Assembly: GCF_000214705.1 (NCBI RefSeq)
Contig: NC_015573.1
Span: 2,487,001-2,551,000, forward strand
Reading direction: 5' to 3'
DNA length: 64,000 nt
Source: Desulfofundulus kuznetsovii DSM 6115
GTDB lineage: Bacteria > Bacillota > Desulfotomaculia > Desulfotomaculales > Desulfovirgulaceae
Both the position numbers and the translations under genes were made by a program. The notes beneath the pieces are model-generated. The model ran no database searches and had not been told where the DNA came from. It worked only from the letters and a program-made list of their open reading frames with translations. Shown piece after piece: positions 1 to 64,000 of the stretch. Position 1 is the stretch's first letter. Each line of letters begins with the position of its first letter.

Positions 1-66
1 CTGGGCCAGTTGTCGTAAAGATAAACCTGCATTTTTTCTAGCCTCAATTAAACGAGTCCGTTTCAT
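1..66 (-). CDS. XRE-family helix-turn-helix regulator, N-terminus only (runs off the window)
   Basis: The minus strand opens with ATG at 64-66 and reads MKRTRLIEARKNAGLSLRQLAQ before the window ends. This is the first helix and the turn of a lambda-repressor-like HTH (R-x-x-A-G-L-S-x-x-x-L-A). It is divergent from the XRE gene at 168, and the two share an intergenic region with two near-identical palindromes, the layout of a phage or ICE repressor/antirepressor switch. Only 22 residues are visible, so nothing can be said of the C-terminus. Confidence 0.7.
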   Translation of the reverse strand, partial: MKRTRLIEARKNAGLSLRQLAQ

Positions 67-94
67 ATGACGCAATCACCACGTTAGGAAGCAG

Positions 95-151
95 CGGTCA
101 GTGTCACTAACCGCTACCACTATATATTCTATCGGTTAGTATTACTAACCG
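95..151. promoter_or_regulatory. Paired repressor operators between divergent XRE genes
   Basis: Two 19-bp palindromes lie at 95-113 (CGGTCAGTGTCACTAACCG) and 133-151 (CGGTTAGTATTACTAACCG). The second is a perfect inverted repeat around a central base. Their centres are 38 bp apart, and the downstream one ends 16 bp before the ATG at 168. Position between divergent HTH genes and the symmetry suggest binding sites for one or both repressors (inference). Confidence 0.6.
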
Positions 152-167
152 TCAAGAGGCATCAACC

Positions 168-398
168 ATGTTCGATAGAAAAATTTTTGCCGCAAGGTTA
201 AGGTATTTACGTGAGCAACACGGTCTTTCCACACAGAAACTTGCAGGTGCTCTTGGTTTAAAGAGCAAGGGAGCTGTTACGCAGTTTGAAAAGGCTGTAA
301 TATCCCCTTCCGTGGATACTCTTGTTGCCCTTGCCGACTTCTTCGACGTATCCTTGGACTACCTCGTAGGCCGTTCCGACGACCCGCGCAGGCACTGA
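168..398 (+). CDS. XRE-family transcriptional regulator (single HTH domain)
   Basis: This 76-residue protein is almost only an HTH_3 domain: residues about 6-65 read RLRYLREQHGLSTQKLAGAL...SKGAVTQFEKA...PSVDTLVALADFFDVSLDYLVGR, the classic Cro/CI fold ending in the SLDYLVGR motif. ATG at 168 opens directly after the operator pair. It is divergent from the repressor at 1-66 and is probably the Cro-like or immunity partner. Its last 40 bp overlap a convergent small ORF (359-556). Its target is not known, but the adjacent palindromes are the obvious candidate. Confidence 0.85.
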   Translation: MFDRKIFAARLRYLREQHGLSTQKLAGALGLKSKGAVTQFEKAVISPSVDTLVALADFFDVSLDYLVGRSDDPRRH

Positions 399-556
399 TC
401 TTCTTGACGCTTCTCCACCGGTATCGAACCGCCGGAGGCGTTCCTGGCATACTGGAGCATCTTCAGGAATGCAGCCATACCCTCTTCGTACCTGCGCTCC
501 CAGCCGGGAACAGGAACAAACCTAACACTTATCACGTAATTATGCGCTCGTTTCAT
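359..556 (-). CDS. Small basic hypothetical protein (65 aa)
   Basis: The minus-strand ORF begins MKRAHNYVISVRFVPVPGWE and is preceded by a purine-rich GGGAGGGAGG a few bases before the ATG, a credible though close ribosome site. It ends inside the 3' end of the convergent XRE gene. Composition is basic, with no membrane segment and no family that I recognise. It may be a small accessory protein of the island or a chance ORF. The ribosome site is the main reason for keeping it. Confidence 0.4.
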   Translation of the reverse strand: MKRAHNYVISVRFVPVPGWERRYEEGMAAFLKMLQYARNASGGSIPVEKRQEDQCLRGSSERPTR

Positions 557-586
557 AAACCTCCCTCCCGGCTAGTAGTTACACTT

Positions 587-699
587 TTAATCTAGATCAA
601 TATTAATATGCGGTCAAGACCCAGACATCATTTTCCCTCTATACTTCCTTGATTTTTTGGGGTAAACTAATACTGAACTTATTCTTAATCTAGACCAAT
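587..699 (+). promoter_or_regulatory. Promoter region with two 15-bp direct repeats before the creatininase-GntR operon
   Basis: TTAATCTAGATCAAT at 587-601 and TTAATCTAGACCAAT at 685-699 differ at one base and contain the palindromic core TCTAGA. Between them lies a possible sigma-A promoter, TTGATT at 649-654 and TACTGA at 671-676 (16-bp spacer). The second repeat would sit at about +1 and the first upstream, as for a looping or roadblock repressor. The GntR gene in the operon is the likely ligand (inference). Confidence 0.45.
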
Positions 700-725
700 T
701 TCTACATGTCAGGAGGTGAGATGTT

Positions 726-1427
726 GTGGACCGCTTTTCTACCTGGGAAGATCTCAGAGGAGTGAGAATGGCTTTTCTGCCCGTGGGGTCCCTGGAACAA
801 CACGGACCACACCTGCCTCTGGGTACAGACGGGATTATCGCAGAGGCGCTGGCCGGCAGGCTGGTCGACATTTTTGCGCCGGCCTACCTGCTGCCGCTGC
901 TTCCCTTCTCCTCCTCTTTTGAACATGCCGGTTTTCCGGGGTGTGTTTCCCTTAAAGTGACGACTATTGCTTCGATCATTTCCGATGTGGTGGAATCCCT
1001 CGCGTTTTCCGGTATCAAGAAACTTGTCATCGTCAGCGGTCACATGGGTAACCACCTCCTTCGAAACGTCGTCCAGGAATTGAATTATCCCCGTCCACGG
1101 GTGCTGCTGCTTCCATCCCGCCATCACTGGGAAAGGGCTTACCGGGTGGCCGGAATATCCTCGTCCCCTTCCCGGGACATGCATGCCGGTGAAGGCGAGA
1201 CGTCCATTGTCATGCATTTGTTTCCCGAAGCCGTACGGTACCGGGAAATGAAGGATGTTGACCGGCCGGAACGAGAGCTCCTGGAAACTCTGGGCATGAG
1301 GGCTTATACCGAAACCGGAGTCATCGGGTTCCCTTCAAAAGCTTCTGCCGAAAAGGGAGCTATGTTTCTGAACGCCCTGGCGGAAGAAACAGCAAAAACG
1401 GTAAAGGAGTTTGTTGAAATTGGCTGA
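726..1427 (+). CDS. Creatininase-family metal-dependent amidohydrolase
   Basis: The protein has the family signature GSLEQHGPHLPLGTD near residues 19-33, a second metal/substrate motif SGHMGNH (usually N-G-H-G-G-N), and HAGEGETS (usually HAGExETS), whose Glu is a metal ligand. At 233 residues it is close to the usual 240-260. GTG at 726 is chosen because AGGAGGT at 711-717 lies 8 bases upstream; the ATG at 721 is in another frame. The family includes creatinine amidohydrolase and other cyclic amide or formamide hydrolases, and the substrate cannot be told here. It is translationally coupled to a GntR regulator whose start overlaps its stop, so it is probably a small regulated catabolic operon. 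Confidence 0.8.
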   Translation: MDRFSTWEDLRGVRMAFLPVGSLEQHGPHLPLGTDGIIAEALAGRLVDIFAPAYLLPLLPFSSSFEHAGFPGCVSLKVTTIASIISDVVESLAFSGIKKLVIVSGHMGNHLLRNVVQELNYPRPRVLLLPSRHHWERAYRVAGISSSPSRDMHAGEGETSIVMHLFPEAVRYREMKDVDRPERELLETLGMRAYTETGVIGFPSKASAEKGAMFLNALAEETAKTVKEFVEIG

Positions 1428-2151
1428 GCAATTCAGCTGGCAGGAAATAGCTGCAATTCTGCGTGAAAGAATTCTTTCGGGTCAACTGAAACCGGGACAA
1501 CCTTTTCCAACCAACAAGGAATTGATAAACGAATTCGGCGTCTATGTAAGCACCGTCCAGAACGCCGTAAACGCCCTCATCAGGGAAGGATTAGTCGTCA
1601 CCTCCGGCCCCGGCAACAAGCGCCGCATCGTCAGGCCTTTGCTGGAGCGGTCGGTACGCCGGGGAGGCTTCCTGACCGAGTTCGGGCCGCGGGCCAGGCT
1701 GGAGATCCTGGAGCTGAAGATCGTCCGCAGTCCCAGAAAGCTGCCGGCAGCGGTTCTCAAGGAGATGGATCCGCCGGTGCTGAGGTATCTCACCCGCCAG
1801 TGGCGGGATGAAATTCCCGTCGCCCTATCGGATGTGTATATCCCGGGGGTTGTCCCGCTCAAAGAGCTGAAATCACTTATTTCCGACCCCGGCACGGATC
1901 TATACCGGGCGATGGAGTCGCTGGGTATGAGAGCTGACACCTGTGAGGAATCGCTGATTGCCGGTGGGTCTACGCCGGAGGAACAACAGATCCTCAACGG
2001 TGCGCCTGTAGTGGTACGAATTACCCGGAAAGTTTATAATAAAGACGGACGGTTGCTGGAACTGTGTTTTCTAACCAACCGGGCGGATTGCTACGAGTTT
2101 TTATACCGGTTCCCTTTTGAAGCTCAAGAAAATAATGATAAACTAACATAA
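1420..2151 (+). CDS. GntR-family (HutC/UTRA type) transcriptional regulator
   Basis: The N-terminal winged helix reads LRERILSGQLKPGQPFPTNKELINEFGV...TVQNAVNALIREGLV, with a basic wing (GPGNKRRIV). From about residue 75 a UTRA-type ligand-binding domain follows, ending CYEFLYRFPF. There is no ATG. TTG at 1414 or 1420 follows AAAGGAG at 1403-1409, and both overlap the creatininase stop at 1425-1427; I chose 1420 for spacing. It probably controls its own operon, perhaps through the repeats at 587-601 and 685-699. Note the unusual T-V-Q in the recognition helix where most members have T-V-R. Confidence 0.8.
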   Translation: MAEQFSWQEIAAILRERILSGQLKPGQPFPTNKELINEFGVYVSTVQNAVNALIREGLVVTSGPGNKRRIVRPLLERSVRRGGFLTEFGPRARLEILELKIVRSPRKLPAAVLKEMDPPVLRYLTRQWRDEIPVALSDVYIPGVVPLKELKSLISDPGTDLYRAMESLGMRADTCEESLIAGGSTPEEQQILNGAPVVVRITRKVYNKDGRLLELCFLTNRADCYEFLYRFPFEAQENNDKLT

Positions 2152-2172
2152 AAAAAGGAGGGTAATAATACC

Positions 2173-2379
2173 GTGCGTTTACCTGTAACCCTTTACCCGG
2201 GTGAAGATGGTTTTATAGTTGCAGAATGTCCGGTTATACCAGGATGTATCTCCCAGGGCAGAACAGAGGAAGAAGCCCTGGCAAATATCAAAGAAGCAAT
2301 TGAACTTTGCCTTGAAGTCAGGAAGGAAGCTGGCTTGCCCTTAACGCTACCTCTCCGTGAAATAGAGGTGGCCATCTAA
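2173..2379 (+). CDS. hicB: HicB-family antitoxin (short, single domain)
   Basis: The 68-residue protein has the partial RNase-H-like HicB fold: LYPGEDGFIVAECPVIPGCISQGRTEEEALANIKEAIELCLE. The P-x-x-P-G-C-x-S-Q-G motif is diagnostic. It starts with GTG at 2173 after a strong AAAAAAGGAGG. It lacks a C-terminal DNA-binding extension, so it is the short type. In this family it neutralises the mRNA interferase HicA. Its partner lies directly downstream but has no start codon, so this antitoxin may be an orphan in practice. Confidence 0.85.
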   Translation: MRLPVTLYPGEDGFIVAECPVIPGCISQGRTEEEALANIKEAIELCLEVRKEAGLPLTLPLREIEVAI

Positions 2380-2380
2380 T

Positions 2381-2605
2381 AGGGCTTCCCTTCCTGTAGT
2401 TTCAGGTAGGCGTGCTGTTCGCGCTTTTGAAAAGGCCGGCTGGAAGATTGCCCGGCAAAGAGGCAGTCATGTTATTATGGTTAAAGCAGGTATGCTGGCA
2501 ACGCTATCAATCCCCAATCACAAAATTTTGGATCGTGGCCTGCTGCGTAGTTTGATTCGCAAGGCTGAAATGTCCGTTGATGAGTTTATCCAATTGTTGG
2601 ATTAA
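2381..2605 (+). pseudogene. hicA: hicA toxin gene with lost start codon (ATG to AGG)
   Basis: From 2381 the frame reads (R)ASLPVVSGRRAVRAFEKAG, then GSHVIM (containing the catalytic His) and SIPNHKILDRGLLRSLIRKAEMSVDEFIQLLD, an otherwise complete 74-codon HicA ending at 2603-2605. The codon where Met is expected is AGG, one base after the hicB stop. The frame has a TAG at 2363-2365, and between them there is no ATG, GTG, TTG, CTG or ATT. The first in-frame ATG is after the catalytic His. One T-to-G change explains this, so the toxin is probably silenced. Confidence 0.8.
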
Positions 2606-2643
2606 TCTTTTAGGTCTACCAGGGAATGTATCCAAGCCTTATT

Positions 2644-2730
2644 TTGCCTGATGCAATTTCACTAAAACCAGTATATCTTGCAAAAGGCAATATGTCAATA
2701 TGATGCGCATTTATTCTTGCAGAGGGCAAG
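2644..2730 (+). promoter_or_regulatory. Three TTGC-n5-GCAA operators before an XRE repressor
   Basis: Three palindromes share half-sites TTGC/GCAA with a 5-bp centre: TTGCCTGATGCAA (2644-2656), CTTGCAAAAGGCAAT (2677-2691) and CTTGCAGAGGGCAAG (2716-2730). Centres are about 34 and 39 bp apart. They lie upstream of the repressor start at 2838 and are probably autoregulatory sites of that protein, as in ImmR-type switches (inference). No clear promoter is seen. Confidence 0.55.
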
Positions 2731-2837
2731 ATTTATCAAACCGCCGCAGGGTGACCCGTTCCCTTCAAGTGCAGGGAGGAAATTACTGCAAGTAGCATCA
2801 AGACCTGCTTATCCAAATAGACATGAGGAGACTTTTT

Positions 2838-3296
2838 ATGGAAAACAGTACCAACCTTTTTCCGCAGCGTTTAAAAAACTTACGTAAGGCAAGAAATATT
2901 TACCAAAAGGAATTGGCAGCTGCAATTGGGGTTAAACCGGGAACTGTTGCCGCTTGGGAAGCGGGACATAGAGTACCCGAGTTGGGCCTTGCAACAAAAT
3001 TAGCAGATTTTTTCAATGTCTCGGTTGACTATTTATTAGGACGCACCAATGACCCCCGACCGGTGGATAAAATCATTTCTCCGGAATCTGACGTCAGAAC
3101 GGAACGATCCCTCAAAGACAAAATCTTCGACCCCACCTACACCCCTACGGAAGTGGACCTGGAAGAACTCCTGGAGATAGCAAATATCCGCTTCATGGGC
3201 GAACGCATGGCCCGGGAGGACAGGGAAAAGCTGCTCCAGATAGCTAAAATAATCTGGGAAGAGCGCAGGAAAATCAGAGAACGAAAGGGCAAATGA
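2838..3296 (+). CDS. XRE-family repressor, ImmR-like
   Basis: ATG at 2838 is chosen over 2823 because GAGGAG at 2826-2831 sits 6 bases upstream. The protein (152 aa) has an N-terminal HTH_3 domain (RLKNLRKARNIYQKELAAAIGVKPGTVAAWEAGHRVPE...LADFFNVSVDYLLGR) followed by a charged, mostly helical tail ending in EERRKIRERKGK. The next gene is an ImmA/IrrE peptidase, and that pairing is the ImmR/ImmA arrangement of ICEBs1 and phage switches, in which the protease cleaves the repressor. Three palindromes upstream are likely operators. Confidence 0.85.
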   Translation: MENSTNLFPQRLKNLRKARNIYQKELAAAIGVKPGTVAAWEAGHRVPELGLATKLADFFNVSVDYLLGRTNDPRPVDKIISPESDVRTERSLKDKIFDPTYTPTEVDLEELLEIANIRFMGERMAREDREKLLQIAKIIWEERRKIRERKGK

Positions 3297-3401
3297 CGGC
3301 AGCCGCGGCGTTTCCAGGGCGGCTGCTATTGTTTTTCTACTTTTCTCGTTTTCGTTCGACAAATGTTTTAACCCTGCGGGTTCAGTTTCTGTGTATAAAT
3401 T

Positions 3402-3884
3402 ATGGAACTTGTGTTCGCAATTTTGCTCCGGAAAGGTTGTGTAAGCATCATGATCTCTCCCGAGCGTAAAAAGGTGATCGCCAGCATCGAAAGGCTTGTG
3501 GCCCAGTTCAGGACGAGAAACCCTTTCCTCCTCGCATCGTACCTGGACATGGAGGTAATAAAAAGGGAACTGCCGGATGGAATAGCGGGCCTGGTGGCCG
3601 AATTATACGGGTCCGTGATGATAATACTGGATCCTTCCCTGCCGGACTGCGAAGCCAGGTACATCGTCGCCCACGAGATATACCACCACCTGGACGAGCA
3701 TCCGGACCTGCGCCTCCTGAAGCGCACTTTCTTTGGGGACAAGTACGAATACAGATCGGACTTATTCGCCGCCGCACTCCTGATCGACGAAATGCCTGAA
3801 GAGGGGGAAACGGACGTTAGCTTCGCTGCCAGGCTGGGGGTACCTGTACGACTCGTCCGCCTCTGGTTCTTCCCGGCGGCGTGA
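3402..3884 (+). CDS. ImmA/IrrE-family metallo-endopeptidase
   Basis: The zinc motif HEIYH sits in RYIVAHEIYHHLDEHPDL, followed by the family's typical E-x-x-A region (YRSDLFAAALLIDE). In this family the enzyme cleaves the partner XRE repressor, and the ImmR-like gene lies 105 bp upstream. The start is uncertain: ATG at 3402 has no clear ribosome site, and ATG at 3450 (MISPERKK) is plausible with AAAGG about 14 bases upstream. The length of 144-160 aa fits the small phage/ICE type. No integrase or conjugation genes are visible nearby, so the pair may be a relic or a regulator taken over by the island. Confidence 0.85.
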   Translation: MELVFAILLRKGCVSIMISPERKKVIASIERLVAQFRTRNPFLLASYLDMEVIKRELPDGIAGLVAELYGSVMIILDPSLPDCEARYIVAHEIYHHLDEHPDLRLLKRTFFGDKYEYRSDLFAAALLIDEMPEEGETDVSFAARLGVPVRLVRLWFFPAA

Positions 3885-3984
3885 CCATCCTTTTGCCGGC
3901 GCGGCAACTGGGTTTTTAATGTACTGCAGATTGACGCGGTGCTATCGAATATGCTATCATGGCGGCAACAGGGTGTGATATCCT

Positions 3985-4230
3985 TTGGGCAACCTGAAAA
4001 AGCTCCTGGAAAAGATTAAGCGCAACCCGAAAACCGTGAGGTTTGATGAGCTGGACCTGGTGCTCCGCAGGGCGGGGTTTGAACGCAGCCAACCGGGAGG
4101 CGGGTCCAGCCACTACGTTTACCGGAAAGGAAAACTGAAGCTGGTAGTTCCCTACCGGCAACCATACATCCTGGTTGCTTACATTAAAAGGGCAATCAAA
4201 CTTCTAGAGGAGGCGCAGGAAGATGAATAA
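3985..4230 (+). CDS. hicA: HicA-family toxin (mRNA interferase)
   Basis: The 81-residue protein has the HicA dsRBD-like core: VLRRAGFERSQPGGGSSHYVYRKGKLKLVVPYRQPYILVAYIKRAIKLL. The GGSSHYVY segment holds the conserved His. The start is TTG at 3985, with a weak AGGGTG upstream. Its 3' end overlaps hicB by 8 bp, the usual translational coupling. The cognate antitoxin is broken by an insertion sequence after codon 75, so the toxin is paired with a shortened antitoxin. I see no defect in the toxin itself. Confidence 0.85.
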   Translation: MGNLKKLLEKIKRNPKTVRFDELDLVLRRAGFERSQPGGGSSHYVYRKGKLKLVVPYRQPYILVAYIKRAIKLLEEAQEDE

Positions 4231-4459
4231 AGACCTGGAATATTACCTTCGCCTGCCTTACAAGGTGATGATCCACCCTTCTCCCGAGGGGGGCTATGTT
4301 GCGGAAGTGCCGGATCTCCCCGGCTGCCTTACCCAGGGCGAAACCCTGGAGGAACTTATGGAGATGGTCGAAGACGCTAAGCGCTGCTGGATTGCGGATG
4401 CCCTGGAAAGGAACGAAGAAGTCCCGGAACCGGTGGATGAGAGCTATAGGGGAGTGTAA
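4223..4459 (+). CDS. hicB: HicB antitoxin N-terminal part, truncated by the IS
   Basis: Residues 1-75 are native HicB: LRLPYKVMIHPSPEGGYVAEVPDLPGCLTQGETLEELMEMVEDAKRCWIADALE...PEPVDESY. The last three codons (RGV) and the TAA at 4457-4459 lie in the left end of the IS. The fragment keeps the HicA-binding domain but loses the C-terminal Arc-like DNA-binding domain, which survives on the far side of the IS at 5944-6127. If made and stable it could still neutralise HicA but could not repress its own operon (inference). SD and start are normal, AGGAGG before ATG. Confidence 0.85.
   Translation: MNKDLEYYLRLPYKVMIHPSPEGGYVAEVPDLPGCLTQGETLEELMEMVEDAKRCWIADALERNEEVPEPVDESYRGV
4442..4449. repeat. Left 8-bp target-site duplication of the IS (AGCTATAG)
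   Basis: AGCTATAG at 4442-4449 is repeated exactly at 5936-5943 on the other side of the element. Removing one copy and the element restores an open hicB frame reading ...DESYSGRILVRAPKSLHR, so the ends are fixed to the base. An 8-bp duplication is typical of IS256 elements. Confidence 0.9.
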
Positions 4460-4477
4460 ATAATTTTGTGTAAATGG
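4450..4477. repeat. IS left terminal inverted repeat
   Basis: The repeat begins GGGAGTGTAAATAA and ends TTTTGTGTAAATGG. It matches the reverse complement of 5908-5935 at 23 of 28 positions. It supplies the premature stop of the interrupted hicB. Confidence 0.85.
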
Positions 4478-4496
4478 AAATTCCTCCGAAAAACTG

Positions 4497-4640
4497 GTTA
4501 CCCTATAGATGGCTCTTACTCGCCAGGAGGATAGGGCAATGCTGGAGAGCAACCCGAGCACCTGGCGGGGTTCTGCCGGGGATAGAGGGTAACTTTCATC
4601 AGAGTTGCCCCTATTCTTTTCCTCTATCCCTGGGAGAACC
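4497..4640. ncRNA. Putative structured RNA or switch in the IS non-coding end
   Basis: Several strong pairings are crowded here. GGGATAGAGG (4579-4588) pairs perfectly with CCTCTATCCC (4621-4630). The same strand (4582-4593) can instead pair with GTTACCCTAT (4498-4507). GCCAGG near 4520 pairs with CCTGGC near 4561, around an inner TGCT/AGCA stem. GGTT at 4497 can close on AACC near 4640. This is far more structure than an IS256 end needs. It could be a transposon-borne ncRNA, an attenuator blocking read-in, or mRNA tail structure. No family is assigned. Confidence 0.35.
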
Positions 4641-4658
4641 AAAGCGATAAACTCATGT

Positions 4659-5876
4659 TCATACTGCCATTTCTGATTCTAACCTGTCTTCAAAGTAAAT
4701 TGCAAATTGAGACATGCATTTTTTCCACTCTCTGATGGGCATTGTCCATTTTTTGGATGCTTCGATGGTAGCAAGGTATATTAGTTTAACAAGGGCCTCA
4801 TCAGTCGGATAAGCTGTTTTTGTCTTGGTTACTTTACGTAACTGCCTGTGATAACCCTCAATGACGTTGGTTGTGTAGATTAAGCGGCGTATTTCGTGAG
4901 GATATTTAAAGTAAGCCGTTAATTCGAGCCAGTTGTTTTCCCACGACCTTATAATGATGGGATGTCTTTTGCCCCATTTTTCTTTAAAGGCGGTAAAGGC
5001 CAATTCCGCTTCTTCAATTGTTAAAGCCTGATACACTTTCTTTAAGTCAGCCATAAACTCCTTTTGCTCTTTGTAAGGCACATATTTCAGGGAGTTTCGT
5101 ATTTGATGAATGACGCATAATTGGATCTCTGTTTTGGGAAACACCGTATTAATGGCTTCGGAAAAACCCGAAAGGCCGTCTTTACAGGCAATCAGAATGT
5201 CTTGAACGCCTCTGTTTTTCAAGTCATTGCAGACACTGAGCCAGAAACTGGCGCTTTCGTGTTCCCCAACCCAGATGCCCAGGACTTCTTTCTGGCCGGC
5301 CATATTGATGCCCAGTACGCTGTAGGCGGCCTTATTAACAATTCTGCCGTCTTTGCGAACTTTGAAGTGGATAGCATCGAGAAAGACCACAGGGTAAATC
5401 CGCTCTAACGGTCTTGACTGCCACTCAGAAATCATGGGCAGAATTTTGTCGGTTATCTTGCTGACCATGGTTGGCGAAATATCGATCCCGTAAATGTCCC
5501 GCATGTGTTCTTCGATATCACGAGTGGACATACCTTTTGCGTACATGGCAATAATTTGTTCCTCCAGTTGGTTGGAGGTTGTCTCGTATTTCCTAACAAT
5601 CCTGGGTTCAAATTCACCGTTACGGTCTCTAGGAACAGAGATTTCGGTTTCGCCAAACCTGGTCTTGATGGTTTTCTTACTGTAGCCGTTTCGGCTGTTG
5701 CCTGTATTATTTCCTTCTGGGCTGTGTTTCTTGTATCCAAGGTGCTCTTCCATCTCAGCTTCAAGTATCTGCTGTATGGTGTCCTTGAATAAACTCTTGA
5801 GCATCTCATGAACATCATCGACAGTTCGGCAGCCCTTCGCCAGTTCCCTAATGGTTTTGTCCTTCAAGTCTTGCAT
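4659..5876 (-). CDS. IS256-family (mutator type) DDE transposase
   Basis: This intact 405-residue Transposase_mut protein has an N-terminal targeting region (TVDDVHEMLKSLFKDTIQQILEAEMEEHLGYKKH), then RNGYSKKTIKTRFGETEISVPRDRNGEFEP, and the RNase-H core with VVFLDAIHFKVR (first Asp), CKDGLSGFSEAI (second Asp) and the C-x-x-H signature CVIHQIRNSLKYV. The region RLIYTTNVIEGYHRQLRK carries the final Glu. ATG is preceded by AAAGGAGATGACC. It lies antisense to hicB. Length and motifs are normal, so it is probably active. Confidence 0.95.
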   Translation of the reverse strand: MQDLKDKTIRELAKGCRTVDDVHEMLKSLFKDTIQQILEAEMEEHLGYKKHSPEGNNTGNSRNGYSKKTIKTRFGETEISVPRDRNGEFEPRIVRKYETTSNQLEEQIIAMYAKGMSTRDIEEHMRDIYGIDISPTMVSKITDKILPMISEWQSRPLERIYPVVFLDAIHFKVRKDGRIVNKAAYSVLGINMAGQKEVLGIWVGEHESASFWLSVCNDLKNRGVQDILIACKDGLSGFSEAINTVFPKTEIQLCVIHQIRNSLKYVPYKEQKEFMADLKKVYQALTIEEAELAFTAFKEKWGKRHPIIIRSWENNWLELTAYFKYPHEIRRLIYTTNVIEGYHRQLRKVTKTKTAYPTDEALVKLIYLATIEASKKWTMPIREWKKCMSQFAIYFEDRLESEMAV

Positions 5877-5907
5877 AAATGGTCATCTCCTTTTGCGTTA
5901 AGTTTAA

Positions 5908-5935
5908 CCATTTACACAAAACTTTTTACGTTCTC
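5908..5935. repeat. IS right terminal inverted repeat
   Basis: Read on the minus strand it begins GAGAACGTAAAAAG and ends TTTTGTGTAAATGG, matching 4450-4477. It lies just upstream of the transposase ribosome site. Confidence 0.85.
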
Positions 5936-5943
5936 AGCTATAG
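5936..5943. repeat. Right 8-bp target-site duplication of the IS (AGCTATAG)
   Basis: Exact copy of 4442-4449; see that entry. Confidence 0.9.
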
Positions 5944-6127
5944 CGGGCGCATCCTGGTGCGCGCCCCGAAATCCCTGCATCGCATTCTAGCCGAAAAAGC
6001 GCGGGAGGAAGGGGTCAGCCTCAACCAGTACATCGTGTACCAGCTCTCCCGTGCAGTAAGTAAAACCTCCGAGACAAATAGAGGGATTATCACTTCACCT
6101 CACTGCGGAACAACTCAAGAGAGATAA
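5944..6127 (+). pseudogene. hicB: hicB C-terminal fragment (Arc-like DNA-binding domain) cut off by the IS
   Basis: In frame with the 5' part, this stretch reads SGRILVRAPKSLHRILAEK, then AREEGVSLNQYIVYQLSRAV and a short tail ending at TAA 6125-6127. This is the ribbon-helix-helix domain (LVRxPKSLHRxLAEKAxEEGVSLNQYIVYxLSR) found at the C-terminus of long HicB proteins. Joined to 4223-4449 it gives a 136-residue antitoxin. Its 3' end overlaps the convergent initiator-like gene by 13 bp. It has no ribosome site of its own, though a TTG- or GTG-led read-through from the IS cannot be excluded. Confidence 0.85.
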
Positions 6128-7179
6128 AGGGATTTCAGCAGTTCCCGTTTTTTCAGCTTCTCGTGTTCCTCGGGATCCATTTTAGTTTCCGCTTTCTCCG
6201 TTTTACTTTCCGCTTTCTTTGTTTTTGATTTATTCTTCTCGACCCGGCCCTGCGGCCGCCCGGGTTCGTGCCTGTAATCTTCCCTGAGAGCGGCAACCAG
6301 CAAACCGGGAACGTTCCTGATCTCCGTACCGCTGCCCATTTCACTGATGAGTTTGATTTTCTCCCTGATCTTTTCTTTTGGAAACTCCAGCAGGAGTTCT
6401 TCCAGGAACTCCGAAGGCACCCGAGCACCGGTAGCCACCAGCACTGCCGCCTGCAACTCCCCCAGAACAGCGGCGTTAGGGCAGGGATGGGTACTCGTTG
6501 CAGGCTCGCCCGGCGTTTCGCCGCTGTTATCTTCGGGCATATTTTCTCCCGGTTTTTGGTCTTCATCAATGGTACCATGATCAACATCAACAACAACAAA
6601 TATATTATTATTTAATTCGTCTGAACCCATGGTAAGAGGGGGGGTGAAATTTTTACAGACCCCCCTCTGAAATTCGGAAAGTGGGGGGTGTGAAATTTTT
6701 TCACACCCCCCGGCATGACCCACCCGGGTAAGAGGGGGGTCTGTATTTTTTACACACCCCTGTCCGGAATCAGAGGTTTCGCTTTGAATAATCTGCTGCA
6801 GCTTTTCAAAGACAGGCGTCAGGTCATATTCATTGCTCAGCTGGCCGTTGCTGGAATCGTACCTGTTGCGGACAACGATCAGTCCCTTTTCAACCAGGCT
6901 TTTTTTATAGGAATGCAGGGTTTTTTCGCTTACGCCGGTTAACTTGCTGAGTTCCCTGATGGAGGGATAAGGATCGTTAACGGTCCACCGGTAGCTCAAA
7001 AGGTGGCAGATAAAAGCCACCTCCTGGAAAGAAAGCCCCAATTCCCTCTGATAACGGAACAAAGCGGTGGGAATGGGAGCCACACCCTGCTCGGCAATTG
7101 TCCTGCCGTAAAGTTCGTAAAAACGGTTTGGATTTCCATTTTCCTGCTTGACAACGCCCGGGTTTTCCACTATCATAGC
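6115..7179 (-). CDS. Replication-initiator-like winged-helix protein
   Basis: ATG at 7177-7179 (MIVENPGVVKQENG) is preferred over the longer frame because AAAGGAG lies about 11 bases upstream. Residues about 20-120 contain a winged helix typical of Firmicute plasmid/phage initiators (GVAPIPTALFRYQRELGLSFQE, YPSIRELSKLTGVSEKTLHSYKKSLVEKGLIVVRNRYDSSNGQLSNEYDL). Then come three imperfect repeats around (C/N)-x-P-P-L-(T/S), an acidic linker, a C-terminal helical domain, and a very Lys-rich tail. The repeats are encoded by three DNA palindromes at 6636-6761. A role in replicating a mobile element is inferred. A decayed copy lies at 11702-11805. Confidence 0.6.
   Translation of the reverse strand, partial: AMIVENPGVVKQENGNPNRFYELYGRTIAEQGVAPIPTALFRYQRELGLSFQEVAFICHLLSYRWTVNDPYPSIRELSKLTGVSEKTLHSYKKSLVEKGLIVVRNRYDSSNGQLSNEYDLTPVFEKLQQIIQSETSDSGQGCVKNTDPPLTRVGHAGGCEKISHPPLSEFQRGVCKNFTPPLTMGSDELNNNIFVVVDVDHGTIDEDQKPGENMPEDNSGETPGEPATSTHPCPNAAVLGELQAAVLVATGARVPSEFLEELLLEFPKEKIREKIKLISEMGSGTEIRNVPGLLVAALREDYRHEPGRPQGRVEKNKSKTKKAESKTEKAETKMDPEEHEKLKKRELLKSLYLS
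6636..6761. repeat. Three palindromic iteron-like repeats inside the initiator-like gene
   Basis: Copies begin near 6636, 6681 and 6731. The middle one is a perfect 13-bp inverted repeat, GGGGGGTGTGAAA with a TTT loop, at about 6683-6711. The outer two are similar G-run/AT-core/C-run palindromes. Each encodes one P-P-L repeat of the protein. In RepA_N-type plasmids the origin iterons lie within the rep coding sequence, so this may be an origin (inference). Confidence 0.5.
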
Positions 7180-7259
7180 TTTAAGAACTCCTTTCTTTTG
7201 CCATACGCTTGCAGGAGCGCATGGCATTTTTGTTTTGGGCCTCCCTCCCGGAAGCCCAC

Positions 7260-7288
7260 AAAAAAACCCGCGTGATTTGTCACGCGGG
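7260..7288 (-). terminator. Rho-independent terminator of the nurA-herA-druA operon
   Basis: CCCGCGTGA (7267-7275) pairs with TCACGCGGG (7280-7288) across a TTTG loop. On the minus strand the stem is followed by seven T residues (7260-7266). It sits 20 bp after the last gene of the operon and before the initiator-like gene. Confidence 0.9.
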
Positions 7289-7308
7289 TGGTTGTTTTAA
7301 AATGTCTT

Positions 7309-8535
7309 TTAAACTACCGGCTGCTGTTGGCATAAACAATCGGATAATAAATGGCCGTCCTTCTGGACAGCCCGCGGGCTTGCTATTTCTTGCTTATCAG
7401 CAAATTCGAGAGTATTAATAATTAATTTGTTATAAAGATCGCTTTTTCTCCAACCAAGCCATTCTTTTGTCCTCTCGACTCGTGGCAATAACCATCGCGT
7501 CCGCCACCAGTCAGCCAAATCACTAAAAGGCAAATCTCGGTAAACAGGTTCAGTAGTACGACCCTCCATGTAATCCGTAAGATTATCTACTAAAGGAAAT
7601 AAAAAAGCTTCTCTTTTAACATTATGGCGCAATAAATCAGAAGAAAAACCGAGACGCTCCAATGCTCTAACCATAATTTGCCACTTTATACGTGGACCTA
7701 CACCAAAGCCTCCCCTTGTTGAAATCCCCTGGGACTCAAGAAACTCTTTAAACAAAGGGTAAAGTTCCATTAGATGGAAACTACCGTATCCGTCTGTATA
7801 TCCCAATGAGTAAGCAATATGTAAGGATTTATAACGCAACCGATTATATAAGCTACTTCTACCAAAAGCACTGGTAGTAGTCAGAGCAACAAGATGTGCT
7901 GGCAACAGACGCTTCTCCATCTCAGTCATACGATCACCGTATTTTAGCCGGTAAGCTTCCCGAACTTCGTTAGATGCTGCTGCCATGGCCACCAATTTGC
8001 CTCCCAGTAAATAGTTATAGGGAGGCACAGCACCAAGCGTTTGAATATCCATCGTTTGATTGACCAGTTCAACCTTCTTACCCTCGGGGTAGCGAAAGAG
8101 ACGATCGCGAGGTGGAAAGCTTAGGGGTGGTGATTGCAAAGCCAGAATGCCAATTAGTTTATCATTATTATTGTCAAACACTAGAAACCTTAAGCGGCGG
8201 CCATATCCCTTGGAAAAGGGCAAAGACCAAAGTAAGCGCGCGATTCTGAAAAGAGCATGTTGTTTTCTATTTTTTACTTCAACCAGTACAGGGGATATTT
8301 TTTCCGGAACTACTTCTACACCATCAGCAAAAAAATTAATGAAACGCGGCAAGTTTTTAGCAAGCCACTCTTGACGTCTTGCAAGTTCCAGCAGACGAGC
8401 TGGCTCGTGAAGCTGACGAAGCGCATCCTTTGTATCGCCGCAGTATGTCAGGTACCCGTCTTGATCAATATCAAATCCTACAGACTCAAGTTTCTCCAAA
8501 ACTAATCTATGTAATTCCTTTGCTGAGATTGACAA
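7309..8535 (-). CDS. DUF4338 / DruA-like protein, third gene of a candidate defence operon
   Basis: The protein is 408 residues, with TTG start at 8535 and GGAGGG 8 bases upstream. The middle part reads RRLRFLVFDNNNDKLIGILAL, PPRDRLFRYP, then QTLGAVPPYNYLLGGKLVAM, ASNEVREAYRLKYG, LTTTSAFGRSSLYNRLRY, GYTDGYGSFH, and near the C-terminus PFSDLADWWRTRWLLPR. The order (a self-reporting beta core, GGKL, the RDR block and the G-x-T-x-G-x-G-x-F-H segment) matches what I recall of DUF4338, the family of Druantia DruA, but I could not check it. It is 14 bp after herA and ends at a strong terminator. DruA's biochemistry is not settled. Here it would be the effector or sensor of a NurA-HerA machine (inference). 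Confidence 0.6.
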   Translation of the reverse strand: MSISAKELHRLVLEKLESVGFDIDQDGYLTYCGDTKDALRQLHEPARLLELARRQEWLAKNLPRFINFFADGVEVVPEKISPVLVEVKNRKQHALFRIARLLWSLPFSKGYGRRLRFLVFDNNNDKLIGILALQSPPLSFPPRDRLFRYPEGKKVELVNQTMDIQTLGAVPPYNYLLGGKLVAMAAASNEVREAYRLKYGDRMTEMEKRLLPAHLVALTTTSAFGRSSLYNRLRYKSLHIAYSLGYTDGYGSFHLMELYPLFKEFLESQGISTRGGFGVGPRIKWQIMVRALERLGFSSDLLRHNVKREAFLFPLVDNLTDYMEGRTTEPVYRDLPFSDLADWWRTRWLLPRVERTKEWLGWRKSDLYNKLIINTLEFADKQEIASPRAVQKDGHLLSDCLCQQQPVV

Positions 8536-8549
8536 TTAAACTTCCCTCC

Positions 8550-10373
8550 TTACGTAAGAACCAAACCATTGGCTTGTACAAATTCCTCAACCGTATTAAA
8601 GGCATTGAAGAACAAAGGTGTCCCGGCGAATGAAAGTGGAGATACCGGCCCAGTTGTCATAAAAGAATATTCTCGAGATGATACATCAAACGAAGAATGG
8701 GGATCTCTAAAAAGCCGATATAACTCCAGGGCTTTACTGCGACCACCCACCAGTTCGCTTAAAGCCTTAAACTCGGTACCCATACCTAATCCAAAACCAA
8801 AGAAAAATATTCGCAACTGATCTAAAATCTCCCGGTGTAAGCTGGATAAAGTCTGACTTATGAACATCCAACCTACACCATATTTACGAGTAGTGCGAGC
8901 AGCATCGATCAAAATATGCCTTATGCCTTTCTTTTCTTCAATGCCTGGGTCTTCCCGTGGAGCTAAGCGGTGGGCCTCATCTATTAGAACCAATGTATTT
9001 AAGCTGCGTTCCTCTTTGTATGCTCCTTCCGCAGCAGTACGGATACCCTCTAAGAGACGTCTAATAACCAGGGCTTGGATGGTATCATTCCAAAAAAGAA
9101 ACGAAGATTTATTGCCTTCTACAATTAGTTCACCAAACAAATTTGCTTGCGACTCTTGAGTTGTTGTAGTATTAAGTTGTTCGCCAGAAAGATCTATTAC
9201 TACTAGTGGACGGGATTTTTGGCCTGGCTTCAAGAGACCATATAAAATGCTTTCCACTTTTCGAGCACCCGCGCGATCTTCTCGAAAAAGTTGAGCTACC
9301 GGAAGCCAATACTTCTCGTAGTACAAGTCAGGAACGGCTTGGGAAAAAACATCTTTAAAACGTACTCTGGAAGATTCACTTCGATAAAAAATTTTCTGTA
9401 CGTTATCATCGCCTAAAAGGTTCCAGGCTTTATCAAAGGCGGACCGTTTATACAGATCTTTTAAAGTAATTCCGTCCCGCTCCATTCTCTGAACTAAGGT
9501 ATCTACAGCCACTTCCCGATTTTCGCCTTTGGGCATGCTGAGTTCTTGAAAGAACGGTGATTCATATAATATCTTCGCAAAAAGTTCCCACCTGTCCAAA
9601 ACTAGATCGCGTACGCTGTAAATATATACGGGCTTCCCTAGATTCTTAACAATATTCCTCAATGGTAATTGAAATTCGCCAGTAGGGCGACCCTGAAAAT
9701 CTTTAGCAAACTCTCCTTGAGGATCTAAAACTAATAGAGCCATTCCCGTATATCGGGTATAAGCTAATAAAATCATCTTTGCCAATACGGATTTCCCGGA
9801 TCCTGTTTTACCAAAAATACCGATATGATACGCCTCACCAGCACCATCAGCACCTCTATCAAAATGTTTAAACCATAGTGGCAAGAGAGGCCTGGAACCA
9901 TAAACATGTCCGAGGTAGAATAGTTGCGTCCGGTAGGGCGAAAGCAACTCTTCCAATACATCATTGTTTACTAAATGAATTGGAGTACCGGTAGAAGAAA
10001 CGGAACCTAAAATGCTCGGACGGTAACCGCTTGGCCCCGCGGAAAATACTGCGCTAATCGTCATTTCCCCTGTATGTGTATCCTGGCGTTCACTTACCGC
10101 ATCTATTTTCCCACGCTGGCGAATAAGGCTACGCATGGTTGGATCTTCATGCCAAACATTGCGAAGAGTTATTTCGGTTATCTGGCCGAGCGCATAGTGT
10201 TCACGCCCGTCCTGCATATAATGAAACATTGCCAGTTCGCCCACAAGTTTTTTGCTCACAGCACTGGCAAGTATATCTAGGGTTAACTCGCTTGTAGACG
10301 AAGGTGAACCAATAATACCGATTCGCTCTGCCGAATCCACCAGCTGGCTCAGCTTTTTATCTTTAGCTTCCAT
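8550..10373 (-). CDS. herA: HerA/FtsK-type hexameric ATPase (DUF87)
   Basis: ATG at 10371-10373 follows the nurA stop by one base (TAA-C-ATG). The 607-residue protein has an N-terminal HAS-barrel-like region (about 10-150), then Walker A GIFGKTGSGKS near 186-195, LVLDPQGEFAKDF, Walker B LVLIDEAHRLAP, an arginine-rich RTTRKYG and the C-terminal GFGLGMGTEFKALSELVGG. In archaea HerA pumps DNA for the NurA nuclease in end resection; in bacteria HerA homologues are common in anti-phage systems. Codon use is clearly more AT-rich than the core genes nearby, which suggests transfer. No helicase or SIR2/DUF4297 partner is present. Confidence 0.9.
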   Translation of the reverse strand: MEAKDKKLSQLVDSAERIGIIGSPSSTSELTLDILASAVSKKLVGELAMFHYMQDGREHYALGQITEITLRNVWHEDPTMRSLIRQRGKIDAVSERQDTHTGEMTISAVFSAGPSGYRPSILGSVSSTGTPIHLVNNDVLEELLSPYRTQLFYLGHVYGSRPLLPLWFKHFDRGADGAGEAYHIGIFGKTGSGKSVLAKMILLAYTRYTGMALLVLDPQGEFAKDFQGRPTGEFQLPLRNIVKNLGKPVYIYSVRDLVLDRWELFAKILYESPFFQELSMPKGENREVAVDTLVQRMERDGITLKDLYKRSAFDKAWNLLGDDNVQKIFYRSESSRVRFKDVFSQAVPDLYYEKYWLPVAQLFREDRAGARKVESILYGLLKPGQKSRPLVVIDLSGEQLNTTTTQESQANLFGELIVEGNKSSFLFWNDTIQALVIRRLLEGIRTAAEGAYKEERSLNTLVLIDEAHRLAPREDPGIEEKKGIRHILIDAARTTRKYGVGWMFISQTLSSLHREILDQLRIFFFGFGLGMGTEFKALSELVGGRSKALELYRLFRDPHSSFDVSSREYSFMTTGPVSPLSFAGTPLFFNAFNTVEEFVQANGLVLT

Positions 10374-10374
10374 G

Positions 10375-11526
10375 TTAAAACCCCCATTCAGTACGATAGC
10401 CGTGAAGGCCCATAAAAACCTCTGTAACATTACCATGGTAGGTTTCCGCTAAACGCTGGCTAGTTATTTGACGAAAGGCTGGAATGGACTTCGGCAAATG
10501 TTTTACCATCCTGTCAGCCATGTAAAGGGGAAAAGGTTCCATTATAGCTGCTGCACCACACTGATGTTTTACACCGTGGAGTACAAGAGCTAGACGGGCA
10601 TGATTCTCGACCACTGTTCGACTTGCTTCCAGCCTTAAAGCGGGAAGCCAAGAATAGGGTCGGTAATAAATTACCTGAATGTTTGTTAATAGATCAATGA
10701 TTTCTTCGCTTAAGCGGGAAACTTTTTCGCGTTCTTCAAAGGCAACTGCTTCTGTATTAAGATGCCAGGGTTGTTGTGGCTGCTGAAGTACTTGTGGTTG
10801 AGTAAATTCACCAGGTTCTAGTAAAAAACTTAGTAAACCGCGGTCGTCGTACGTCTCCGGCCACTCTATTATTTTACCAATTTCACGACGCGTTGTATAT
10901 TTGGGTACGGCCACCCACGCGCGATCGGTTCGGACTGAAGAAAGGATAACTCTATAGGCTTGTAGGAAGCGAACAATACCCGCTGTAAGATATTGTGTTA
11001 TCTTGAGTTGCTGTGCCTCTTTTGCCTTAATCATGGCCTGGTTAAAGTATATTAGAGGTGTAGTAAGTGAGCCATCAATAAAGACGAGCTCGTGCGGAGC
11101 ATTAGATGCAAGCTCAAGTTCCATTCCGATCATAAAGGCCCTTAGTATGGTCCCAGTTCCAGAATCATGAACCTCCATCTCTACCAACACCTTGTGGCGT
11201 GGCTCAGGCCAATATCGAGTTTCAGAAGGTGGGGTAAGACCCTCAACGGCTACAGCTGCTGCTGCAACTAAATCATTGGTCAATAGATGTTCAATCGCGT
11301 AAGAACCATCAACGCCACAAGTGGTAGGTATTGGTATATAAGGAAGTTCTGACTCCCTGCGTAAAATACCAAGATTCATTAATTTCTTCCGCCATTGCTC
11401 CCTTTGCTCATGTACTTTTTCAAAGCCTTCAAGTAATGCCTGGCTCAAACCTTCGGTGCATTGTAATACTTCATTTACTAAAGCACTTGGTAATTCAGCA
11501 AATAAATTATTAATCTGCTCGTTCAT
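10375..11526 (-). CDS. nurA: NurA-domain nuclease
   Basis: The 383-residue protein starts with ATG at 11526, AGGTGAG 7 bases upstream. An N-terminal coiled region (QALLEGFEKVHEQREQWRKK) is followed by the NurA core: CGVDGSYAIEHLLTNDLVAAAAVAVEG (Asp73), LVFIDGSLTTPLIYFNQAM (Asp151), and a C-terminal basic segment. The two D-G-S motifs are the Mn-binding Asp positions of NurA 5'-3' exonucleases. It leads a tight operon with herA and the DruA-like gene. In known systems NurA sits at the mouth of the HerA ring and degrades translocated DNA. The residues near positions 215-250 resemble the family's variable loop. Activity is inferred from motifs only. Confidence 0.8.
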   Translation of the reverse strand: MNEQINNLFAELPSALVNEVLQCTEGLSQALLEGFEKVHEQREQWRKKLMNLGILRRESELPYIPIPTTCGVDGSYAIEHLLTNDLVAAAAVAVEGLTPPSETRYWPEPRHKVLVEMEVHDSGTGTILRAFMIGMELELASNAPHELVFIDGSLTTPLIYFNQAMIKAKEAQQLKITQYLTAGIVRFLQAYRVILSSVRTDRAWVAVPKYTTRREIGKIIEWPETYDDRGLLSFLLEPGEFTQPQVLQQPQQPWHLNTEAVAFEEREKVSRLSEEIIDLLTNIQVIYYRPYSWLPALRLEASRTVVENHARLALVLHGVKHQCGAAAIMEPFPLYMADRMVKHLPKSIPAFRQITSQRLAETYHGNVTEVFMGLHGYRTEWGF

Positions 11527-11701
11527 AATTGGGTCTCACCTAGTTTTTAGGGTAAAATATTTGAGAGTTATTTTCAAACGAGGTCTTAATTGGGATATAT
11601 TCTCCGTAAAAGAAACTTTTCCCTGTTTTAAGGCAAATAAAAACCGCATTTTTTCGCCCGCAATACCTGCAGCCAAAAGGTAATATATACCCAGGTCCCA
11701 T

Positions 11702-11805
11702 GGTGATAAAACATAGTGGTAAAAATGGGGGCTACACCCTATTCAGGAATTTTCCTTTCATAAAGTTTAAAAGCTTGTGTTTAGCGCAAATGCCCGGGTT
11801 ACGTG
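11702..11805 (-). pseudogene. Decayed copy of the initiator-like gene N-terminus
   Basis: On the minus strand the segment reads FKLYERKIPE, a stop, then GVAPIFTTMFYHH, which aligns with RFYELYGRTIAEQGVAPIPTALFRYQ of the gene at 6115-7179. Slightly upstream, AACCCGGGC matches its NPG codons. There is an internal stop and no long frame. The rest of 11527-11839 holds only an AT-rich leader that must contain the nurA promoter, for which I see no convincing boxes. Confidence 0.6.
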
Positions 11806-11839
11806 CCCGGCGGAAAACTACGAAAACATCCTCCGCCTC

Positions 11840-12355
11840 TTACAGAACCGGGCTAAACCTTTGGGGTAGCGACAAGGGCACTATCGGCACCCCGATGCTA
11901 TGTCCCCCACCCAGTACGATAGATACCGTGGGTTTGGAAAGGCTGGCAATCATTTCTGCAATAGCCAGGCCGGCTTCCACATCTCCCCCTACCGTGTTCA
12001 ATACTACCAGCACCCCTTCCACCTCCGGGCTCTGCTCCAGGGCCACCAGTTGGGGGATGAGGTGTTCATACTTGGTAGTCTTGTTTTGGGGGGGCAACAC
12101 CAGGTGGCCTTCAATCTGGCCGACAATAGTTAAACAGTGAATGTTGCTTTTAACTTCGGGCACGGGACTGGCTCCCAGCTCTTTGATGGATTCCATGCTT
12201 TCCTTGGTACGCCCCTGGACCCGTTGGGGTGCTGGAGAAGCCCCGGGGTGGCCAGGTTCCCGCGCGGGGGGTGTATTGGGCTCTCCCGGAGGGTTTTCCG
12301 GAGGCGTGCAGGGATACTCTCCCTCGTGACCCCATATATTCTGATCACCAGACAC
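11840..12355 (-). pseudogene. tepA: tepA (ClpP-like, translocation-enhancing protein) truncated at its 3' end
   Basis: After a Pro-rich N-terminus (GTG start at 12355 after GAGAGGA), residues about 70-152 are a good ClpP/TepA core: [60 protein letters not shown] and [10 protein letters not shown]. The catalytic-Ser region is present. The family continues for some 80 more residues (the His/Asp half), but here the frame drifts into [13 protein letters not shown] and stops. The break is at about 11880, where the accessory island begins. In Bacillus tepA lies between rnjB and spoIIIE, so spoIIIE is expected beyond the left edge. The product is probably inactive. Confidence 0.8.
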
Positions 12356-12431
12356 GCTTATCCATCCTCTCGTTAGTTTTTCTATTCTCTAGTATGGTTA
12401 TGTTACGGACAAAATACACATATAAACATAA

Positions 12432-12453
12432 ACACGGGCTGGCTAACCCGTGT
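12432..12453 (-). terminator. Terminator after the GntR gene of the lyase cluster
   Basis: ACACGGG (12432-12438) pairs with CCCGTGT (12447-12453), and the minus strand continues TTATGTTTATATG. It separates the lyase cluster from tepA. The remaining gap 12356-12582 holds nothing else that I recognise. Confidence 0.6.
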
Positions 12454-12582
12454 CTTACCCAAAGTCCTGAACCCTTGTATATTCCCCCGCCGGAGCAGTT
12501 ATGAATACCTTTACCCGGAAGACGAACCGGGGGAATGGTGGCTACCCGGAAAGCTAGGAAAAAGAATTTCAACCGCATCATT

Positions 12583-13296
12583 TCACCGGTTGCGGGAAAG
12601 TTTTATCCAGAAAGCATATTTATCAGACCGGTAAATACTTGAAAAGTATTCTACTATATTACCCTGTTTATCTCTGGATAAACGTTCTGCTGCTAACACG
12701 CCTGTCCCCGGGGTGATACCCAACAGTTGTGCGTCCTGCTCCGTGGGCTGTACGGCTGTAATCTTTTGTTCAGCTTCGTAAAGAAATATTCCGATGGACT
12801 CCAGAGCATCATATAAAGTTACATGGTTCAGATCAAAATTTGCCAGCTTGATCCCTATTTCTATTGGGTAATAAGTGCGTTCGATAGCAACAGGCATATC
12901 GTCGGCAAAACGTAACCTTTCGATGGCATAATATTTTTCAGCCCCAAGGATGGATGCTATTTCAGAATGTGACTCTACACCGTGGTAAAGGAGCCGGATG
13001 CCCGGTTTCATGCCCATCATCTTGATTGTTTCGGTAAAGCTTCTAATAGTTCCCAGCCATTCATTAATGAGGTGCGGGGAAATGAAGGTACCCTTGCCGT
13101 GGATCTTCTTCAGAATCCCTTCCCTCACCAGTGCCGATACTGCTTCCCTAACAGTGGTCCTGCTGACGGAAAACCTGCTCATCAGCTCCCTTTCACTGGG
13201 AATTTTCTCTGTATAACTGCCCTGCTCTATTTCCCTTCTTAATATTTCTTTCAACTGTATGTGCAGGGGGATTGGACTGTCGTGATCTAAAGACAT
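12583..13296 (-). CDS. GntR-family (UTRA) regulator of the glycyl-radical cluster
   Basis: The 237-residue protein has an N-terminal winged helix (LKEILRREIEQGSYTEKIPSERELMSRFSVSRTTVREAVSALVREGILKKIHGKGTFIS, of which the S-R-T-T-V-R helix is the recognition element) and a UTRA effector domain from about residue 85 that ends EYFSSIYRSDKYAFWIKL. ATG at 13296 follows GGAGAGGTG. It is the last gene of the cluster and has its own extended -10 promoter in the preceding gap. The likely effector is the substrate or a product of the lyase pathway (inference). Confidence 0.88.
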   Translation of the reverse strand: MSLDHDSPIPLHIQLKEILRREIEQGSYTEKIPSERELMSRFSVSRTTVREAVSALVREGILKKIHGKGTFISPHLINEWLGTIRSFTETIKMMGMKPGIRLLYHGVESHSEIASILGAEKYYAIERLRFADDMPVAIERTYYPIEIGIKLANFDLNHVTLYDALESIGIFLYEAEQKITAVQPTEQDAQLLGITPGTGVLAAERLSRDKQGNIVEYFSSIYRSDKYAFWIKLSRNR

Positions 13297-13343
13297 TGGT
13301 CACCTCTCCTTTAAAGATCCTCTTTCCGGAAAAATACGGCAGA

Positions 13344-13390
13344 GCCAGCTTCAAGGGAATTATACCATAACTGCAATTTGATTAACAGTT
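13344..13390 (-). promoter_or_regulatory. Extended -10 promoter and inverted repeat before gntR
   Basis: On the minus strand TATGGTATAAT ends in a TATAAT box at 13359-13364 with the TGn extension. Just upstream AACTG and CAGTT form an inverted repeat with a 12-bp centre over the -35 zone, a possible autoregulatory operator. There is no good -35 hexamer. Confidence 0.5.
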
Positions 13391-13432
13391 GCAAGGACGT
13401 GGGTTAGACGCCTTCTCCTGTTTGACAACCTA

Positions 13433-14374
13433 TCAAGACAGCCTGGTGTTCATAAATGATTGTACCAGCTCCTTCAAGGAGTTCATCTGCTCTTTTGACG
13501 GTGGTTGGACACCTTTTAACAGGTATTCCCGACCGAGATAGCGGTACTTGGATTCGCCGAAACGGTGATAGGGCAAAAGTTCGTAGCGCACCCCAGGAAT
13601 ACCCTTTAGAAAATCCAGGATGGTCAGTATATCTTCCGGTGAATCGTTAAACCCCGGAATCACCGGTGTCCTTACAATTAGCTCCCTGCCGGGGAAATGG
13701 GCGGCTAGCTGTTTTAAGTTTTGCAATATCCTGGCATTGGAAACTCCGGTATATCTTTTGTGCTTATTTGGATCCATGCATTTAAGATCGTAAAAGACAG
13801 TATCGGCCCGGGAGAGCACCTGCTCCACGCTTTCCCAGTCCGCGTAGCCGCAAGTTTCTACCGCAGTCGTTAGACCCCGTGAACGGGCTTCTTTGAGCAG
13901 TGCCGCAGCAAACCCCGCCTGTAGCAATGGCTCGCCGCCGCTTAACGTCAGCCCGCCGCCTGACCGGGCATAAAAAGGACTGTCTTCTTCCACAACTTTC
14001 AGAACTGCTGCAATACTCATGTATTTACCAAAAATCTCCAGGGCCTTAGAGGGGCAGACCGCGGCACATTCTCCACAACCGGTACACCGGCTGCGTTCGA
14101 TGCGCACTTTTTGGGTTTCCGGGTCTTCCTGGATGGCGTCATGACCGCAGACTGACAAACATAAACGGCACTCCGATGTGCCGATACATTTATTTTCATT
14201 AAAGGCCAGTTCCGGTTGCGCAGACTGGGACTCCGGATTGGCGCACCACCGGCACTTCAAAGGGCATCCTTTTAAAAAAACAATGGTTCTTATTCCGGGT
14301 CCGTCGTGAACCGAGAAGTGCTGTATGTTAAATATCAGGCCGGCCTGCTCCCCGGCAAAATAACTGTCGGCCAT
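13433..14374 (-). CDS. Glycyl-radical enzyme activating protein (radical SAM)
   Basis: The radical-SAM motif is GCPLKCRWC (C-x3-C-x2-C) near residues 37-45, preceded by the family motif SVHDGPGIRTIVFLKGC. Between it and the rest of the barrel is the usual insert with two extra 4Fe-4S clusters, CIGTSECRLCLSVCG and CTGCGECAAVCP. GGGLTLSGGEPLLQ is the SAM-binding GGE region. ATG at 14374 is preferred to the TTG one codon earlier. It installs the radical on Gly805 of the lyase encoded just upstream. A strong hairpin in the 114-bp gap may lower its expression relative to the lyase. Confidence 0.95.
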   Translation of the reverse strand: MADSYFAGEQAGLIFNIQHFSVHDGPGIRTIVFLKGCPLKCRWCANPESQSAQPELAFNENKCIGTSECRLCLSVCGHDAIQEDPETQKVRIERSRCTGCGECAAVCPSKALEIFGKYMSIAAVLKVVEEDSPFYARSGGGLTLSGGEPLLQAGFAAALLKEARSRGLTTAVETCGYADWESVEQVLSRADTVFYDLKCMDPNKHKRYTGVSNARILQNLKQLAAHFPGRELIVRTPVIPGFNDSPEDILTILDFLKGIPGVRYELLPYHRFGESKYRYLGREYLLKGVQPPSKEQMNSLKELVQSFMNTRLS

Positions 14375-14410
14375 CAAATCCTACCCCCTCTTTGGGAAAT
14401 AAAGAGTGCG

Positions 14411-14435
14411 GGTCCTGCTCAAAATGAGCAGGACC
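14411..14435 (-). promoter_or_regulatory. Intercistronic hairpin between lyase and activase
   Basis: GGTCCTGCTCA (14411-14421) and TGAGCAGGACC (14425-14435) form an 11-bp perfect stem with an AAA loop. The minus strand then has CACTCTTTATTTCC, too few T residues for a full terminator. A partial terminator or mRNA stabiliser that keeps the activase substoichiometric is likely. Confidence 0.55.
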
Positions 14436-14488
14436 GCTAACTGGAAACTAATGCCATCGGTGGCAAACAGGGTGCCGGAACACTGGTT

Positions 14489-16978
14489 TTAAAAGGTATG
14501 TTCGGTTCTAGCTATAATTTCGTTTTGCAGTTCCGGGGAGAGGTCTACGAAGTAGGCGCTGTAACCGGCAACCCGTACCAGCAGGTTGCGGTATTTTTCC
14601 GGATTCTTCTGGGCGGCCAGCAAGGTTTCCCGGTTGATAACGTTGAACTGCAGATGCCAGAGCTTCAAATCACAGAACGTCCGGATCAGGGACATTAACT
14701 TTCTGGTTCCCTCTTCCCCGGCCACTGATGCCGGGTTTAGCTTCAGGTTTACCAGGCGAGCCGCGCGCTCCTTGGCTCCCATGCATTTGGTGGCGGCTAT
14801 GGAGAGCAGCGTTACAGTCGGCCCTTTTGTATCGGCACCTTGCGACGGGCTACCTCCGTCCGAAAGAGCCTCGCCGGCCTTTCTTCCGTTGGGAGTGGCA
14901 CCTACAATTTTCCCCAGGGGAATGTGGGCTGTAACCGGTACGTACCGCACATCCAGCTCTCCGCCAAAGGCTGTGGGATACCGCCTGGAGAAGCTTAATG
15001 CATGTTCTTCAATGGCCCGGCCTATTGAATCGGCATAAGGATCATTGTTGCCGTATTTGGGTGCGTTCAGGCACATTTGCCGGATAACTTCTTTCCCCTC
15101 AAAGTTGCTGTCCAGTGCCTCCAGCAGTTCAGCCATGGCAATCTTTTTGTCGTCGTATACCAGCTTTTTAATGGCTGCCAGGGAGTCGATCACTGTACCG
15201 TAACCAATTAAATCGTAAAAGCCCAGGTTGATACCGCCCGGTATGTCACCAGAGTGAAGGTCTTTACATTCCTTCATGCACAGGTCGTGTAATACTGAAG
15301 CCATAGGAGCAGCAAAATATTTAGGTCTTAAAGTATCTACCACATACTGCTGGATAAAGGTATGTTTTAAGACAAATTCCTGCTGTTTCAAATAGGCCTG
15401 CCAGAGTTCATCAAAAGTGCCAAAGTTTCGGGGATCACCCGTCCTGGGCCCCACCTGCTCATTGTTAAAGGCCTTTATTTTGCCGTCGTTGAGGGCCATT
15501 TCCAGCACAGCCCCCAGGTTCACCCAGGCGCAGGGGCTGGTATAAGTATCCCGGTTCACCATGCGCACTTCACTGCAGCCGGAGGCGCAGTAATCGTTTG
15601 CCTCTTCAATAGAGGCGCCTTTGGCCAGCAGTAGGGGGATGATCTCTTCGTCATTAAGGAGTTTGGGGAAGCCTGATCCCTCTTTAATAGTTTCACTGAC
15701 TTCATAAAGGAATTTGTCCGGGCTCTGGGCGTGTATTCTGGCCGCCAGGTCGGGATAATTTAGCGGAAACTCCCGTTTGGACCGCAGGATAAGATAGGAC
15801 AGCTCATTAGTGGCATCGCGCCCGTCCCGGGTCTTACCGCCAATGGTTAGCGCTTCCCAGTGGGAATAGCCCTCGGTAAAGGCTGCCCCGGCCGGCGATA
15901 CTTTCAGGTTAACGAACTGAGCCATGTTCACCCAGAGATGCTCCAGTAATTCCAGCGCCCCTTCCTCGGTAATACGTCCCTCCTCCAGATCCTTTTTGTA
16001 GTAAGGATATAAATACTGATCCATGCGCCCATTTCCGACCACAGCGCCAATGCACTGCTCCAGTCTGGAAACCACCTGGGTGAGCCATACCGATTGCACG
16101 GCTTCATGGAAAGTGCGGGCCGGATTTTCCGGTACCCACTGGCAGACACGGGCGATCTCCAGTAGCTCGCTTTTCCTCTGCTCGTCTTTTTCCCTTTCGG
16201 CCATGCTGGCGGCCAGTTGCGCGTATCGTTTAGCGAAGGTAATTACTGCCTCGCAGGCCATGATGGCCGCTTCCAAGAAGGGCTTCTTTTCCACCGTGTC
16301 CTTCGGATTGAGCGGGTCCAGAGCGGCCAGTTTCTCTTCGGCTTCTCTCTTTAAATCTCCGAAGCCTCTTTTTAACACTTTCTCGTAATCATGAACCCAC
16401 TGCAGCGAATTACGAATGCTGGCCGTCTGGGTCACCACGTATCTTTGTATAAAGATATTCTCAGAGTCAAAGATTAACTTCCTTGTTTCCTCGGGCAGAG
16501 CAGCATAAAGAAGTTCGTGAAACGTTCTGCCTTTCCAGTATGGCGCTATTTCTTCTTTGATCACCCGCACATCTTCTTCCGTAATCCGGTAGGATGTCCT
16601 GCCGGTGGTTAAACGGTCGATGGCCTTGTCCAGGAAGCTGCCGTCCAGTTCCGGGTAGATCAGCCCGTGCCTCCCCGGTCGGCCGTCCGCCCGCCCCACG
16701 ATCAGATCATTTTCCCCAATGTAAACAGGTATGTTTTCCACGATATGTTTTAATGCTTTAGCCCACCTGAGTACAATGGGCTGTCCTTCGGTTTCTTTAA
16801 AGGATTCGGTAAACAGGCGGGCCCTGTCCACACTGATCCAGGGAACGGTATGCCGGATGTCATTCAATATTTTATAAACCCTTTCCCTGCCCTTTTGCAT
16901 CTGCTTATAGTCCAGCGTGCCGGTTTGTTCTTTATAGATTCTTTCTTCCTGTGGCGTGAGAACCGTACAACAGGACAT
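14489..16978 (-). CDS. Glycyl-radical C-S lyase, isethionate sulfite-lyase-like
   Basis: The 829-residue protein is a full glycyl-radical enzyme: PFL-type N-terminal domain, Cys loop DYCASGCSEVR (C468, E470) and C-terminal glycyl loop VRVAGYSAYF (G805). Counting residues, R189 and Q193 (IRNSLQ), W374 and R678 also occur exactly at the positions I recall for Bilophila isethionate sulfite-lyase IslA, with the same 337-residue Cys-Gly spacing, unlike choline lyase or diol dehydratase. Position 682 is Val where I recall Phe, which may mean a larger substrate such as 2,3-dihydroxypropane-1-sulfonate. The expected reaction is C-S cleavage giving sulfite and a carbonyl product. AAGGGGG precedes the ATG. 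O2-sensitive, cytoplasmic. Confidence 0.8.
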   Translation of the reverse strand: MSCCTVLTPQEERIYKEQTGTLDYKQMQKGRERVYKILNDIRHTVPWISVDRARLFTESFKETEGQPIVLRWAKALKHIVENIPVYIGENDLIVGRADGRPGRHGLIYPELDGSFLDKAIDRLTTGRTSYRITEEDVRVIKEEIAPYWKGRTFHELLYAALPEETRKLIFDSENIFIQRYVVTQTASIRNSLQWVHDYEKVLKRGFGDLKREAEEKLAALDPLNPKDTVEKKPFLEAAIMACEAVITFAKRYAQLAASMAEREKDEQRKSELLEIARVCQWVPENPARTFHEAVQSVWLTQVVSRLEQCIGAVVGNGRMDQYLYPYYKKDLEEGRITEEGALELLEHLWVNMAQFVNLKVSPAGAAFTEGYSHWEALTIGGKTRDGRDATNELSYLILRSKREFPLNYPDLAARIHAQSPDKFLYEVSETIKEGSGFPKLLNDEEIIPLLLAKGASIEEANDYCASGCSEVRMVNRDTYTSPCAWVNLGAVLEMALNDGKIKAFNNEQVGPRTGDPRNFGTFDELWQAYLKQQEFVLKHTFIQQYVVDTLRPKYFAAPMASVLHDLCMKECKDLHSGDIPGGINLGFYDLIGYGTVIDSLAAIKKLVYDDKKIAMAELLEALDSNFEGKEVIRQMCLNAPKYGNNDPYADSIGRAIEEHALSFSRRYPTAFGGELDVRYVPVTAHIPLGKIVGATPNGRKAGEALSDGGSPSQGADTKGPTVTLLSIAATKCMGAKERAARLVNLKLNPASVAGEEGTRKLMSLIRTFCDLKLWHLQFNVINRETLLAAQKNPEKYRNLLVRVAGYSAYFVDLSPELQNEIIARTEHTF

Positions 16979-17077
16979 GAAGAATTCCCCCTTTTTTATA
17001 TTAAAAGTCTTTGATGAATTTACCTTCCAGCGGGGCCGGGATGCGGGCTACACCTGTCATTTTTTAAAAGCTATTTT

Positions 17078-17905
17078 TTAGATATAAAGACCACCGTTGG
17101 GGCTGATTACCTGGCCAATCATGTAGCCGGCATCATCGGAAGCCAGGTAAACGGCCAGGGAAGCATATTCTTCTATCTTGCCTATCCTACCCACAGGGAT
17201 CCACTGCATGAGACGGTTTCTTCTCTCAGGGGACATTTGGTTAATTCCCCGCATGAAGGTTTCCGTCTCGATATATCCGGGAGCAATGCAGTTGACACAT
17301 ATACCCGCACCGGCCACCTCGTGGGCCACAGACTTGGTAAAGGCCACCACGGCTCCTTTTGCAGCCGAATAGTTGGGGCTGTGGGAACTCATGGCTGAAA
17401 TCCCGGCTATTGAGGCAATATTAATGATTCTGCCATAGCCCTTATCCTCCATGATCTTGAGGGCCTCACGGGTGCAATAGAAAACGCCGTTGACATTCAC
17501 TTCAAACATGCGTTGCCATTCCTCATCGCTCATGTTGCGGGTGATCTGCAGGGAGTGCCTTGGAACCGGGGTGGTTACAAGATCCAGGTGCCTCATTCTG
17601 TCCTTCACGCCGGCTTCATGGGAACGGAAGATTCCGGCGTTATTAACCAGAATATCTATAGTGCCGAACCGTTCCAGGAGCCGGGCGAACATGTTTTTTA
17701 CCTCCTGACTGGAAGATACATCCGCCCTGATCCCCAATGCTTCGGCGCCCAGAGCTTCTATCTCCTGCACCACCTTTTGCAGCCGCTCCTCATTTCTGCC
17801 GCTGATGGCCACCTTGGCTCCTTCCCGGGCAAATGCCAGGGCAATTCCCCGTCCCAGACCGGCAGTTCCCCCGGTTATCAGTGCTACCTTATCCTTAAGT
17901 TTCAT
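17078..17905 (-). CDS. Short-chain dehydrogenase/reductase with an extra loop
   Basis: Classical SDR of about 275 residues: cofactor motif TGGTAGLG, RADVSS, NNAG, catalytic Ser in NIASIAGIS and Y-S-A-A-K. ATG at 17905 (MKLKDKVALITGG) follows GAGGGG by 6 bases and is preferred to upstream starts. About 28 extra residues (around SHEAGVKDRMRHLDLVTTP) follow NNAGIF and are not in FabG-type enzymes; they may shape the substrate site or an oligomer contact. It lies between the transporter and the lyase, so it probably oxidises or reduces the lyase substrate or its carbonyl product (sulfoacetaldehyde/isethionate or hydroxyacetone). Which one cannot be told. Confidence 0.88.
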   Translation of the reverse strand: MKLKDKVALITGGTAGLGRGIALAFAREGAKVAISGRNEERLQKVVQEIEALGAEALGIRADVSSSQEVKNMFARLLERFGTIDILVNNAGIFRSHEAGVKDRMRHLDLVTTPVPRHSLQITRNMSDEEWQRMFEVNVNGVFYCTREALKIMEDKGYGRIINIASIAGISAMSSHSPNYSAAKGAVVAFTKSVAHEVAGAGICVNCIAPGYIETETFMRGINQMSPERRNRLMQWIPVGRIGKIEEYASLAVYLASDDAGYMIGQVISPNGGLYI

Positions 17906-18018
17906 AGCCATCCCCTCTCTTTTTTCCACAATATAACACCCGAATACCCGGACGGCAGCCGCCTCCCGTTACCCTTTCCGGGATGACTGCCGTCCAGGAA
18001 TTTTAGGGTGTGTGATCC

Positions 18019-19455
18019 TTATAATTTTGCATCTTCAATAGAAAACTGAGCCTTTATCTGTTCACCGCTCAGAGTGGAACCGGTTTCCTCTACGCTGCGG
18101 CGGGCAGTTTCCTGCCCCCAAATCATGAGCGGGATCACAAACACTATAAAGGCAGCCGCCACAAACCAGAACACCGCTTTCACCCCGCCAGCGTTGAGGA
18201 TGAAAGGAATATAGTAAGCTGCCAGAACCCCGCCCAGGAGCCTGGCCACGGCTTCACCCACTCCGGTCCCTACTCCCCGCAGGTGAGTGGGGTATTGCTC
18301 GGCAATATAGATTTTGGCCGACGGCAGGGTGCCAAAGCCGAAGAAAGCCGCGATAAAACCACCAATTATTAACCCCGCCAGGCTGGAAAACTGTGCCAGC
18401 ATCACCATCCCTACAGCTGCCAGAATACTATAGATGAAGTAGACCGGTTTGCGGCCGTAAACATCGGAGAGGTAGCCGATTGCCACTTCACCGATACCGC
18501 CAATAACCATCATTGCCCCGGTGAAGAGGATGGCGTTTTCCATGGCAAACCCCCTGGTGGCAAAGATGGTCGGCGCATAAACCAGCATGGCGTACCAGCA
18601 GATCATGGAACCGGTATATAGCCCCCAGGAAACGAGGCTTCGGGACAGGTAGGGCTGTTTGAAGATTGAGGCAACCCCCACCTGTTTTTTCTCGGTCTGC
18701 TGGTTTTGCAAAGATCTGAGAATGCCGGGGTTGATCAAATTCTCATCGTGTTCCAGGCCTGCTTCATCTTCCAGGCGATTTACCAGCTTTCGTACCTCAT
18801 CTATTCGTCCCTGTTGTAGCAACCAGCGCGGTGATTCCGGAAGACACAAGGCCAATACTATAACGTAGAGTATGGGCAGTCCACCAGCAATGAAAGGAAT
18901 CCGCCAGGCCACATCCAGGGGGAATTGAGACAGAGCCCAGGCACCGACAATACTGGGCAGTACGTAGGCCGCACAAAGGATGGCGTTCTGCCAGCTAACC
19001 ACCGTACCCCGCCATTTGGCACCTACAAACTCGGAAATTAGCAGGTAAGGAATGGGGAAAACTGCACCCTCGCCCAGGCCAGCAATAAAACGCATGATAA
19101 CTACCCAGTACAGGTTGGGAATTAAAGCACCAATGCCGGTAAAAAAGGCAAACCAGGCTACACCATAGACAAGAACTTTCTTGCGGCCGAATTTATCAAT
19201 CAGCCGACCGGCAAAATAAACACCGATAACTATGCCCAAGGTGGAAGACGTACCTAGCAGGCCAACATCGCCCGGAGTCAGGTTCCAAAGCTTCTTTAAG
19301 ACAAGCACCGTTTGACCCACAATGCCGATATCAAAGGCTTCAATGACCCAGGTTAGGGCCAGCAGAGCCATGATCAGAATGGTACTCCTGGTAACCGGAA
19401 TCCGATCCAATCGCGTCAGGAGATTAATCTCTTCTTTTCTGGCAACGCCGGTCAT
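18019..19455 (-). CDS. MFS transporter (metabolite:H+ symporter type)
   Basis: The 478-residue protein starts with ATG at 19455 after AAGGAGG. It has about 12 membrane segments and both MFS signatures, GRLIDKFGRKKV after TM2 and GYLSDVYGRKPV after TM8, plus RFIAGLGEGAVFPIP and PESPRWLLQQGR before the central loop, as in the sugar/aromatic-acid:H+ symporters. It is first in the operon with the SDR, lyase and activase, so it probably imports the sulfonate substrate. The call of the substrate depends wholly on the lyase. Confidence 0.85.
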   Translation of the reverse strand: MTGVARKEEINLLTRLDRIPVTRSTILIMALLALTWVIEAFDIGIVGQTVLVLKKLWNLTPGDVGLLGTSSTLGIVIGVYFAGRLIDKFGRKKVLVYGVAWFAFFTGIGALIPNLYWVVIMRFIAGLGEGAVFPIPYLLISEFVGAKWRGTVVSWQNAILCAAYVLPSIVGAWALSQFPLDVAWRIPFIAGGLPILYVIVLALCLPESPRWLLQQGRIDEVRKLVNRLEDEAGLEHDENLINPGILRSLQNQQTEKKQVGVASIFKQPYLSRSLVSWGLYTGSMICWYAMLVYAPTIFATRGFAMENAILFTGAMMVIGGIGEVAIGYLSDVYGRKPVYFIYSILAAVGMVMLAQFSSLAGLIIGGFIAAFFGFGTLPSAKIYIAEQYPTHLRGVGTGVGEAVARLLGGVLAAYYIPFILNAGGVKAVFWFVAAAFIVFVIPLMIWGQETARRSVEETGSTLSGEQIKAQFSIEDAKL

Positions 19456-19912
19456 TGTTATCCTCCTTTTCTGGAGCAAAACTGGTTTGGTATTTTTTAT
19501 TTTCACTCATGTGGTTTACAAGGATAAAACCACCTGGTTCAGCACCTCTTAGATCCACTATGAATCCTCAAATGGTATGAATTTTATCCGTAAACAATTA
19601 TTACAGGAGACCAATGTTCGTGAATTTGCATGTACCCCTCCCTTTTTTAAATAATAATTACCTTTCCCTAACCTTACTTTGTCCTGCTCTTATCAACTCT
19701 TTTCTCACCACCCCTTAACTTCTTTATTCTAAGATCCTCTGCCCAATGGGCCAGAATTTTTCAACCACCCGGACCTGCCAGGCAACATTGTGATTGCTGG
19801 GCATGAACTTGTGATAACAAGCACATGTATAATAAAACATTAAACAGAAAAATAACCCAGTGCTTCCTTATTCAGACGACGTTACGTAATGACGTACGTA
19901 CCAGTTATTCAT
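19456..19912 (-). other. Long untranslated leader of the lyase operon
   Basis: From the promoter at 19913-19941 to the ATG at 19455 there are about 450 bases without a coding frame. I see short local inverted repeats but no known riboswitch. The stretch 19942-20090 up to the rnj terminator holds nothing that I recognise. Confidence 0.4.
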
Positions 19913-19941
19913 ATTATAAAATGACCAGTCATCTTTGTCAA
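19913..19941 (-). promoter_or_regulatory. Consensus sigma-A promoter with operator in the spacer
   Basis: On the minus strand TTGACA (19936-19941), a 17-bp spacer and TATAAT (19913-19918) are all perfect. The spacer carries the palindrome ATGACCAGTCAT (19921-19932), and palindromic TACGTA runs follow near +1 (19880-19901). A perfect promoter whose spacer is an operator suggests tight repression, probably by the cluster's GntR protein (inference). Confidence 0.75.
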
Positions 19942-20090
19942 CTAGCCGACAAAAAAGTTGTGAAACCGTCTGTGATATTGTCAGGGTAAAATCCGTCAGT
20001 GAAAATGTTTTGAAGCTATAGGGCACATTAAGGCCAAACCGACCTTTAAAAACCTTTAAAAATAAAAATAAAATTCATGGAAATAAATAA

Positions 20091-20122
20091 GCCGGAAGGC
20101 CTTTGTTCCACGGCTTTCCGGC
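20091..20122 (-). terminator. Terminator after rnj
   Basis: GCCGGAAGGCC and GGCTTTCCGGC form a stem, and the minus strand continues TTATTTATTT. It closes the dap-rnj operon. Confidence 0.75.
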
Positions 20123-20139
20123 CCTTTATGATTCGGTGA

Positions 20140-21804
20140 TCATACTTCCATGATGATGGGTAAAATCATGGGCCTTCTCCTTGTTTTTTCATAGAGGAAC
20201 TTCCCTAACACGTCTCTTACCTGTGCCTTAATAGCCGCCCATTCCGAAAGACCCCGATCGTTGCATTTTTCCAGGGCCTCCTTGACCCTTTGCCGGGCTT
20301 CTTCCATCAATTGCTCGGATTCCCGCACATAAACAAAGCCCCTGGAAACAATATCCGGCCCGGCCATAACCTGGCCCAATTCGCGATTGATGGTCACGAC
20401 CACGATCAGGATCCCGTCCTGGGAAAGCTGCCTGCGGTCCCGCAGTACAATGTTACCCACATCACCCACGCCCAAACCATCCACCAGCACGCGCCCGGCC
20501 GTTACCCGCCCGGCAATACGACCGGAACGCCGGGTAAACTCCAGCACCTGGCCGTTTTCAGCCACAAAAATATTTTCCGCTGGAATGCCCATACTGCGGG
20601 CCAGATCCGCATGTTTGATCAACATGCGGTACTCACCATGCACCGGCACGAAAAACCGGGGCTTGACCAGGTTGATCATCAGTTTAAGTTCTTCCTGGCT
20701 GGGGTGGCCGCTCACATGAATGCCTGAAACCGCCTCATAGATAACATGGGCACCCTGCTTGAACAGTTGATCGATAATCCGCGCCACCAGCTTTTCGTTG
20801 CCTGGAATGGGAATGGCGGAAATAATGATGGTATCACCGGGAAGAATTTCCACCTGCCGGTGATCCCCCAGGGCCATCCTGGTAAGAGCTGACATGGGCT
20901 CACCCTGGCTGCCCGTACACAAGAAGACCACTTTATTTTTAGGTAGACGGTTGGCCTCTTCCAGTTCTACCAGGGTTCCCTCGGGAATATGAAGGTAACC
21001 CAGTTCGTGGGCTATATTGATCACATTAATCATGCTGCGGCCAATCACCGCCACCTTGCGGTCGTAACGGTGGGCGGTGGTAATGGCCTGCTGCAAGCGG
21101 TGCACATTGGAAGCAAAGGAGGCTACAATAATACGTTCTTTAGCCTGCCGGAAGGTCTCATCAAAGGTGGCCCCAACAACCCGTTCCGACATGGTATAGC
21201 CGGGCCGCTCCACGTTGGTGCTGTCAGACAGCAACACCAGCACGCCCCGTTCCCCTAATTGGGCGAAACGATAAAAGTCGGTAACCTCTCCGTCCACCGG
21301 GGTTTGATCGATTTTAAAGTCCCCGGTGTGCACAATAACTCCCACCGGCGTGTGAACGGCCACGGCTACCGCATCAGGAATACTGTGGGACACCCGGATA
21401 AATTCTACCTTAAAAGGACCGATCGTCACCGTATCCCGGGGCTTAACCACCTGCAAATTTGCCTCGCCGGCCAATCCTTGTTCCTTAAGCTTACCCTGGA
21501 GCAAACCCAGGGTAAGCCTGGTCCCGTAGATGGGCACGTTCAACTGCTTAAGTACATAAGGCAGGGCACCGATGTGATCCTCGTGTCCGTGGGTAAGCAC
21601 TATACCGCGCACAGCATCTTTATTTTCCAGGAGATAAGTGATATCGGGGATCACCACGTCGATCCCCAACATCTCTTCCTCCGGAAACATTAAACCGCAG
21701 TCTATAACCAGAATATTTTCCCCGAATCTCACCGCCATCATGTTTTTCCCGATCTCACCAAGTCCCCCGAGGGGGATCAGAGCCAGTCTTGGTTCCTTGG
21801 CCAA
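20140..21804 (-). CDS. rnj: Ribonuclease J
   Basis: The metallo-beta-lactamase/beta-CASP RNase has the zinc motif LTHGHEDHIGA, GDFKID, LLSDSTN and the C-terminal beta-CASP blocks (GRSMINV, CTGSQGEPMSALTRMA, ISGHPSQEE-type VSGHPSQEELK). At 554 residues it is the standard length. The start is TTG at 21804 (MAKEPRLAL) after AGGAGGT, not the longer frame. It processes and degrades mRNA 5' to 3'. It follows dapA as in Bacillus; normally tepA and spoIIIE come next, but here 7.7 kb of accessory genes intervene. Confidence 0.97.
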   Translation of the reverse strand: MAKEPRLALIPLGGLGEIGKNMMAVRFGENILVIDCGLMFPEEEMLGIDVVIPDITYLLENKDAVRGIVLTHGHEDHIGALPYVLKQLNVPIYGTRLTLGLLQGKLKEQGLAGEANLQVVKPRDTVTIGPFKVEFIRVSHSIPDAVAVAVHTPVGVIVHTGDFKIDQTPVDGEVTDFYRFAQLGERGVLVLLSDSTNVERPGYTMSERVVGATFDETFRQAKERIIVASFASNVHRLQQAITTAHRYDRKVAVIGRSMINVINIAHELGYLHIPEGTLVELEEANRLPKNKVVFLCTGSQGEPMSALTRMALGDHRQVEILPGDTIIISAIPIPGNEKLVARIIDQLFKQGAHVIYEAVSGIHVSGHPSQEELKLMINLVKPRFFVPVHGEYRMLIKHADLARSMGIPAENIFVAENGQVLEFTRRSGRIAGRVTAGRVLVDGLGVGDVGNIVLRDRRQLSQDGILIVVVTINRELGQVMAGPDIVSRGFVYVRESEQLMEEARQRVKEALEKCNDRGLSEWAAIKAQVRDVLGKFLYEKTRRRPMILPIIMEV

Positions 21805-22071
21805 AAACGCACCTCCTAACCTGTTTTTCAAAAAATCACTAAGTCACAAGTTCCCGGTGAGAAAAAACAGGAGAAGGCGGGGAAAATATTCCGTTGTTAA
21901 CGTAGTTTTGTTGGCAACTCAATTAAATCCCGATGCTAATTATACTGGATTCCCTCCCGCTATACAAGGGCCGCTGCCGTCCTGGCCTAATAAAATAATT
22001 GCCAGAAAGCCTGCCCCCTTATAAACTCGATAAAAAAATGGGCCATAACTGCCCACATAAACGCTCTTAAT

Positions 22072-22351
22072 AGATACTGTCGCATAACCAGTTGGGCGGA
22101 GTAAATATTCAGTGAACCCGGTTGGGTGCTGCCCAGCACTCACCCAAATATGACTTTGTTCCCGGTGTTTCAGGTCTAATTAACACATCCGGTTTTGGGA
22201 AGAGCCAGTGCCACGGTGAGTGCTGGGTCCTCGCTCACTCCAGTGCTTCGCGCCGACAGCACCGCACCCTTGTCATAACGGTTCTACTGAATATTTATAT
22301 TTACGGAGGCGGTCGTCCCTCGCCGCTCCATGCTCCTTAGCGACGACCGCC
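22072..22351. repeat. Composite MITE-like repeat between dapA and rnj
   Basis: The 580-bp gap 21832-22411 holds AGATACTGTCGCATAACC at 22072, the same end as the repeats at 28.4 and 31.9 kb, and at the other side GGCGGTCGTC (22308)/GACGACCGCC (22342-22351). Nested in it is a unit of about 196 bp with 12-bp perfect ends TAAATATTCAGT (22102-22113) and ACTGAATATTTA (22286-22297). It looks like one repeat inserted into another. The rest of the gap is without features. Confidence 0.6.
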
Positions 22352-22411
22352 CCATGGCAATCCCCGCACCGCCTCCGATCGCTCTACGCGAGAGACGTCC
22401 CGGCCGGAGAG

Positions 22412-23305
22412 TCAAATCAACTTCAAGCTGGCCAGCACGTTTTTAATGGTTTCCTTTTCCTGGGCCGTAGCTTCGACCAGGGGCAAACGGGGCGCCCCCA
22501 CCTGATAGCCCAGCAAATTGAGGGCTGCTTTTATGGGCACCGGGTTGGTAGTGATGAACATGGTCTTGAAAACCGGGAAAAGTTCCAGGTGAATCTGCGT
22601 GGCCAGGGTCGTGTTTCCGGCCGTAAAGGCATTGACCATTTCCTTAATCCGCAGTCCCACCACATGGGAGCAAACGCTGACCACACCCTTAGCCCCTAAA
22701 GCCATCATGGGCAGGGTCAGGGAATCATCACCGCTGTAAATGGCAAAATCATCGGGTAGGGACCGGCGCAATTCACTGACCTGGTCCAGGCTGCCGGATG
22801 CTTCTTTGATTGCTACAATGTTTTCGATTTGGGCCAGCCGGGCCACCGTTGCCGGGAGAACGTTGACTCCCGTCCGGCCGGGAATGTTGTAAAGCATTAC
22901 CGGAAGATTGGTACTGTTGGCAATGGCCTTAAAATGCTCATATAACCCGTCCTGGGACGGCTTGTTGTAATAAGGCGCCACGAGCATTACGCCGTCCACG
23001 CCCACCTTTTCGGCCATCTGGGTGAGGGTGATACTCTCGGCAGTGTTGTAGCTCCCGGTTCCGGCAATTACCGTAGCCTGCCCGCCAACCTCTTCCACCA
23101 CCACCCGGAAGAGCTCAATCTTCTCGTCCTTGGTCAGGGTGGGAGACTCACCGGTAGTACCACACACTACCAGTCCATCGGAACCGGATTGTACCAGATA
23201 ACGGGCCAGTTTTCTGGCTTGCTGGAAATCCACCGCCAGATCCTTACCAAAGGGCGTCACCATAGCGGTGAGCACACGCCCAAAATCAACGGCCAAAATA
23301 TTCAC
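22412..23305 (-). CDS. dapA: 4-hydroxy-tetrahydrodipicolinate synthase
   Basis: Class I aldolase, 297 aa: Schiff-base Lys167 (IVAIKEASG), Tyr139 and Arg144 ([10 protein letters not shown]), GTTGES near 49-54. It condenses pyruvate and aspartate semialdehyde for lysine, peptidoglycan and dipicolinate. GTG at 23305 lies very close to AAGGAAGG, so TTG three codons in (23296) is also possible. It lies with asd, dapG, dapB and spoVF, so its product feeds spore dipicolinate directly. Confidence 0.97.
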
Positions 23306-23346
23306 CTTCCTTCTTCCGTATTAAGGCGTACCGCTTTACCCACTAC

Positions 23347-24573
23347 CTATGCGCCACTGATAAACTGACGATGCAGTGCCCGCACAGCCCTTTCCATATC
23401 CTCCTGCCTGACCAATACCCAGATGGTAGTGTGGGAATCGCTGGACTGCAAAATAGGAATATTTTCTTTGGTCAGGGCATCCACAATTGAGGCCATCACC
23501 CCGGGAACACCGGTCATGCCGGCACCCACGGCCGCTACTTTGGCACAACCCGGTATAATCTCCGCGACAAAACCTGTGTTTTCCAGCACCTGGGCGGCTT
23601 TCTCGGCAACCTCCTCCTTAACGGTAAATACCACCTGGTCAGGATAAACGTTGATAAAATCAAGGCTAATACCTGCCAGGGCCAGGCCTTTAAACAACCG
23701 GCGTTGCTCTTTTAAACCTTCCGGACCTCCCTTTGTGTTTACTTTAAACTGGACTACGTTGGGAATCTGGGTGATACCCGTAATCGTCCGGTCCCTGGTT
23801 ATATCAATGGTTCCCTTATATACTTCACCGGAACTGGTCACCAGTGTACCGGGGGCATCGCTAAAAGTAGATTTCACTCGCAGGGGAATGTTCTTTTGCA
23901 TCACAATTTCCACCGCCCTGGGATGCACCACCTTGGCTCCTTCATGGGCCAGCTGGCAGATTTCGTCGTAGGTGACCATCTCTCTGGCCACGGCATCGCT
24001 TACGATGCGGGGATCTGCAGTCATAATCCCATCCACATCGGTATAAATATCAACATATTCGGCATTAAGGGCCACTCCCAGGGCTGCAGCGGTGGTGTCG
24101 CTACCTCCCCGGCCCAGGGTGGTAATCTCGCCTTCCTCACTGATCCCTTGGAAACCGGCCACTACCACTATCTTGCCCTCCCGGGCGTATTTTAAGACGG
24201 CCTCGGGTTTAACCCGCAGGATTCTTGCCTCGGTAAAGCTGTTATCGGTAATAATCCCGGCCTGGGCACCGGTAAGAAAAACTGCCGGGTAACCCATTTT
24301 TTCCAGGGTGGCCACCATCACCACACCGGAAATAATCTCGCCACAGGACATCAACAAATCCATTTCCCGGGGAGAAACATTGCGGTTGATTTGCTTGACC
24401 ATATTGATCAGGGTATCGGTAGCATAGGGATCACCATTGCGCCCCATGGCCGAAACGACCACTACCGGCATATAACCCTCTTCCTTTGCCGCCACCACCT
24501 TGGCAGCCACCATCTCCCGCCCTTGTGGCGTGGCTACGGATGTACCACCAAATTTTTGCACTAAAAACTTCAT
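23347..24573 (-). CDS. dapG: Aspartate kinase (dipicolinate/lysine pathway)
   Basis: The 408-residue protein has KFGGTSV at the N-terminus, GRGGSDTTAAALG and the catalytic core, then two ACT domains (about 265-335 and 340-405, ending SDSHTTIWVLV) for feedback control. It phosphorylates aspartate. Its ATG follows the asd stop directly (24573/24574), so the two are co-translated. Position equals Bacillus dapG, the diaminopimelate-sensitive isozyme, but the effector here is not shown by sequence. Confidence 0.95.
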   Translation of the reverse strand: MKFLVQKFGGTSVATPQGREMVAAKVVAAKEEGYMPVVVVSAMGRNGDPYATDTLINMVKQINRNVSPREMDLLMSCGEIISGVVMVATLEKMGYPAVFLTGAQAGIITDNSFTEARILRVKPEAVLKYAREGKIVVVAGFQGISEEGEITTLGRGGSDTTAAALGVALNAEYVDIYTDVDGIMTADPRIVSDAVAREMVTYDEICQLAHEGAKVVHPRAVEIVMQKNIPLRVKSTFSDAPGTLVTSSGEVYKGTIDITRDRTITGITQIPNVVQFKVNTKGGPEGLKEQRRLFKGLALAGISLDFINVYPDQVVFTVKEEVAEKAAQVLENTGFVAEIIPGCAKVAAVGAGMTGVPGVMASIVDALTKENIPILQSSDSHTTIWVLVRQEDMERAVRALHRQFISGA

Positions 24574-25590
24574 TTACTGCCTCCCCCGAAGACAACGGTA
24601 TTTAATCAACAATTCAGCAATTTGCACCGCATTGGTGGCTGCACCTTTGCGCAGCTGATCTGCCACCACCCAGAGGTTAAGCCCCCGCTCCACGGAGTTA
24701 TCCTCCCGGATGCGGCCTACAAAGACTTCATCCCGGTGGGAACAGAAAAGGGGCATGGGATATTCATTCCGGACCGGGTTATCCAGGACAACGACACCCG
24801 GGAAACCGGCCAGCACCTCCCTGGCCTTCTGGGCGGTCAGTTTTTCTATGGTTTCCACATTGACCGATTCGGAATGGCTGCGGTAAACCGGAACCCGTAC
24901 CGTAGTAGCCGTAATGGCCAGCTGGTCGTCATGGAGAATCTTGCGGGTTTCCTTTACCATCTTCCACTCTTCTTTAGTATAGTCCATCTCCTGAAATACA
25001 TCAATGTGGGGAATGAGGTTAAAAGCTATTTGATAAGGAAAAACTTTGGGCGGGTAATCGCCGCCATCCAGGACGGCCCGGGTTTGGGCGGTGAGCTCTT
25101 CGATAGCCTCCATACCGGCACCGGAAACGGCTTGATAGGTGGAAACCACCACCCGCTTGATTCCCGCCACATCTTTAATTGCTTTTAAAGGAACTACCAT
25201 GATGATTGTGGAACAATTCGGGTTGGCAATAATCCCCTGGTGCCACTTCACATCTTCCGGATTCACCTCGGGCACCACCAGGGGAACCCTGGGATCCAGC
25301 CGGAAATTGCTGCTGTTGTCAATCACCACACAGCCCTGTTCTACTGCCGCCGGGCCGAACTCTTTACTGGCGGCCCCGCCGGCAAAAAGGGCGATATCCA
25401 TACCGGCAAAGGAGTCAACACTGGTTTCCTGGACTGTGTAAGTCCTGCCCCGGAAGACCATTTGCTTTCCGGCCGAACGGCTGGTGGCGCACAGTTTCAG
25501 TTCTCCCACGGGAAAGTTTCTTTCTTCCAGTACCTTTAAAATTTCCTGCCCCACCGCGCCGGAGGCACCAACAACCACTATATTGTACAA
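24574..25590 (-). CDS. asd: Aspartate-semialdehyde dehydrogenase
   Basis: The Rossmann motif GASGAVGQEIL, catalytic Cys in NPNCSTI and His in RVPVYRSHSE are all present. The start is TTG at 25590 (MYNIVVVGASG) after AAAGGAGG; the 10-residue longer frame has no support. 338 aa. It reduces aspartyl phosphate to the semialdehyde that DapA uses. Confidence 0.96.
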   Translation of the reverse strand: MYNIVVVGASGAVGQEILKVLEERNFPVGELKLCATSRSAGKQMVFRGRTYTVQETSVDSFAGMDIALFAGGAASKEFGPAAVEQGCVVIDNSSNFRLDPRVPLVVPEVNPEDVKWHQGIIANPNCSTIIMVVPLKAIKDVAGIKRVVVSTYQAVSGAGMEAIEELTAQTRAVLDGGDYPPKVFPYQIAFNLIPHIDVFQEMDYTKEEWKMVKETRKILHDDQLAITATTVRVPVYRSHSESVNVETIEKLTAQKAREVLAGFPGVVVLDNPVRNEYPMPLFCSHRDEVFVGRIREDNSVERGLNLWVVADQLRKGAATNAVQIAELLIKYRCLRGRQ

Positions 25591-25676
25591 AGAAAAATTC
25601 CTCCTTTCGGAAACAAGCACCGAAAATTGTTTTTATTGGGCCTGACACCATTAAATGGCACGTCCACTTTAAAATC

Positions 25677-25709
25677 AAAAAACCGGCCCGCTCGGTTCAG
25701 GTACGGGCC
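25677..25709 (-). terminator. Terminator-like hairpin between spoVFB and asd
   Basis: GGCCCG (25685-25690) and CGGGCC (25704-25709) form a stem, and the minus strand continues GGTTTTTTG. It lies after spoVFB and may separate spore-specific dpa transcription from asd-dapG-dapA. Confidence 0.7.
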
Positions 25710-25752
25710 TCATGTGAAAAAATCTTTCTTTGGCTACCCCCGTAACCAGTCA

Positions 25753-26340
25753 TCACGACACATTCACGAGCACAGGCTGTATCTGCTTTCCCTCCAGGGC
25801 AAGAAGAACTGTATCAATAATGAGGTCCATCTTTGCCTTCAGGGAATTGGGTTTCTCAAGGGGATTGTCCTGGCCAAAGGGAACCAGGTAAATATTCTTG
25901 GTATTTAAAAGCAAGCCCAGATTCTTGGCGTTCATGCTCAACCCGTCGTTGGTGGAAATGGCCAGAACCACGGGACGCAGGTTGCGCAGGTGAGCTTTGA
26001 TGGCCATCAACACCGGGCCGTCAGTAATACCGTTGGCCAGCTTGGCAAGCGTGTTCCCTGTACACGGTGCCACCACCAGCACGTCTAAAAGCTTGCCCGG
26101 CCCGATGGGTTCAGCCCCTGTAATGCTGTTTATGGGCGCACGACCGGTGATTTTCCCCAGAAGATCCTTCCACTTCTGAGCCGGGCCATATTTGGTATCG
26201 GTGCCATCCACCACCGCGCTGATGATGGGGTAAACAACAGCACCTTCCCTGACCAGGTTCTCGACCTGGACCATCACTTCATCCAGAGTACAGTGGGAAC
26301 CGGTAACGGCAAAACCCACCCGTATATCTTTCAAACGCAT
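25753..26340 (-). CDS. spoVFB: Dipicolinate synthase subunit B
   Basis: Flavoprotein-like subunit of 195 aa: VGFAVTGSHCTLDEVM, VAPCTGNTLAKLANGITDGPVLMA, AISTNDGLSMNAKNLG. ATG at 26340 has GGAGGTG 5 bases upstream. With SpoVFA it oxidises the DapA product to dipicolinic acid in the mother cell. It is a marker of endospore formation. Confidence 0.96.
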   Translation of the reverse strand: MRLKDIRVGFAVTGSHCTLDEVMVQVENLVREGAVVYPIISAVVDGTDTKYGPAQKWKDLLGKITGRAPINSITGAEPIGPGKLLDVLVVAPCTGNTLAKLANGITDGPVLMAIKAHLRNLRPVVLAISTNDGLSMNAKNLGLLLNTKNIYLVPFGQDNPLEKPNSLKAKMDLIIDTVLLALEGKQIQPVLVNVS

Positions 26341-26370
26341 GACTAGCACCTCCGCCTAGAGAGCCGAAAG

Positions 26371-27255
26371 CTAGAGGGCCAATTGTTCGGCCAGCAGCCT
26401 GGGAACAACCCTGGCCAGGATTTCCCCGGCGGTCTGCGGTGCCACCCTGCCGGGTAATCCGGGAAGCAAAAGGGCAGTAATACCAAGCCGTCGGGCAACC
26501 TCAAAATCGGTGCCGCCGGGGGAAGAAGCCAGATCTAGAATTAAAGTGCCGGGCCGTACCCGCAAAAGGACCCGCTCGTCTAGCACCAGGGCCGGTATGG
26601 TATTGAAAATAACGTCCGCCTCTGATGCTACGGTCGGAAGTCCAGGTAAATCGGCAGTTCCCAGCCCCATCTCAAAGGCCCTGGCCCGCTGGGAAGGATT
26701 ACGGGCTACCACCACGGTGCGGGCCCCCAGGGCATGCAACATGCGGGCCAGAGTGGTACCGGTCCGCCCAAAACCCAGCACAACGGAGTTACTGCCGTGA
26801 ATAGTGATGGGCAGCTTCTCCATGGCCACCTGGATAGCCCCTTCCGCGGAAGGAATGGAATTTAATATGGCTACTTCATCTATTTCCATTAGCTCAATTA
26901 GACGGAGGTTTGCCCGGGCCGTCATTTCCTTGAGCTTTGGCCTGGCCATGCCTACCAATACCGGCGAGCCAGGGACTAACAAGGTCAGGTGTTCCTCCAG
27001 TAAAACCAGCGGCTGCTCCAGGTATGCCGTGTGAATGCGGCCCTGGTTGTCGATCCCGGGCACGGGCAAGATCAAAGCGTTAGCTCCGGCCAGGGCCCGG
27101 GCGATTTCCCCACAGGGAGTGATATTCTTCCCCTCAACTGGTAATCCTACTACTTTCAGGTGTGCCCCTAATACTGCCAGCCGTTCAACCAGGATCTTCT
27201 CCCTGGCATCACCGCCAAGTACGGCCAATGTCATCCCGTGCAGATCTGGCTGCAT
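26371..27255 (-). CDS. spoVFA: Dipicolinate synthase subunit A
   Basis: The protein has the N-terminal LAVLGGDAREKILVERL motif and a second Rossmann fold, VVLGFGRTGTTLARMLHALGA. ATG at 27255 (MQPDLHGM) follows GGAGGG by 10 bases; the longer frame into the dapB end is unsupported. 294 aa, close to the usual 295-300. It is co-transcribed with spoVFB. Confidence 0.95.
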   Translation of the reverse strand: MQPDLHGMTLAVLGGDAREKILVERLAVLGAHLKVVGLPVEGKNITPCGEIARALAGANALILPVPGIDNQGRIHTAYLEQPLVLLEEHLTLLVPGSPVLVGMARPKLKEMTARANLRLIELMEIDEVAILNSIPSAEGAIQVAMEKLPITIHGSNSVVLGFGRTGTTLARMLHALGARTVVVARNPSQRARAFEMGLGTADLPGLPTVASEADVIFNTIPALVLDERVLLRVRPGTLILDLASSPGGTDFEVARRLGITALLLPGLPGRVAPQTAGEILARVVPRLLAEQLAL

Positions 27256-27333
27256 GGCCGGCAAACCCTCCTTGGGCTTCTCGTATTTACCACCAATATA
27301 TGAGGGGCCGAAAGGGGAGGTGCTTGTCATGGG

Positions 27334-28134
27334 TTATTCGAAAAGCAGGTTCTCCAGTCCGTATACCACTCCTTCCAGATGCATCACCCGGCGAATAGCT
27401 AACAGCACACCGGGCATAAAGGATTCCCGGGAAATGGAGTCGTGCCTGATGCTCAAGGTTTGCCCCAGGCCGCCGAAGATGACTTCCTGATGGGCCACCA
27501 ACCCTGGCAGGCGCACACTATGGATACGGATACCCCCGTCAAAAGAGCCGCCACGGGCACCAGGGATTTTTTCCACTTCCGTGGGCAAACCCTGGCGGAA
27601 ATCTCCCCGCGCAGCAGCCACTACTTCGGCAGTTTTGATGGCGGTACCCGAAGGGGCATCCAGCTTTTGATCGTGGTGCAATTCAATGATTTCCACATGG
27701 GGCAGGTACCTGGCCGCTTCAGCGGCAAAACGGATCATCAAAACTGCCCCGATGGCAAAGTTGGGGGCAATCACGCAACCCAACTTGAGTTCTTCGGCCA
27801 GGGCACGGATTTCTTCCAGTTCCCTGCTACTCATTCCGGTGGTACCCACCACCGGACGCACGCGGTGACGGAGGGCCGTCTTGATATTCTCCGCCACCAC
27901 GTCGGGGGTGGTAAAGTCGACCATTACGTCGGGGCGGGTTTCCGCCAGCACCTTTTCCAGATCCCCCTGCAGGGTTACCCCCACCTCCGGAGCACCCCAC
28001 AGGGGGCCCACATCCTGGCCTTCTCCCCGCACATCCACTGCTCCCACCAGGACCATATCCTCAGCCTGCCACACGGTCTTCAAGACTTCCCGACCCATCC
28101 GGCCGCACGCACCCGTTACGACAACTCTGATCAA
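27334..28134 (-). CDS. dapB: 4-hydroxy-tetrahydrodipicolinate reductase
   Basis: It has GACGRMGREV at the N-terminus and the signature ELHHDQKLDAPSGTA with the catalytic His and Lys. 266 aa. The start is TTG at 28134 with a poor ribosome site, so expression may be low. It sends the DapA product to lysine and cell wall, in competition with SpoVFAB. It is the first gene of the dap-spoVF-rnj block. Confidence 0.95.
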   Translation of the reverse strand: MIRVVVTGACGRMGREVLKTVWQAEDMVLVGAVDVRGEGQDVGPLWGAPEVGVTLQGDLEKVLAETRPDVMVDFTTPDVVAENIKTALRHRVRPVVGTTGMSSRELEEIRALAEELKLGCVIAPNFAIGAVLMIRFAAEAARYLPHVEIIELHHDQKLDAPSGTAIKTAEVVAAARGDFRQGLPTEVEKIPGARGGSFDGGIRIHSVRLPGLVAHQEVIFGGLGQTLSIRHDSISRESFMPGVLLAIRRVMHLEGVVYGLENLLFE

Positions 28135-28431
28135 TGTTAAACCCGGTTTACGCTTTGGGGGACAGGGATGCTTCCCGTCCCCAATCCCGGCAAAACCAGT
28201 TTCCTCCCTTCTGTTGTTTGTTAAAATTTAAACCACATAACCCGGCCAATGTCAAGATAAAATGGTTGACCTGCCTTATAACTTGCATAAATGACCCGGT
28301 TCTTCCACAACGGGTCACCATGCTCTCATTTTCCTTTCTACAAGATGGTCTTGCATCCCTGCAACAAAATATGGACATTAATCTTGCTATTTCCTGCCGC
28401 CCGATCCATTATCATTTAAAATACCTTTAAA

Positions 28432-28508
28432 AGATACTGTCGCATAACTACACGGAGCGACGGGGGACGACCGCCGCCCGTTTCGTTTCTGGTTTTGCGA
28501 CAGTACCT
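28432..28508. repeat. 77-bp MITE-like element with inverted ends
   Basis: Ends are AGATACTGTCGCATAAC (28432-28448) and, reversed, AGGTACTGTCGCAAAAC. Inside is the GACGACCGCCGCCCG motif shared with repeats at 22.3 and 31.9 kb. It lies in the 412-bp dapB-ymxH gap, whose remainder (28135-28431) shows nothing else. Confidence 0.65.
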
Positions 28509-28510
28509 AA

Positions 28511-28543
28511 AAATAAAAAAAAGTCCAAACGGCTAATGGACTT
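28511..28543 (-). terminator. Terminator after ymxH
   Basis: AAGTCCA (28521-28527) pairs with TGGACTT (28537-28543), and the minus strand runs into TTTTTTATTTTT. Strong. Confidence 0.85.
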
Positions 28544-28546
28544 CAC

Positions 28547-28816
28547 TCACAGTGAATACCGGCGCAGGTTGAGGTTGGCTTGATCCAGATCCACGATAAT
28601 AACCTCGCTGCCAATTTTGCGCACGGCCTCCCAGGGAATTACAAGACTTTGACGGTCGAACCAGAAGCTGATGGGATTACCCCGGCGGGGCAAAATAATG
28701 GATTGCACCTGCCCGGTCTCAATATCGATGGCCACATCGCTTTCCCCCACTATGCCCAAACGGGCGCCGTCATAGATATTCACTATTTCTTTGCCGGCCA
28801 ACTCGGTTAATCTCAT
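28547..28816 (-). CDS. ymxH: YlmC/YmxH-family PRC-barrel sporulation protein
   Basis: This 89-residue single PRC-barrel protein reads MRLTELAGKEIVNIYDGARLG...IETGQVQSIILPRRG...LVIPWEAVRKIGSEVIIVDL. The position next to the M16 protease and spoVF matches Bacillus ymxH. Members are expressed in sporulation; the molecular role is unknown. Confidence 0.9.
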   Translation of the reverse strand: MRLTELAGKEIVNIYDGARLGIVGESDVAIDIETGQVQSIILPRRGNPISFWFDRQSLVIPWEAVRKIGSEVIIVDLDQANLNLRRYSL

Positions 28817-28831
28817 TATGCTCCACCCCTT

Positions 28832-29161
28832 TTAGGTCCTGCGTTTTAATTGAAATAACCTCAGAATGAACGGTTGCACAATGGCCAGAGCGATGGATAG
28901 TGCCGCTAGAGGCTCCATCTGCACTTCTCCCAGGTAAACCCGTTCGGGCAACTGCAGGCCCAGAAAAGTAAATAACAGCACTAAAGAAAGATATATCCCT
29001 CCCGCCGTGCCCACAAGACCGGTCAGAGCCTGGGAAAGGGGAGAAGGCGTGCTGATTTCAGATACATCCCACGCTTTATTCCTTACGCCGGCCAGACGCA
29101 TTCTTTCCCGGATGGAAAGGATGATTAATATGGCCAGGAGCGCAACGACCAGTACTAACAT
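28832..29161 (-). CDS. Small integral membrane protein, unknown function
   Basis: 109 residues with three hydrophobic segments (LVLVVALLAILIIL; GGIYLSLVLLFTFLGL; LAALSIALAIVQPFIL). ATG at 29161. It lies between ymxG and ymxH, a slot that is empty in Bacillus, so it may be a lineage-specific partner of the sporulation block. I do not recognise the family. Confidence 0.6.
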   Translation of the reverse strand: MLVLVVALLAILIILSIRERMRLAGVRNKAWDVSEISTPSPLSQALTGLVGTAGGIYLSLVLLFTFLGLQLPERVYLGEVQMEPLAALSIALAIVQPFILRLFQLKRRT

Positions 29162-29220
29162 TATATCCCACCCCCGCTAGCATTATATGGGAGTGGGACA
29201 TGTTTTAGAACAGGGAGCAG

Positions 29221-30483
29221 TCACGCATTCTTTTTCACAGCAGCCTCCAGGGTGCTGCAATCTTCCCAGGGGCCCACAGTAGCTATGGCAAAGGATTCGG
29301 GATTGAGCATTTCACGGGCCAGTTCCCGGACATCCTCCACGCTGACCTTCTTCACCCGGTTAACTACTTCCTCCGGTGGCACCACTTTACCCATGTAAAG
29401 CTGGGATTTGGCCAGCCTGCTCATCCGGGTGCTTACACTTTCCAGGCTCAACCAGAGATTACCGATAATCTGCTCCTTGACCCGGTGCAGCTCTTCGCTT
29501 TTAACCCCGTTTTGCTGGATATCCCTGATTTCCTTGAAGATCAGGTCCATGACCGCAGGCACGTTTTCCCTGCTCAATCCGGCGTAAATACAAAACAGCC
29601 CCGCATCATGATAGGAACTGTGATAGGAATAAATGGAATACACCAGCCCCCGCTGTTCCCTTATTTCCTGAAACAGACGGGAACTGATGCCACCACCGAG
29701 GATGGTATTAACAACCTGAAACACGTAGACCCGTTCGTGATTTAGAGGCAGCCCGGGTACACCCACACACAGGTGAACCTGCTCCGTGTCCTTGGTCCGG
29801 CAGGTAATCTGCCGCTGGGGAACGGGGCGCACCAGCTTGCGGGTTACCTGCTCTCCCCTTAACGGTTCAAAAATGGGTCGCAACTTTTCCACGACCCGGT
29901 CATGATCAATGTTCCCCGCCACGGCCACCACCAGATTCTGCGGCTGGTAGTGGAGCCGGTAGTAGTCCAGAATTTCCTCCCGGGAAAGCCGGCAGATAAC
30001 CTCGGCGGTACCGATAACCGGCCGCCCCAGCTCGTGCCCCTGCCAGATGGTAGTGGCAAAAACATCATGGACCAGCTCGTCCGGGGCATCTTCATACATC
30101 TTGATCTCTTCCAGAATCACGTTGCGCTCCCGGTCAATATCAGCGGCGGCAAAGCGGGAATGAAACAACATGTCCTGCAAAATGTCCAGAGCCAGGTCAA
30201 AATGCTCATCCAGGACCCGGGCGTAATAACAGGTGTATTCTTTGGTGGTAAAAGCGTTTAGCTGCCCCCCCACGGCATCCAGGGCCTCCGCGATGTCCCG
30301 GGCCGTACGGCGCTCGGTGCCCTTGAACATCAGGTGCTCGATAAAATGGGAAACGCCCGCTACAGCCGGGCTCTCATCCCGGGAACCTACATTTACCCAT
30401 ATCCCCAAGACTACCGAGCGTACATGGGGAATGTCTTCGGTAAGAATAGTGACTCCGTTCTCCAGCCTGACGGTTTGAAACAA
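29221..30483 (-). CDS. ymxG: M16-family zinc peptidase (YmxG/MlpA)
   Basis: Zinc motif H46-F-I-E49-H50 and third ligand E126 (ILEEIKMYED), the correct 76-residue spacing. The second, inactive half (about 200-420) is present in 420 aa. TTG start at 30483, GGGGGTG upstream. It lies next to ymxH and dacF as in Bacillus. It is a processing protease of unclear substrate. Confidence 0.93.
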   Translation of the reverse strand: MFQTVRLENGVTILTEDIPHVRSVVLGIWVNVGSRDESPAVAGVSHFIEHLMFKGTERRTARDIAEALDAVGGQLNAFTTKEYTCYYARVLDEHFDLALDILQDMLFHSRFAAADIDRERNVILEEIKMYEDAPDELVHDVFATTIWQGHELGRPVIGTAEVICRLSREEILDYYRLHYQPQNLVVAVAGNIDHDRVVEKLRPIFEPLRGEQVTRKLVRPVPQRQITCRTKDTEQVHLCVGVPGLPLNHERVYVFQVVNTILGGGISSRLFQEIREQRGLVYSIYSYHSSYHDAGLFCIYAGLSRENVPAVMDLIFKEIRDIQQNGVKSEELHRVKEQIIGNLWLSLESVSTRMSRLAKSQLYMGKVVPPEEVVNRVKKVSVEDVRELAREMLNPESFAIATVGPWEDCSTLEAAVKKNA

Positions 30484-30601
30484 CCAGCCGCACCCCCAAC
30501 ATCAACTTGGTTTGGCTCGCCAAACCATGGGTAACTCTTCGCCACGGGCATGCTAAAATCCTTTAAGGCTGACGCAAGCAAATTTTCCCCTATAACATCC
30601 T

Positions 30602-31813
30602 TCAAGGGGCATTAACGCCCGGGGGCATGGCACGCAGTTTTTTCCACCACAACTTGTAAGCGGGCAGCCTTTCCACAGAACGGCCGGTTAAAAGGCGGGC
30701 CCGGGCCACCGGTTCACCCTCTACCCAGACATCCAAAGTACCCACGGGCAAGGCTTTCGGAAGCGGTGCCGTCAGCACGGCCGGCGCGTTAAAACGCTTT
30801 TCCACAGCCGGAGAACGGTGCACCGGCACAGCAACCGCAAGGGTGCCTTCGCTGACCAGGGGTACTGTCGAAACAACACCGCCGGTTACCGGAATACTCC
30901 GGCAGGCCTGGCCCTCCCTGGCCAAGGTCATGTTTTTAAAGCAGGTGAACCCGTAATCCAAGAGCGCCATGGTATCGCCATAGCGATCGTCACTGTGCAA
31001 CACCACGCTGATTAACTGCCGGCCTTCCCGGCTGGCCGAGGCAACCAGGCACATACCCGCCTCACTGGTAGTGCCGGTTTTTACCCCGTCGGCCCCCTGG
31101 TAGCTCCACAGAAGGCGATTGGTATTGTGCAGGTGATATTCCCCCCAGGGAGGGTTTATAAAACCATGGTAGCGGGTAGACACCAGGGCCTTGAAGGTGG
31201 GATTTTTCAGGGCATACCTGGTCAACAGGGCCAGATCATAAGCCGATGATACATGACCCCGGGCGGGCAAGCCATGGGGATTGCAGAAATGGCTGTGGCA
31301 GGCGCCCAGTTCCCGGGCCTTTTCGTTCATAAGAAAAACAAAATTCCCTTCACTGCCGGCGATATGTTCGGCAATGGCCACACAGGCGTCATTTCCTGAA
31401 CGCAGGAGGGCCCCGTACAGGAGTTGTTCCAGGGTAAGGCGCTGGCCGGGGAACAGGTGCATGCTACTCTCCCCTACCGCTGCCGCCCGGGGGCTCACTG
31501 TCACCACCTGATTCAGCCGGCCCCCTTCGATGGCCAGCAGGGCGGTGAGAATCTTGGTGGTGCTGGCCGGCGGCCTGGGCTGGTGGGCATTTTTAGCGAA
31601 GAGAACCTGCCCGGTGGAAGCCTCCATAAGCACCGCCGCATCGGCAGTCACCCGGGGAGGGTCCTGCCCGCTAAGAGAGGAAACGGGTAATTCCCCCAAA
31701 TTTAAAAACACCGGGAGAGCGGGCTGGGACCCGGCGGCCAGCGCCACGGGAATATTGAATCCCCCAAGATATCCCACCAAAAGGAGCAAAGAAAAAATCA
31801 ACCGGGAAAGCAC
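30602..31813 (-). CDS. dacF: D-alanyl-D-alanine carboxypeptidase (DacF-like, S11)
   Basis: A signal peptide (about 1-27) is followed by S84-T-T-K87, S139-G-N141 and K245-T-G, and a C-terminal beta domain. 403 aa. It trims the pentapeptide of peptidoglycan outside the membrane. The place beside ymxG/ylxY and pnp suggests a spore-cortex role as for DacF, but a vegetative enzyme is equally possible by sequence. Confidence 0.93.
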   Translation of the reverse strand: MLSRLIFSLLLLVGYLGGFNIPVALAAGSQPALPVFLNLGELPVSSLSGQDPPRVTADAAVLMEASTGQVLFAKNAHQPRPPASTTKILTALLAIEGGRLNQVVTVSPRAAAVGESSMHLFPGQRLTLEQLLYGALLRSGNDACVAIAEHIAGSEGNFVFLMNEKARELGACHSHFCNPHGLPARGHVSSAYDLALLTRYALKNPTFKALVSTRYHGFINPPWGEYHLHNTNRLLWSYQGADGVKTGTTSEAGMCLVASASREGRQLISVVLHSDDRYGDTMALLDYGFTCFKNMTLAREGQACRSIPVTGGVVSTVPLVSEGTLAVAVPVHRSPAVEKRFNAPAVLTAPLPKALPVGTLDVWVEGEPVARARLLTGRSVERLPAYKLWWKKLRAMPPGVNAP

Positions 31814-31886
31814 GACTTTTTCACCTCTAACTCCAGTATGTCCAAGCTCTAAGCTTCCCGGTTTGAGAACAGTTTATGTTTTGTGT

Positions 31887-32189
31887 AGATACGTCGCAAA
31901 ACCAGAAACCAAACGGGCGGCGGTCGTCCCTTAAGGAGCGACATTGCGGAGGGCCGGATACGAAACACGGCGCAGCCGAGGTTAGCGAACCGGCAGCGCG
32001 AATCGCGCTGGTAGCAGTATCGATATAATGATTGGGCTACTTAGGCTATAACTTTTTATGAGGAAAGTAAACTTCCGGCGCATATGCAGCGCTGCCAGGT
32101 TCGCTCCGAGGCAAGCCGATGTTTCGTCCGGCCCGCAGCACGGAGCGACGGGGGACGACCGCCGCCCCGGGTAGTTATGCGACAGTATC
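31887..32189. repeat. 303-bp repeat element with inverted ends
   Basis: Left end AGATACGTCGCAAAACC (31887-31903), right end GCGACAGTATC at 32179-32189. Each side carries the GGCGGTCGTCCC motif (left 31918, right inverted at about 32152-32166). It fills most of the dacF-ylxY gap (31814-32239). It looks like the 77-bp element opened by about 190 bp of inner sequence; no frame is coded. Confidence 0.6.
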
Positions 32190-32239
32190 GTGTGTGTAAA
32201 TATCGGTAAAACGGCGCCGCATCCAGCTGGGTTCACAGG

Positions 32240-32968
32240 CTACTGATCATCCTCCAGGTGGCGCAGCAACTGGGACACGGTTACCAAACGGTAGCCGCGG
32301 GACTTTAATTCTTTAATGATTACCGGCAGCGCTTCTGTTGTAGGAGCCGTGGGATGCATCAGCACAATCGCTCCATTATGGACCTTTTCCAGAACCCGGT
32401 TGCTGATCACCTGGGGTTCGGGACGCTGCCAGTCCACGGTGTCCACACTCCACAGGATGGTCCGGTACCCCGCTTCCCTGGCTGCCTGGAGCACTGACTG
32501 GCCGTGTTCGCCGTAAGGAGGAGCAAATAATTTCGGGCGCTCCCCGGTTATTTTCACCAGCACCTCCTCCGCCCGGCGGATGTCCTGTAAATTACCGCTT
32601 ACTGAAAGCTGGTCCGGGTGGGGATGGGCATAGCCGTGACTACCAATTTCGTGCCCCTTTTGGTGGATCGTCCGGGTCAACACCGGAAATTGTTCCGCCC
32701 ACTGCCCGCCAATAAAAAAGGTGGCTTTTACACCTTCCCTTTCCAAAATATCCAACATTTGGGGCAGGTACTCTTCCCCCCAAAACACATTTACTGTGAG
32801 GGCAATTTCCTTTTCCCGGCTGCTGCCCTGGTAAACGGGTTGCGACTGTACCGGCAACGCCTGCAGGGAGAGGTTATACCAGTATCCCCAGGCCAGGAGG
32901 GAAAAACTAAGCATCAGGAGCAAAAAGCCCCGTAACAATCGCTGACGGCTAAAAAAATAAACGCGCAT
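32240..32968 (-). CDS. ylxY: Polysaccharide-deacetylase family protein (YlxY-like), catalytic Asp missing
   Basis: An N-terminal membrane anchor (LLRGFLLLMLSFSLLAWGYW) is followed by a NodB fold: ATFFIGGQWAEQF, HEIGSHGYAH (metal His pair), APPYGEHGQ, ILWSVDTVDW, GAIVLMHPT. The first motif, usually T-F-D-D-G or T-F-D-x-x-W-G, is TVNVFWGEE, with no Asp for catalysis. So it may bind glycan without deacetylating. ATG at 32968 with AAAGGGTGG is preferred to 32998. It lies between pnp and dacF, the place of ylxY in Bacillus. Confidence 0.88.
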   Translation of the reverse strand: MRVYFFSRQRLLRGFLLLMLSFSLLAWGYWYNLSLQALPVQSQPVYQGSSREKEIALTVNVFWGEEYLPQMLDILEREGVKATFFIGGQWAEQFPVLTRTIHQKGHEIGSHGYAHPHPDQLSVSGNLQDIRRAEEVLVKITGERPKLFAPPYGEHGQSVLQAAREAGYRTILWSVDTVDWQRPEPQVISNRVLEKVHNGAIVLMHPTAPTTEALPVIIKELKSRGYRLVTVSQLLRHLEDDQ

Positions 32969-33081
32969 CCCAGCCACCCTTTCCCGGTTCATCACCACAT
33001 TTGTATGCCGGGAAAGGGCTCTGTATCGCCTCTTTTTTTCCTCAAATTACGCCGTCACACGACGCCACACCCCGCCAGTAA

Positions 33082-33121
33082 CAATAATAAAACCCCTCCA
33101 CGAAATAAACCATGGTAGGGG
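33082..33121 (-). terminator. Terminator after pnp
   Basis: The stem CCCCTACCA / TGGAGGGG (33093-33121, one bulge) is followed on the minus strand by TTTTATTATTG. Confidence 0.75.
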
Positions 33122-33138
33122 AGTTTGTTATTTTTAGT

Positions 33139-35334
33139 TTAGTGGCGGCCCTGGCGACCCTTGGGACGCCGGTGATGAGGTGCTGCCTCCCTGGGTTCCG
33201 GGGGCAGGGCTTCCTTGCGGGAAAGCTTCAAACGCCCCTGGTTGTCAAACCCGATGGCTTTCACCACAATGGTGTCTCCCTCTTTTACCACATCTTCCAC
33301 CCGGTTCACCCGGTGGTGGGCCAGGTGGGAAATATGCACCAGTCCCTCTTTGCCCGGCATCCCAAATACACCGGGTACCACTTCCACAAAAGCACCAAAG
33401 TCGGTGACCCTGGTTACTTTACCGGTGTAAATCTCGCCGACCACCACATCTTTGGTAATATTTTCAATGATCTCCAGGGCCCGTTTGGCCGCCGCGGGAT
33501 CTACAGCCGCGATATAAACCCGGCCGTCGTCTTCAATATCGATCTCCACGCCCGTCTCATCGATAATTTTCTTGATCACCTTGCCGCCCGGACCGATGAC
33601 TTCGCGGATCTTGTCGGGATCGATAACAGTATGAATAATTCGGGGCGCATAGGGTGATAATTCCGGTCTGGGTGCAGGAATAACCTCCAGGATCTTGTTT
33701 AAAATATACAGGCGTCCCTCCCGGGCCTGGGCCAGCGCCTTTTCGAGAATATCCGCACTTATGCCGGGAATTTTGATGTCCATTTGCAGGGCGGTAATTC
33801 CCCTGGCCGTGCCGGCCACCTTGAAATCCATATCCCCCAGATGGTCTTCGATACCCTGAATATCGGTGAGGATGGCAACCCTGTCCTCCTCCTTAACCAG
33901 TCCCATAGCCACACCGGCCACCGGTGCTTTAATGGGGATGCCCGCATCCATCAGGGCCACGCAACTTCCGCACACGCTCCCCATGGAGGTGGAACCGTTG
34001 GAAGAAAGAACCTCGGAAACCAGGCGGATGGTGTAGGGGAAAGTATCCTCGCCGGGAATCACCGGCTCTAACGCCCGTTCCGCCAGGGCGCCGTGACCAA
34101 TTTCCCGCCGCCCGGGGGAACGCATGGGCCGTGTTTCCCCGGTGCTGTAGGGGGGGAAGTTATAATGGTGCATAAACCGTTTGGCTTCCTCAATACCCAG
34201 ATCGTCTAAAATCTGTTCATCGGAAATGGCGCCCAGGGTGACCACCGAAAGCACCTGCGTCTGCCCCCGGGTGAAAAGTCCTGAGCCGTGGGTGCGGGGC
34301 AGAATCCCTGCCTCTACACTGATAGGCCGTATTTCATCTAAAGCGCGCCCGTCAATGCGAACTCCTTCCTCCAGGATGAAACGGCGCACGATCTTTTTCT
34401 CTACCGCCTCAATGACGGCCAGGATGGATTGTTCCTGCTCGGGGAAGGTTTCCCGGAAGGATTCCACCAGTTTAGCCTTTACTTCATCCAGGAATGCTTC
34501 CCGGGCCTGTTTGTCCAGCCGCCGCTCAATGCACTGCCGCACGGCCGCCGTCAGTTCCTCAGCGGCCGGCCCGCTAACCGCCTCTTCTACCTGGGGATCC
34601 ACCTGAGCCAGGACGGGGGTGATCTTCTCTTTGGCCAGGCCGAGGGCCAGGGCTTCTTCCCGGAAATTCTCGATGAACTCAACTATTTCTTTCACTTTTT
34701 CGTGCCCAAAGGTAATTCCCCCTAATATCTGGTCTTCGGGCACCTCCTTGGCACCGGCTTCAACCATCATCACCGCGTCACGTGTTCCGGCCACCACCAG
34801 GTGCATTAAACTTTTTTCCGCCTGAGCCAGCGTGGGGTTGATCACATATTCCCCATCCACCAGCCCCACAATCACACCGCCAATGGGGCCTTGAAATGGA
34901 ATTTCACTGATGTGCAGGGCGGCGGATGCTCCGATCATGGCGGCTATTTCAGGAGCATTGTCCTGGTCGACGGACAAAATGGTGGCCACCACCTGCACCT
35001 CGTTGCGGCAGCCCTTGGGGAAGAGGGGCCGTATGGGCCGGTCAATCAATCGTCCGGAAAGAATAGCCTTTTCGCTGGGACGGCCCTCACGCTTAATGAA
35101 ACCGCCGGGGATTTTTCCCACTGCATACAGCCTTTCCTCGTAATCCACCGTGAGAGGGAAGAAATCAATCCCCTCCCGCACCGTTTTGGACATGGTAGCT
35201 GTAACCAGCACCACCGTATCGCCGTAGCGTACCAGGACTGCCCCACCGGCCTGCCCGGCTACCCGGCCTGTTTCCAGCTTCAGGCAGCGGCCGCCGATTT
35301 CAATTTCTTTAATTAAAATAGGTTTTTCTGACAT
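33139..35334 (-). CDS. pnp: Polynucleotide phosphorylase
   Basis: 731 aa: two RNase-PH domains with the all-alpha linker, catalytic-site motif [21 protein letters not shown], then KH ([17 protein letters not shown]) and S1 ([15 protein letters not shown]...GLVHISHL). It degrades RNA 3' to 5' using phosphate. It is downstream of rpsO as in most bacteria. The tail beyond S1 is basic and Pro/His-rich ([12 protein letters not shown]). Confidence 0.98.
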
Positions 35335-35478
35335 GTAAAGCTACCTAACCTCCTGTTTAACCTACCTAAATTTTCATAAATGATACTTCTTCTACATAAT
35401 AAATATTATTTCCTGCTGACGAAGTAAAAAATACTACTCTTCCCCGGGGGGCAAACGAAGCCCGCCAGGCCTATAGTG

Positions 35479-35503
35479 AAAAAAGGCGGGTTAGCACCCC
35501 GCC
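35479..35503 (-). terminator. Terminator after rpsO
   Basis: GGCGGG (35485-35490) and CCCGCC (35498-35503) form a stem followed on the minus strand by six T. It lies between rpsO and pnp and probably acts as a partial terminator. Confidence 0.8.
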
Positions 35504-35507
35504 CTTC

Positions 35508-35777
35508 TTACTTCCGCAGGCCCAGTTTTTCAATCAGTGCCCGGTAGCGGTCGAAATTCCTGTCCTTTAGATAGTTGAGCAAGGCCCGCCTCTGGCCGAC
35601 CATTTTTAACAGACCGCGCCGGGAATGGTGATCTTTCTTATGAACCCGCAGGTGCTCAGTCAGGCTGTTAATCCGTTCGGTCAGGATGGCAATCTGCACT
35701 TCCGGAGACCCGGTGTCGGTTTCATGCAGTCTGTGTTCGGCAATGAGGGCCTGTTTCTTTTCAGACGTCAGCGCCAC
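35508..35777 (-). CDS. rpsO: 30S ribosomal protein S15
   Basis: 89 aa with all S15 motifs: [49 protein letters not shown]. It binds 16S rRNA early in assembly. In many bacteria S15 represses its own mRNA through leader structure; the upstream leader here was not resolved. Confidence 0.98.
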
Positions 35778-35867
35778 CGAGAAGTCACCTCCTCCTTAAC
35801 TGTAATCGCTGCTGGCCAAGCTAACCGCCGGAGAAACGAGTTCCCTAGCCAACAGTTCACGGGAAAT

Positions 35868-36089
35868 TTATTTCCCGATTATAGTAATCACCAGGCGTCC
35901 GCCTGGGATATCTTTGGCCACAATATCAAAAACCCGGCCCGACCGGGCTATAAAGCCGCGAAAGCGTGTTGCTGTAGGAATACGCCCGGGAATGTTACTT
36001 GCGGCTACCGTTATATCGGCTATGGTGATGCCTTCCTGCCGCAAATCCTTGAGGCGCTTTTTGGCGTGCTCGGTAATAATAATCCGCAT
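35868..36089 (-). CDS. DUF4258-like small protein, possible toxin
   Basis: The 73-residue protein reads MRIIITEHAKKRLKDLRQEG, ITIADITVAASNIPG and VFDIVAKDIPGGRLVITIIG, the short mixed fold of DUF4258 and RelE-like toxins with a leading HA-x-x-R. ATG at 36089 gives the compact protein; longer frames run into the gene before. It follows the small helical protein at 36103-36330 by 13 bp. A toxin role is inferred from size, fold and pairing. Confidence 0.6.
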   Translation of the reverse strand: MRIIITEHAKKRLKDLRQEGITIADITVAASNIPGRIPTATRFRGFIARSGRVFDIVAKDIPGGRLVITIIGK

Positions 36090-36102
36090 GGCCCAATTGT
36101 AA

Positions 36103-36330
36103 CTATAAGGTCCCGGACTGGCAAATCCGGTTATCCTCTTCCTGTGCGACAAAGGCGTACAACGCGTCCACAAAGGCTGCAAGTGTGTAATTCTCTACCT
36201 CGGACTGGCGATAAATTTGCTCCAGTTCCTTTTTGAGTTCCTGAAATTCCTCGCTCAAACAAATTAGGGCGATATGATTGAGCCATTTTTTGATCTCCTC
36301 GTCAGGAGAATCCAACCTGGGAACCCCCAT
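36103..36330 (-). CDS. Small helical protein, possible antitoxin
   Basis: 75 residues, acidic and helical (SPDEEIKKWLNHIALICLSEEFQELKKELEQIYRQSE), with AAGGGAG 9 bases before the ATG. I do not recognise the family. It leads a two-gene unit with the DUF4258-like protein, placed between ribF and rpsO where most genomes have nothing. Confidence 0.5.
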   Translation of the reverse strand: MGVPRLDSPDEEIKKWLNHIALICLSEEFQELKKELEQIYRQSEVENYTLAAFVDALYAFVAQEEDNRICQSGTL

Positions 36331-36405
36331 TTAAAAAGTCTCCCTTCCCCATACACGGGAGGCTTAGCGGTTTTATTTTAGCACAATCCCGGAAAGAAGT
36401 AAACT

Positions 36406-37362
36406 TTACTTGTATTTATATGACCTTTGTTCCCCGCCGTATTCCATCCTGGCCTGGTGGATGTCTTTCTGGATCTGGGCTACCAGCTCGGCCACGGAGG
36501 CAAACCGTCTCTCTTCCCGCAGGCGGCGCCTGAAGCGCACGAGAATCCAGCACCCGTAAAGATCACCCTGAAAGTCGAGCAGGTGCACCTCGATGTTGGG
36601 CCGGGCGTTTTTAGCGTTAAAGGTGGGTTTAGTCCCGATATTGGCTACACCCAGGAAGCGGTCACCATCTACCTCCACCTCCACCGAGTACACCCCGTTG
36701 GCCGGTATCAAAAGCCCCTCCTCGGGATTTAAATTGGCGGTGGGAAAACCCAGAGTTGCCCCCCGCCGGTCTCCGGTGACCACCTGGCCTTCCACAAAGG
36801 GATAGTAACCCATGAAGCGGGCGGCCTTTGTAACTTCCCCGGCCAGCAACAGGCTGCGGATCAGCGTGCTGCTCACCACCTGGCCGTCCACAGTTACCGG
36901 AGGCACCACATGTACCTCGAACCCGTATTTGTGGCTGTATTCTTTTAAAAGTTCGGGAGTACCCTCCCCCCGGTAGCCGAAGGTATAGTTATAACCCACG
37001 AAAACGGCTTCTACACCCAATCCCCGGAACAATACTTCTTCAATAAACTCCCGCGGGCCAATCCGGGCAAACCCGGCAGTAAAGGGAACGCGCAGCAAAA
37101 CTTCCACGCCCAGGCGGCACATGATCCTCTCCTTGGCGCGGGGGGTAAGCAGCAAAGGGGGGGCATGTTCCGGATCTAACACCGCCAGGGGATGAGGATG
37201 AAAGGTGAAAACTGCCGGCGTAGCTTTCCTTTCACGAGCTGCGGCCACCATTTTGCAAATCAACTGCCGGTGTCCCAGGTGTACTCCATCGAAGTTCCCC
37301 AGGCCGACCATCAAATTTGCATATTGATTTCGTATTCCTTCCCATGTTTCGTAAACTTTCAC
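36406..37362 (-). CDS. ribF: Bifunctional riboflavin kinase / FAD synthetase
   Basis: The N-terminal adenylyltransferase has GNFDGVHLGHRQLI, and the C-terminal kinase GDRRGATLGFPTANLNP. 318 aa. GTG start at 37362. It makes FMN and FAD from riboflavin. It follows truB as in Bacillus. Confidence 0.97.
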   Translation of the reverse strand: MKVYETWEGIRNQYANLMVGLGNFDGVHLGHRQLICKMVAAARERKATPAVFTFHPHPLAVLDPEHAPPLLLTPRAKERIMCRLGVEVLLRVPFTAGFARIGPREFIEEVLFRGLGVEAVFVGYNYTFGYRGEGTPELLKEYSHKYGFEVHVVPPVTVDGQVVSSTLIRSLLLAGEVTKAARFMGYYPFVEGQVVTGDRRGATLGFPTANLNPEEGLLIPANGVYSVEVEVDGDRFLGVANIGTKPTFNAKNARPNIEVHLLDFQGDLYGCWILVRFRRRLREERRFASVAELVAQIQKDIHQARMEYGGEQRSYKYK

Positions 37363-37402
37363 AGTGCATCAAGCCCCCTGGCAACATATACGTAATAAGT
37401 AA

Positions 37403-38326
37403 TTAAATCAATACCCTTATAGGTTTAAACTGGTAGTAACCCGGCCGTTTCGGATCGGCCACCGGCCTGGCCACAGCCAAAACAGCCCGGCCAGTACACA
37501 GTCTGACCAGCTGGCCTTCCTGCAAAAAATCTGGTGCTGCAGCCACACCCGGCCAGTATAAAGGGCTGCCGGACTTAACCCGGTCCACTGCCCCCGAGCG
37601 GACATATATGGGGGGCAAGTGCTCCAGCGCCTGCTCCAACCTGACCAGCTTACCGGAAAGCCTGCCCTGCCGGGCAAATTCCTCCACTTCTTCCAGGGTA
37701 AGTGCTTCATCCAGGGAAAAAACGCCCGCCCTGGTGCGTAAAAGAAAACTCATATACGCCCCGCATCCCAGTAGTTGTCCCAAATCGGTGCATAATGTGC
37801 GTATGTATGTTCCGGCTGAACAGGCCACGTCTACCAGGGCCCGGGGGTGAGGCGTACCTGCGCGATCCATGCGTACCAACCGCAGGGAATAAATATTTAC
37901 CCGTCGAGGCTGTCGTTTCACCTCTATTCCCTGCCTTGCCAGCTCATAAAGCTTTTTCCCCTGGTGACGAACCGCCGAAGTCATGGGCGGAACCTGCATG
38001 ATTTCGCCCACAAAGGCCCTTAAGGCTTCTTCTAACGCCCCGCTGGTTAGTGATGCGGCATCGCCCCGGTAAACTATTTCCCCAAAGGCGTCGCCGGTGG
38101 AAGTGGTCCGGCCGAAGGTAATTTCCACCCGGTACTCCTTATCACCGGGAAGAAACTGGATTACCCGGGTGGCCCGTCCTACGCATACCGGCAACACCCC
38201 CGCCGCCCCTGGGTCCAGGGTGCCGGTATGACCCGTCTTCCCACCACCCATTAAGCGCCGGATAAAGGCCACCACATCATGGGAAGTCATCCCGGGCGGC
38301 TTTAAAATGTTCAGAATACCATCCAT
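37403..38326 (-). CDS. truB: tRNA pseudouridine-55 synthase
   Basis: The catalytic motif HTGTLDPGAAGVLPVCVGRATR holds the Asp nucleophile. 307 aa with the C-terminal PUA-like tail. The start lies 2 bp after the nrnA stop. It modifies U55 of tRNA. Confidence 0.97.
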   Translation of the reverse strand: MDGILNILKPPGMTSHDVVAFIRRLMGGGKTGHTGTLDPGAAGVLPVCVGRATRVIQFLPGDKEYRVEITFGRTTSTGDAFGEIVYRGDAASLTSGALEEALRAFVGEIMQVPPMTSAVRHQGKKLYELARQGIEVKRQPRRVNIYSLRLVRMDRAGTPHPRALVDVACSAGTYIRTLCTDLGQLLGCGAYMSFLLRTRAGVFSLDEALTLEEVEEFARQGRLSGKLVRLEQALEHLPPIYVRSGAVDRVKSGSPLYWPGVAAAPDFLQEGQLVRLCTGRAVLAVARPVADPKRPGYYQFKPIRVLI

Positions 38327-38327
38327 A

Positions 38328-39299
38328 TTAATCCTCCTGCATCGCTTTCAGGACGGCCTCCACCACCCTTTTGGTGATCACCCCTCCTTCTCCTTCCACC
38401 ACCGCTCCTGCAGCCCGGAGGTGGCCCCCACCGTTAAACTGGGAAGCTACGCGCTGTACATCCACCCGCCCCCGGGAGCGAAAACCTACCTTCCAGCGGC
38501 CGGGAACAATTTCCCGGAACAACAGGGCCACCTCCACCCCGCGCAGGGAACGCACATAGTCAATGAGCCCATCGGTATGTTCTTCCTGGGCTCCCAAACT
38601 GTCCAGTGTTTCGCGGGTAACGATCATCCAGCCTACCCGCCCACAGGGAGTAAGGTCCAGCGTCTGCAGGGCCGCCTGGAGAACCCGCAGGTGTAAAAGG
38701 GATTTCTGTTCAAAAAGCAATACATTCAGCCGGGCGGCATCAACCCCTTCTTCCATGAGCCTGGCCACCCGGCGGTGGGTGAGGGGAGTCGTGTTCTGGT
38801 AACGAAAGGAACCGGTATCGGTAACAATGGCCGTATAAAGGCAGCTGGCTATCTCCACCTGCGGAGGTACCTGCAGCAAGTCTAAAAGGTCCTGGATAAT
38901 CTCACCGGTTGCCGCCGCCTTTGGATCGACATAGACATGGTGACCAAAATCGTGTTTGCCCACGTGATGGTCAATGATACAGACCACCAAATCGCGAAAA
39001 AGCAGCTCCTTTAAAGGCCCCAGGCGGTCGGGTACGGAACTATCCAGGACCACAAAGGTATCATAATTCCCCTTCAAGGCCTGCTCCCCGATGAGAAAGC
39101 GGTCCGCCCCGGGAAGAAAGTGATATAGCTCGGGCAGGGGATCGGGACTGGCCAGGGTTACTTCCTTGCCCAATTTTAAAAGACCGAGGCCAAGGGCCGT
39201 TACCGAACCCAGGCAGTCCCCGTCGGGCATGACGTGCCCGCTTAAAACTACCCGCCTGGACTTTTTAAGGCATTCCGCTATTGTACCCAGGCTAGTCAT
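38328..39299 (-). CDS. nrnA: DHH-family nanoRNase / pAp phosphatase
   Basis: DHH domain motifs [12 protein letters not shown] and [17 protein letters not shown]1 motif [15 protein letters not shown] at 39299 overlaps the rbfA stop by 8 bases. About 323 aa. It degrades oligoribonucleotides and 3'-phosphoadenosine-5'-phosphate. Confidence 0.95.
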
Positions 39300-39672
39300 C
39301 ACCCGCGGCACCCCGTTCTTTCACATCATGCAGCAACTCCATCACCCGGATACCCCGCTGGATGGAAGGATCGAGCTTAAAGGAAATTTCCGGGGCATAC
39401 CTCAAGCGGATCCGCCGCCCCAGTTCACTGCGCACGTAACCCCGGGCGCGATTCAAGGCTTCAAGGGAAGCTTTAGCCTCCTCCTCCGAACCCAGGACAC
39501 TGAAAAAGATCCTGGCATAGCGCAGGTCAGTCGACACCTCGACCCCGGTAATGGTGACAAAACCGATGCGAGGATCCTTGAGCTCATCCCGTAGCATGTC
39601 CGATACTTCTTTCTTAATTATTTCGGCCAACCGTTCCGGACGATAGGGCACAATCCGCACCTCCCCCTTCAC
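39292..39672 (-). CDS. rbfA: 30S ribosome-binding factor A
   Basis: 126 aa with the KH-like fold [37 protein letters not shown]. It acts in 16S rRNA maturation. It lies directly after infB. Confidence 0.97.
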
Positions 39673-39676
39673 CCTG

Positions 39677-42232
39677 CTAGGCCAGTTCCCTTTTTACCGC
39701 TTCCGTGGTGAAGGCCTCGATTATATCGCCCTCCCTGATCTCATTATACTTTTCCAGGGCAAGGCCGCACTCGTAGCCCTGCATCACTTCCCGGACGTCA
39801 TCCTTGAACCGTTTTAAGGAATCCAGCTTGCCTTCATAAACAACCACGCCGTCCCGGATGACTCTGACGCCCGCATCCCGGACAATTTTGCCATCAGTCA
39901 CATAACAGCCGGCAATGGTGCCCACTTTGGAAATCTTAAAGGTTTTCCGTACTTCGGCCCGGCCAAGGATCACTTCCCGGTACTCGGGCTCCAAAAGACC
40001 GCTCATGGCCGCCTTGACGTCTTCGATGGCATCGTAAATTACCCGGTAGAGGCGGATATCCACCTTTTCTTTCTCGGCCACGCGGCGGGCGTTAACATCG
40101 GGACGTACGTTAAAGCCGATGATGATGGCGTTGGAAGCCGAAGCAAGCATGATGTCCGTTTCGGTGATTGCCCCCACGCCCTGGTGGATGATATTTACCT
40201 TTACTTCTTCCGTGGACAAACGCTCCAGGGCCTGTTTCAACGCCTCGGCCGAACCCTGTACGTCGGCCTTGATGATCACCCGCAGTTCCTTAACCTGGCC
40301 TTCTTTTATTTGGTTAAAGAGGTCGTCTAAGGAAACCCGGGGCATGGCGGCTTTAAATTCCTCTTCGCGCTTGCGGCTGGCCCGTTTTTCGGCTATTTGA
40401 CGGGCGGTCTTTTCATCGGGCACTACAAAGAACTGGTCGCCGGCATGGGGTACTTCCGAAAAACCAAGGACCTCTACCGGCGTGGAAGGACCCGCCTTTT
40501 TCACCCGCCGGCCTTTATAGTCCATCATGGCCCGCACCCGCGCCCATGTCGTACCCGCGACCAGGTTGTCGCCCACCGAGAGCGTGCCGTTTTGCACCAG
40601 CACCGTGGCCACCGGACCCCGCCCCTTGTCCAGTTCGGCCTCAATCACCGTTCCCCTGGCGGGACGGTTGGGATTGGCTTTCAGTTCCTGCATTTCAGCC
40701 ACCAGCAGGATCATTTCCAGGAGATCTTCCAACCCCTGGCGGGTCTTGGCGCTGACGGGAACCATCACCGTATCGCCGCCCCATTCCTCAGCCACCAGAC
40801 CGTACTCGGTGAGCTGCTGTTTAACCCGGTCGGGGTTGGCATCGGGCCGGTCGATCTTGTTGATGGCCACTATAATGGGTACGCCGGCAGCTTTGGCGTG
40901 GTTGATGGCTTCCACGGTTTGGGGCATTACCCCGTCGTCTGCCGCCACCACTAAAATGGCGATATCCGTGACCTTGGCCCCCCGGGCACGCATAGCGGTA
41001 AAAGCTTCATGACCCGGGGTATCCAGAAAGGTAATTTTTTTGTTATTATGCTCCACCTGGTAAGCACCGATATGCTGGGTAATCCCACCGGCTTCTGTGG
41101 CGGTAACATTGGTCTCGCGAATGGCGTCCAAAAGGGAAGTTTTCCCGTGGTCCACGTGGCCCATAACCGTGACCACACAGGGGCGCGGCTGTAGATCGGC
41201 GGGATCATCTTCCGGCTCCTGCATGAAGAGAGCCTCCACATCCTGTTCCACCTTGACTTCCACTTCAAAGCCAAATTCCTGGGCCAGGATAGTGGCGGTA
41301 TCGGCATCAATTTCCTGGTTGATGGTGGCCAGCACACCCAGCATCATCAGTTTCTTAATTACCTCGGCCGGGCTCTTCTTCATTTTTTCGGCCAGTTCCT
41401 TCACCGTGATGGATTCGCCAATAACAATGGGCTTTTTCTCCGCCACAGGTTTGGGTTCCGGCTCCCTGGGCGCCGTTTTCTTTTTCTGGCTGGTCAGGGG
41501 CCGCAACTTGCGGTCGGCCAGCGTTTCATTCAGGAGCTCTTTCCTGTCCCGAACCCGGGCAGTATGTTGTTTTTCCTGTTTCTTCTCCCCCCGGCTTTTA
41601 TCGGACCGCACTTTTTCGCTAACGGCCTTAATTTCCTGCGGGACTTTGGGTACCTTTAAATGTTCAGGCTTTGTTTTGGCCGGCTGGCGCCCGGCAGCTT
41701 CACCCTGGGAAGGGGCGGCCTGAGCCTTTCTTTCGGCAGGCGTTCTGCCGCGGGCAGCAGGCTGCTGCACCCTGTTGGTGGGCTGCTGAGCCTGTTGGGG
41801 TTGCTGGGCCTGTACCCTTGGCTGGGGTTGGGGCGGTTCCACCTTCAACGGGCGCTCCTGAAAACGCCGGTCCGGAGGACGGGAGGGTACCCGGTCCACC
41901 AGCCCCGGCCCGCGGTCATAGCGCCGGGCGTCCTGCTGGTGCCGGGGGCGTTCCGAATGCCGTTTTTTCTGGTTGTTTTTGCCCTCCTTAGGTTTATCCG
42001 TCCTGGCCTGCGCCTGGGCTGCCGGTGCCTTGGCCTGCTGGTTTACACCTTTAGCGTTCACCACTTTTTCATTCCCGCCCTTTAACTCGGCCAGCACCCG
42101 CTCTACCTCCGCATCCTGCAGGGTAGAGAGGGGCGATTTCACTGAAATGCCCATACTACCAAGCTTTTGCATCAGTTCCTTACTTTCTATGTCCAGTTCT
42201 TTGGCCAGTTCGTGTACTCGTTTTTTGACCAT
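39677..42232 (-). CDS. infB: Translation initiation factor IF-2
   Basis: 851 aa. The N-terminal IF2-N module ([20 protein letters not shown]) is followed by a long Gln/Pro/Lys-rich disordered region (about 75-260), then the G domain ([31 protein letters not shown]) and domains II-IV. It brings initiator tRNA to the 30S subunit. Confidence 0.98.
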
Positions 42233-42251
42233 GCAAACACCTCCAGAGTGG

Positions 42252-42335
42252 GTGGCTGGTGGTTAGTCATCAGTCGTCAGTTGCAGCTGTCAGTCGCCAC
42301 CAACCACCAACGACCAACAACTAACGACTAGCCAC
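42252..42335. repeat. Imperfect long inverted repeat between ylxQ and infB
   Basis: GTGGCTGGTGGTTAGTC at the left and, reversed, GTGGCTAGTCGTTAGTTG at the right, both built of short TAGTCGT/TGGTGGT units. It overlaps the ylxQ end by 8 bp and would form a long stem in the transcript. Nature unknown. Confidence 0.45.
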
Positions 42336-42645
42336 TATCTCCCCTTTCTAAATGTTTTAAAATCCCTTGGGAAAAGTTTTCATCGGTAATAGCCATGACG
42401 GCACAGGTGGCCCGGTTCATGATACGACCCAATTCTTCTTTTAGCCCCCAGGTAACCACGGGAACCCCCATGGAACGGCTCCAAAACAAAAAGGTCCTTT
42501 TGGTACGCCTGGAAGCATTGGTGGCCAGGAGCACCAGTTTGGCGCAACCACGCTGGATGGCGGCACGTACCGCCCTATCCCCCCCAACGACGCGCCCGGC
42601 ACGCCGGGCCAGAAAAAGCATCTGCGTTACTCCCCCGCCCCTCAT
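42328..42645 (-). CDS. ylxQ: L7Ae-family ribosomal protein YlxQ
   Basis: 105 aa, L7Ae fold: LFLARRAGRVVGGDRAVRAAIQRGCAKLVLLATNASRRTKRTFLFWS. ATG at 42645 overlaps the ylxR stop (ATGA); ATG at 42621 with GGGGGAG upstream is the alternative. It is a K-turn RNA-binding protein of the nusA-infB operon. Confidence 0.92.
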   Translation of the reverse strand: MRGGGVTQMLFLARRAGRVVGGDRAVRAAIQRGCAKLVLLATNASRRTKRTFLFWSRSMGVPVVTWGLKEELGRIMNRATCAVMAITDENFSQGILKHLERGDSG

Positions 42646-42926
42646 TCCTGCAATCCCTCGGCCAGGGACTGGATAATTTCCGGAGCAACGGGGCGCTGCA
42701 GAGCCTTCTCCAGCCGCTTGCCTTTAACGGCCTTCTGCAAACACTCCCGCCGGGGGCAGATGTAGGCTCCGCGCCCGGAACGCTTGCCTGTAGGATCAAT
42801 TTCAACGGTGTCCTGGGGAGTACGCACCACCCGGATTAGCTCTTTCTTTGGCCTCATCTCCTGGCAGCCCACACACATCCGCAAAGGCACCTTTTTTACC
42901 CTGGGCAAATGGATCACCTTCCTCAT
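42642..42926 (-). CDS. ylxR: YlxR (DUF448), RNase P modulator-type protein
   Basis: 94 aa: PLRMCVGCQEMRPKKELIRVVR, GRGAYICPRRECLQKAVKGKRLEKAL. Two C-x-x-C-like pairs may bind zinc or shape the RNA surface. It lies between nusA and ylxQ as in Bacillus, where the homologue RnpM modulates RNase P. Confidence 0.95.
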   Translation of the reverse strand: MRKVIHLPRVKKVPLRMCVGCQEMRPKKELIRVVRTPQDTVEIDPTGKRSGRGAYICPRRECLQKAVKGKRLEKALQRPVAPEIIQSLAEGLQE

Positions 42927-42934
42927 GCCCTAAT

Positions 42935-44020
42935 TTACAGGACAGTGTCATCACCATAGTACTCCCTGTACTCCTGGGCGTATATCTCCTGCATCTGGGA
43001 TTCGCTCTTGATATCTATCTTCCACCCGGTGAGCTTGGCTGCCAGGCGGGCATTCTGACCCTCCTTGCCAATGGCCAGGGAAAGCTGGTAATCCGGCACA
43101 ATCACCCGGGCAATTTTTTCTTCCTCCCAGATCTCCACCGCCACCACTTTGGCCGGGCTCAGGGCCGCGGCCACAAATTTAGAAGGATCGGGATTCCACT
43201 TAATTACGTCAATTTTTTCCCCGTTTAGCTCGTTAACAATGGCCTGGATACGCACGCCCTTGGGGCCCACACATGCTCCCACCGGATCGACTTTTTCTTC
43301 CCGGGAATAAACGGCGATTTTGGACCGGTAGCCGGCTTCCCGGGCAATAGCCTTCAACTCCACCAGGCCTTCCTGGAGCTCCGGCACCTCCAGTTCTAAA
43401 AGCCGTTTCAACAGGCCCGGATGGGTACGGGAAACCAGTATTTGCGGCCCCTTGGTAGTCTTGCGTACTTCCACCACGTAGGTTTTAATCCGGTTTCCGG
43501 AGCGGTATTCTTCCCCGGGCATCTGTTCCGGCGGGGTTAAAATGGCTTCCGTCCGGCCCAGGCTGATGTAGACATTCTTTTGTTCCACCCGCTGGATAAT
43601 CCCGGTGACGATATCCCCTTCCCGGCTGGCAAATTCCTCGTACACTATGTTGCGCTCGGCTTCCCGAATCCGCTGGACCACCACCTGTTTGGCCGTTTGG
43701 GCGGCTATCCGGCCGAAGTTTCGGGGGGTAACCTCTTTTTCAATCACATCCCCCACCTGATAGCGGGGATCGATTTTCCGGGCTTCCTCGAGGGAAATCT
43801 CCAGCCGGGGATCGGTCACTTCCTCCACCACCGTACGCTGGGAATAAACCTTGAAATCACCTGTCTGGCGGTCAACAATTACCCGAGCATTTTGCAGGGA
43901 ACCGAAGTTGCGCCGGTACGCGGAAAGCAAGGCTGCCTCAAGGGCCTCGAAAAGGATCTCAGCCGAAATGCCTTTTTCTTTTTCCAGTTCCTTTACGGCT
44001 GCCAAAATTTCGGTATTCAT
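42935..44020 (-). CDS. nusA: Transcription termination/antitermination protein NusA
   Basis: 361 aa with N-terminal RNAP-binding domain, S1 (GDIVTGIIQRVEQKNVYISLGRTEAIL), KH1 (KIAVYSREEKVDPVGACVGPKGVRIQAIVNEL) and KH2 (SLAIGKEGQNARLAAKLTGWKIDIKSE). No C-terminal acidic repeats, as usual in Firmicutes. Confidence 0.98.
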   Translation of the reverse strand: MNTEILAAVKELEKEKGISAEILFEALEAALLSAYRRNFGSLQNARVIVDRQTGDFKVYSQRTVVEEVTDPRLEISLEEARKIDPRYQVGDVIEKEVTPRNFGRIAAQTAKQVVVQRIREAERNIVYEEFASREGDIVTGIIQRVEQKNVYISLGRTEAILTPPEQMPGEEYRSGNRIKTYVVEVRKTTKGPQILVSRTHPGLLKRLLELEVPELQEGLVELKAIAREAGYRSKIAVYSREEKVDPVGACVGPKGVRIQAIVNELNGEKIDVIKWNPDPSKFVAAALSPAKVVAVEIWEEEKIARVIVPDYQLSLAIGKEGQNARLAAKLTGWKIDIKSESQMQEIYAQEYREYYGDDTVL

Positions 44021-44032
44021 CTCGCCTGCCTC

Positions 44033-44500
44033 CTAGAGCCAACTTGCCTTTAACCGTGCCGTTGCCACCTGGGAAAAGGGGATGCGCCGTTCCTGCCCGT
44101 CATCCAGGGTAAGCACCACCATCTGGTCCTCCAAACCCTCCAGGCGACCGGTGAACTTTCTTTGTCCATCCTGGGGGGTAAAGGTGGTGAGCTGCACCCG
44201 GTGCCCCGAGAAGCGCTCAAAATCAGCAGGCTTCTTTAATGGCCGCTCGATGCCGGGGGAAGAAACTTCCAGGTGATAGGAATGGGGTATGGGATCTGCC
44301 TCATCCAAGAGGGGATCCAGGCTTTCGGACACCGCCTGGCAGTCATCCAGCGTTACCCCCCCGGGCTTATCAATGAAAATGCGCAGGTACCAGCGTCCCC
44401 CCTCCTTCACATATTCCACGCCGACCAGCTCTAACCCCAAGCCGGTTACCAGCGGAGTGGCCAGTTCCTCCACTGTGGCCACAACCTTGTTTTTAACCAC
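44033..44500 (-). CDS. rimP: Ribosome maturation factor RimP
   Basis: 155 aa: GLELVGVEYVKEGGRWYLRIFIDKPGGVTLDDCQAVSESLDPLLDEADPI, YHLEVSSPGIERPLKKPADFERFSGH. It acts in 30S maturation and opens the nusA-infB operon; a TATAAT-like -10 lies upstream near 44531-44536. Confidence 0.96.
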   Translation of the reverse strand: MVKNKVVATVEELATPLVTGLGLELVGVEYVKEGGRWYLRIFIDKPGGVTLDDCQAVSESLDPLLDEADPIPHSYHLEVSSPGIERPLKKPADFERFSGHRVQLTTFTPQDGQRKFTGRLEGLEDQMVVLTLDDGQERRIPFSQVATARLKASWL

Positions 44501-44555
44501 GGCTGTATCCTCCTCTTAAATCATTAAGGTTGTATCTGTATATTATAAGACGAAA

Positions 44556-44574
44556 GAGTGGGTGTTACCCACTC
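44556..44574 (-). terminator. Hairpin after the mgtC-like gene
   Basis: GAGTGGGT and ACCCACTC form an 8-bp perfect stem with a GTT loop; the minus strand continues TTTCGTCTTATAATAT. Few T residues, so a weak terminator. The TATAAT next to it may be the rimP -10 box. Confidence 0.5.
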
Positions 44575-44647
44575 CTGTTACTGACAAAAGGCTACAGACA
44601 TAAACCAAATGATAGTATACCACATAAAACAACGGCTGGCAAGGGTT

Positions 44648-45322
44648 TTAACTGTGCCGGTGTTCGACCCGGTACACCCCGGGCAAAGAGGCCAGCTTGT
44701 TCAGGATTAACACGCGGTTGACATGGGGGCGGAACTGAACGGTAATTTCCAGTAACTGGCGATCTCCATCACCCATTTTTTCGATTTCAATATTTTTAAC
44801 AATAAGACCAAATTCATCCAGTAGGGCGCCCACCCTCTGAATATCTTCGGGGGCACTGGTCACCACAAGGTTCAATACGTCCTCCTGCTGTCTTTTGCGC
44901 ACATAATCTTCAATGGCCCCCAGAATGACCAGGGCGAATAGAACCAGAACGGTACCCAGGGTAGCCGCCAGGTAAAACCCGCCCCCTGCCGCCAGACCGA
45001 CACAGGCCACCACCCACAAACTGGCCGCGGTGGTCAGCCCGCGCACCAGGGGGCCTTCCCGCAGGATGGCTCCGGCACCAAGAAAACCAATGCCGCTGAC
45101 CACCTGGGCGGCCACCCGGGCCGCATCACCCTTAAACTGGAAATGAAGGCCCTCCGATACCACCATGGCCAGGGCCGACCCCACACAAACCAGAATATGG
45201 GTGCGAAAGCCCGCTGAATAGGTGCGGATGGAAACGTACAGCCTTTCCCGTTCCAGGCCGATCATTCCCCCCAGAACGACCGCCAGCACCAACCGCAAGA
45301 TAATTTCCTTTTCCGTTAACAC
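44648..45322 (-). CDS. MgtC/SapB-family membrane protein
   Basis: 224 aa: N-terminal membrane domain with GGMIGLERE and GAGAILREGPLVRGLTTAASLWVVACVGLAAGGGFY, and a C-terminal ACT-like cytosolic domain (from about 145). The family is linked to Mg2+ starvation and ATPase control; no Mg2+ sensor leader is seen here. It is an isolated gene between the rimP operon and a repeat element. Confidence 0.9.
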   Translation of the reverse strand: MLTEKEIILRLVLAVVLGGMIGLERERLYVSIRTYSAGFRTHILVCVGSALAMVVSEGLHFQFKGDAARVAAQVVSGIGFLGAGAILREGPLVRGLTTAASLWVVACVGLAAGGGFYLAATLGTVLVLFALVILGAIEDYVRKRQQEDVLNLVVTSAPEDIQRVGALLDEFGLIVKNIEIEKMGDGDRQLLEITVQFRPHVNRVLILNKLASLPGVYRVEHRHS

Positions 45323-45405
45323 AATCTATCCCCCCCCACCTTCAACACACCACTACTGTTCTAAAAAATAGCACTTGCCTGCCGTTTGCACGCGCTCGCC
45401 CTGGA

Positions 45406-45787
45406 TAAATGTTCAATGACCCAGCTATGGTGCCGCGTTGTCCACGCTCGCTCCAGTGCTCCGCGCTGACAAAATGGTTTTTATCGCAAAAGCTAATAAT
45501 TCTCGCCGCAGCGGCATCAGAAAAAGTCTGCATTACCTGAAATAAATCGATGCCGCTGCCATACTCGCTTCGGACCGGACTAGCGGCGCTGCAAAGGCGG
45601 CATGGCATTTGTACTTTACTGTCATCTTTTTGCCATTTCAGTTAAGTTACCTTTTCTAATGCTACATTTCGGTGCCGCTGGTTTCGCGCCGCAGTCCGGT
45701 TACCCTCGCTTTGCCGGGTGCTGTTACCAGCGCTCCGCAAGTCGCTCGCTTTGGACAACGCGGCACCGTGCCGATGGTAGCTGGGTC
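45406..45787. repeat. About 380-bp repeat with long inverted ends
   Basis: GACCCAGCTA (45418-45427) and TAGCTGGGTC (45778-45787), then GGTGCCGCGTTGTCCA (45429-45444) and TGGACAACGCGGCACC (45752-45767) make nested perfect inverted repeats. It begins TAAATGTTCAATGACCC, akin to the nested unit at 22102 and to 63222. It fills the gap 45323-45851, which has no gene. Confidence 0.65.
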
Positions 45788-45851
45788 GCTTATGCAAAAC
45801 GGCGGCCATTTTCATCCTGCTTGCTGGTGGCACTGAAAGCGTCATGGGTGT

Positions 45852-47018
45852 CTAATCCCTTGCCGCGGCCGGGAGATCCTGTTGTAAGATCCTTTGCATT
45901 AATTCCACTGCCTCCCGGGCGGCATGGGGCTTACCAAGACGCGTAGCCGCCGCCGACATATCCCAAAGACGCCTTTTATCTAAAAGACAGGACAGAATCT
46001 CCCGGCCCAAGTCCTGAACCCTGTTCACCTGTACCGCAGCACCGGCCCGGCAGAGATATTCGGTATTGCGCTCCTCCTGACCCGGCAGGGGATCTACAAT
46101 AAATATAGGTAGGCCTTTTGCCAGAGCCTCGGCACAACTTAATCCGCCGGCCTTGCCCACCATGATATGGGACACCGACATAAGCTCGTGGATATTATCG
46201 ATAAACCCAAAAACCCTGGTGGGGTGGCAGTTGGACTCGGCCAGCTGCAACAGCCGTTGCCGCAGCTGTTCATTGCGTCCGGCAACTACCAGCAGCTGGC
46301 AGGGTACGGAACCGTTCCCCAGGTATTGTACCGCTTCGGCTAGAGGGCCCAAACCTAGACCGCCTCCCATGACCAGCACGGTGGGGAGACAAGGGTCCAG
46401 GTTAAGCTTCTGCTGGATGCTCAAGCGATCCACCGGCCGGGCAAAGGCGGGGTCTATGGGGATCCCCGTTGCGTGCACCCGTTCCAGGGGAATGCCAAAC
46501 TCCGCAAAGGGCTCCCTTAAGTCTTCGCTGGCCACCACGTAAGCATCCACCCCGGGAAAGATCCAGAAGGAATGGACGGTAAAATCGGTAATGGTGGCCA
46601 TAACCGGCACCCGGAAAAGGCCCTGGCTTTTCAGCCGGTCCAAAATGCCCACGGGAAAGGGGTGGGTACAAACCACCAGCTGGGGGCGGGTTTGTTTCAA
46701 AAACTTAACCAGTTTAGGGGCGGTCAATTTGTTCAGGATGTGGTTGAATTCCTGCTTGGCAAATCCTGAAAGGGGTTGACCCCGTTCTGCCTGACGGTAA
46801 AGGTAGCCATAAACCACCGGGGTAATTTTGAGCATTTCCATGTAGGTGCCCAAAATCACCTTTTCTAAAAAAGGGCTGGTATACCGGAAGGTGTCCAGGA
46901 CAATTACTTCTGCGGCCGGGTTGCTTTGTTGAATGGCCTCTCTTAAGGCATGAGCCGCCCGCATATGACCCGTGCCGGCCGTTACCGACAAAATGACCAC
47001 CCGTTCAAGGATAGCCAT
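45852..47018 (-). CDS. MGDG-synthase-type glycosyltransferase (UgtP-like)
   Basis: The GT28 family protein of about 388 aa has LSVTAGTGHMRAAHALREAI (N-terminal Gly/His loop), THPFPVGIL, VMGGGLGLGPL, and the nucleotide-sugar site VGKAGGLSCAEALAKGLP. ATG at 47018 is preferred since GAGGGG lies 6 bases upstream. It transfers a sugar to diacylglycerol at the membrane; donor and product unknown. It follows proS by 11 bp. Confidence 0.85.
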   Translation of the reverse strand: MAILERVVILSVTAGTGHMRAAHALREAIQQSNPAAEVIVLDTFRYTSPFLEKVILGTYMEMLKITPVVYGYLYRQAERGQPLSGFAKQEFNHILNKLTAPKLVKFLKQTRPQLVVCTHPFPVGILDRLKSQGLFRVPVMATITDFTVHSFWIFPGVDAYVVASEDLREPFAEFGIPLERVHATGIPIDPAFARPVDRLSIQQKLNLDPCLPTVLVMGGGLGLGPLAEAVQYLGNGSVPCQLLVVAGRNEQLRQRLLQLAESNCHPTRVFGFIDNIHELMSVSHIMVGKAGGLSCAEALAKGLPIFIVDPLPGQEERNTEYLCRAGAAVQVNRVQDLGREILSCLLDKRRLWDMSAAATRLGKPHAAREAVELMQRILQQDLPAAARD

Positions 47019-47029
47019 AACCATCCCCT

Positions 47030-48748
47030 CTAAGCCAGAGCAATAAACTCCCGGACATGATCGGTAATCCGCTCTCGCGGCACCAGCCGGGTTTCCCCGC
47101 TAGCCCGGTAGCGCACCTCCAGTTCCCTTGTCTGGACTGCCTGGTTGCCCACAGTAATACGCAGGGGGTAACCCACCAGATCCGCATCCTTGAACTTTAC
47201 CCCCGCCCGTTCGGGACGGTCGTCCAGGACCGCTTCTATCCCGTTGGCCTGCAGTTCCCGGTAAACCTCTTCGGCCAGGCCCATTTGTTGTTCATCCCTG
47301 TGGTTAACCGGAACCACCACTACATGGAAGGGAGCGATAGACACCGGCCAGATGATCCCGTTTTCATCGTGGTTTTGCTCCACGGCCGCTGCCATGGTCC
47401 TCGTTACGCCAATACCGTAACACCCCATGATTATGGTCCGGCTCTGGCCGTGCTCATCCAGGTAGGTGGCTCCCAAAACGCGGCTGTATTTGTCTCCCAG
47501 CTTGAAAATTTGTCCTACCTCAATACCGCGGGTTTCCATGAGGGGTGCGCCGCATTTGGGGCAGGGATCCCCGGCCCGCACCTCACGTATATCCGCCACC
47601 ACCTGGGGAGTAAAATCGCGTCCCGGATTTACATTGACCAGGTGGGCATCATCCCGGTTGGCCCCGGCAACGGCATTAACCAGCAACATGACCTCCTCAT
47701 CGGCTACCATCGGGACACCCTGCAGGCCCACCGGGCCGGCATAACCCACCGCGGCCCCGGTGATCCTTTCCACGGTGGCCGCATCGGCCAGCTCCAGGCG
47801 CAGCACGTCCAGGACCTTTTGCAGCTTAACCTCGTTAACTTCCCGGTCACCCCGCACCAGGGCGGCCACCACTCCCTTTTCGGTCTGGTAAAGAAGAGTT
47901 TTGATCAGGCGGCGGGCATCCACTCCCAGGTAACCGGTCACCTGTTCCACCGTGTGCATACCGGGAGTGTCCACCGTCTCCAGGGGCCGCGGCATTTCTT
48001 CACGGGTTACGCCATGCTGCCGTACCGGCGAAGTGGCCCGCTCCACATTGGCCGCATAACCACATGACTCATCCGGGCAAAAAACCACCAAAGCCTCCCC
48101 GGAATCGGCCAGCACCATAAATTCGTGGGTATCATTGCCGCCAATGGCGCCTGAATCGGCCTCCACCGGGCGAAACTTTAACCCGCAGCGGGTGAACACC
48201 CGGGTATAGGCCTCGTACATTTTTTGATAGCTTATTTCCAGGCCGGCTTCATCCCGGTCGAAGGAATAAAGATCCTTCATTATAAATTCCCGTCCCCGTA
48301 ACAGGCCGAAACGGGGACGACGCTCATCCCGGTATTTATTCTGGATCTGGTATAGCAGCTGGGGCAGCTGGCGGTAGGAGTTGACTTCCTGCCGTACCAG
48401 GGCAGTTATAATTTCTTCATGGGTGGGACCGAGGCAGAAATCCCGCCCGTGCCGGTCCTTCAACCTGAACAGTTCCGGGCCGTATACGTCCCAGCGGCCG
48501 GACTCCTGCCAGAGTTCCGCCGGCTGGATGATGGGCATCATAATTTCCTGGCCGCCCTGGCGATCCATCTCTTCCCGGATAATTTGCTCTATCTTTTTAA
48601 TTACCCGCCAGGCCAGGGGCAAAAAGGTATACACCCCCGCCGCCGCCTTGCGGATGAATCCGGCCCGCAGCAATAACTGGTGGCTCACCACCTCTGCTTC
48701 AGCCGGCACTTCCCTTAAAGTAGGCAAAAACAACTGACTGACACGCAC
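47030..48748 (-). CDS. proS: Proline--tRNA ligase
   Basis: 572 aa, bacterial ProS with the inserted YbaK-like editing domain (about 225-385; [11 protein letters not shown]) between motif 2 and motif 3. Class II motifs include [18 protein letters not shown] and [15 protein letters not shown]-terminal anticodon domain is present. Confidence 0.97.
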
Positions 48749-48769
48749 TTATGTAAATCCCCCTTACTC

Positions 48770-49831
48770 TCATTTCTCCGATAGAATGTTTTCCACTTCC
48801 CGTACCAGGGCGTCCACCAGGTCCTGTTCACGAACCCGGCCTATAATACGGCCGCCCCGGAAGAGAATCCCAAACCCCTTCCCCCCGGCAATGCCCACGT
48901 CGGCGTGGCTGGCTTCCCCGGGGCCGTTAACCGCACAGCCCATAACGGCCACCTTTAAAGGTTTGTCCACCCAGGAAAGACGCTCCTCGACCTCCAGGGC
49001 AATACGTTCGAGATCAATACATGTTCGCCCGCAGGTGGGGCAGGAAATGAGCTCGATTCCCCGCCGGCGCAGGCCCAGGGCCTTTAAAATTTCATAGCCC
49101 ACCCGCACCTCCTCTACCGGATCCCCGGTAAGGGACACCCGGATGGTGTCACCAATTCCCTGGGCCAGCAGCGCCCCGATACCCACAGCCGATTTGATTG
49201 TTCCGGAGCGGACAGTTCCGGCTTCGGTTACGCCCACATGAAAGGGATAATCCACCTCCCGGGCCAGCAAGCGGTAGGCCTCAAGCATCACCGGCACATC
49301 GGATGCCTTTAAGGAAACCTTGATCTCCCGGTACTCCATTTCTTCCAGCAACCGGATATGCCGCAGGGCACTCTCCACCATGGCCCGCGGAGTTGGTCCA
49401 CCGTGCTCGGCCAGCAGGTCTTTCTCCAGGGACCCGGCATTGACCCCAATGCGGATGGGAACCCTTCTTTTCCGGGCGGCATCCACCACGGCCGCCACCC
49501 GTTCCCGGCCCCCGATATTGCCCGGGTTAATCCGCAGGCCATCCACACCGCTATCCAGGGCCGCCAGGGCCAGGCGGTAGTCAAAATGAATATCGGCCAC
49601 CAATGGGATGGGACACCCGGCCTTGATTTCTTTCAGCGCCCGGGCAGCCTGCAGATCGGGAACGGCCACCCGCACTATTTCACAGCCCGCCCGGACCAGC
49701 CTGTGGATCTGGTCCAGGGTGGCCCGGACATCCCGGGTATCGGTGTTGGTCATGGACTGCACCGAAACGGGCGCCCCTCCTCCTACCTGTACATCACCGA
49801 GATTGATGGGGCGGGTGTATCTTCGCTGCAT
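48770..49831 (-). CDS. ispG: 4-hydroxy-3-methylbut-2-en-1-yl diphosphate synthase
   Basis: 353 aa, TIM-barrel start (VGGGAPVSVQSMTNTDTRDV) and C-terminal 4Fe-4S domain with SCPTCGRTC and GCAVNGPGEA. It does the penultimate step of the MEP pathway. It lies with dxr and uppS, so the operon runs from isoprenoid units to the cell-wall lipid carrier. Confidence 0.97.
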   Translation of the reverse strand: MQRRYTRPINLGDVQVGGGAPVSVQSMTNTDTRDVRATLDQIHRLVRAGCEIVRVAVPDLQAARALKEIKAGCPIPLVADIHFDYRLALAALDSGVDGLRINPGNIGGRERVAAVVDAARKRRVPIRIGVNAGSLEKDLLAEHGGPTPRAMVESALRHIRLLEEMEYREIKVSLKASDVPVMLEAYRLLAREVDYPFHVGVTEAGTVRSGTIKSAVGIGALLAQGIGDTIRVSLTGDPVEEVRVGYEILKALGLRRRGIELISCPTCGRTCIDLERIALEVEERLSWVDKPLKVAVMGCAVNGPGEASHADVGIAGGKGFGILFRGGRIIGRVREQDLVDALVREVENILSEK

Positions 49832-49844
49832 GGACTTACCCCCG

Positions 49845-50870
49845 TTAGAGCAATCCCAATATATCTTTATACGTGATGACCATGATCAGGAGCAGCAACA
49901 GGCCAAACCCCACCAGGTGGACAAAATTTTCCTTCGTGGGGTCCACCGGCCGTCCCCTCAACCCTTCCAGGGCCAGGAAAAGAAGCCTGCTGCCGTCCAG
50001 GGCGGGAATGGGCAAAAGGTTGAACAGGCCCAGGTTGATGCTTAAAAAGGCGGCCAGCTGCAGGAGGTAAAAGAACCCCAGCTGGACGGCGGTATGAATT
50101 TCCTGGACAATGCGCACCGGCCCGCCCACCTCGGCCGGAGCCTGACCGACAATCATCCTGCCGACAAACTCCAGGATCAATCCGCTGAGGCGTACTGTAT
50201 ACTCCATCCCCCGGTACAGAGCCGCAAAGGGGCCCAGAGGACGCATCTCCTGGCGGGGGTATATGCCGATCATACCCCGGCCCTCGGCATTTACGGCCGT
50301 GACCAGTTTAAACTTTTCCTTTCCTCCATCCCGCAACACCGTCACGGTAATGGGCTGCCCGGGATGGGCATTTACCAGACTGGTTATATCCTCCCAGCGC
50401 GTTACCGGCTGGTCGTTAATGGCAATGATCCGATCTCCCGGTTTTAAGCCGGCATTTTCGGCGGGTTGGCCGGGAACAAGTTTGCCGATGGTGGTAGTAG
50501 GGGTTGGAAAGCCGTGAACCATGAAAATAACCATCAGCAAAAGGGCGGCCAGGAGGAAATTCATCAACGGACCGGCCGCAATCACGGCAGCCCGCTGGCC
50601 CACGGTCTTGTTCTTGTAACTCTTTTCCTCGTCCTCCACTTCCTCCGCCGGATCCATCCCCGCCATGCGCACAAAGCCGCCCAGGGGGAACAGGCGCAGG
50701 TTGTAGGCAGTTTCCCCGCGGGGGATGCTTAAAAGCTTGGGGCCAAAACCCACGCTGAACTCGTGAACCTTAATGCCCACTCGCTTGGCGGCAATGAAGT
50801 GGCCCAGCTCGTGAAAAATAATCAGCAATCCGAAAACCAGAATGGAGGCCCAGAATGTCTGCATCATCAT
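49845..50870 (-). CDS. rseP: Site-2 (RIP) metalloprotease RseP/RasP
   Basis: Zinc motif HELGH near the N-terminus, a PDZ domain (about 115-190), and the third-ligand motif NLLPIPALDGSRL; four membrane segments. One of three consecutive ATGs starts it; the first overlaps the dxr stop (TGATG at 50872-50868). It cleaves membrane proteins such as anti-sigma factors. Confidence 0.96.
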   Translation of the reverse strand: MMMQTFWASILVFGLLIIFHELGHFIAAKRVGIKVHEFSVGFGPKLLSIPRGETAYNLRLFPLGGFVRMAGMDPAEEVEDEEKSYKNKTVGQRAAVIAAGPLMNFLLAALLLMVIFMVHGFPTPTTTIGKLVPGQPAENAGLKPGDRIIAINDQPVTRWEDITSLVNAHPGQPITVTVLRDGGKEKFKLVTAVNAEGRGMIGIYPRQEMRPLGPFAALYRGMEYTVRLSGLILEFVGRMIVGQAPAEVGGPVRIVQEIHTAVQLGFFYLLQLAAFLSINLGLFNLLPIPALDGSRLLFLALEGLRGRPVDPTKENFVHLVGFGLLLLLIMVITYKDILGLL

Positions 50871-52021
50871 CACCTTCTTGCTTTTTCCCGCGCTGCCCCG
50901 CGGGCCCACTGGTCTGCGGCCAGAATCTCTTCTAAAGTAGGCTCGTAAACGACCGCGTGCTCCTCCATGACTCCGGCCACAAGCCGGGGTATGGCGGTGA
51001 AATCAATTTCCCCGGCCAGGAAAGCATCAACGGCAATCTCATTGGCGGCATTAAGCACTGCCGGCATGGTCCCGCCGGTGCGGCCGGCGGCGTAGGCCAG
51101 GGCCAGACAGGGAAAGCGCTTGGTGTCCGGCGGTTCAAAGGTGAGTTCGCCTAAAGCAAACCAGTCCACCCGGGGCAATTCACTGGGCCAGCGGTCGGGG
51201 TAAGAAAGTGCGTACTGGATGGGTAGGCGCATGTCCGGCAGGCCCAGCTGAGCTATGACCGAACCGTCGACAAATTCCACCATCGAGTGGATAATGCTCT
51301 GGGGATGGACCACCACTTCTATTTGATCATAATCCACGGCAAAAAGCCAGTGCGCTTCCAGGACTTCCAGCCCCTTATTCATCAGGGTAGCCGAATCTAT
51401 GGTAATCTTCTTTCCCATCCGCCAGTTGGGATGAGCCAGAGCCTCGTCTACCGTGACCCGGGAAAGATCGGCGGGTTCTTTGCGAAAGGGCCCCCCCGAA
51501 GCCGTAAGGATAATCTTACCCACCCTGTTTTGAGGCTGGCCGGCAAGACACTGCCAGATGGCCGAATGCTCGCTATCCACCGGTAAAATACGGGCTCCCT
51601 TTTCCCGGGCAAGCTTCATGACCAGCTCACCCGCGGCTACCAGTGTTTCCTTGTTGGCCAGGGCAATATCCAGCCCCTTTTCCAGCGCCGCCACCGTAGG
51701 ACCCAGCCCCACGGTTCCTGTGAGGGCGTTTAAAACCACCCCGCTATCAACGGCGGTCGCCACGGTCACTAGACTCCCGGGGCCCCAGAAAATATCAGGC
51801 AATTCCTCAGGGGGGAGGTTTTGGGCCAGTTCCCGGGCCGCTTCCTCCCGGGCCAGGGCAACCACCCGGGGGCGGAATTCCCGGATCTGTTCGGCCATAA
51901 GGGGCCAGTTGCTCCCGGCGGCCAGGCCGGCCACACGCATTTTATCGGGAAACCGCCTGATCACGTCCAGAGCCTGCCGGCCAATGGAACCGGTGCTGCC
52001 GAGGATGACAATCTCTTTCAT
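50870..52021 (-). CDS. dxr: 1-deoxy-D-xylulose-5-phosphate reductoisomerase
   Basis: 383 aa: NADPH motif GSTGSIGRQALDVI, ALANKETLVAAGELV, metal/substrate motif LPVDSEHSAIWQCL, and the C-terminal helical domain. Committed step of the MEP pathway. It is co-translated with rseP. Confidence 0.97.
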   Translation of the reverse strand: MKEIVILGSTGSIGRQALDVIRRFPDKMRVAGLAAGSNWPLMAEQIREFRPRVVALAREEAARELAQNLPPEELPDIFWGPGSLVTVATAVDSGVVLNALTGTVGLGPTVAALEKGLDIALANKETLVAAGELVMKLAREKGARILPVDSEHSAIWQCLAGQPQNRVGKIILTASGGPFRKEPADLSRVTVDEALAHPNWRMGKKITIDSATLMNKGLEVLEAHWLFAVDYDQIEVVVHPQSIIHSMVEFVDGSVIAQLGLPDMRLPIQYALSYPDRWPSELPRVDWFALGELTFEPPDTKRFPCLALAYAAGRTGGTMPAVLNAANEIAVDAFLAGEIDFTAIPRLVAGVMEEHAVVYEPTLEEILAADQWARGAAREKARR

Positions 52022-52034
52022 GTTTATCCGTCTC

Positions 52035-53117
52035 CTACCTGTGATTCAAGGGCTTGATGGTACCCAGGGCGGCCTGCAGGGCGATGAGGGTCAGGGGGCC
52101 CAGCACCAGGCCCACCACGCCAATGGCCTTCAGCCCCACATACATGGCCACCAGCACGGCCAGGGGATGCAGGCCCAGGCTGGCCGCCACCACCCGGGCT
52201 TGCAGGACTTCCCTCACCCCCCAGACCAGCAGGTAAAGCACTACCAGCTTAACCCCAAAGGCAATTTGACCGGTGAAAAAGGACCAGATGGCCCAGGGTA
52301 TATATATGGTTGCCGGTCCCAGCACGGGAATAATATCAAAAAGTCCAATCAGTAGACCAACAGTCAGGGAATATTTGGCCCCAATTATATAAAGCCCCAC
52401 AATGCTCTGGATTGTGGTCAGGGTCACCAAAAAAGATTGGGCGCGCAAATAACCGAAGGAAGCCCCCACAACCCGCCGGCTTACCTCCACCACCCGCTGG
52501 CCCCAGGGCTCCGGAGCCGTCTTAAGCCAGAGATTTATGATCAACTGGTAATCCCGGCTTAAGAAATAGGTGGCAATAAGGGCGACTATAATAGCCACCA
52601 ACGCATTGGGAAGGGAAGTAATGAAATGAAACAGGGAACCGGCTAAAGAGCCGGCCACATGGGAAAGCCAGCCGGTGAAGGTGCCCATATTTTCTTGAAT
52701 ACGTTCGGTAACCAGCGGCGGCAGATGAAAATAAAATATTTTACCCTTCTCCACCAGCCGGTTGATCTCCGCCTGTAAAGGCCCCATGTACTGGGGAAGT
52801 CGCACCGACAACTCGGAAAGCTCCACCGCCAGGCGCAGTACCAGCAGGGTTAACAAAGCTCCTGCCCCGCCGATAACCACCAGCATGGACAGGCCGACGG
52901 CCAGTGAACGGTTGATGCGGCAAACCTGATGTAGAAAGCGTACCATAGGTTCAATGAGTACGGCAATAATTACCGCCAAAATAAAGGGGGTAAGCACGGT
53001 CAAAAGGAAATTTAAAATGACCAGCAACTCCGGAACAACGTATTTCCAGGCCAGATAAAAAAGTAAAACAGTAGTGATCAGGATAGCTACCCGCAAAGAC
53101 CTGGGCACCCGCGTCAC
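52035..53117 (-). CDS. AI-2E-family permease, YtvI-like
   Basis: 360 aa, about 8 membrane segments, with the family motif IGLFDIIPVLGPATIYIPWAIW and a central amphipathic stretch. YtvI-type members are sporulation membrane proteins; others export small molecules. It lies between cdsA and dxr, a place usually empty, and is coupled tightly to cdsA (1 bp). Confidence 0.82.
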   Translation of the reverse strand: MTRVPRSLRVAILITTVLLFYLAWKYVVPELLVILNFLLTVLTPFILAVIIAVLIEPMVRFLHQVCRINRSLAVGLSMLVVIGGAGALLTLLVLRLAVELSELSVRLPQYMGPLQAEINRLVEKGKIFYFHLPPLVTERIQENMGTFTGWLSHVAGSLAGSLFHFITSLPNALVAIIVALIATYFLSRDYQLIINLWLKTAPEPWGQRVVEVSRRVVGASFGYLRAQSFLVTLTTIQSIVGLYIIGAKYSLTVGLLIGLFDIIPVLGPATIYIPWAIWSFFTGQIAFGVKLVVLYLLVWGVREVLQARVVAASLGLHPLAVLVAMYVGLKAIGVVGLVLGPLTLIALQAALGTIKPLNHR

Positions 53118-53118
53118 C

Positions 53119-53907
53119 TCAGCTTATTATAAACATACCCACATAGTAGTATACTAATGGGGCAGTAAAGAGCATACTGTCAAAACGATCGAGGATGCCC
53201 CCGTGACCGGGAATAATATCCCCTGCATCCTTTACCCCCGCCTGCCGCTTAAAAGCCGACTCCACCAAATCCCCTACCATTGCCGCCAGTCCTAAAAGCA
53301 GCCCCAAAAGAAGCAGGGGACCGCGGGGAAGAAAAGGATAAATGAGCATAAAAGCTACTGCCGCCAGCAGGCTGCCCACCAGACCTCCCACTGCCCCCTC
53401 CACGGTTTTACCTGGGCTTAAAGCCGGCGCCAGCTGGCGCCGGCCCCATCTTTTTCCTGCAAAATAGGCAACGGTATCACTGGACCAGGTGCCCGCCAGC
53501 GTAAAAGTCAACCATATCCAGCCATCGGGCAACAAGCGAAGAAGATAAATATAAACGAACAAACCGATATAAAGGGTTGCCAGCAGGGTCACGGCACCTT
53601 CCACCGGGGAAAAGGCCGGATAAAGAAATACCATGAAGACCAGAATGAAAAATAGTATCAGTGCTATTGCCCCCCCCAGACCCGCGTCCTTGTATAGATA
53701 TGCGCTGCCAAGCAGGAAAAGACTCCCCAAAACAGCCAGCCCGTGGGGTGGATATAAATTTACGCGCTGAAACAAAGCAACCATTTCTACGGCAGCCAGC
53801 ACCATCAGCAGCCCGGTGAACACCAGAAGGGGCAGGTTCCCGTGCCAGACGGCGGCAATGAAGAGGGGGATACCCACCAGCGCACTCAAAATTCTGTGCC
53901 TGAGCAC
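53119..53907 (-). CDS. cdsA: Phosphatidate cytidylyltransferase
   Basis: 262 aa, polytopic; family signature near the C-terminus GHGGILDRFDSMLFTAPLVYYY. It makes CDP-diacylglycerol for phospholipids. Its start overlaps uppS by 22 bp. Confidence 0.96.
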   Translation of the reverse strand: MLRHRILSALVGIPLFIAAVWHGNLPLLVFTGLLMVLAAVEMVALFQRVNLYPPHGLAVLGSLFLLGSAYLYKDAGLGGAIALILFFILVFMVFLYPAFSPVEGAVTLLATLYIGLFVYIYLLRLLPDGWIWLTFTLAGTWSSDTVAYFAGKRWGRRQLAPALSPGKTVEGAVGGLVGSLLAAVAFMLIYPFLPRGPLLLLGLLLGLAAMVGDLVESAFKRQAGVKDAGDIIPGHGGILDRFDSMLFTAPLVYYYVGMFIIS

Positions 53908-54710
53908 CTTTGTTCACCTCTAATCAGGCCGCCGAAGCGCCGCTCCCGTCGCTGAAAATCCACGAGGGCCTGCAAAAGGTGCACCCGTCGAAAATCGGGC
54001 CACATCACGGTGGTCATCCAAAATTCGGTGTAAGAAAGCTGCCACAGTAGAAAGTTGCTTACCCGGTAATCACCGGAAGGTCGAATCAACAGGTCCGGGT
54101 CCGGCTGACCGGCGGTATAGAGGTGGCTGGAAACGGTGGATTCGTCAATTTGTTCCGGGCTAAGTTTCCCGGCCAGCGCTTCTGTTACAATGGACCTCAC
54201 GGCATCCACCAACTCGATCCGCCCACCGTAATTCAGGGCCAGGTTGAGGACCATCTTCTGGTTGTTCCTGGTGCGGGAGACGGCCATGTCCAGGGCCTTT
54301 CGGGCGTGGGAAGGCAACTCCTGAATGCGGCCAATGGGATGAAGGCGGATATTATTGGCACATAATTCTTCTATTTCTTTATGCAGGTATTCCACCAGCA
54401 AGTTCATCAACACATCCACTTCATCCCTGGGGCGTTTCCAGTTTTCCGTGGAAAAGGCGTAAACGGTAAGGTAGCCGATACCCAGTTCGGCACAGGTACG
54501 CACCGTGTCCCGTAAAGACTCTACCCCGGCCCGGTGGCCGTAGGTTCTGGGCAAACCCCTTTTTTGCGCCCAACGGCCGTTGCCATCCATAATAATGGCC
54601 ACATGACGGGGCAGACGGTTCAAGTCCAGCTGCGCTAAAAGCCTTTCTTCTTCCAAAGAAGGATTCCTTTTCCCGCCGCGCCGTAAAACGCGCACCAGGT
54701 TTTTCAGCAA
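53886..54710 (-). CDS. uppS: Isoprenyl (undecaprenyl) diphosphate synthase
   Basis: 274 aa: HVAIIMDGNGRWAQKRG with catalytic Asp, YGHRAGVESLRD, YAFSTENWKRP, and C-terminal LLIRPSGDYRVSNFLLWQLSYTEFW. cis-Prenyltransferase that makes the lipid carrier of wall synthesis. The start is TTG with GGGGAGGG upstream. Confidence 0.96.
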   Translation of the reverse strand: MLKNLVRVLRRGGKRNPSLEEERLLAQLDLNRLPRHVAIIMDGNGRWAQKRGLPRTYGHRAGVESLRDTVRTCAELGIGYLTVYAFSTENWKRPRDEVDVLMNLLVEYLHKEIEELCANNIRLHPIGRIQELPSHARKALDMAVSRTRNNQKMVLNLALNYGGRIELVDAVRSIVTEALAGKLSPEQIDESTVSSHLYTAGQPDPDLLIRPSGDYRVSNFLLWQLSYTEFWMTTVMWPDFRRVHLLQALVDFQRRERRFGGLIRGEQRCSGTEF

Positions 54711-54778
54711 AGGGCCCTCCCCCTCTTACCTGACTGAAGAGACATCACCATAATTATTATTTTTACTTACTAAAACAA

Positions 54779-54797
54779 CCCCCTCCGGAAGAGGGGG
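54779..54797 (-). terminator. Terminator after the ferredoxin gene
   Basis: CCCCCTC and GAGGGGG form a 7-bp stem with a CGGAA loop; the minus strand continues TTGTTTTAG. Confidence 0.8.
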
Positions 54798-54806
54798 TTT
54801 CATCCA

Positions 54807-54974
54807 TTACTCTTCGATAATGGCTCCGGTAGGACAGGCCTCAATACAGGTACCGCAATTCTCACATTTGTCGGGGTCAATCCTGTAAGTGTCGCCCTCA
54901 ATAATCGCCTCGTTCGGGCAGGACTCAAGACAGGTCCCGCAGGCCAGACATTCCTCGGTAATGCGATAGGCCAA
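54807..54974 (-). CDS. 2[4Fe-4S] ferredoxin
   Basis: A 55-residue bacterial ferredoxin with TTG start at 54974 after GGAGGTG. It reads MAYRITEECLACGTCLESCP, NEAIIEGDTYRIDPDKC and ENCGTCIEACPTGAIIEE, with two full C-x2-C-x2-C-x3-C-P motifs. It is an electron carrier of low potential. It lies between frr and uppS and is closed by its own terminator. Confidence 0.95.
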   Translation of the reverse strand: MAYRITEECLACGTCLESCPNEAIIEGDTYRIDPDKCENCGTCIEACPTGAIIEE

Positions 54975-54977
54975 GGA

Positions 54978-55193
54978 TTACACCTCCTTTCCCGTTTCTT
55001 CCCGCGCCACCGTCAACACACCTTTCCTGGGGGCGATGACGGTAAAGCGAACAACACGCTGTGGCCCCCGGGGATTCCCGCGGGGAGGAGCTGTTGTCTG
55101 CACCTGAACCTGCCAGCCCAGCAAGTGGCATAAAGAAAGTGCTTCTTCTACCTCCAGAGCCAGCACATCCGGTATTTGCTCCCCCTTGATCAT
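54978..55193 (-). CDS. Small PASTA-like protein, unknown function
   Basis: 71 residues: IPDVLALEVEEALSLCHLLGWQVQVQTTAPPRG...QRVVRFTVIAPRKGVLTVA. The V-P-D-V-x-x-x-x-x-x-E-A pattern and the following strands resemble a PASTA domain, but there is no signal peptide or membrane segment, so it would be cytoplasmic. It sits between frr and ferredoxin. Confidence 0.6.
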   Translation of the reverse strand: MIKGEQIPDVLALEVEEALSLCHLLGWQVQVQTTAPPRGNPRGPQRVVRFTVIAPRKGVLTVAREETGKEV

Positions 55194-55198
55194 GACCG

Positions 55199-56507
<1,309 letters not shown>

Positions 56508-56561
56508 TTATTTCTACAGTGCCAGGTAAAATCCTCTTTCCAGGGGCGGGAATTTTAGACC

Positions 56562-57215
56562 TTACGACCTGGTCATGGCCGCGACCTGCTCCGCAAAATC
56601 GTCCTGCCGTTTGGTCAGGCCCTCACCCAGTTCATAACGGGTAAAACGGCGGATGACAATGTTTTCCCCTATTTTGGCAATTTTTTCGTTTAAAAGCTCC
56701 TGGACGGTAATATCGGGATTTTTAATAAATGGCTGTTCCAGGAGACAAACCTCTTTAAAGAATTTATCCAGTCGCCCCTGTACGATTTTTTCGATCACTT
56801 TCTCGGGTTTTCCTTCATTAGCCGCCTGGGCCGCCAGGACTTCCTTTTCCCGGGCAATCACGTGTTCCGGTACATCTTCGCGCCGTACGTACTCCGGCCG
56901 GGCCGCAGCCACCTGCATGGCGATATCCCGCACGAACAGGCGGAATTCATCGGTCTTAGCCACAAAGTCGGTTTCACAGTTTACCTCCACCAGAACACCA
57001 ATGCGCCCCCCGCCGTGGATGTAGGCATCCACCACACCCTCGGCGGCAATCCGACCGGCCTTCTTGGCCGCGGCAGCCAGACCTTTTTCCCGTAAAAAGT
57101 CCACGGCCTTTTCCATGTCCCCGTTAGTTTCCATAAGGGCCTTTTTGCAGTCCATCATGCCGGCGCCGGTACGTTCACGCAATTCTTTGACCATGGCCGC
57201 TGTTATTTCAGCCAT
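56562..57215 (-). CDS. tsf: Elongation factor Ts
   Basis: 217 aa, ATG at 57215 after [36 protein letters not shown], then [18 protein letters not shown]. The short single-subdomain type, as in Thermus-like and some Firmicute forms. Nucleotide exchange for EF-Tu. Confidence 0.97.
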
Positions 57216-57298
57216 TGTTAACTCCTCCTCCTTTATACCAGGTTTTTCCTTCATGGTATTATGTCCATTATGTAAGCTTACCAAACAAAAGACCATAG

Positions 57299-57336
57299 AA
57301 AAAAGCAGGGGTTCCCCGTAAGCAATTATTTCCTGC
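57299..57336 (-). terminator. Possible attenuator between rpsB and tsf
   Basis: GCAGG (57305-57309) and CCTGC (57332-57336) close a hairpin that also holds GGGG/CCCC; six T follow on the minus strand. It would lower tsf relative to rpsB. Confidence 0.5.
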
Positions 57337-57361
57337 GGAGCCCCCACCAAAACTCTACCCT

Positions 57362-58069
57362 TTATTGCCCTGCTGCCGCAACCTGCTCACCCTGCCGCCC
57401 CTCCAAAACGGCATCGGCAATTTTGCTGGTAAGCAGGCGCACTGCCCTGATGGCATCGTCGTTTCCGGGAATCACATAATCGATCTCGTCGGGATCGCAG
57501 TTGGTATCCACAATGGCCACAATGGGTATCTTCAGCTTCCGGGCCTCGGCCACCGCAATGCGCTCCTTGCGGGGATCAATGACAAAAAGGGCATCGGGCA
57601 ATTTGCGCATATTCTTAATACCGCCGAGAAACTTTTGCAGCCTTTCCTTTTCATGTATGAGTTCGGCCACTTCCTTCTTCGGCAACACGGCCAGAGTCCC
57701 ATCGTCTTCCATGCGCTCCAGCTCGTGCAGGCGCTCGATACGCCGGCGAATGGTCTGGAAGTTGGTCAGCATACCGCCCAACCAGCGCTGGTTCACGTAA
57801 AACATCCCGCACCGTTCGGCTTCTTCCTTCACCGACTCCTGCGCCTGCTTTTTAGTGCCCACAAAAAGAATGGTTCCACCCTCGGCGGCCAGGTTCCGCA
57901 CGAAGTTGTAGGCCTCTTCTATCTTGCGAACGGTTTTTTGCAAGTCAATAATATAAATACCGTTCCGGTCTGTAAAAATGTACGGAGCCATCTTGGGATT
58001 CCACCGCCGGGTCTGGTGCCCGAAGTGCACCCCGGCCTCCAGAAGCTGCTTCATGGAAATAATCGCCAC
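57362..58069 (-). CDS. rpsB: 30S ribosomal protein S2
   Basis: 235 aa: [72 protein letters not shown]-type C-terminus. GTG at 58069 with GGAGGTG upstream is preferred to longer frames. Confidence 0.97.
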
Positions 58070-58224
58070 CCTAACACCTCCTCCCCTGCTGGTTTTGATT
58101 CCTCCGCCGCCCTCATCCCTCCACAAAACCCTTCGCGGGGCACCCCTGTAGAAGTCTGGCGGCGTGTGTAATTCACACCAGGATGTATTCTAACACAAAC
58201 TAACCGCGCATGCAAGGTAGAGCA

Positions 58225-59259
58225 CTAGGGTAAAGTAGCGTAAGCTTCGTCGTCGAAATAAAACTCGCGCCCGGTGGGAATATTTTCTTGTTCCGGAACC
58301 CTCGGCTTAGCTACGGCTTCGAGGCGGAAAAAGTTAGAGGTATACCAGTTGGTGTCCGGTACAGGCAACGGGCCGAAGGCTCTTTGGACAAGCGGATAGT
58401 TTTTGCTCACAAATCCTTCCCTTTCCAGTTCGTATTCCTGGAAGTTATGGATTATATCTGTAATCACAAAATTCATGTCCAGGATCAGCCTCTGAATGAA
58501 ATACCATTTGTCCCTCGAAGCCTCCAGGTGGGTCAAACCGAAATAACCAGCACTGCCTTTCCCCCGCAAAGACAGGGCGCAGCGGGACAAAAACAGGCGG
58601 ATGCCCGGCAGTGTTTCTACCGGATCAATCAAAAAAGTATCGTACTGGCCCTGAAACTCCCGGGGGAGAGGGTGGCGCACATCATACCTGTGTACGGAAA
58701 GATTAGTCCAACCTTTTTTCCTGGCCTGGAGATCAATAAACTCTACCAGCCGGTCATCCACCTCTAAAACAGTAATGTGCCTGGCCATACCGGTAAGGGC
58801 TATGGCAATGCTGGTCAAATCGTCATCTCCTATGAGCAGGATATCCTGGTTTTCCAGGTCACCCCGCTGGTACATGATGGCCACCCGGGCTACTGTACTC
58901 ATTGTGTCCACATACCCCTGATCAAATTCGGCAATGGCCGCTGGCCTTTGCCGGACAATCTCCTCAAACTCTTTAAGCACCCGGGGAAAACTGCCCTGCA
59001 AGGTAACGGTTTTCCCGCCACAAGTGGGACAGGTCAGCGGTTGTAAAGGGGACAGGCCCTGGCCCCGGGCCTCCTCTTTCCCTTTATCGGTGAGATAAAT
59101 ATAACTGCCTTCATAACGGACCAAACCCAGGGCAAGCATTTCTTCCATTACCTGTGTAAAATGAGCCAGGTGCCCATCCTGTTCCTTGATGAGTTCCCAG
59201 AAAGTGCTGGGTTTTGCCATCAGGGCACGGAAGATCTGTTTCTGCGTCCTGTTCAACAT
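58225..59259 (-). CDS. bpsA: Branched-polyamine synthase (BpsA-like)
   Basis: 344 aa: an N-terminal winged helix (RALMAKPSTFWELIKEQ), a C-x-x-C pair (TCPTCGG) and a Rossmann core with the diagnostic LLIGDDDLTSIAIALTG and LIDPVETLPGI. This is the N4-bis(aminopropyl)spermidine synthase family, which uses decarboxylated SAM to branch spermidine; known members are from thermophilic archaea and bacteria. ATG at 59259. It stands alone with no speE/speD near. Confidence 0.88.
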   Translation of the reverse strand: MLNRTQKQIFRALMAKPSTFWELIKEQDGHLAHFTQVMEEMLALGLVRYEGSYIYLTDKGKEEARGQGLSPLQPLTCPTCGGKTVTLQGSFPRVLKEFEEIVRQRPAAIAEFDQGYVDTMSTVARVAIMYQRGDLENQDILLIGDDDLTSIAIALTGMARHITVLEVDDRLVEFIDLQARKKGWTNLSVHRYDVRHPLPREFQGQYDTFLIDPVETLPGIRLFLSRCALSLRGKGSAGYFGLTHLEASRDKWYFIQRLILDMNFVITDIIHNFQEYELEREGFVSKNYPLVQRAFGPLPVPDTNWYTSNFFRLEAVAKPRVPEQENIPTGREFYFDDEAYATLP

Positions 59260-59349
59260 CCCACCTCCGCTGGTTAATTTAGATGGCCATAATTTTTTAT
59301 ACCATGAGTGGAGAAAAAAATAAAATCTTCGATGTTTTTCAGGAAAAGT

Positions 59350-59379
59350 TTGACACCAGGGGCAGGAAAATGATACTAA
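59350..59379 (+). promoter_or_regulatory. Likely promoter of the sensor kinase gene
   Basis: TTGACA at 59350-59355 with GATACT (16-bp spacer) or TACTAA (18-bp) as the -10 box. It is 52 to 80 bp before the TTG start. Confidence 0.5.
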
Positions 59380-59430
59380 ACGTTGAATAAATTAGTCCTT
59401 TGAAAGCTGTGAGCAAAGGGTGAATGCGGG

Positions 59431-61113
59431 TTGTTTGTGCGGAACTGGCTCCCGGTCCTGATAGCGGTCCCTTTAGCAGGTTTATTTTATCTAACTTATT
59501 CTTTGATCTCTCACCTGCATAAAATTGTTCCCATGCAGTATACTGTATACAAGGTACTTGTTGCCAGTACGGTACTGGGCCATACTCTATTGCTTTTTAT
59601 AGCGGTGCTGCTACCCCTCGGTATATACAAACGCCGCTTGTCACGCCAATCCCAACCCTGTTCCATGGAAGGGCAAACAAAATATAAAGCAGAACAATAC
59701 CCTCTTAACAGTATACTTGACACCATCCCCATGGCTATCATGATCGTGGACAACGAACTAAACATCAGCTATATCAACGGAGCATGGGAACAGCTGGTGG
59801 GATACACCTGGGAAGAAGTGGTGGGAAAAAAATTAACGGAATTGCAACAATTGCTCCAGGAAGAGAAGACAACCAGCTGCCCCCCGGGTGAGGATCCTGA
59901 ATCCTTCCTGCTGTGCCGGGAAATCGAGATTACCGGCAAAAACGGCGAAGGGATCCACCTGGCCTTGAAAACGAAACCTATCATGCGGGGAAATAACCGG
60001 GAGGGTACCGTCATTTACTTCCAGGACATCAATACCCAGGTAAAATATGAGCTATTAAAGCAAACCTTTGATACAATTTTACAGCAAATGGTGGGGGGAG
60101 TGGTTGTTGTTGACTCCACCGGAAGAGTGCTCATCGCCAACCAGGAGACAGAACGGCTTACGGGACAACCAGCATCCAGCATAACAGGCAAATTTGTCTG
60201 GGAACTCTTCCCTAATATGGACAGAAAAGAACTGGTTACCGTTCGGGCTCTGGAAAAAGGTCAAGCAGTGGGTCCCCTGGAGGTACACTATAAAGTTAAT
60301 GACAAGGATTTCTGTCTGCTTGTCCGCTCCGATGTCCTGCGGGACAAGTACGGACGGGTCAGCGGCGCAGTCACCGTCTTCAATGATATTACAGAACTAC
60401 ACCGCCAGCAGGAACTGCAGCACAACCAGGAAAAGCTGGCGGTGGTTGGCCAGATGGCCGCCGGCATGGCCCATGAACTGCGCAATCCCCTTACTTCCAT
60501 CAAGGGATTTGCGCAGCTCCTGAGCGAACGCGTGGAGGATGCAAAAAGTAAAGAATACCTGGATGTAATTATCCAGGAAGTCGATCGGACCAATGAAATC
60601 ATCAGTGATTTTCTCGTGCTGGCCCGCCCCCATTCCACCCAGGGGGAAAACGTGGACCTGAACCGGTTGATCAATGAACTGTTACCCCTGGTGGAAAGCC
60701 AGTGTCTTTTGACCCAGGTGGAGCTGGTTCCGGATCTTGCCCCGGAATTACCCTCCATCAAGGCGCAACCGGACCAGCTCAAACAGGTACTGCTGAACTT
60801 AATTCACAACGCCCTGCAGGCCATGGAAGAACAGCCGGTAAGAAGACTGACCCTCATCTCCCGCTGGCCGGCCGGGTCCGATGAAATCCTGCTGGTGGTA
60901 CGGGACACGGGCCACGGTATGTCCGAGGAGATATTATCCCGGCTGAGCACACCCTTTTTCACCACCAAGGATGCCGGGACCGGCCTGGGGTTGACCATAT
61001 CCTACCGCATTATTGAAAACCACGGCGGGAGGATTGAGGTAAACAGTCAAGAGGGGGCCGGCAGCGAATTCAGGATTTATTTGCCTGTACAAGGCCCCGG
61101 GCAAATTCACTGA
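59431..61113 (+). CDS. PAS-domain sensor histidine kinase, sporulation-kinase type
   Basis: 560 aa. Two membrane segments (about 5-27 and 40-65) are followed by PAS domains (about 95-200 and 215-325), HisKA with phospho-acceptor H348 (MAAGMAHELRNPLTSIKGFAQLL), and HATPase_c with N-box NLIHNALQAM, RDTGHGMSEE and GTGLGLTIS. The H-box is like that of the KinA/KinE orphan kinases that feed Spo0A. TTG start with AAAGGGTGA. No response regulator lies next to it, in line with an orphan kinase. Its 3' end overlaps the convergent oxidoreductase by 44 bp. Confidence 0.9.
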   Translation: MFVRNWLPVLIAVPLAGLFYLTYSLISHLHKIVPMQYTVYKVLVASTVLGHTLLLFIAVLLPLGIYKRRLSRQSQPCSMEGQTKYKAEQYPLNSILDTIPMAIMIVDNELNISYINGAWEQLVGYTWEEVVGKKLTELQQLLQEEKTTSCPPGEDPESFLLCREIEITGKNGEGIHLALKTKPIMRGNNREGTVIYFQDINTQVKYELLKQTFDTILQQMVGGVVVVDSTGRVLIANQETERLTGQPASSITGKFVWELFPNMDRKELVTVRALEKGQAVGPLEVHYKVNDKDFCLLVRSDVLRDKYGRVSGAVTVFNDITELHRQQELQHNQEKLAVVGQMAAGMAHELRNPLTSIKGFAQLLSERVEDAKSKEYLDVIIQEVDRTNEIISDFLVLARPHSTQGENVDLNRLINELLPLVESQCLLTQVELVPDLAPELPSIKAQPDQLKQVLLNLIHNALQAMEEQPVRRLTLISRWPAGSDEILLVVRDTGHGMSEEILSRLSTPFFTTKDAGTGLGLTISYRIIENHGGRIEVNSQEGAGSEFRIYLPVQGPGQIH

Positions 61114-63106
61114 GCCAGGCCAGGGGATCCCCACCGGCACCCAGACAGTGCCATTGTAAACGGGACGGTTCGTATCCCAATTCCCCAAGCAACTTTTGGA
61201 AGCGCTTTAATTGCTCCTTGACCCGGGCAGCCCCACCGGCATGGCGGCAATTGTTTTCTCCACAGGTGATCACTGCTACGCCCAAAGCCCCCGCTTCCAG
61301 CGCTTTAAGCAACCACAGCGGGTCAAGCGAGCCGGCCGTGGGCAGGGAAACCAGACGGACCTGCCCCAACCCCGGGGTGGAAGAGATAGCTTCCGGGGCC
61401 AGTCCCTGGAAATAGGCCCGCTGGCAAACAAAGACGGCCACCGGTGGATCGGTCGCGGGACTTACCCCGCCGACCAGCCCCTTTTCCCCTTCCAAAAGGG
61501 CATGCACTTCTTGCTCCGGCAACCCCTTAAGCACAATAGCCTCCGCCGGACAGGCCGCCGCACAGATACCACACCCCTGGCAACCCTCCACCGGTATGTT
61601 CGCTCTTCCTTCCACCACCGGCACCCCGTAGGGACAAACCCGCTGGCAGGTAAGGCAGGCAGCGCAACGTTCCTTAAGCACTTCCGCCCCCAAACCACAG
61701 CGCAGGCAGCGCTCCGCTTCCCGCAGAGCCTGCACCGGGGGAAACTCCAATTCCTGTACCACAAAGGAATACCGGCGCTGACCGGCAGGAAGTACGGGTA
61801 CTTCCTGCCTGGCAAAAGACGGCAAACGGGTGCGTACCCCTTCCGGCAAATCACCGATCACTGCTGCCTTACCGGCCGGAAGAGATGCTCCTTCCAGATA
61901 GGCCCGCACGGCAGCAGCAACCCGGTGGCCGCTGGCCACGGCGGCAATGGCCGGACCGGGACCACAGGCCACCTCCCCGCAGGCAAAGACCCCGGGCACG
62001 CTGGTTTCCAACGTATCCCGGTTCACCACCAGCTGGCCCCGTTCGTTTACCGCTACCGGGGTGCCCGCCAGGCACGAAAGATCGGCAACCTGCCCGATAG
62101 CCTGAATGATCATTTCGCCGGGAACAAATGAAAGCCTGCTTTCGTCAAAGGTGGGGTTAAAGCAACCCCGGTCATCAAAGACCGACAACACCCCTTTAAC
62201 TTCCAAACCCTGAATAAGCCCATCCTCCACCACCGCCCGGACGGGTCCCCATCCGGCGCACAGTTCTACCCCCTCCTCCTGGGCTTCCTTTACCTCCCAC
62301 GGGTGGGCGGGCATAATGTCGCAGGTCTCCAGGCAAACTACCCGTACCTCCCGGGCACCCAGGCGCAGGGCGGTCCGGGCCACGTCCATGGCCACATCGC
62401 CGCCACCAATGACAATCACCCTTTTTTTAACGTTCGCCGGACGGCCCAGGTTGGCCCCCTGCAGGAAGGGCAGGGCCAGCAGGACACCGGGATGATCAAA
62501 CCCCGGCAGGTTTAAGCCCCGGCTTTTAGAAAGGCCCACGGCCAGGATTACCGCATCATATTCCTTTTGCAGGTCGTTTAATGAAACATCTTTGCCAATC
62601 TCCACCCCGGTACGTATCTCCACGCCGGCAGCGGCGATGCGGCCCACATCCTCCCTCACCACCCGGCGGGGCAGGCGATAGGTGGGCAGGGAAGCATATA
62701 AATGTCCCCCGGCCTCGGGCTGGCGCTCAAATACCGTCACGGTATACCCGGCCCTGGCCAGGTCCCAGGCTGCGGTCAGTCCCGCCGGACCGGCCCCCAC
62801 TATGGCCACCCGGTAAGGAAGGGACTGCGCAGTCGGCTTATCGGGGAAAATGCTTTCTCCCCCGGCCTTTTCCAGGGCAAACCTCTTCAACGCCCGTACC
62901 GATAACGGGGCATCTACCTGTCCCCGCCGGCAATGGTCTTCGCAGGGATGGGGGCAAACCCACCCGCATACCGAGGCAAAGGTATTGTTGGCCCGGATCA
63001 GCCTGGCAGCCCTTTGATAATCCCCCCGGGCTATGGCAGCCAGGTAACCGGGCACATCGGTGTTAACCGGACAATTGGCGCTGCAAGGCGGCAATGGTTC
63101 AAGCAC
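61070..63106 (-). CDS. GltD-like FAD oxidoreductase with ferredoxin and MvhD domains
   Basis: 678 aa, GTG at 63106 after AAAGGGGG. In order: N-terminal Fe-S domain (CSANCPVNTDV, CGWVCPHPCEDHCRRG), FAD motif VAIVGAGPAGLTAAWDLARAG, NAD(P) motif VIVIGGGDVAMDVARTALRLGA, a second FAD motif GVFACGEVACGPG, two 4Fe-4S motifs (CAACLTCQRVCPYG, CQGCGICAAACP), and from about 545 an MvhD domain (VAVFVCQRAYFQG, ITCGENNCRHAGGAARVKEQL). MvhD passes electrons from hydrogenase or other donors to HdrA. So this single protein may link NAD(P)H to a heterodisulfide-reductase-like complex (inference). No hdr genes are in the window. Confidence 0.9.
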   Translation of the reverse strand: MLEPLPPCSANCPVNTDVPGYLAAIARGDYQRAARLIRANNTFASVCGWVCPHPCEDHCRRGQVDAPLSVRALKRFALEKAGGESIFPDKPTAQSLPYRVAIVGAGPAGLTAAWDLARAGYTVTVFERQPEAGGHLYASLPTYRLPRRVVREDVGRIAAAGVEIRTGVEIGKDVSLNDLQKEYDAVILAVGLSKSRGLNLPGFDHPGVLLALPFLQGANLGRPANVKKRVIVIGGGDVAMDVARTALRLGAREVRVVCLETCDIMPAHPWEVKEAQEEGVELCAGWGPVRAVVEDGLIQGLEVKGVLSVFDDRGCFNPTFDESRLSFVPGEMIIQAIGQVADLSCLAGTPVAVNERGQLVVNRDTLETSVPGVFACGEVACGPGPAIAAVASGHRVAAAVRAYLEGASLPAGKAAVIGDLPEGVRTRLPSFARQEVPVLPAGQRRYSFVVQELEFPPVQALREAERCLRCGLGAEVLKERCAACLTCQRVCPYGVPVVEGRANIPVEGCQGCGICAAACPAEAIVLKGLPEQEVHALLEGEKGLVGGVSPATDPPVAVFVCQRAYFQGLAPEAISSTPGLGQVRLVSLPTAGSLDPLWLLKALEAGALGVAVITCGENNCRHAGGAARVKEQLKRFQKLLGELGYEPSRLQWHCLGAGGDPLAWLSEFARGLVQANKS

Positions 63107-63310
63107 TATTAAAACCCCCTTTCTCGAACAACGGGTCATTTTTGTTTATACAATTCAGCACATTACGGTTATGATTCTTTGTCGGGTGTCCAATTCCTTC
63201 ATTAACATCCCGAAAAAGTAAATGTTCAGTGAACCCGTCCCCACATTTTCCGCAGCTTGCGGGAGTACCACTATTTTGTGCCTTATATTACAAATTAGCC
63301 TGTCAACCTA

Positions 63311-63339
63311 TTGCACTAAAAAAAGGTTTATGATATTAT
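63311..63339 (+). promoter_or_regulatory. Promoter of the TauE/SafE-like gene
   Basis: TTGCAC (63311-63316), 17-bp spacer, TATTAT (63334-63339), on the plus strand about 85 bp before the ATG. The rest of 63140-63423 holds a fragment TAAATGTTCAGTGAACCCG (63222) akin to the repeat at 22102. Confidence 0.55.
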
Positions 63340-63423
63340 ACCAGCAACAGGATATGTGCTAGTTATCACAAGCACACTTTGATCTCTTTATTTAATCATT
63401 CCGCATATTTGGGGAGGGATAAA

Positions 63424-64000
63424 ATGAGCCCGGCCGTTTTCTTCCTGACCGGCTTTGCCGGAGGATTTTTATATCGCGCCGGTGGTCCGGCCTACCAGTT
63501 GTTTACCGTCCCCCTGCTGATCATTACCGGCCTGCCCCTACCCGCAGCTGTAGGCAGCGGCATTCTCCTCAATGCAGCCAGCAAACTAAAGTTGATATAC
63601 TGCCCTGAAATCACGCGGCACGCTCATAAACGGGTGGGCATGACCGTGGCCATTCTATCCCTGCCCTTTATGTTAACCGGAAAGCAACTCCTCCTCTGGC
63701 TCAGCATCCTGCCGGAAGGCATGGCGGTCCTCGTTTTTACCTACAGCACCGTTCTGGTCATCACCGCCCTCATCGCTGCCGGCCGTTATCGCCACTACTA
63801 CCAGTTCGGCTTTGAGGACGAAAACCCGCTACCCCCGGGCGGCCTGCTCTGGAGATACCCCCTTGCGGTACCGGGGCTCGCATTCCCCAAACATATCACG
63901 GTAGGCCGGGTAAGTCTAGTCGGTGGGTCCATCGGCCTTTGTGCGGGTCTGTTTGGATTAAATACCCGTGCCCTGCTGGAACCGCTTTTGATGTACGTGA
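63424..64000 (+). CDS. TauE/SafE-like (TSUP) membrane permease, N-terminal part
   Basis: The frame opens with ATG at 63424 after GGGGAGGG and runs off the window. It reads MSPAVFFLTGFAGGFLYRAG, then FTVPLLIITGLPLPAAVGSG and later VSLVGGSIGLCAGLFGLNTR. The G-G-x-x-Y-x-x-x-G / P-L-L-I-x-x-G-L-P repeat is the TSUP half-signature of sulfite/sulfonate exporters. Four to five membrane segments are seen in 192 residues. The link to sulfite release by the lyase at 14.5 kb is tempting but only inferred from family. Confidence 0.65.
   Translation, partial: MSPAVFFLTGFAGGFLYRAGGPAYQLFTVPLLIITGLPLPAAVGSGILLNAASKLKLIYCPEITRHAHKRVGMTVAILSLPFMLTGKQLLLWLSILPEGMAVLVFTYSTVLVITALIAAGRYRHYYQFGFEDENPLPPGGLLWRYPLAVPGLAFPKHITVGRVSLVGGSIGLCAGLFGLNTRALLEPLLMYV

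Follow-up and report, generated by a model that had tools for sequence, protein, structure and literature searches.

Which sulfonate is cleaved by the glycyl radical enzyme (GRE) of an operon in Desulfofundulus kuznetsovii, and which partner proteins serve it? The operon lies in a 64,000-nucleotide stretch of contig NC_015573.1, here called the window, and all coordinates are positions in it. Radical C-S lyases lead from organosulfonates to sulfite and on to sulfide, and two substrates have been described for them, isethionate and 2,3-dihydroxypropane-1-sulfonate (DHPS). An earlier note on this DNA had taken the GRE for an IslA with a single odd residue, Val682, and a pocket that might be large enough for DHPS. 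We propose that the operon serves the uptake and sulfite-lyase cleavage of a C3 2-hydroxysulfonate, with DHPS as the most likely substrate, a reading to which we assign a probability of about 0.47. The order of the genes, their residues, the tree, the co-occurrence, the promoter element and dsrAB are seen in sequence data; chemistry, substrate, transport, the SDR reaction and repression are inferred.

Gene content and setting of the operon

The operon is encoded on the minus strand and consists of genes for a GntR protein, an activase, the GRE, a short-chain dehydrogenase/reductase (SDR) and an MFS transporter. The MFS protein (18019-19455; PF07690/PF00083) is a candidate sulfonate importer; AAGGAGGA stands ahead of its ATG at 19455, in agreement with the end coordinate of the earlier note. 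The SDR that the note had placed in the operon is present at 17078-17905 (PF13561/PF00106), with its ATG start set by relatives. The GRE activase (13433-14377) is a radical SAM protein with ferredoxin-like 4Fe-4S domains (PF04055 and Fer4 domains), and it scored 474 bits against the NCBIfam HpsH model (cut-off 430), a model set against no IslA activase. The GntR-UTRA regulator (12583-13296; PF00392 and PF07702) is a candidate repressor of the operon, and its orthologues lie near the five other operons at 60-71% identity. The activase, the GntR gene and the changes L192 and A312 in the GRE are features beyond those of the earlier note.

By blastn break points, a segment at 12417-20075 (no strand assigned) that holds the entire operon is missing in all four same-genus relatives examined. 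For this thermophilic sulfate reducer it is an extra operon. Plasmid searches with the SDR and the MFS protein as queries gave distant matches only (9 records and 1 record, respectively; two neighbourhoods were inspected), and an Rfam search of 12300-20200 gave one match, below threshold. A TauE/SafE-family gene adjoins the activase in the loci L123 and L128, which favours the proposed reading; against it, none was found within the window's own operon, the nearest being about 44 kb off.

Residues, pocket and family of the GRE

The GRE (14489-16978, minus strand, 829 aa) is a putative sulfonate C-S lyase in a separate clade. It has the features of the superfamily, namely a PFL domain (PF02901, 653 bits, the sole match in the genome), a Cys loop, a C-terminal Gly loop with RVAGYSA and the neighbouring activase. 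R189, L192, Q193, W374, C468, E470, R678, V680, V682 and G805 were read by script, with a Cys-Gly spacing of 337 as in the earlier note. Codon checks on the minus strand placed the thiyl residue Cys468 at 15575-15577, the glycyl radical residue Gly805 at 14564-14566 and Val682, where IslA has Phe and HpsG has Ile, at 14933-14935. Bilophila IslA is described with Arg189, Gln193, Trp374, Cys468, Glu470, Arg678, Phe682 and Gly805 (PMC8473560), and the numbers given in the note, like its Val for Phe at 682, were correct. The residue numbers of the two enzymes coincide because their lengths are near-equal and their alignment is almost free of gaps, and we read the shared numbering as homology and not as a separate coincidence.

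The markers of sulfonate C-S lyases, Arg189, Gln193, Arg678 and Glu470, are all present. The trio R189/Q193/R678 is a real marker, since at least one of the three is missing in 21 of the 124 distinct GREs compared. Relatives were found through query patterns and the best 80 of 146 places were kept, so the composition of this set is no census. A phmmer search of solved proteins with the GRE returned 5ymr (1122 bits), 7kq3 (1059 bits) and 6lon (1034 bits), and the next match scored 588 bits. The trio and these nearest solved proteins agree with the C-S lyase assignment of the earlier note, and the GRE very probably cuts sulfite from a small sulfonate.

With IslA/IseG (7kq3, 5ymr) the GRE shares residue numbering, the sulfonate trio and the catalytic residues, but identity to the two solved proteins is 56-60% and their I192/T312/F682 are L/A/V in the GRE. 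With HpsG of Bilophila wadsworthia (6lon; activase HpsH) it shares the R/Q/R trio, L192, A312, the Cys/Glu/Gly residues, an adjoining activase and a sulfite-reducing host. It differs from HpsG in identity (55%), in its separate clade, in V682 versus I682 and in an operon with an MFS transporter, a GntR regulator and an SDR of another kind. The isethionate contacts reported for IseG, Phe680/Ile190/Thr310 (PMC6453916), correspond to positions 682/192/312, and these three carbon-contact residues are usually F/I/T in IslA. Among the 124 sequences, the 192-312-682 pattern was x-T-F (IslA type) in 83, L-A-I in 9 and L-A-V in 6. The L-A-I rows are 6lon and its 8 relatives (9/9 HpsG rows), and the L-A-V rows are the query clade of five and L128. 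Two of the three HpsG pocket residues (L192/A312/I682) are identical in the GRE and the third is V for I; 10 IslA-type rows likewise have L192.

The larger pocket for DHPS suggested in the earlier note stood in part. The pocket is shifted toward that of HpsG, but proteins other than IslA commonly have V or I at 682, so V682 may be ancestral with no enlargement, and a unique enlargement by Val682 was rejected. A small residue at 312, like V or I at 682, is also found in outgroup clades with a broken sulfonate trio, and the whole pocket may therefore be ancestral and not DHPS-specific. Eight columns distinguish IslA from HpsG; the query clade matches IslA in three, HpsG in two and neither in three.

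The rows of successive trees (64, 54 and 26) were chosen by hand. Earlier trees, including those of 64 and 54 rows, were of the quick kind, and the AU tests were run on a quick tree; L020 and L036 were in the first tree alone, trimmed before alignment to the C-terminal 827 and the N-terminal 815 residues, respectively. In the 26-row tree, the query clade (100/99) falls outside IslA plus HpsG (98/99). By this tree, the GRE belongs to neither family and forms a separate clade outside both. Joining the query clade and HpsG in one clade was rejected (AU p 2.4e-92). Joining the query clade, L128 and L093 gave p 3.2e-55, which serves as a guide only since this grouping was named after a tree had been seen. 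The description as an IslA with one odd residue fell on both counts: tree and pocket rule out IslA, with 192 (L) and 312 (A) changed as well as 682. The outcome that the note named as refuting, a place among diol dehydratases or in some other non-sulfonate clade, was not seen. With the GRE outside IslA plus HpsG and a joint clade with HpsG rejected, orthology lends no support to DHPS.

The SDR and the promoter region

The SDR was found in 6 of the 113 genomes of the host's order, exactly those with the operon, and in none of the 10 other GRE-carrying genomes of the order (Fisher p 1.2e-4). At E below 1e-70, it was absent from the order's seven genomes with an IslA-like GRE. The SDR is a more telling partner of the GRE than the MFS transporter. 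In the alignment, it has a conserved insertion of about 25-30 residues after NNAG, with positions conserved across the six operons. Among solved proteins it best matches generic FabG-type enzymes, with no score above 178 bits, and a profile of the SDR alignment found no match in the PDB at 1e-60. A D-mannonate oxidoreductase model of similar length, which is not its best match, scored 182 bits (cut-off 281). The AlphaFold model of the SDR was poor (pLDDT 57.8) and was set aside. IsfD is an SDR-type enzyme.

Cupriavidus pinatubonensis uses DHPS with the MFS protein HpsU and the PF13561 enzyme HpsO (PMC11382572). Our SDR is likewise of PF13561, and its likeness to an HpsO-type DHPS dehydrogenase, as that of the MFS-SDR pair to the hpsRNOUP-suyAB cluster, is by description only. 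The cluster is described without a GRE, and DHPS is oxidised to sulfolactate and then passed to SuyAB. Of 8 HpsG loci, 2 (L197 and L198, which are close relatives) have an SDR gene, at 31% identity to the operon SDR; four of the remaining six loci are contigs of 9 kb or shorter. The idea that SDRs accompany HpsG in general was dropped on this count, which slightly weakened the DHPS reading.

The L128 operon, one of the six, has a GRE and an activase from another lineage, yet it keeps the MFS, SDR and GntR genes and the promoter element, and its GRE carries the same L-A-V pocket. L128 offers a built-in replicate, in that its GRE is of a second lineage but shares both pocket and operon.

A sigma-A-like promoter lies upstream of the MFS gene (19913-19941, minus strand), with TTGACA at 19941-19936, a 17 bp spacer and TATAAT at 19918-19913; TTGACA is identical in 5/5 regions. 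Directly 3' of the -10 lies a conserved element, AACTGGTACGTACGTC (19891-19906, minus strand), a candidate GntR operator that is not a perfect palindrome. The form AACTGGTACG(T/G)ACGT occurs in 5/5 readable MFS upstream regions; the 8-base core was not found in L123, whose contig stops inside the MFS gene. In the window, a palindromic operator form had no match even at 3 mismatches; the genome gave 11 places versus 9 for the reversed control.

Substrate of the operon

In the proposed pathway, the MFS carrier would import the C3 2-hydroxysulfonate and the activase would install the Gly805 radical. The Cys468 thiyl radical would then take H from the hydroxyl-bearing carbon of a substrate held at its sulfonate by R189, Q193 and R678, with Glu470 accepting the hydroxyl proton as sulfite departs. 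A ketone would result, which for DHPS would be hydroxyacetone. The SDR might convert another stereoisomer or a keto form to the lyase substrate, in an HpsO-like role, or reduce hydroxyacetone to 1,2-propanediol. The GntR protein may repress the operon from the site directly 3' of the -10. Sulfite would pass to sulfide by DsrAB; the host has dsrA (593 bits) and dsrB (524 bits), and the species has been reported to grow on propanediols and to use sulphite as an acceptor for growth (PMC10907483), in line with the sulfite-reducing host of the earlier note. HpsG favours DHPS about 100-fold over isethionate, and DHPS is not a substrate for IslA (PMC8397734).

A possible, though doubtful, alternative is that the GRE releases sulfite from a different 2-hydroxyalkane-1-sulfonate, such as 2-hydroxypropanesulfonate, sulfolactate or a C4 sulfo-sugar alcohol, whose 2-hydroxy form the SDR would produce from a ketosulfonate. 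The GRE's own clade and Val682, which leaves at least as much room as Ile, are consistent with this, and the NNAG insertion and the weaker D-mannonate oxidoreductase match hint that the substrate is larger or anionic. The L138 GRE, whose pocket differs (H192, N193, F374), also has a related SDR at 58% identity. Against it, all five members of the query clade have L192 and A312 as in HpsG, and in the column comparison no additional basic residue was noticed in the pocket that might bind a second acid group. We regard as doubtful the broader proposal of a new functional class of GRE lyase in Gram-positive sulfate reducers. Its 2-hydroxysulfonate would be neither isethionate nor DHPS, and a dedicated SDR would make or sort it in a two-step pathway with the GRE; GRE and activase would be swapped as a module, with the substrate set by transporter, SDR and regulator.

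A divergent isethionate lyase that tolerates the V682 pocket is unlikely. The SDR would then reduce sulfoacetaldehyde to isethionate, a role with precedent in the sulfoacetaldehyde reductase IsfD (PMC6616044), or acetaldehyde to ethanol. The identity of the GRE with D. vulgaris IseG (60%) exceeds that with HpsG (55%), and HpsG can also cleave isethionate (PMC13219744). IslA F682A still turns over isethionate, but its catalytic efficiency falls from 1200 to 23 per s per M (PMC8473560), and the GRE differs from the solved IslA/IseG at all three carbon contacts. The absence of the SDR from the seven genomes with an IslA-like GRE also argues against isethionate. The MFS gene itself is compatible with it: the earlier note had pointed to an MFS in place of a TRAP importer, which is indeed present, but the pairing is not new, as D. 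piger DSM 749 IseG is already MFS-linked, with TRAP or microcompartment association also reported for IseG (PMC6453916).

The GRE scored 1450 bits against its best NCBIfam model, NF048011 (cut-off 1000), but 10/10 panel sequences pass, IslA-type included, which rules out naming it HpsG by this match. The dehydratase title of the model is no evidence either, since an IslA-type protein (1578 bits) and 6lon (1509 bits) outscore the query. The fold leaves the family undecided, as the predicted structure (pLDDT 78.1) ranks CutC (40.0) level with IslA (39.4), HpsG (39.0) and IseG (39.0). A GRE that is no C-S lyase but a dehydratase acting on DHPS or a diol, as that title and the CutC ranking might suggest, is highly improbable given these scores, the 493 bits against the Klebsiella HpfG DHPS dehydratase model NF048009 (cut-off 1000) and the presence of equivalents of IseG Arg187, Gln191 and Arg676, said to be missing from CutC and other GREs (PMC6453916).

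Counts of DHPS users by the NCBI HpsG model would be unreliable because it also names IslA-type and more distant proteins. The query clade would bring C-S lyase chemistry to a spore-forming sulfate-reducer lineage that includes the thermophile D. kuznetsovii, and it offers a clean test of which three pocket residues determine substrate choice. A193-type GREs of similar length and 58-63% identity occur in Poribacteria, Abyssobacteria and Myxococcota (n=7; L007, L008, L032, L033, L041, L062 and L204). Unlike the query GRE, they have Ala at 193 and Gly at 312, so their sulfonate site differs. In L007 an SDR gene directly follows that of the GRE; in L204 one lies about 5 kb from it.

Substrate pocket and placement of the glycyl radical enzyme

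The operon lies on the minus strand and encodes an MFS protein (18019-19455), an SDR (17078-17905), a glycyl radical enzyme (GRE, 14489-16978), a radical-SAM activase (13433-14377), and a GntR-UTRA regulator (12583-13296). The GRE was the only match to PF02901 in the genome, a single contig of 3,601,386 bases that also carries dsrA (593 bits, cut-off 393) and dsrB (524 bits, cut-off 342). For Desulfofundulus kuznetsovii strain 17T, a table in PMC10907483 lists sulphite among the acceptors and growth on 1,2-propanediol. At 63442-64000, ~44 kb from the operon, the window's end cuts off a TauE/SafE-family match (61 bits), one of 11 genome-wide.

Numbered from the Met, the GRE has R189, L192, Q193, W374, C468, E470, R678, V680, V682, and G805. 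The Bilophila IslA residue numbers given in the earlier note were correct, as they agree with passages of PMC8473560. In the IseG structure described in passages of PMC6453916, the sulfonate is held by Arg187, Gln191, and Arg676, and the remainder of isethionate is contacted by Phe680, Ile190, and Thr310. By alignment, the latter are 682, 192, and 312 in Bilophila numbering, and the window GRE differs from IseG at 3/3. This IseG (5YMR) is from D. vulgaris, the species being given by a comparison in PMC8473560.

Among 124 distinct GRE sequences, 103 had all of R189, Q193, and R678. Their residues at 192-312-682 were of IslA type in most cases (I-T-F in 72, L-T-F in 10, N-T-F in one). L-A-I occurred in nine, namely 6lon (PDB title 'Crystal structure of HPSG') and its eight relatives at 68% or above; L-A-V in six, the query clade (the window GRE and four relatives) and the GRE of locus L128; L-A-Q in one; and T or S at 312 with V at 682 in four. 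The other 21 lacked at least one sulfonate residue (A193 in seven, N189/N193/K678 in six, N193 alone in three, and five distant outgroup GREs). One clade (L127, L129, L130, L094, L095, L136) has an altered sulfonate site with N189, N193, F374, K678, and V682, and L127 comes from a genome (G447) of the same genus as the host. Another, with A193 and G312, comes from Poribacteria, Abyssobacteria, and Myxococcota (L007, L008, L032, L033, L041, L062, L204). Eight columns separated 35 IslA rows from nine HpsG rows at a threshold of at least 90%, and at these the query clade had the IslA state in three, the HpsG state in two, and neither in three. By these counts and columns, the pocket of the window GRE is shifted towards HpsG at the carbon contacts, and the whole protein is not.

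In a careful tree of 26 rows (supports as ultrafast bootstrap/SH-aLRT), the query clade (100/99) fell outside the group of IslA, HpsG, L128, and L138. HpsG (100/100) was nested among IslA-type rows; the IslA+HpsG node had 98/99, with L128 added 100/99, and with L138 added 99/98. Two quick trees, one with 64 rows and one with 54, agreed with this placement. An 85-row tree, rooted on one very distant row, again placed the query clade outside IslA+HpsG, yet as sister to the A193 group (94). A single clade of the query clade and HpsG was rejected (log-likelihood 163 lower, AU p 2.4e-92). The window GRE is 60% identical to 5ymr, 56% to 7kq3, and 55% to 6lon.

It also scored 1450 with NCBIfam NF048011 (HpsG; cut-off 1000). 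This label was unable to separate IslA, HpsG, and the query clade: 10/10 other proteins scanned passed, among them one of IslA type with 85% identity to 5ymr (1578), 6lon itself (1509), and one of N189/K678 type (1099). Its title, '(2S)-3-sulfopropanediol dehydratase', does not name the reaction reported for HpsG, which in sections of PMC8397734 and PMC12890257 is that of a sulfite-lyase. The window GRE is very probably a C-S lyase on a 2-hydroxysulfonate, and a substrate larger than isethionate seems likely; for DHPS specifically, we estimate a probability of about 0.47.

In the collection of papers searched, none mentioned kuznetsovii together with isethionate or with a glycyl radical; the network and gene clusters of the HpsG discovery paper might include the query clade. 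Printed IslA/IseG networks used thresholds near 60-62% identity (sections of PMC6386719 and PMC6453916). The window GRE has 56% identity to Bilophila IslA but 61-64% to the IslA-like proteins found within its order, so intermediates may have pulled it into the IslA/IseG clusters of those networks. This possibility, together with the similar gene clusters that a section of PMC6386719 reports in many Desulfotomaculum strains, limits any claim of novelty.

Conservation of the operon and its SDR

The MFS-SDR-GRE-activase order with a GntR gene close by was also found in L124, L125, L126, and L128, and L123 has the same gene set with its MFS cut by a contig end. Of 113 genomes of the order, 16 had a GRE match at E < 1e-250 and six had the SDR at E < 1e-70, precisely the six operon carriers. 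At that threshold, the SDR was missing from 10/10 other GRE carriers (Fisher p 1.2e-4), seven IslA-like (pocket residues read in six) and three of N189/K678 type. Among 398 genomes of the phylum drawn separately, three had the SDR at 1e-65: the host's own, one adjoining a GRE with another pocket (L138), and one without an adjoining GRE (L146).

The SDR has a Tyr-x3-Lys motif and an insertion of roughly 25-30 residues behind NNAG, and the solved proteins that match it best, at no more than 178 bits, are of FabG type. The activase was present in 8/8 HpsG loci and followed in two (L197, L198) by an SDR, which is only 31% identical to the window SDR. The L198 SDR was closest to gluconate 5-dehydrogenase models, and HpsO is placed beside D-gluconate dehydrogenase in a section of PMC11131964. 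That the window SDR acts on the sulfonate and not on the ketone product is an even proposition.

Probable exchange of the GRE and activase in L128

The L128 operon (genome G417) resembled the others in its SDR (77-85%, others among themselves 74-85%), MFS (70-73% vs 70-78%), and GntR (54-66% vs 61-77%), and differed in its GRE (56-57% vs 73-87%) and activase (50-54% vs 59-66%). A single clade of the query clade, L128, and L093 was rejected (AU p 3.2e-55). From this contrast and the rejected clade, GRE and activase look to have been swapped as one unit, with importer, SDR, and regulator kept; the alternative, a much faster evolution of the two genes in L128, is disfavoured by the tree. Both the window and L128 GREs have L192, Q193, A312, and V682, which argues for one common substrate, though the L-A-V pocket could be ancestral.

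Candidate regulatory site and probable acquisition

A TTGACA-led promoter followed by AACTGGTACG(T/G)ACGT was found in 5/5 readable MFS upstream regions, with the element 182 to 564 bases from the MFS start. In the window, TTGACA is at 19941-19936, TATAAT at 19918-19913, and the element at 19906-19891. This is a candidate repressor site of the GntR protein; shared descent alone is a possible explanation of its conservation.

The segment 12417-20075, with the entire operon, was missing in 4/4 same-genus relatives examined, where the gene that starts near 12416 in the window comes 70-924 bases after rnjA. These four were taken from five, the fifth having rnjA 1.2 kb from a contig end; the SDR was in none of the five. 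The simplest reading is that the segment was gained in this species, the alternative being loss in its relatives; in GC the operon resembles its neighbours (GRE 0.518, rnjA 0.535, window 0.530).

The adjacent gene (11823-12416), presumably TepA/ClpP-like, is short (171 codons) and borders a block of low GC (0.43) whose two genes by reading resemble NurA and HerA; the adjacent gene itself matched nothing in NCBIfam at 1e-15. Its counterpart has 186 codons in L212 (also short) and 297 in L213.

Elsewhere, a second IslA-like GRE gene in L132 (13884-17930) is in two pieces around a 413-aa ORF, probably a mobile element, and that ORF recurs at 7382-8623 of this locus. In L133 and L154, from Gram-positive genomes, an IslA-type GRE is near genes that by reading resemble microcompartment shell proteins. 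A small amidohydrolase often adjoins IslA-type and some other GREs (L131, L133, L134, L139, L149-L154, L199, L201); the one in L134, the sole one scanned, is PF04909.
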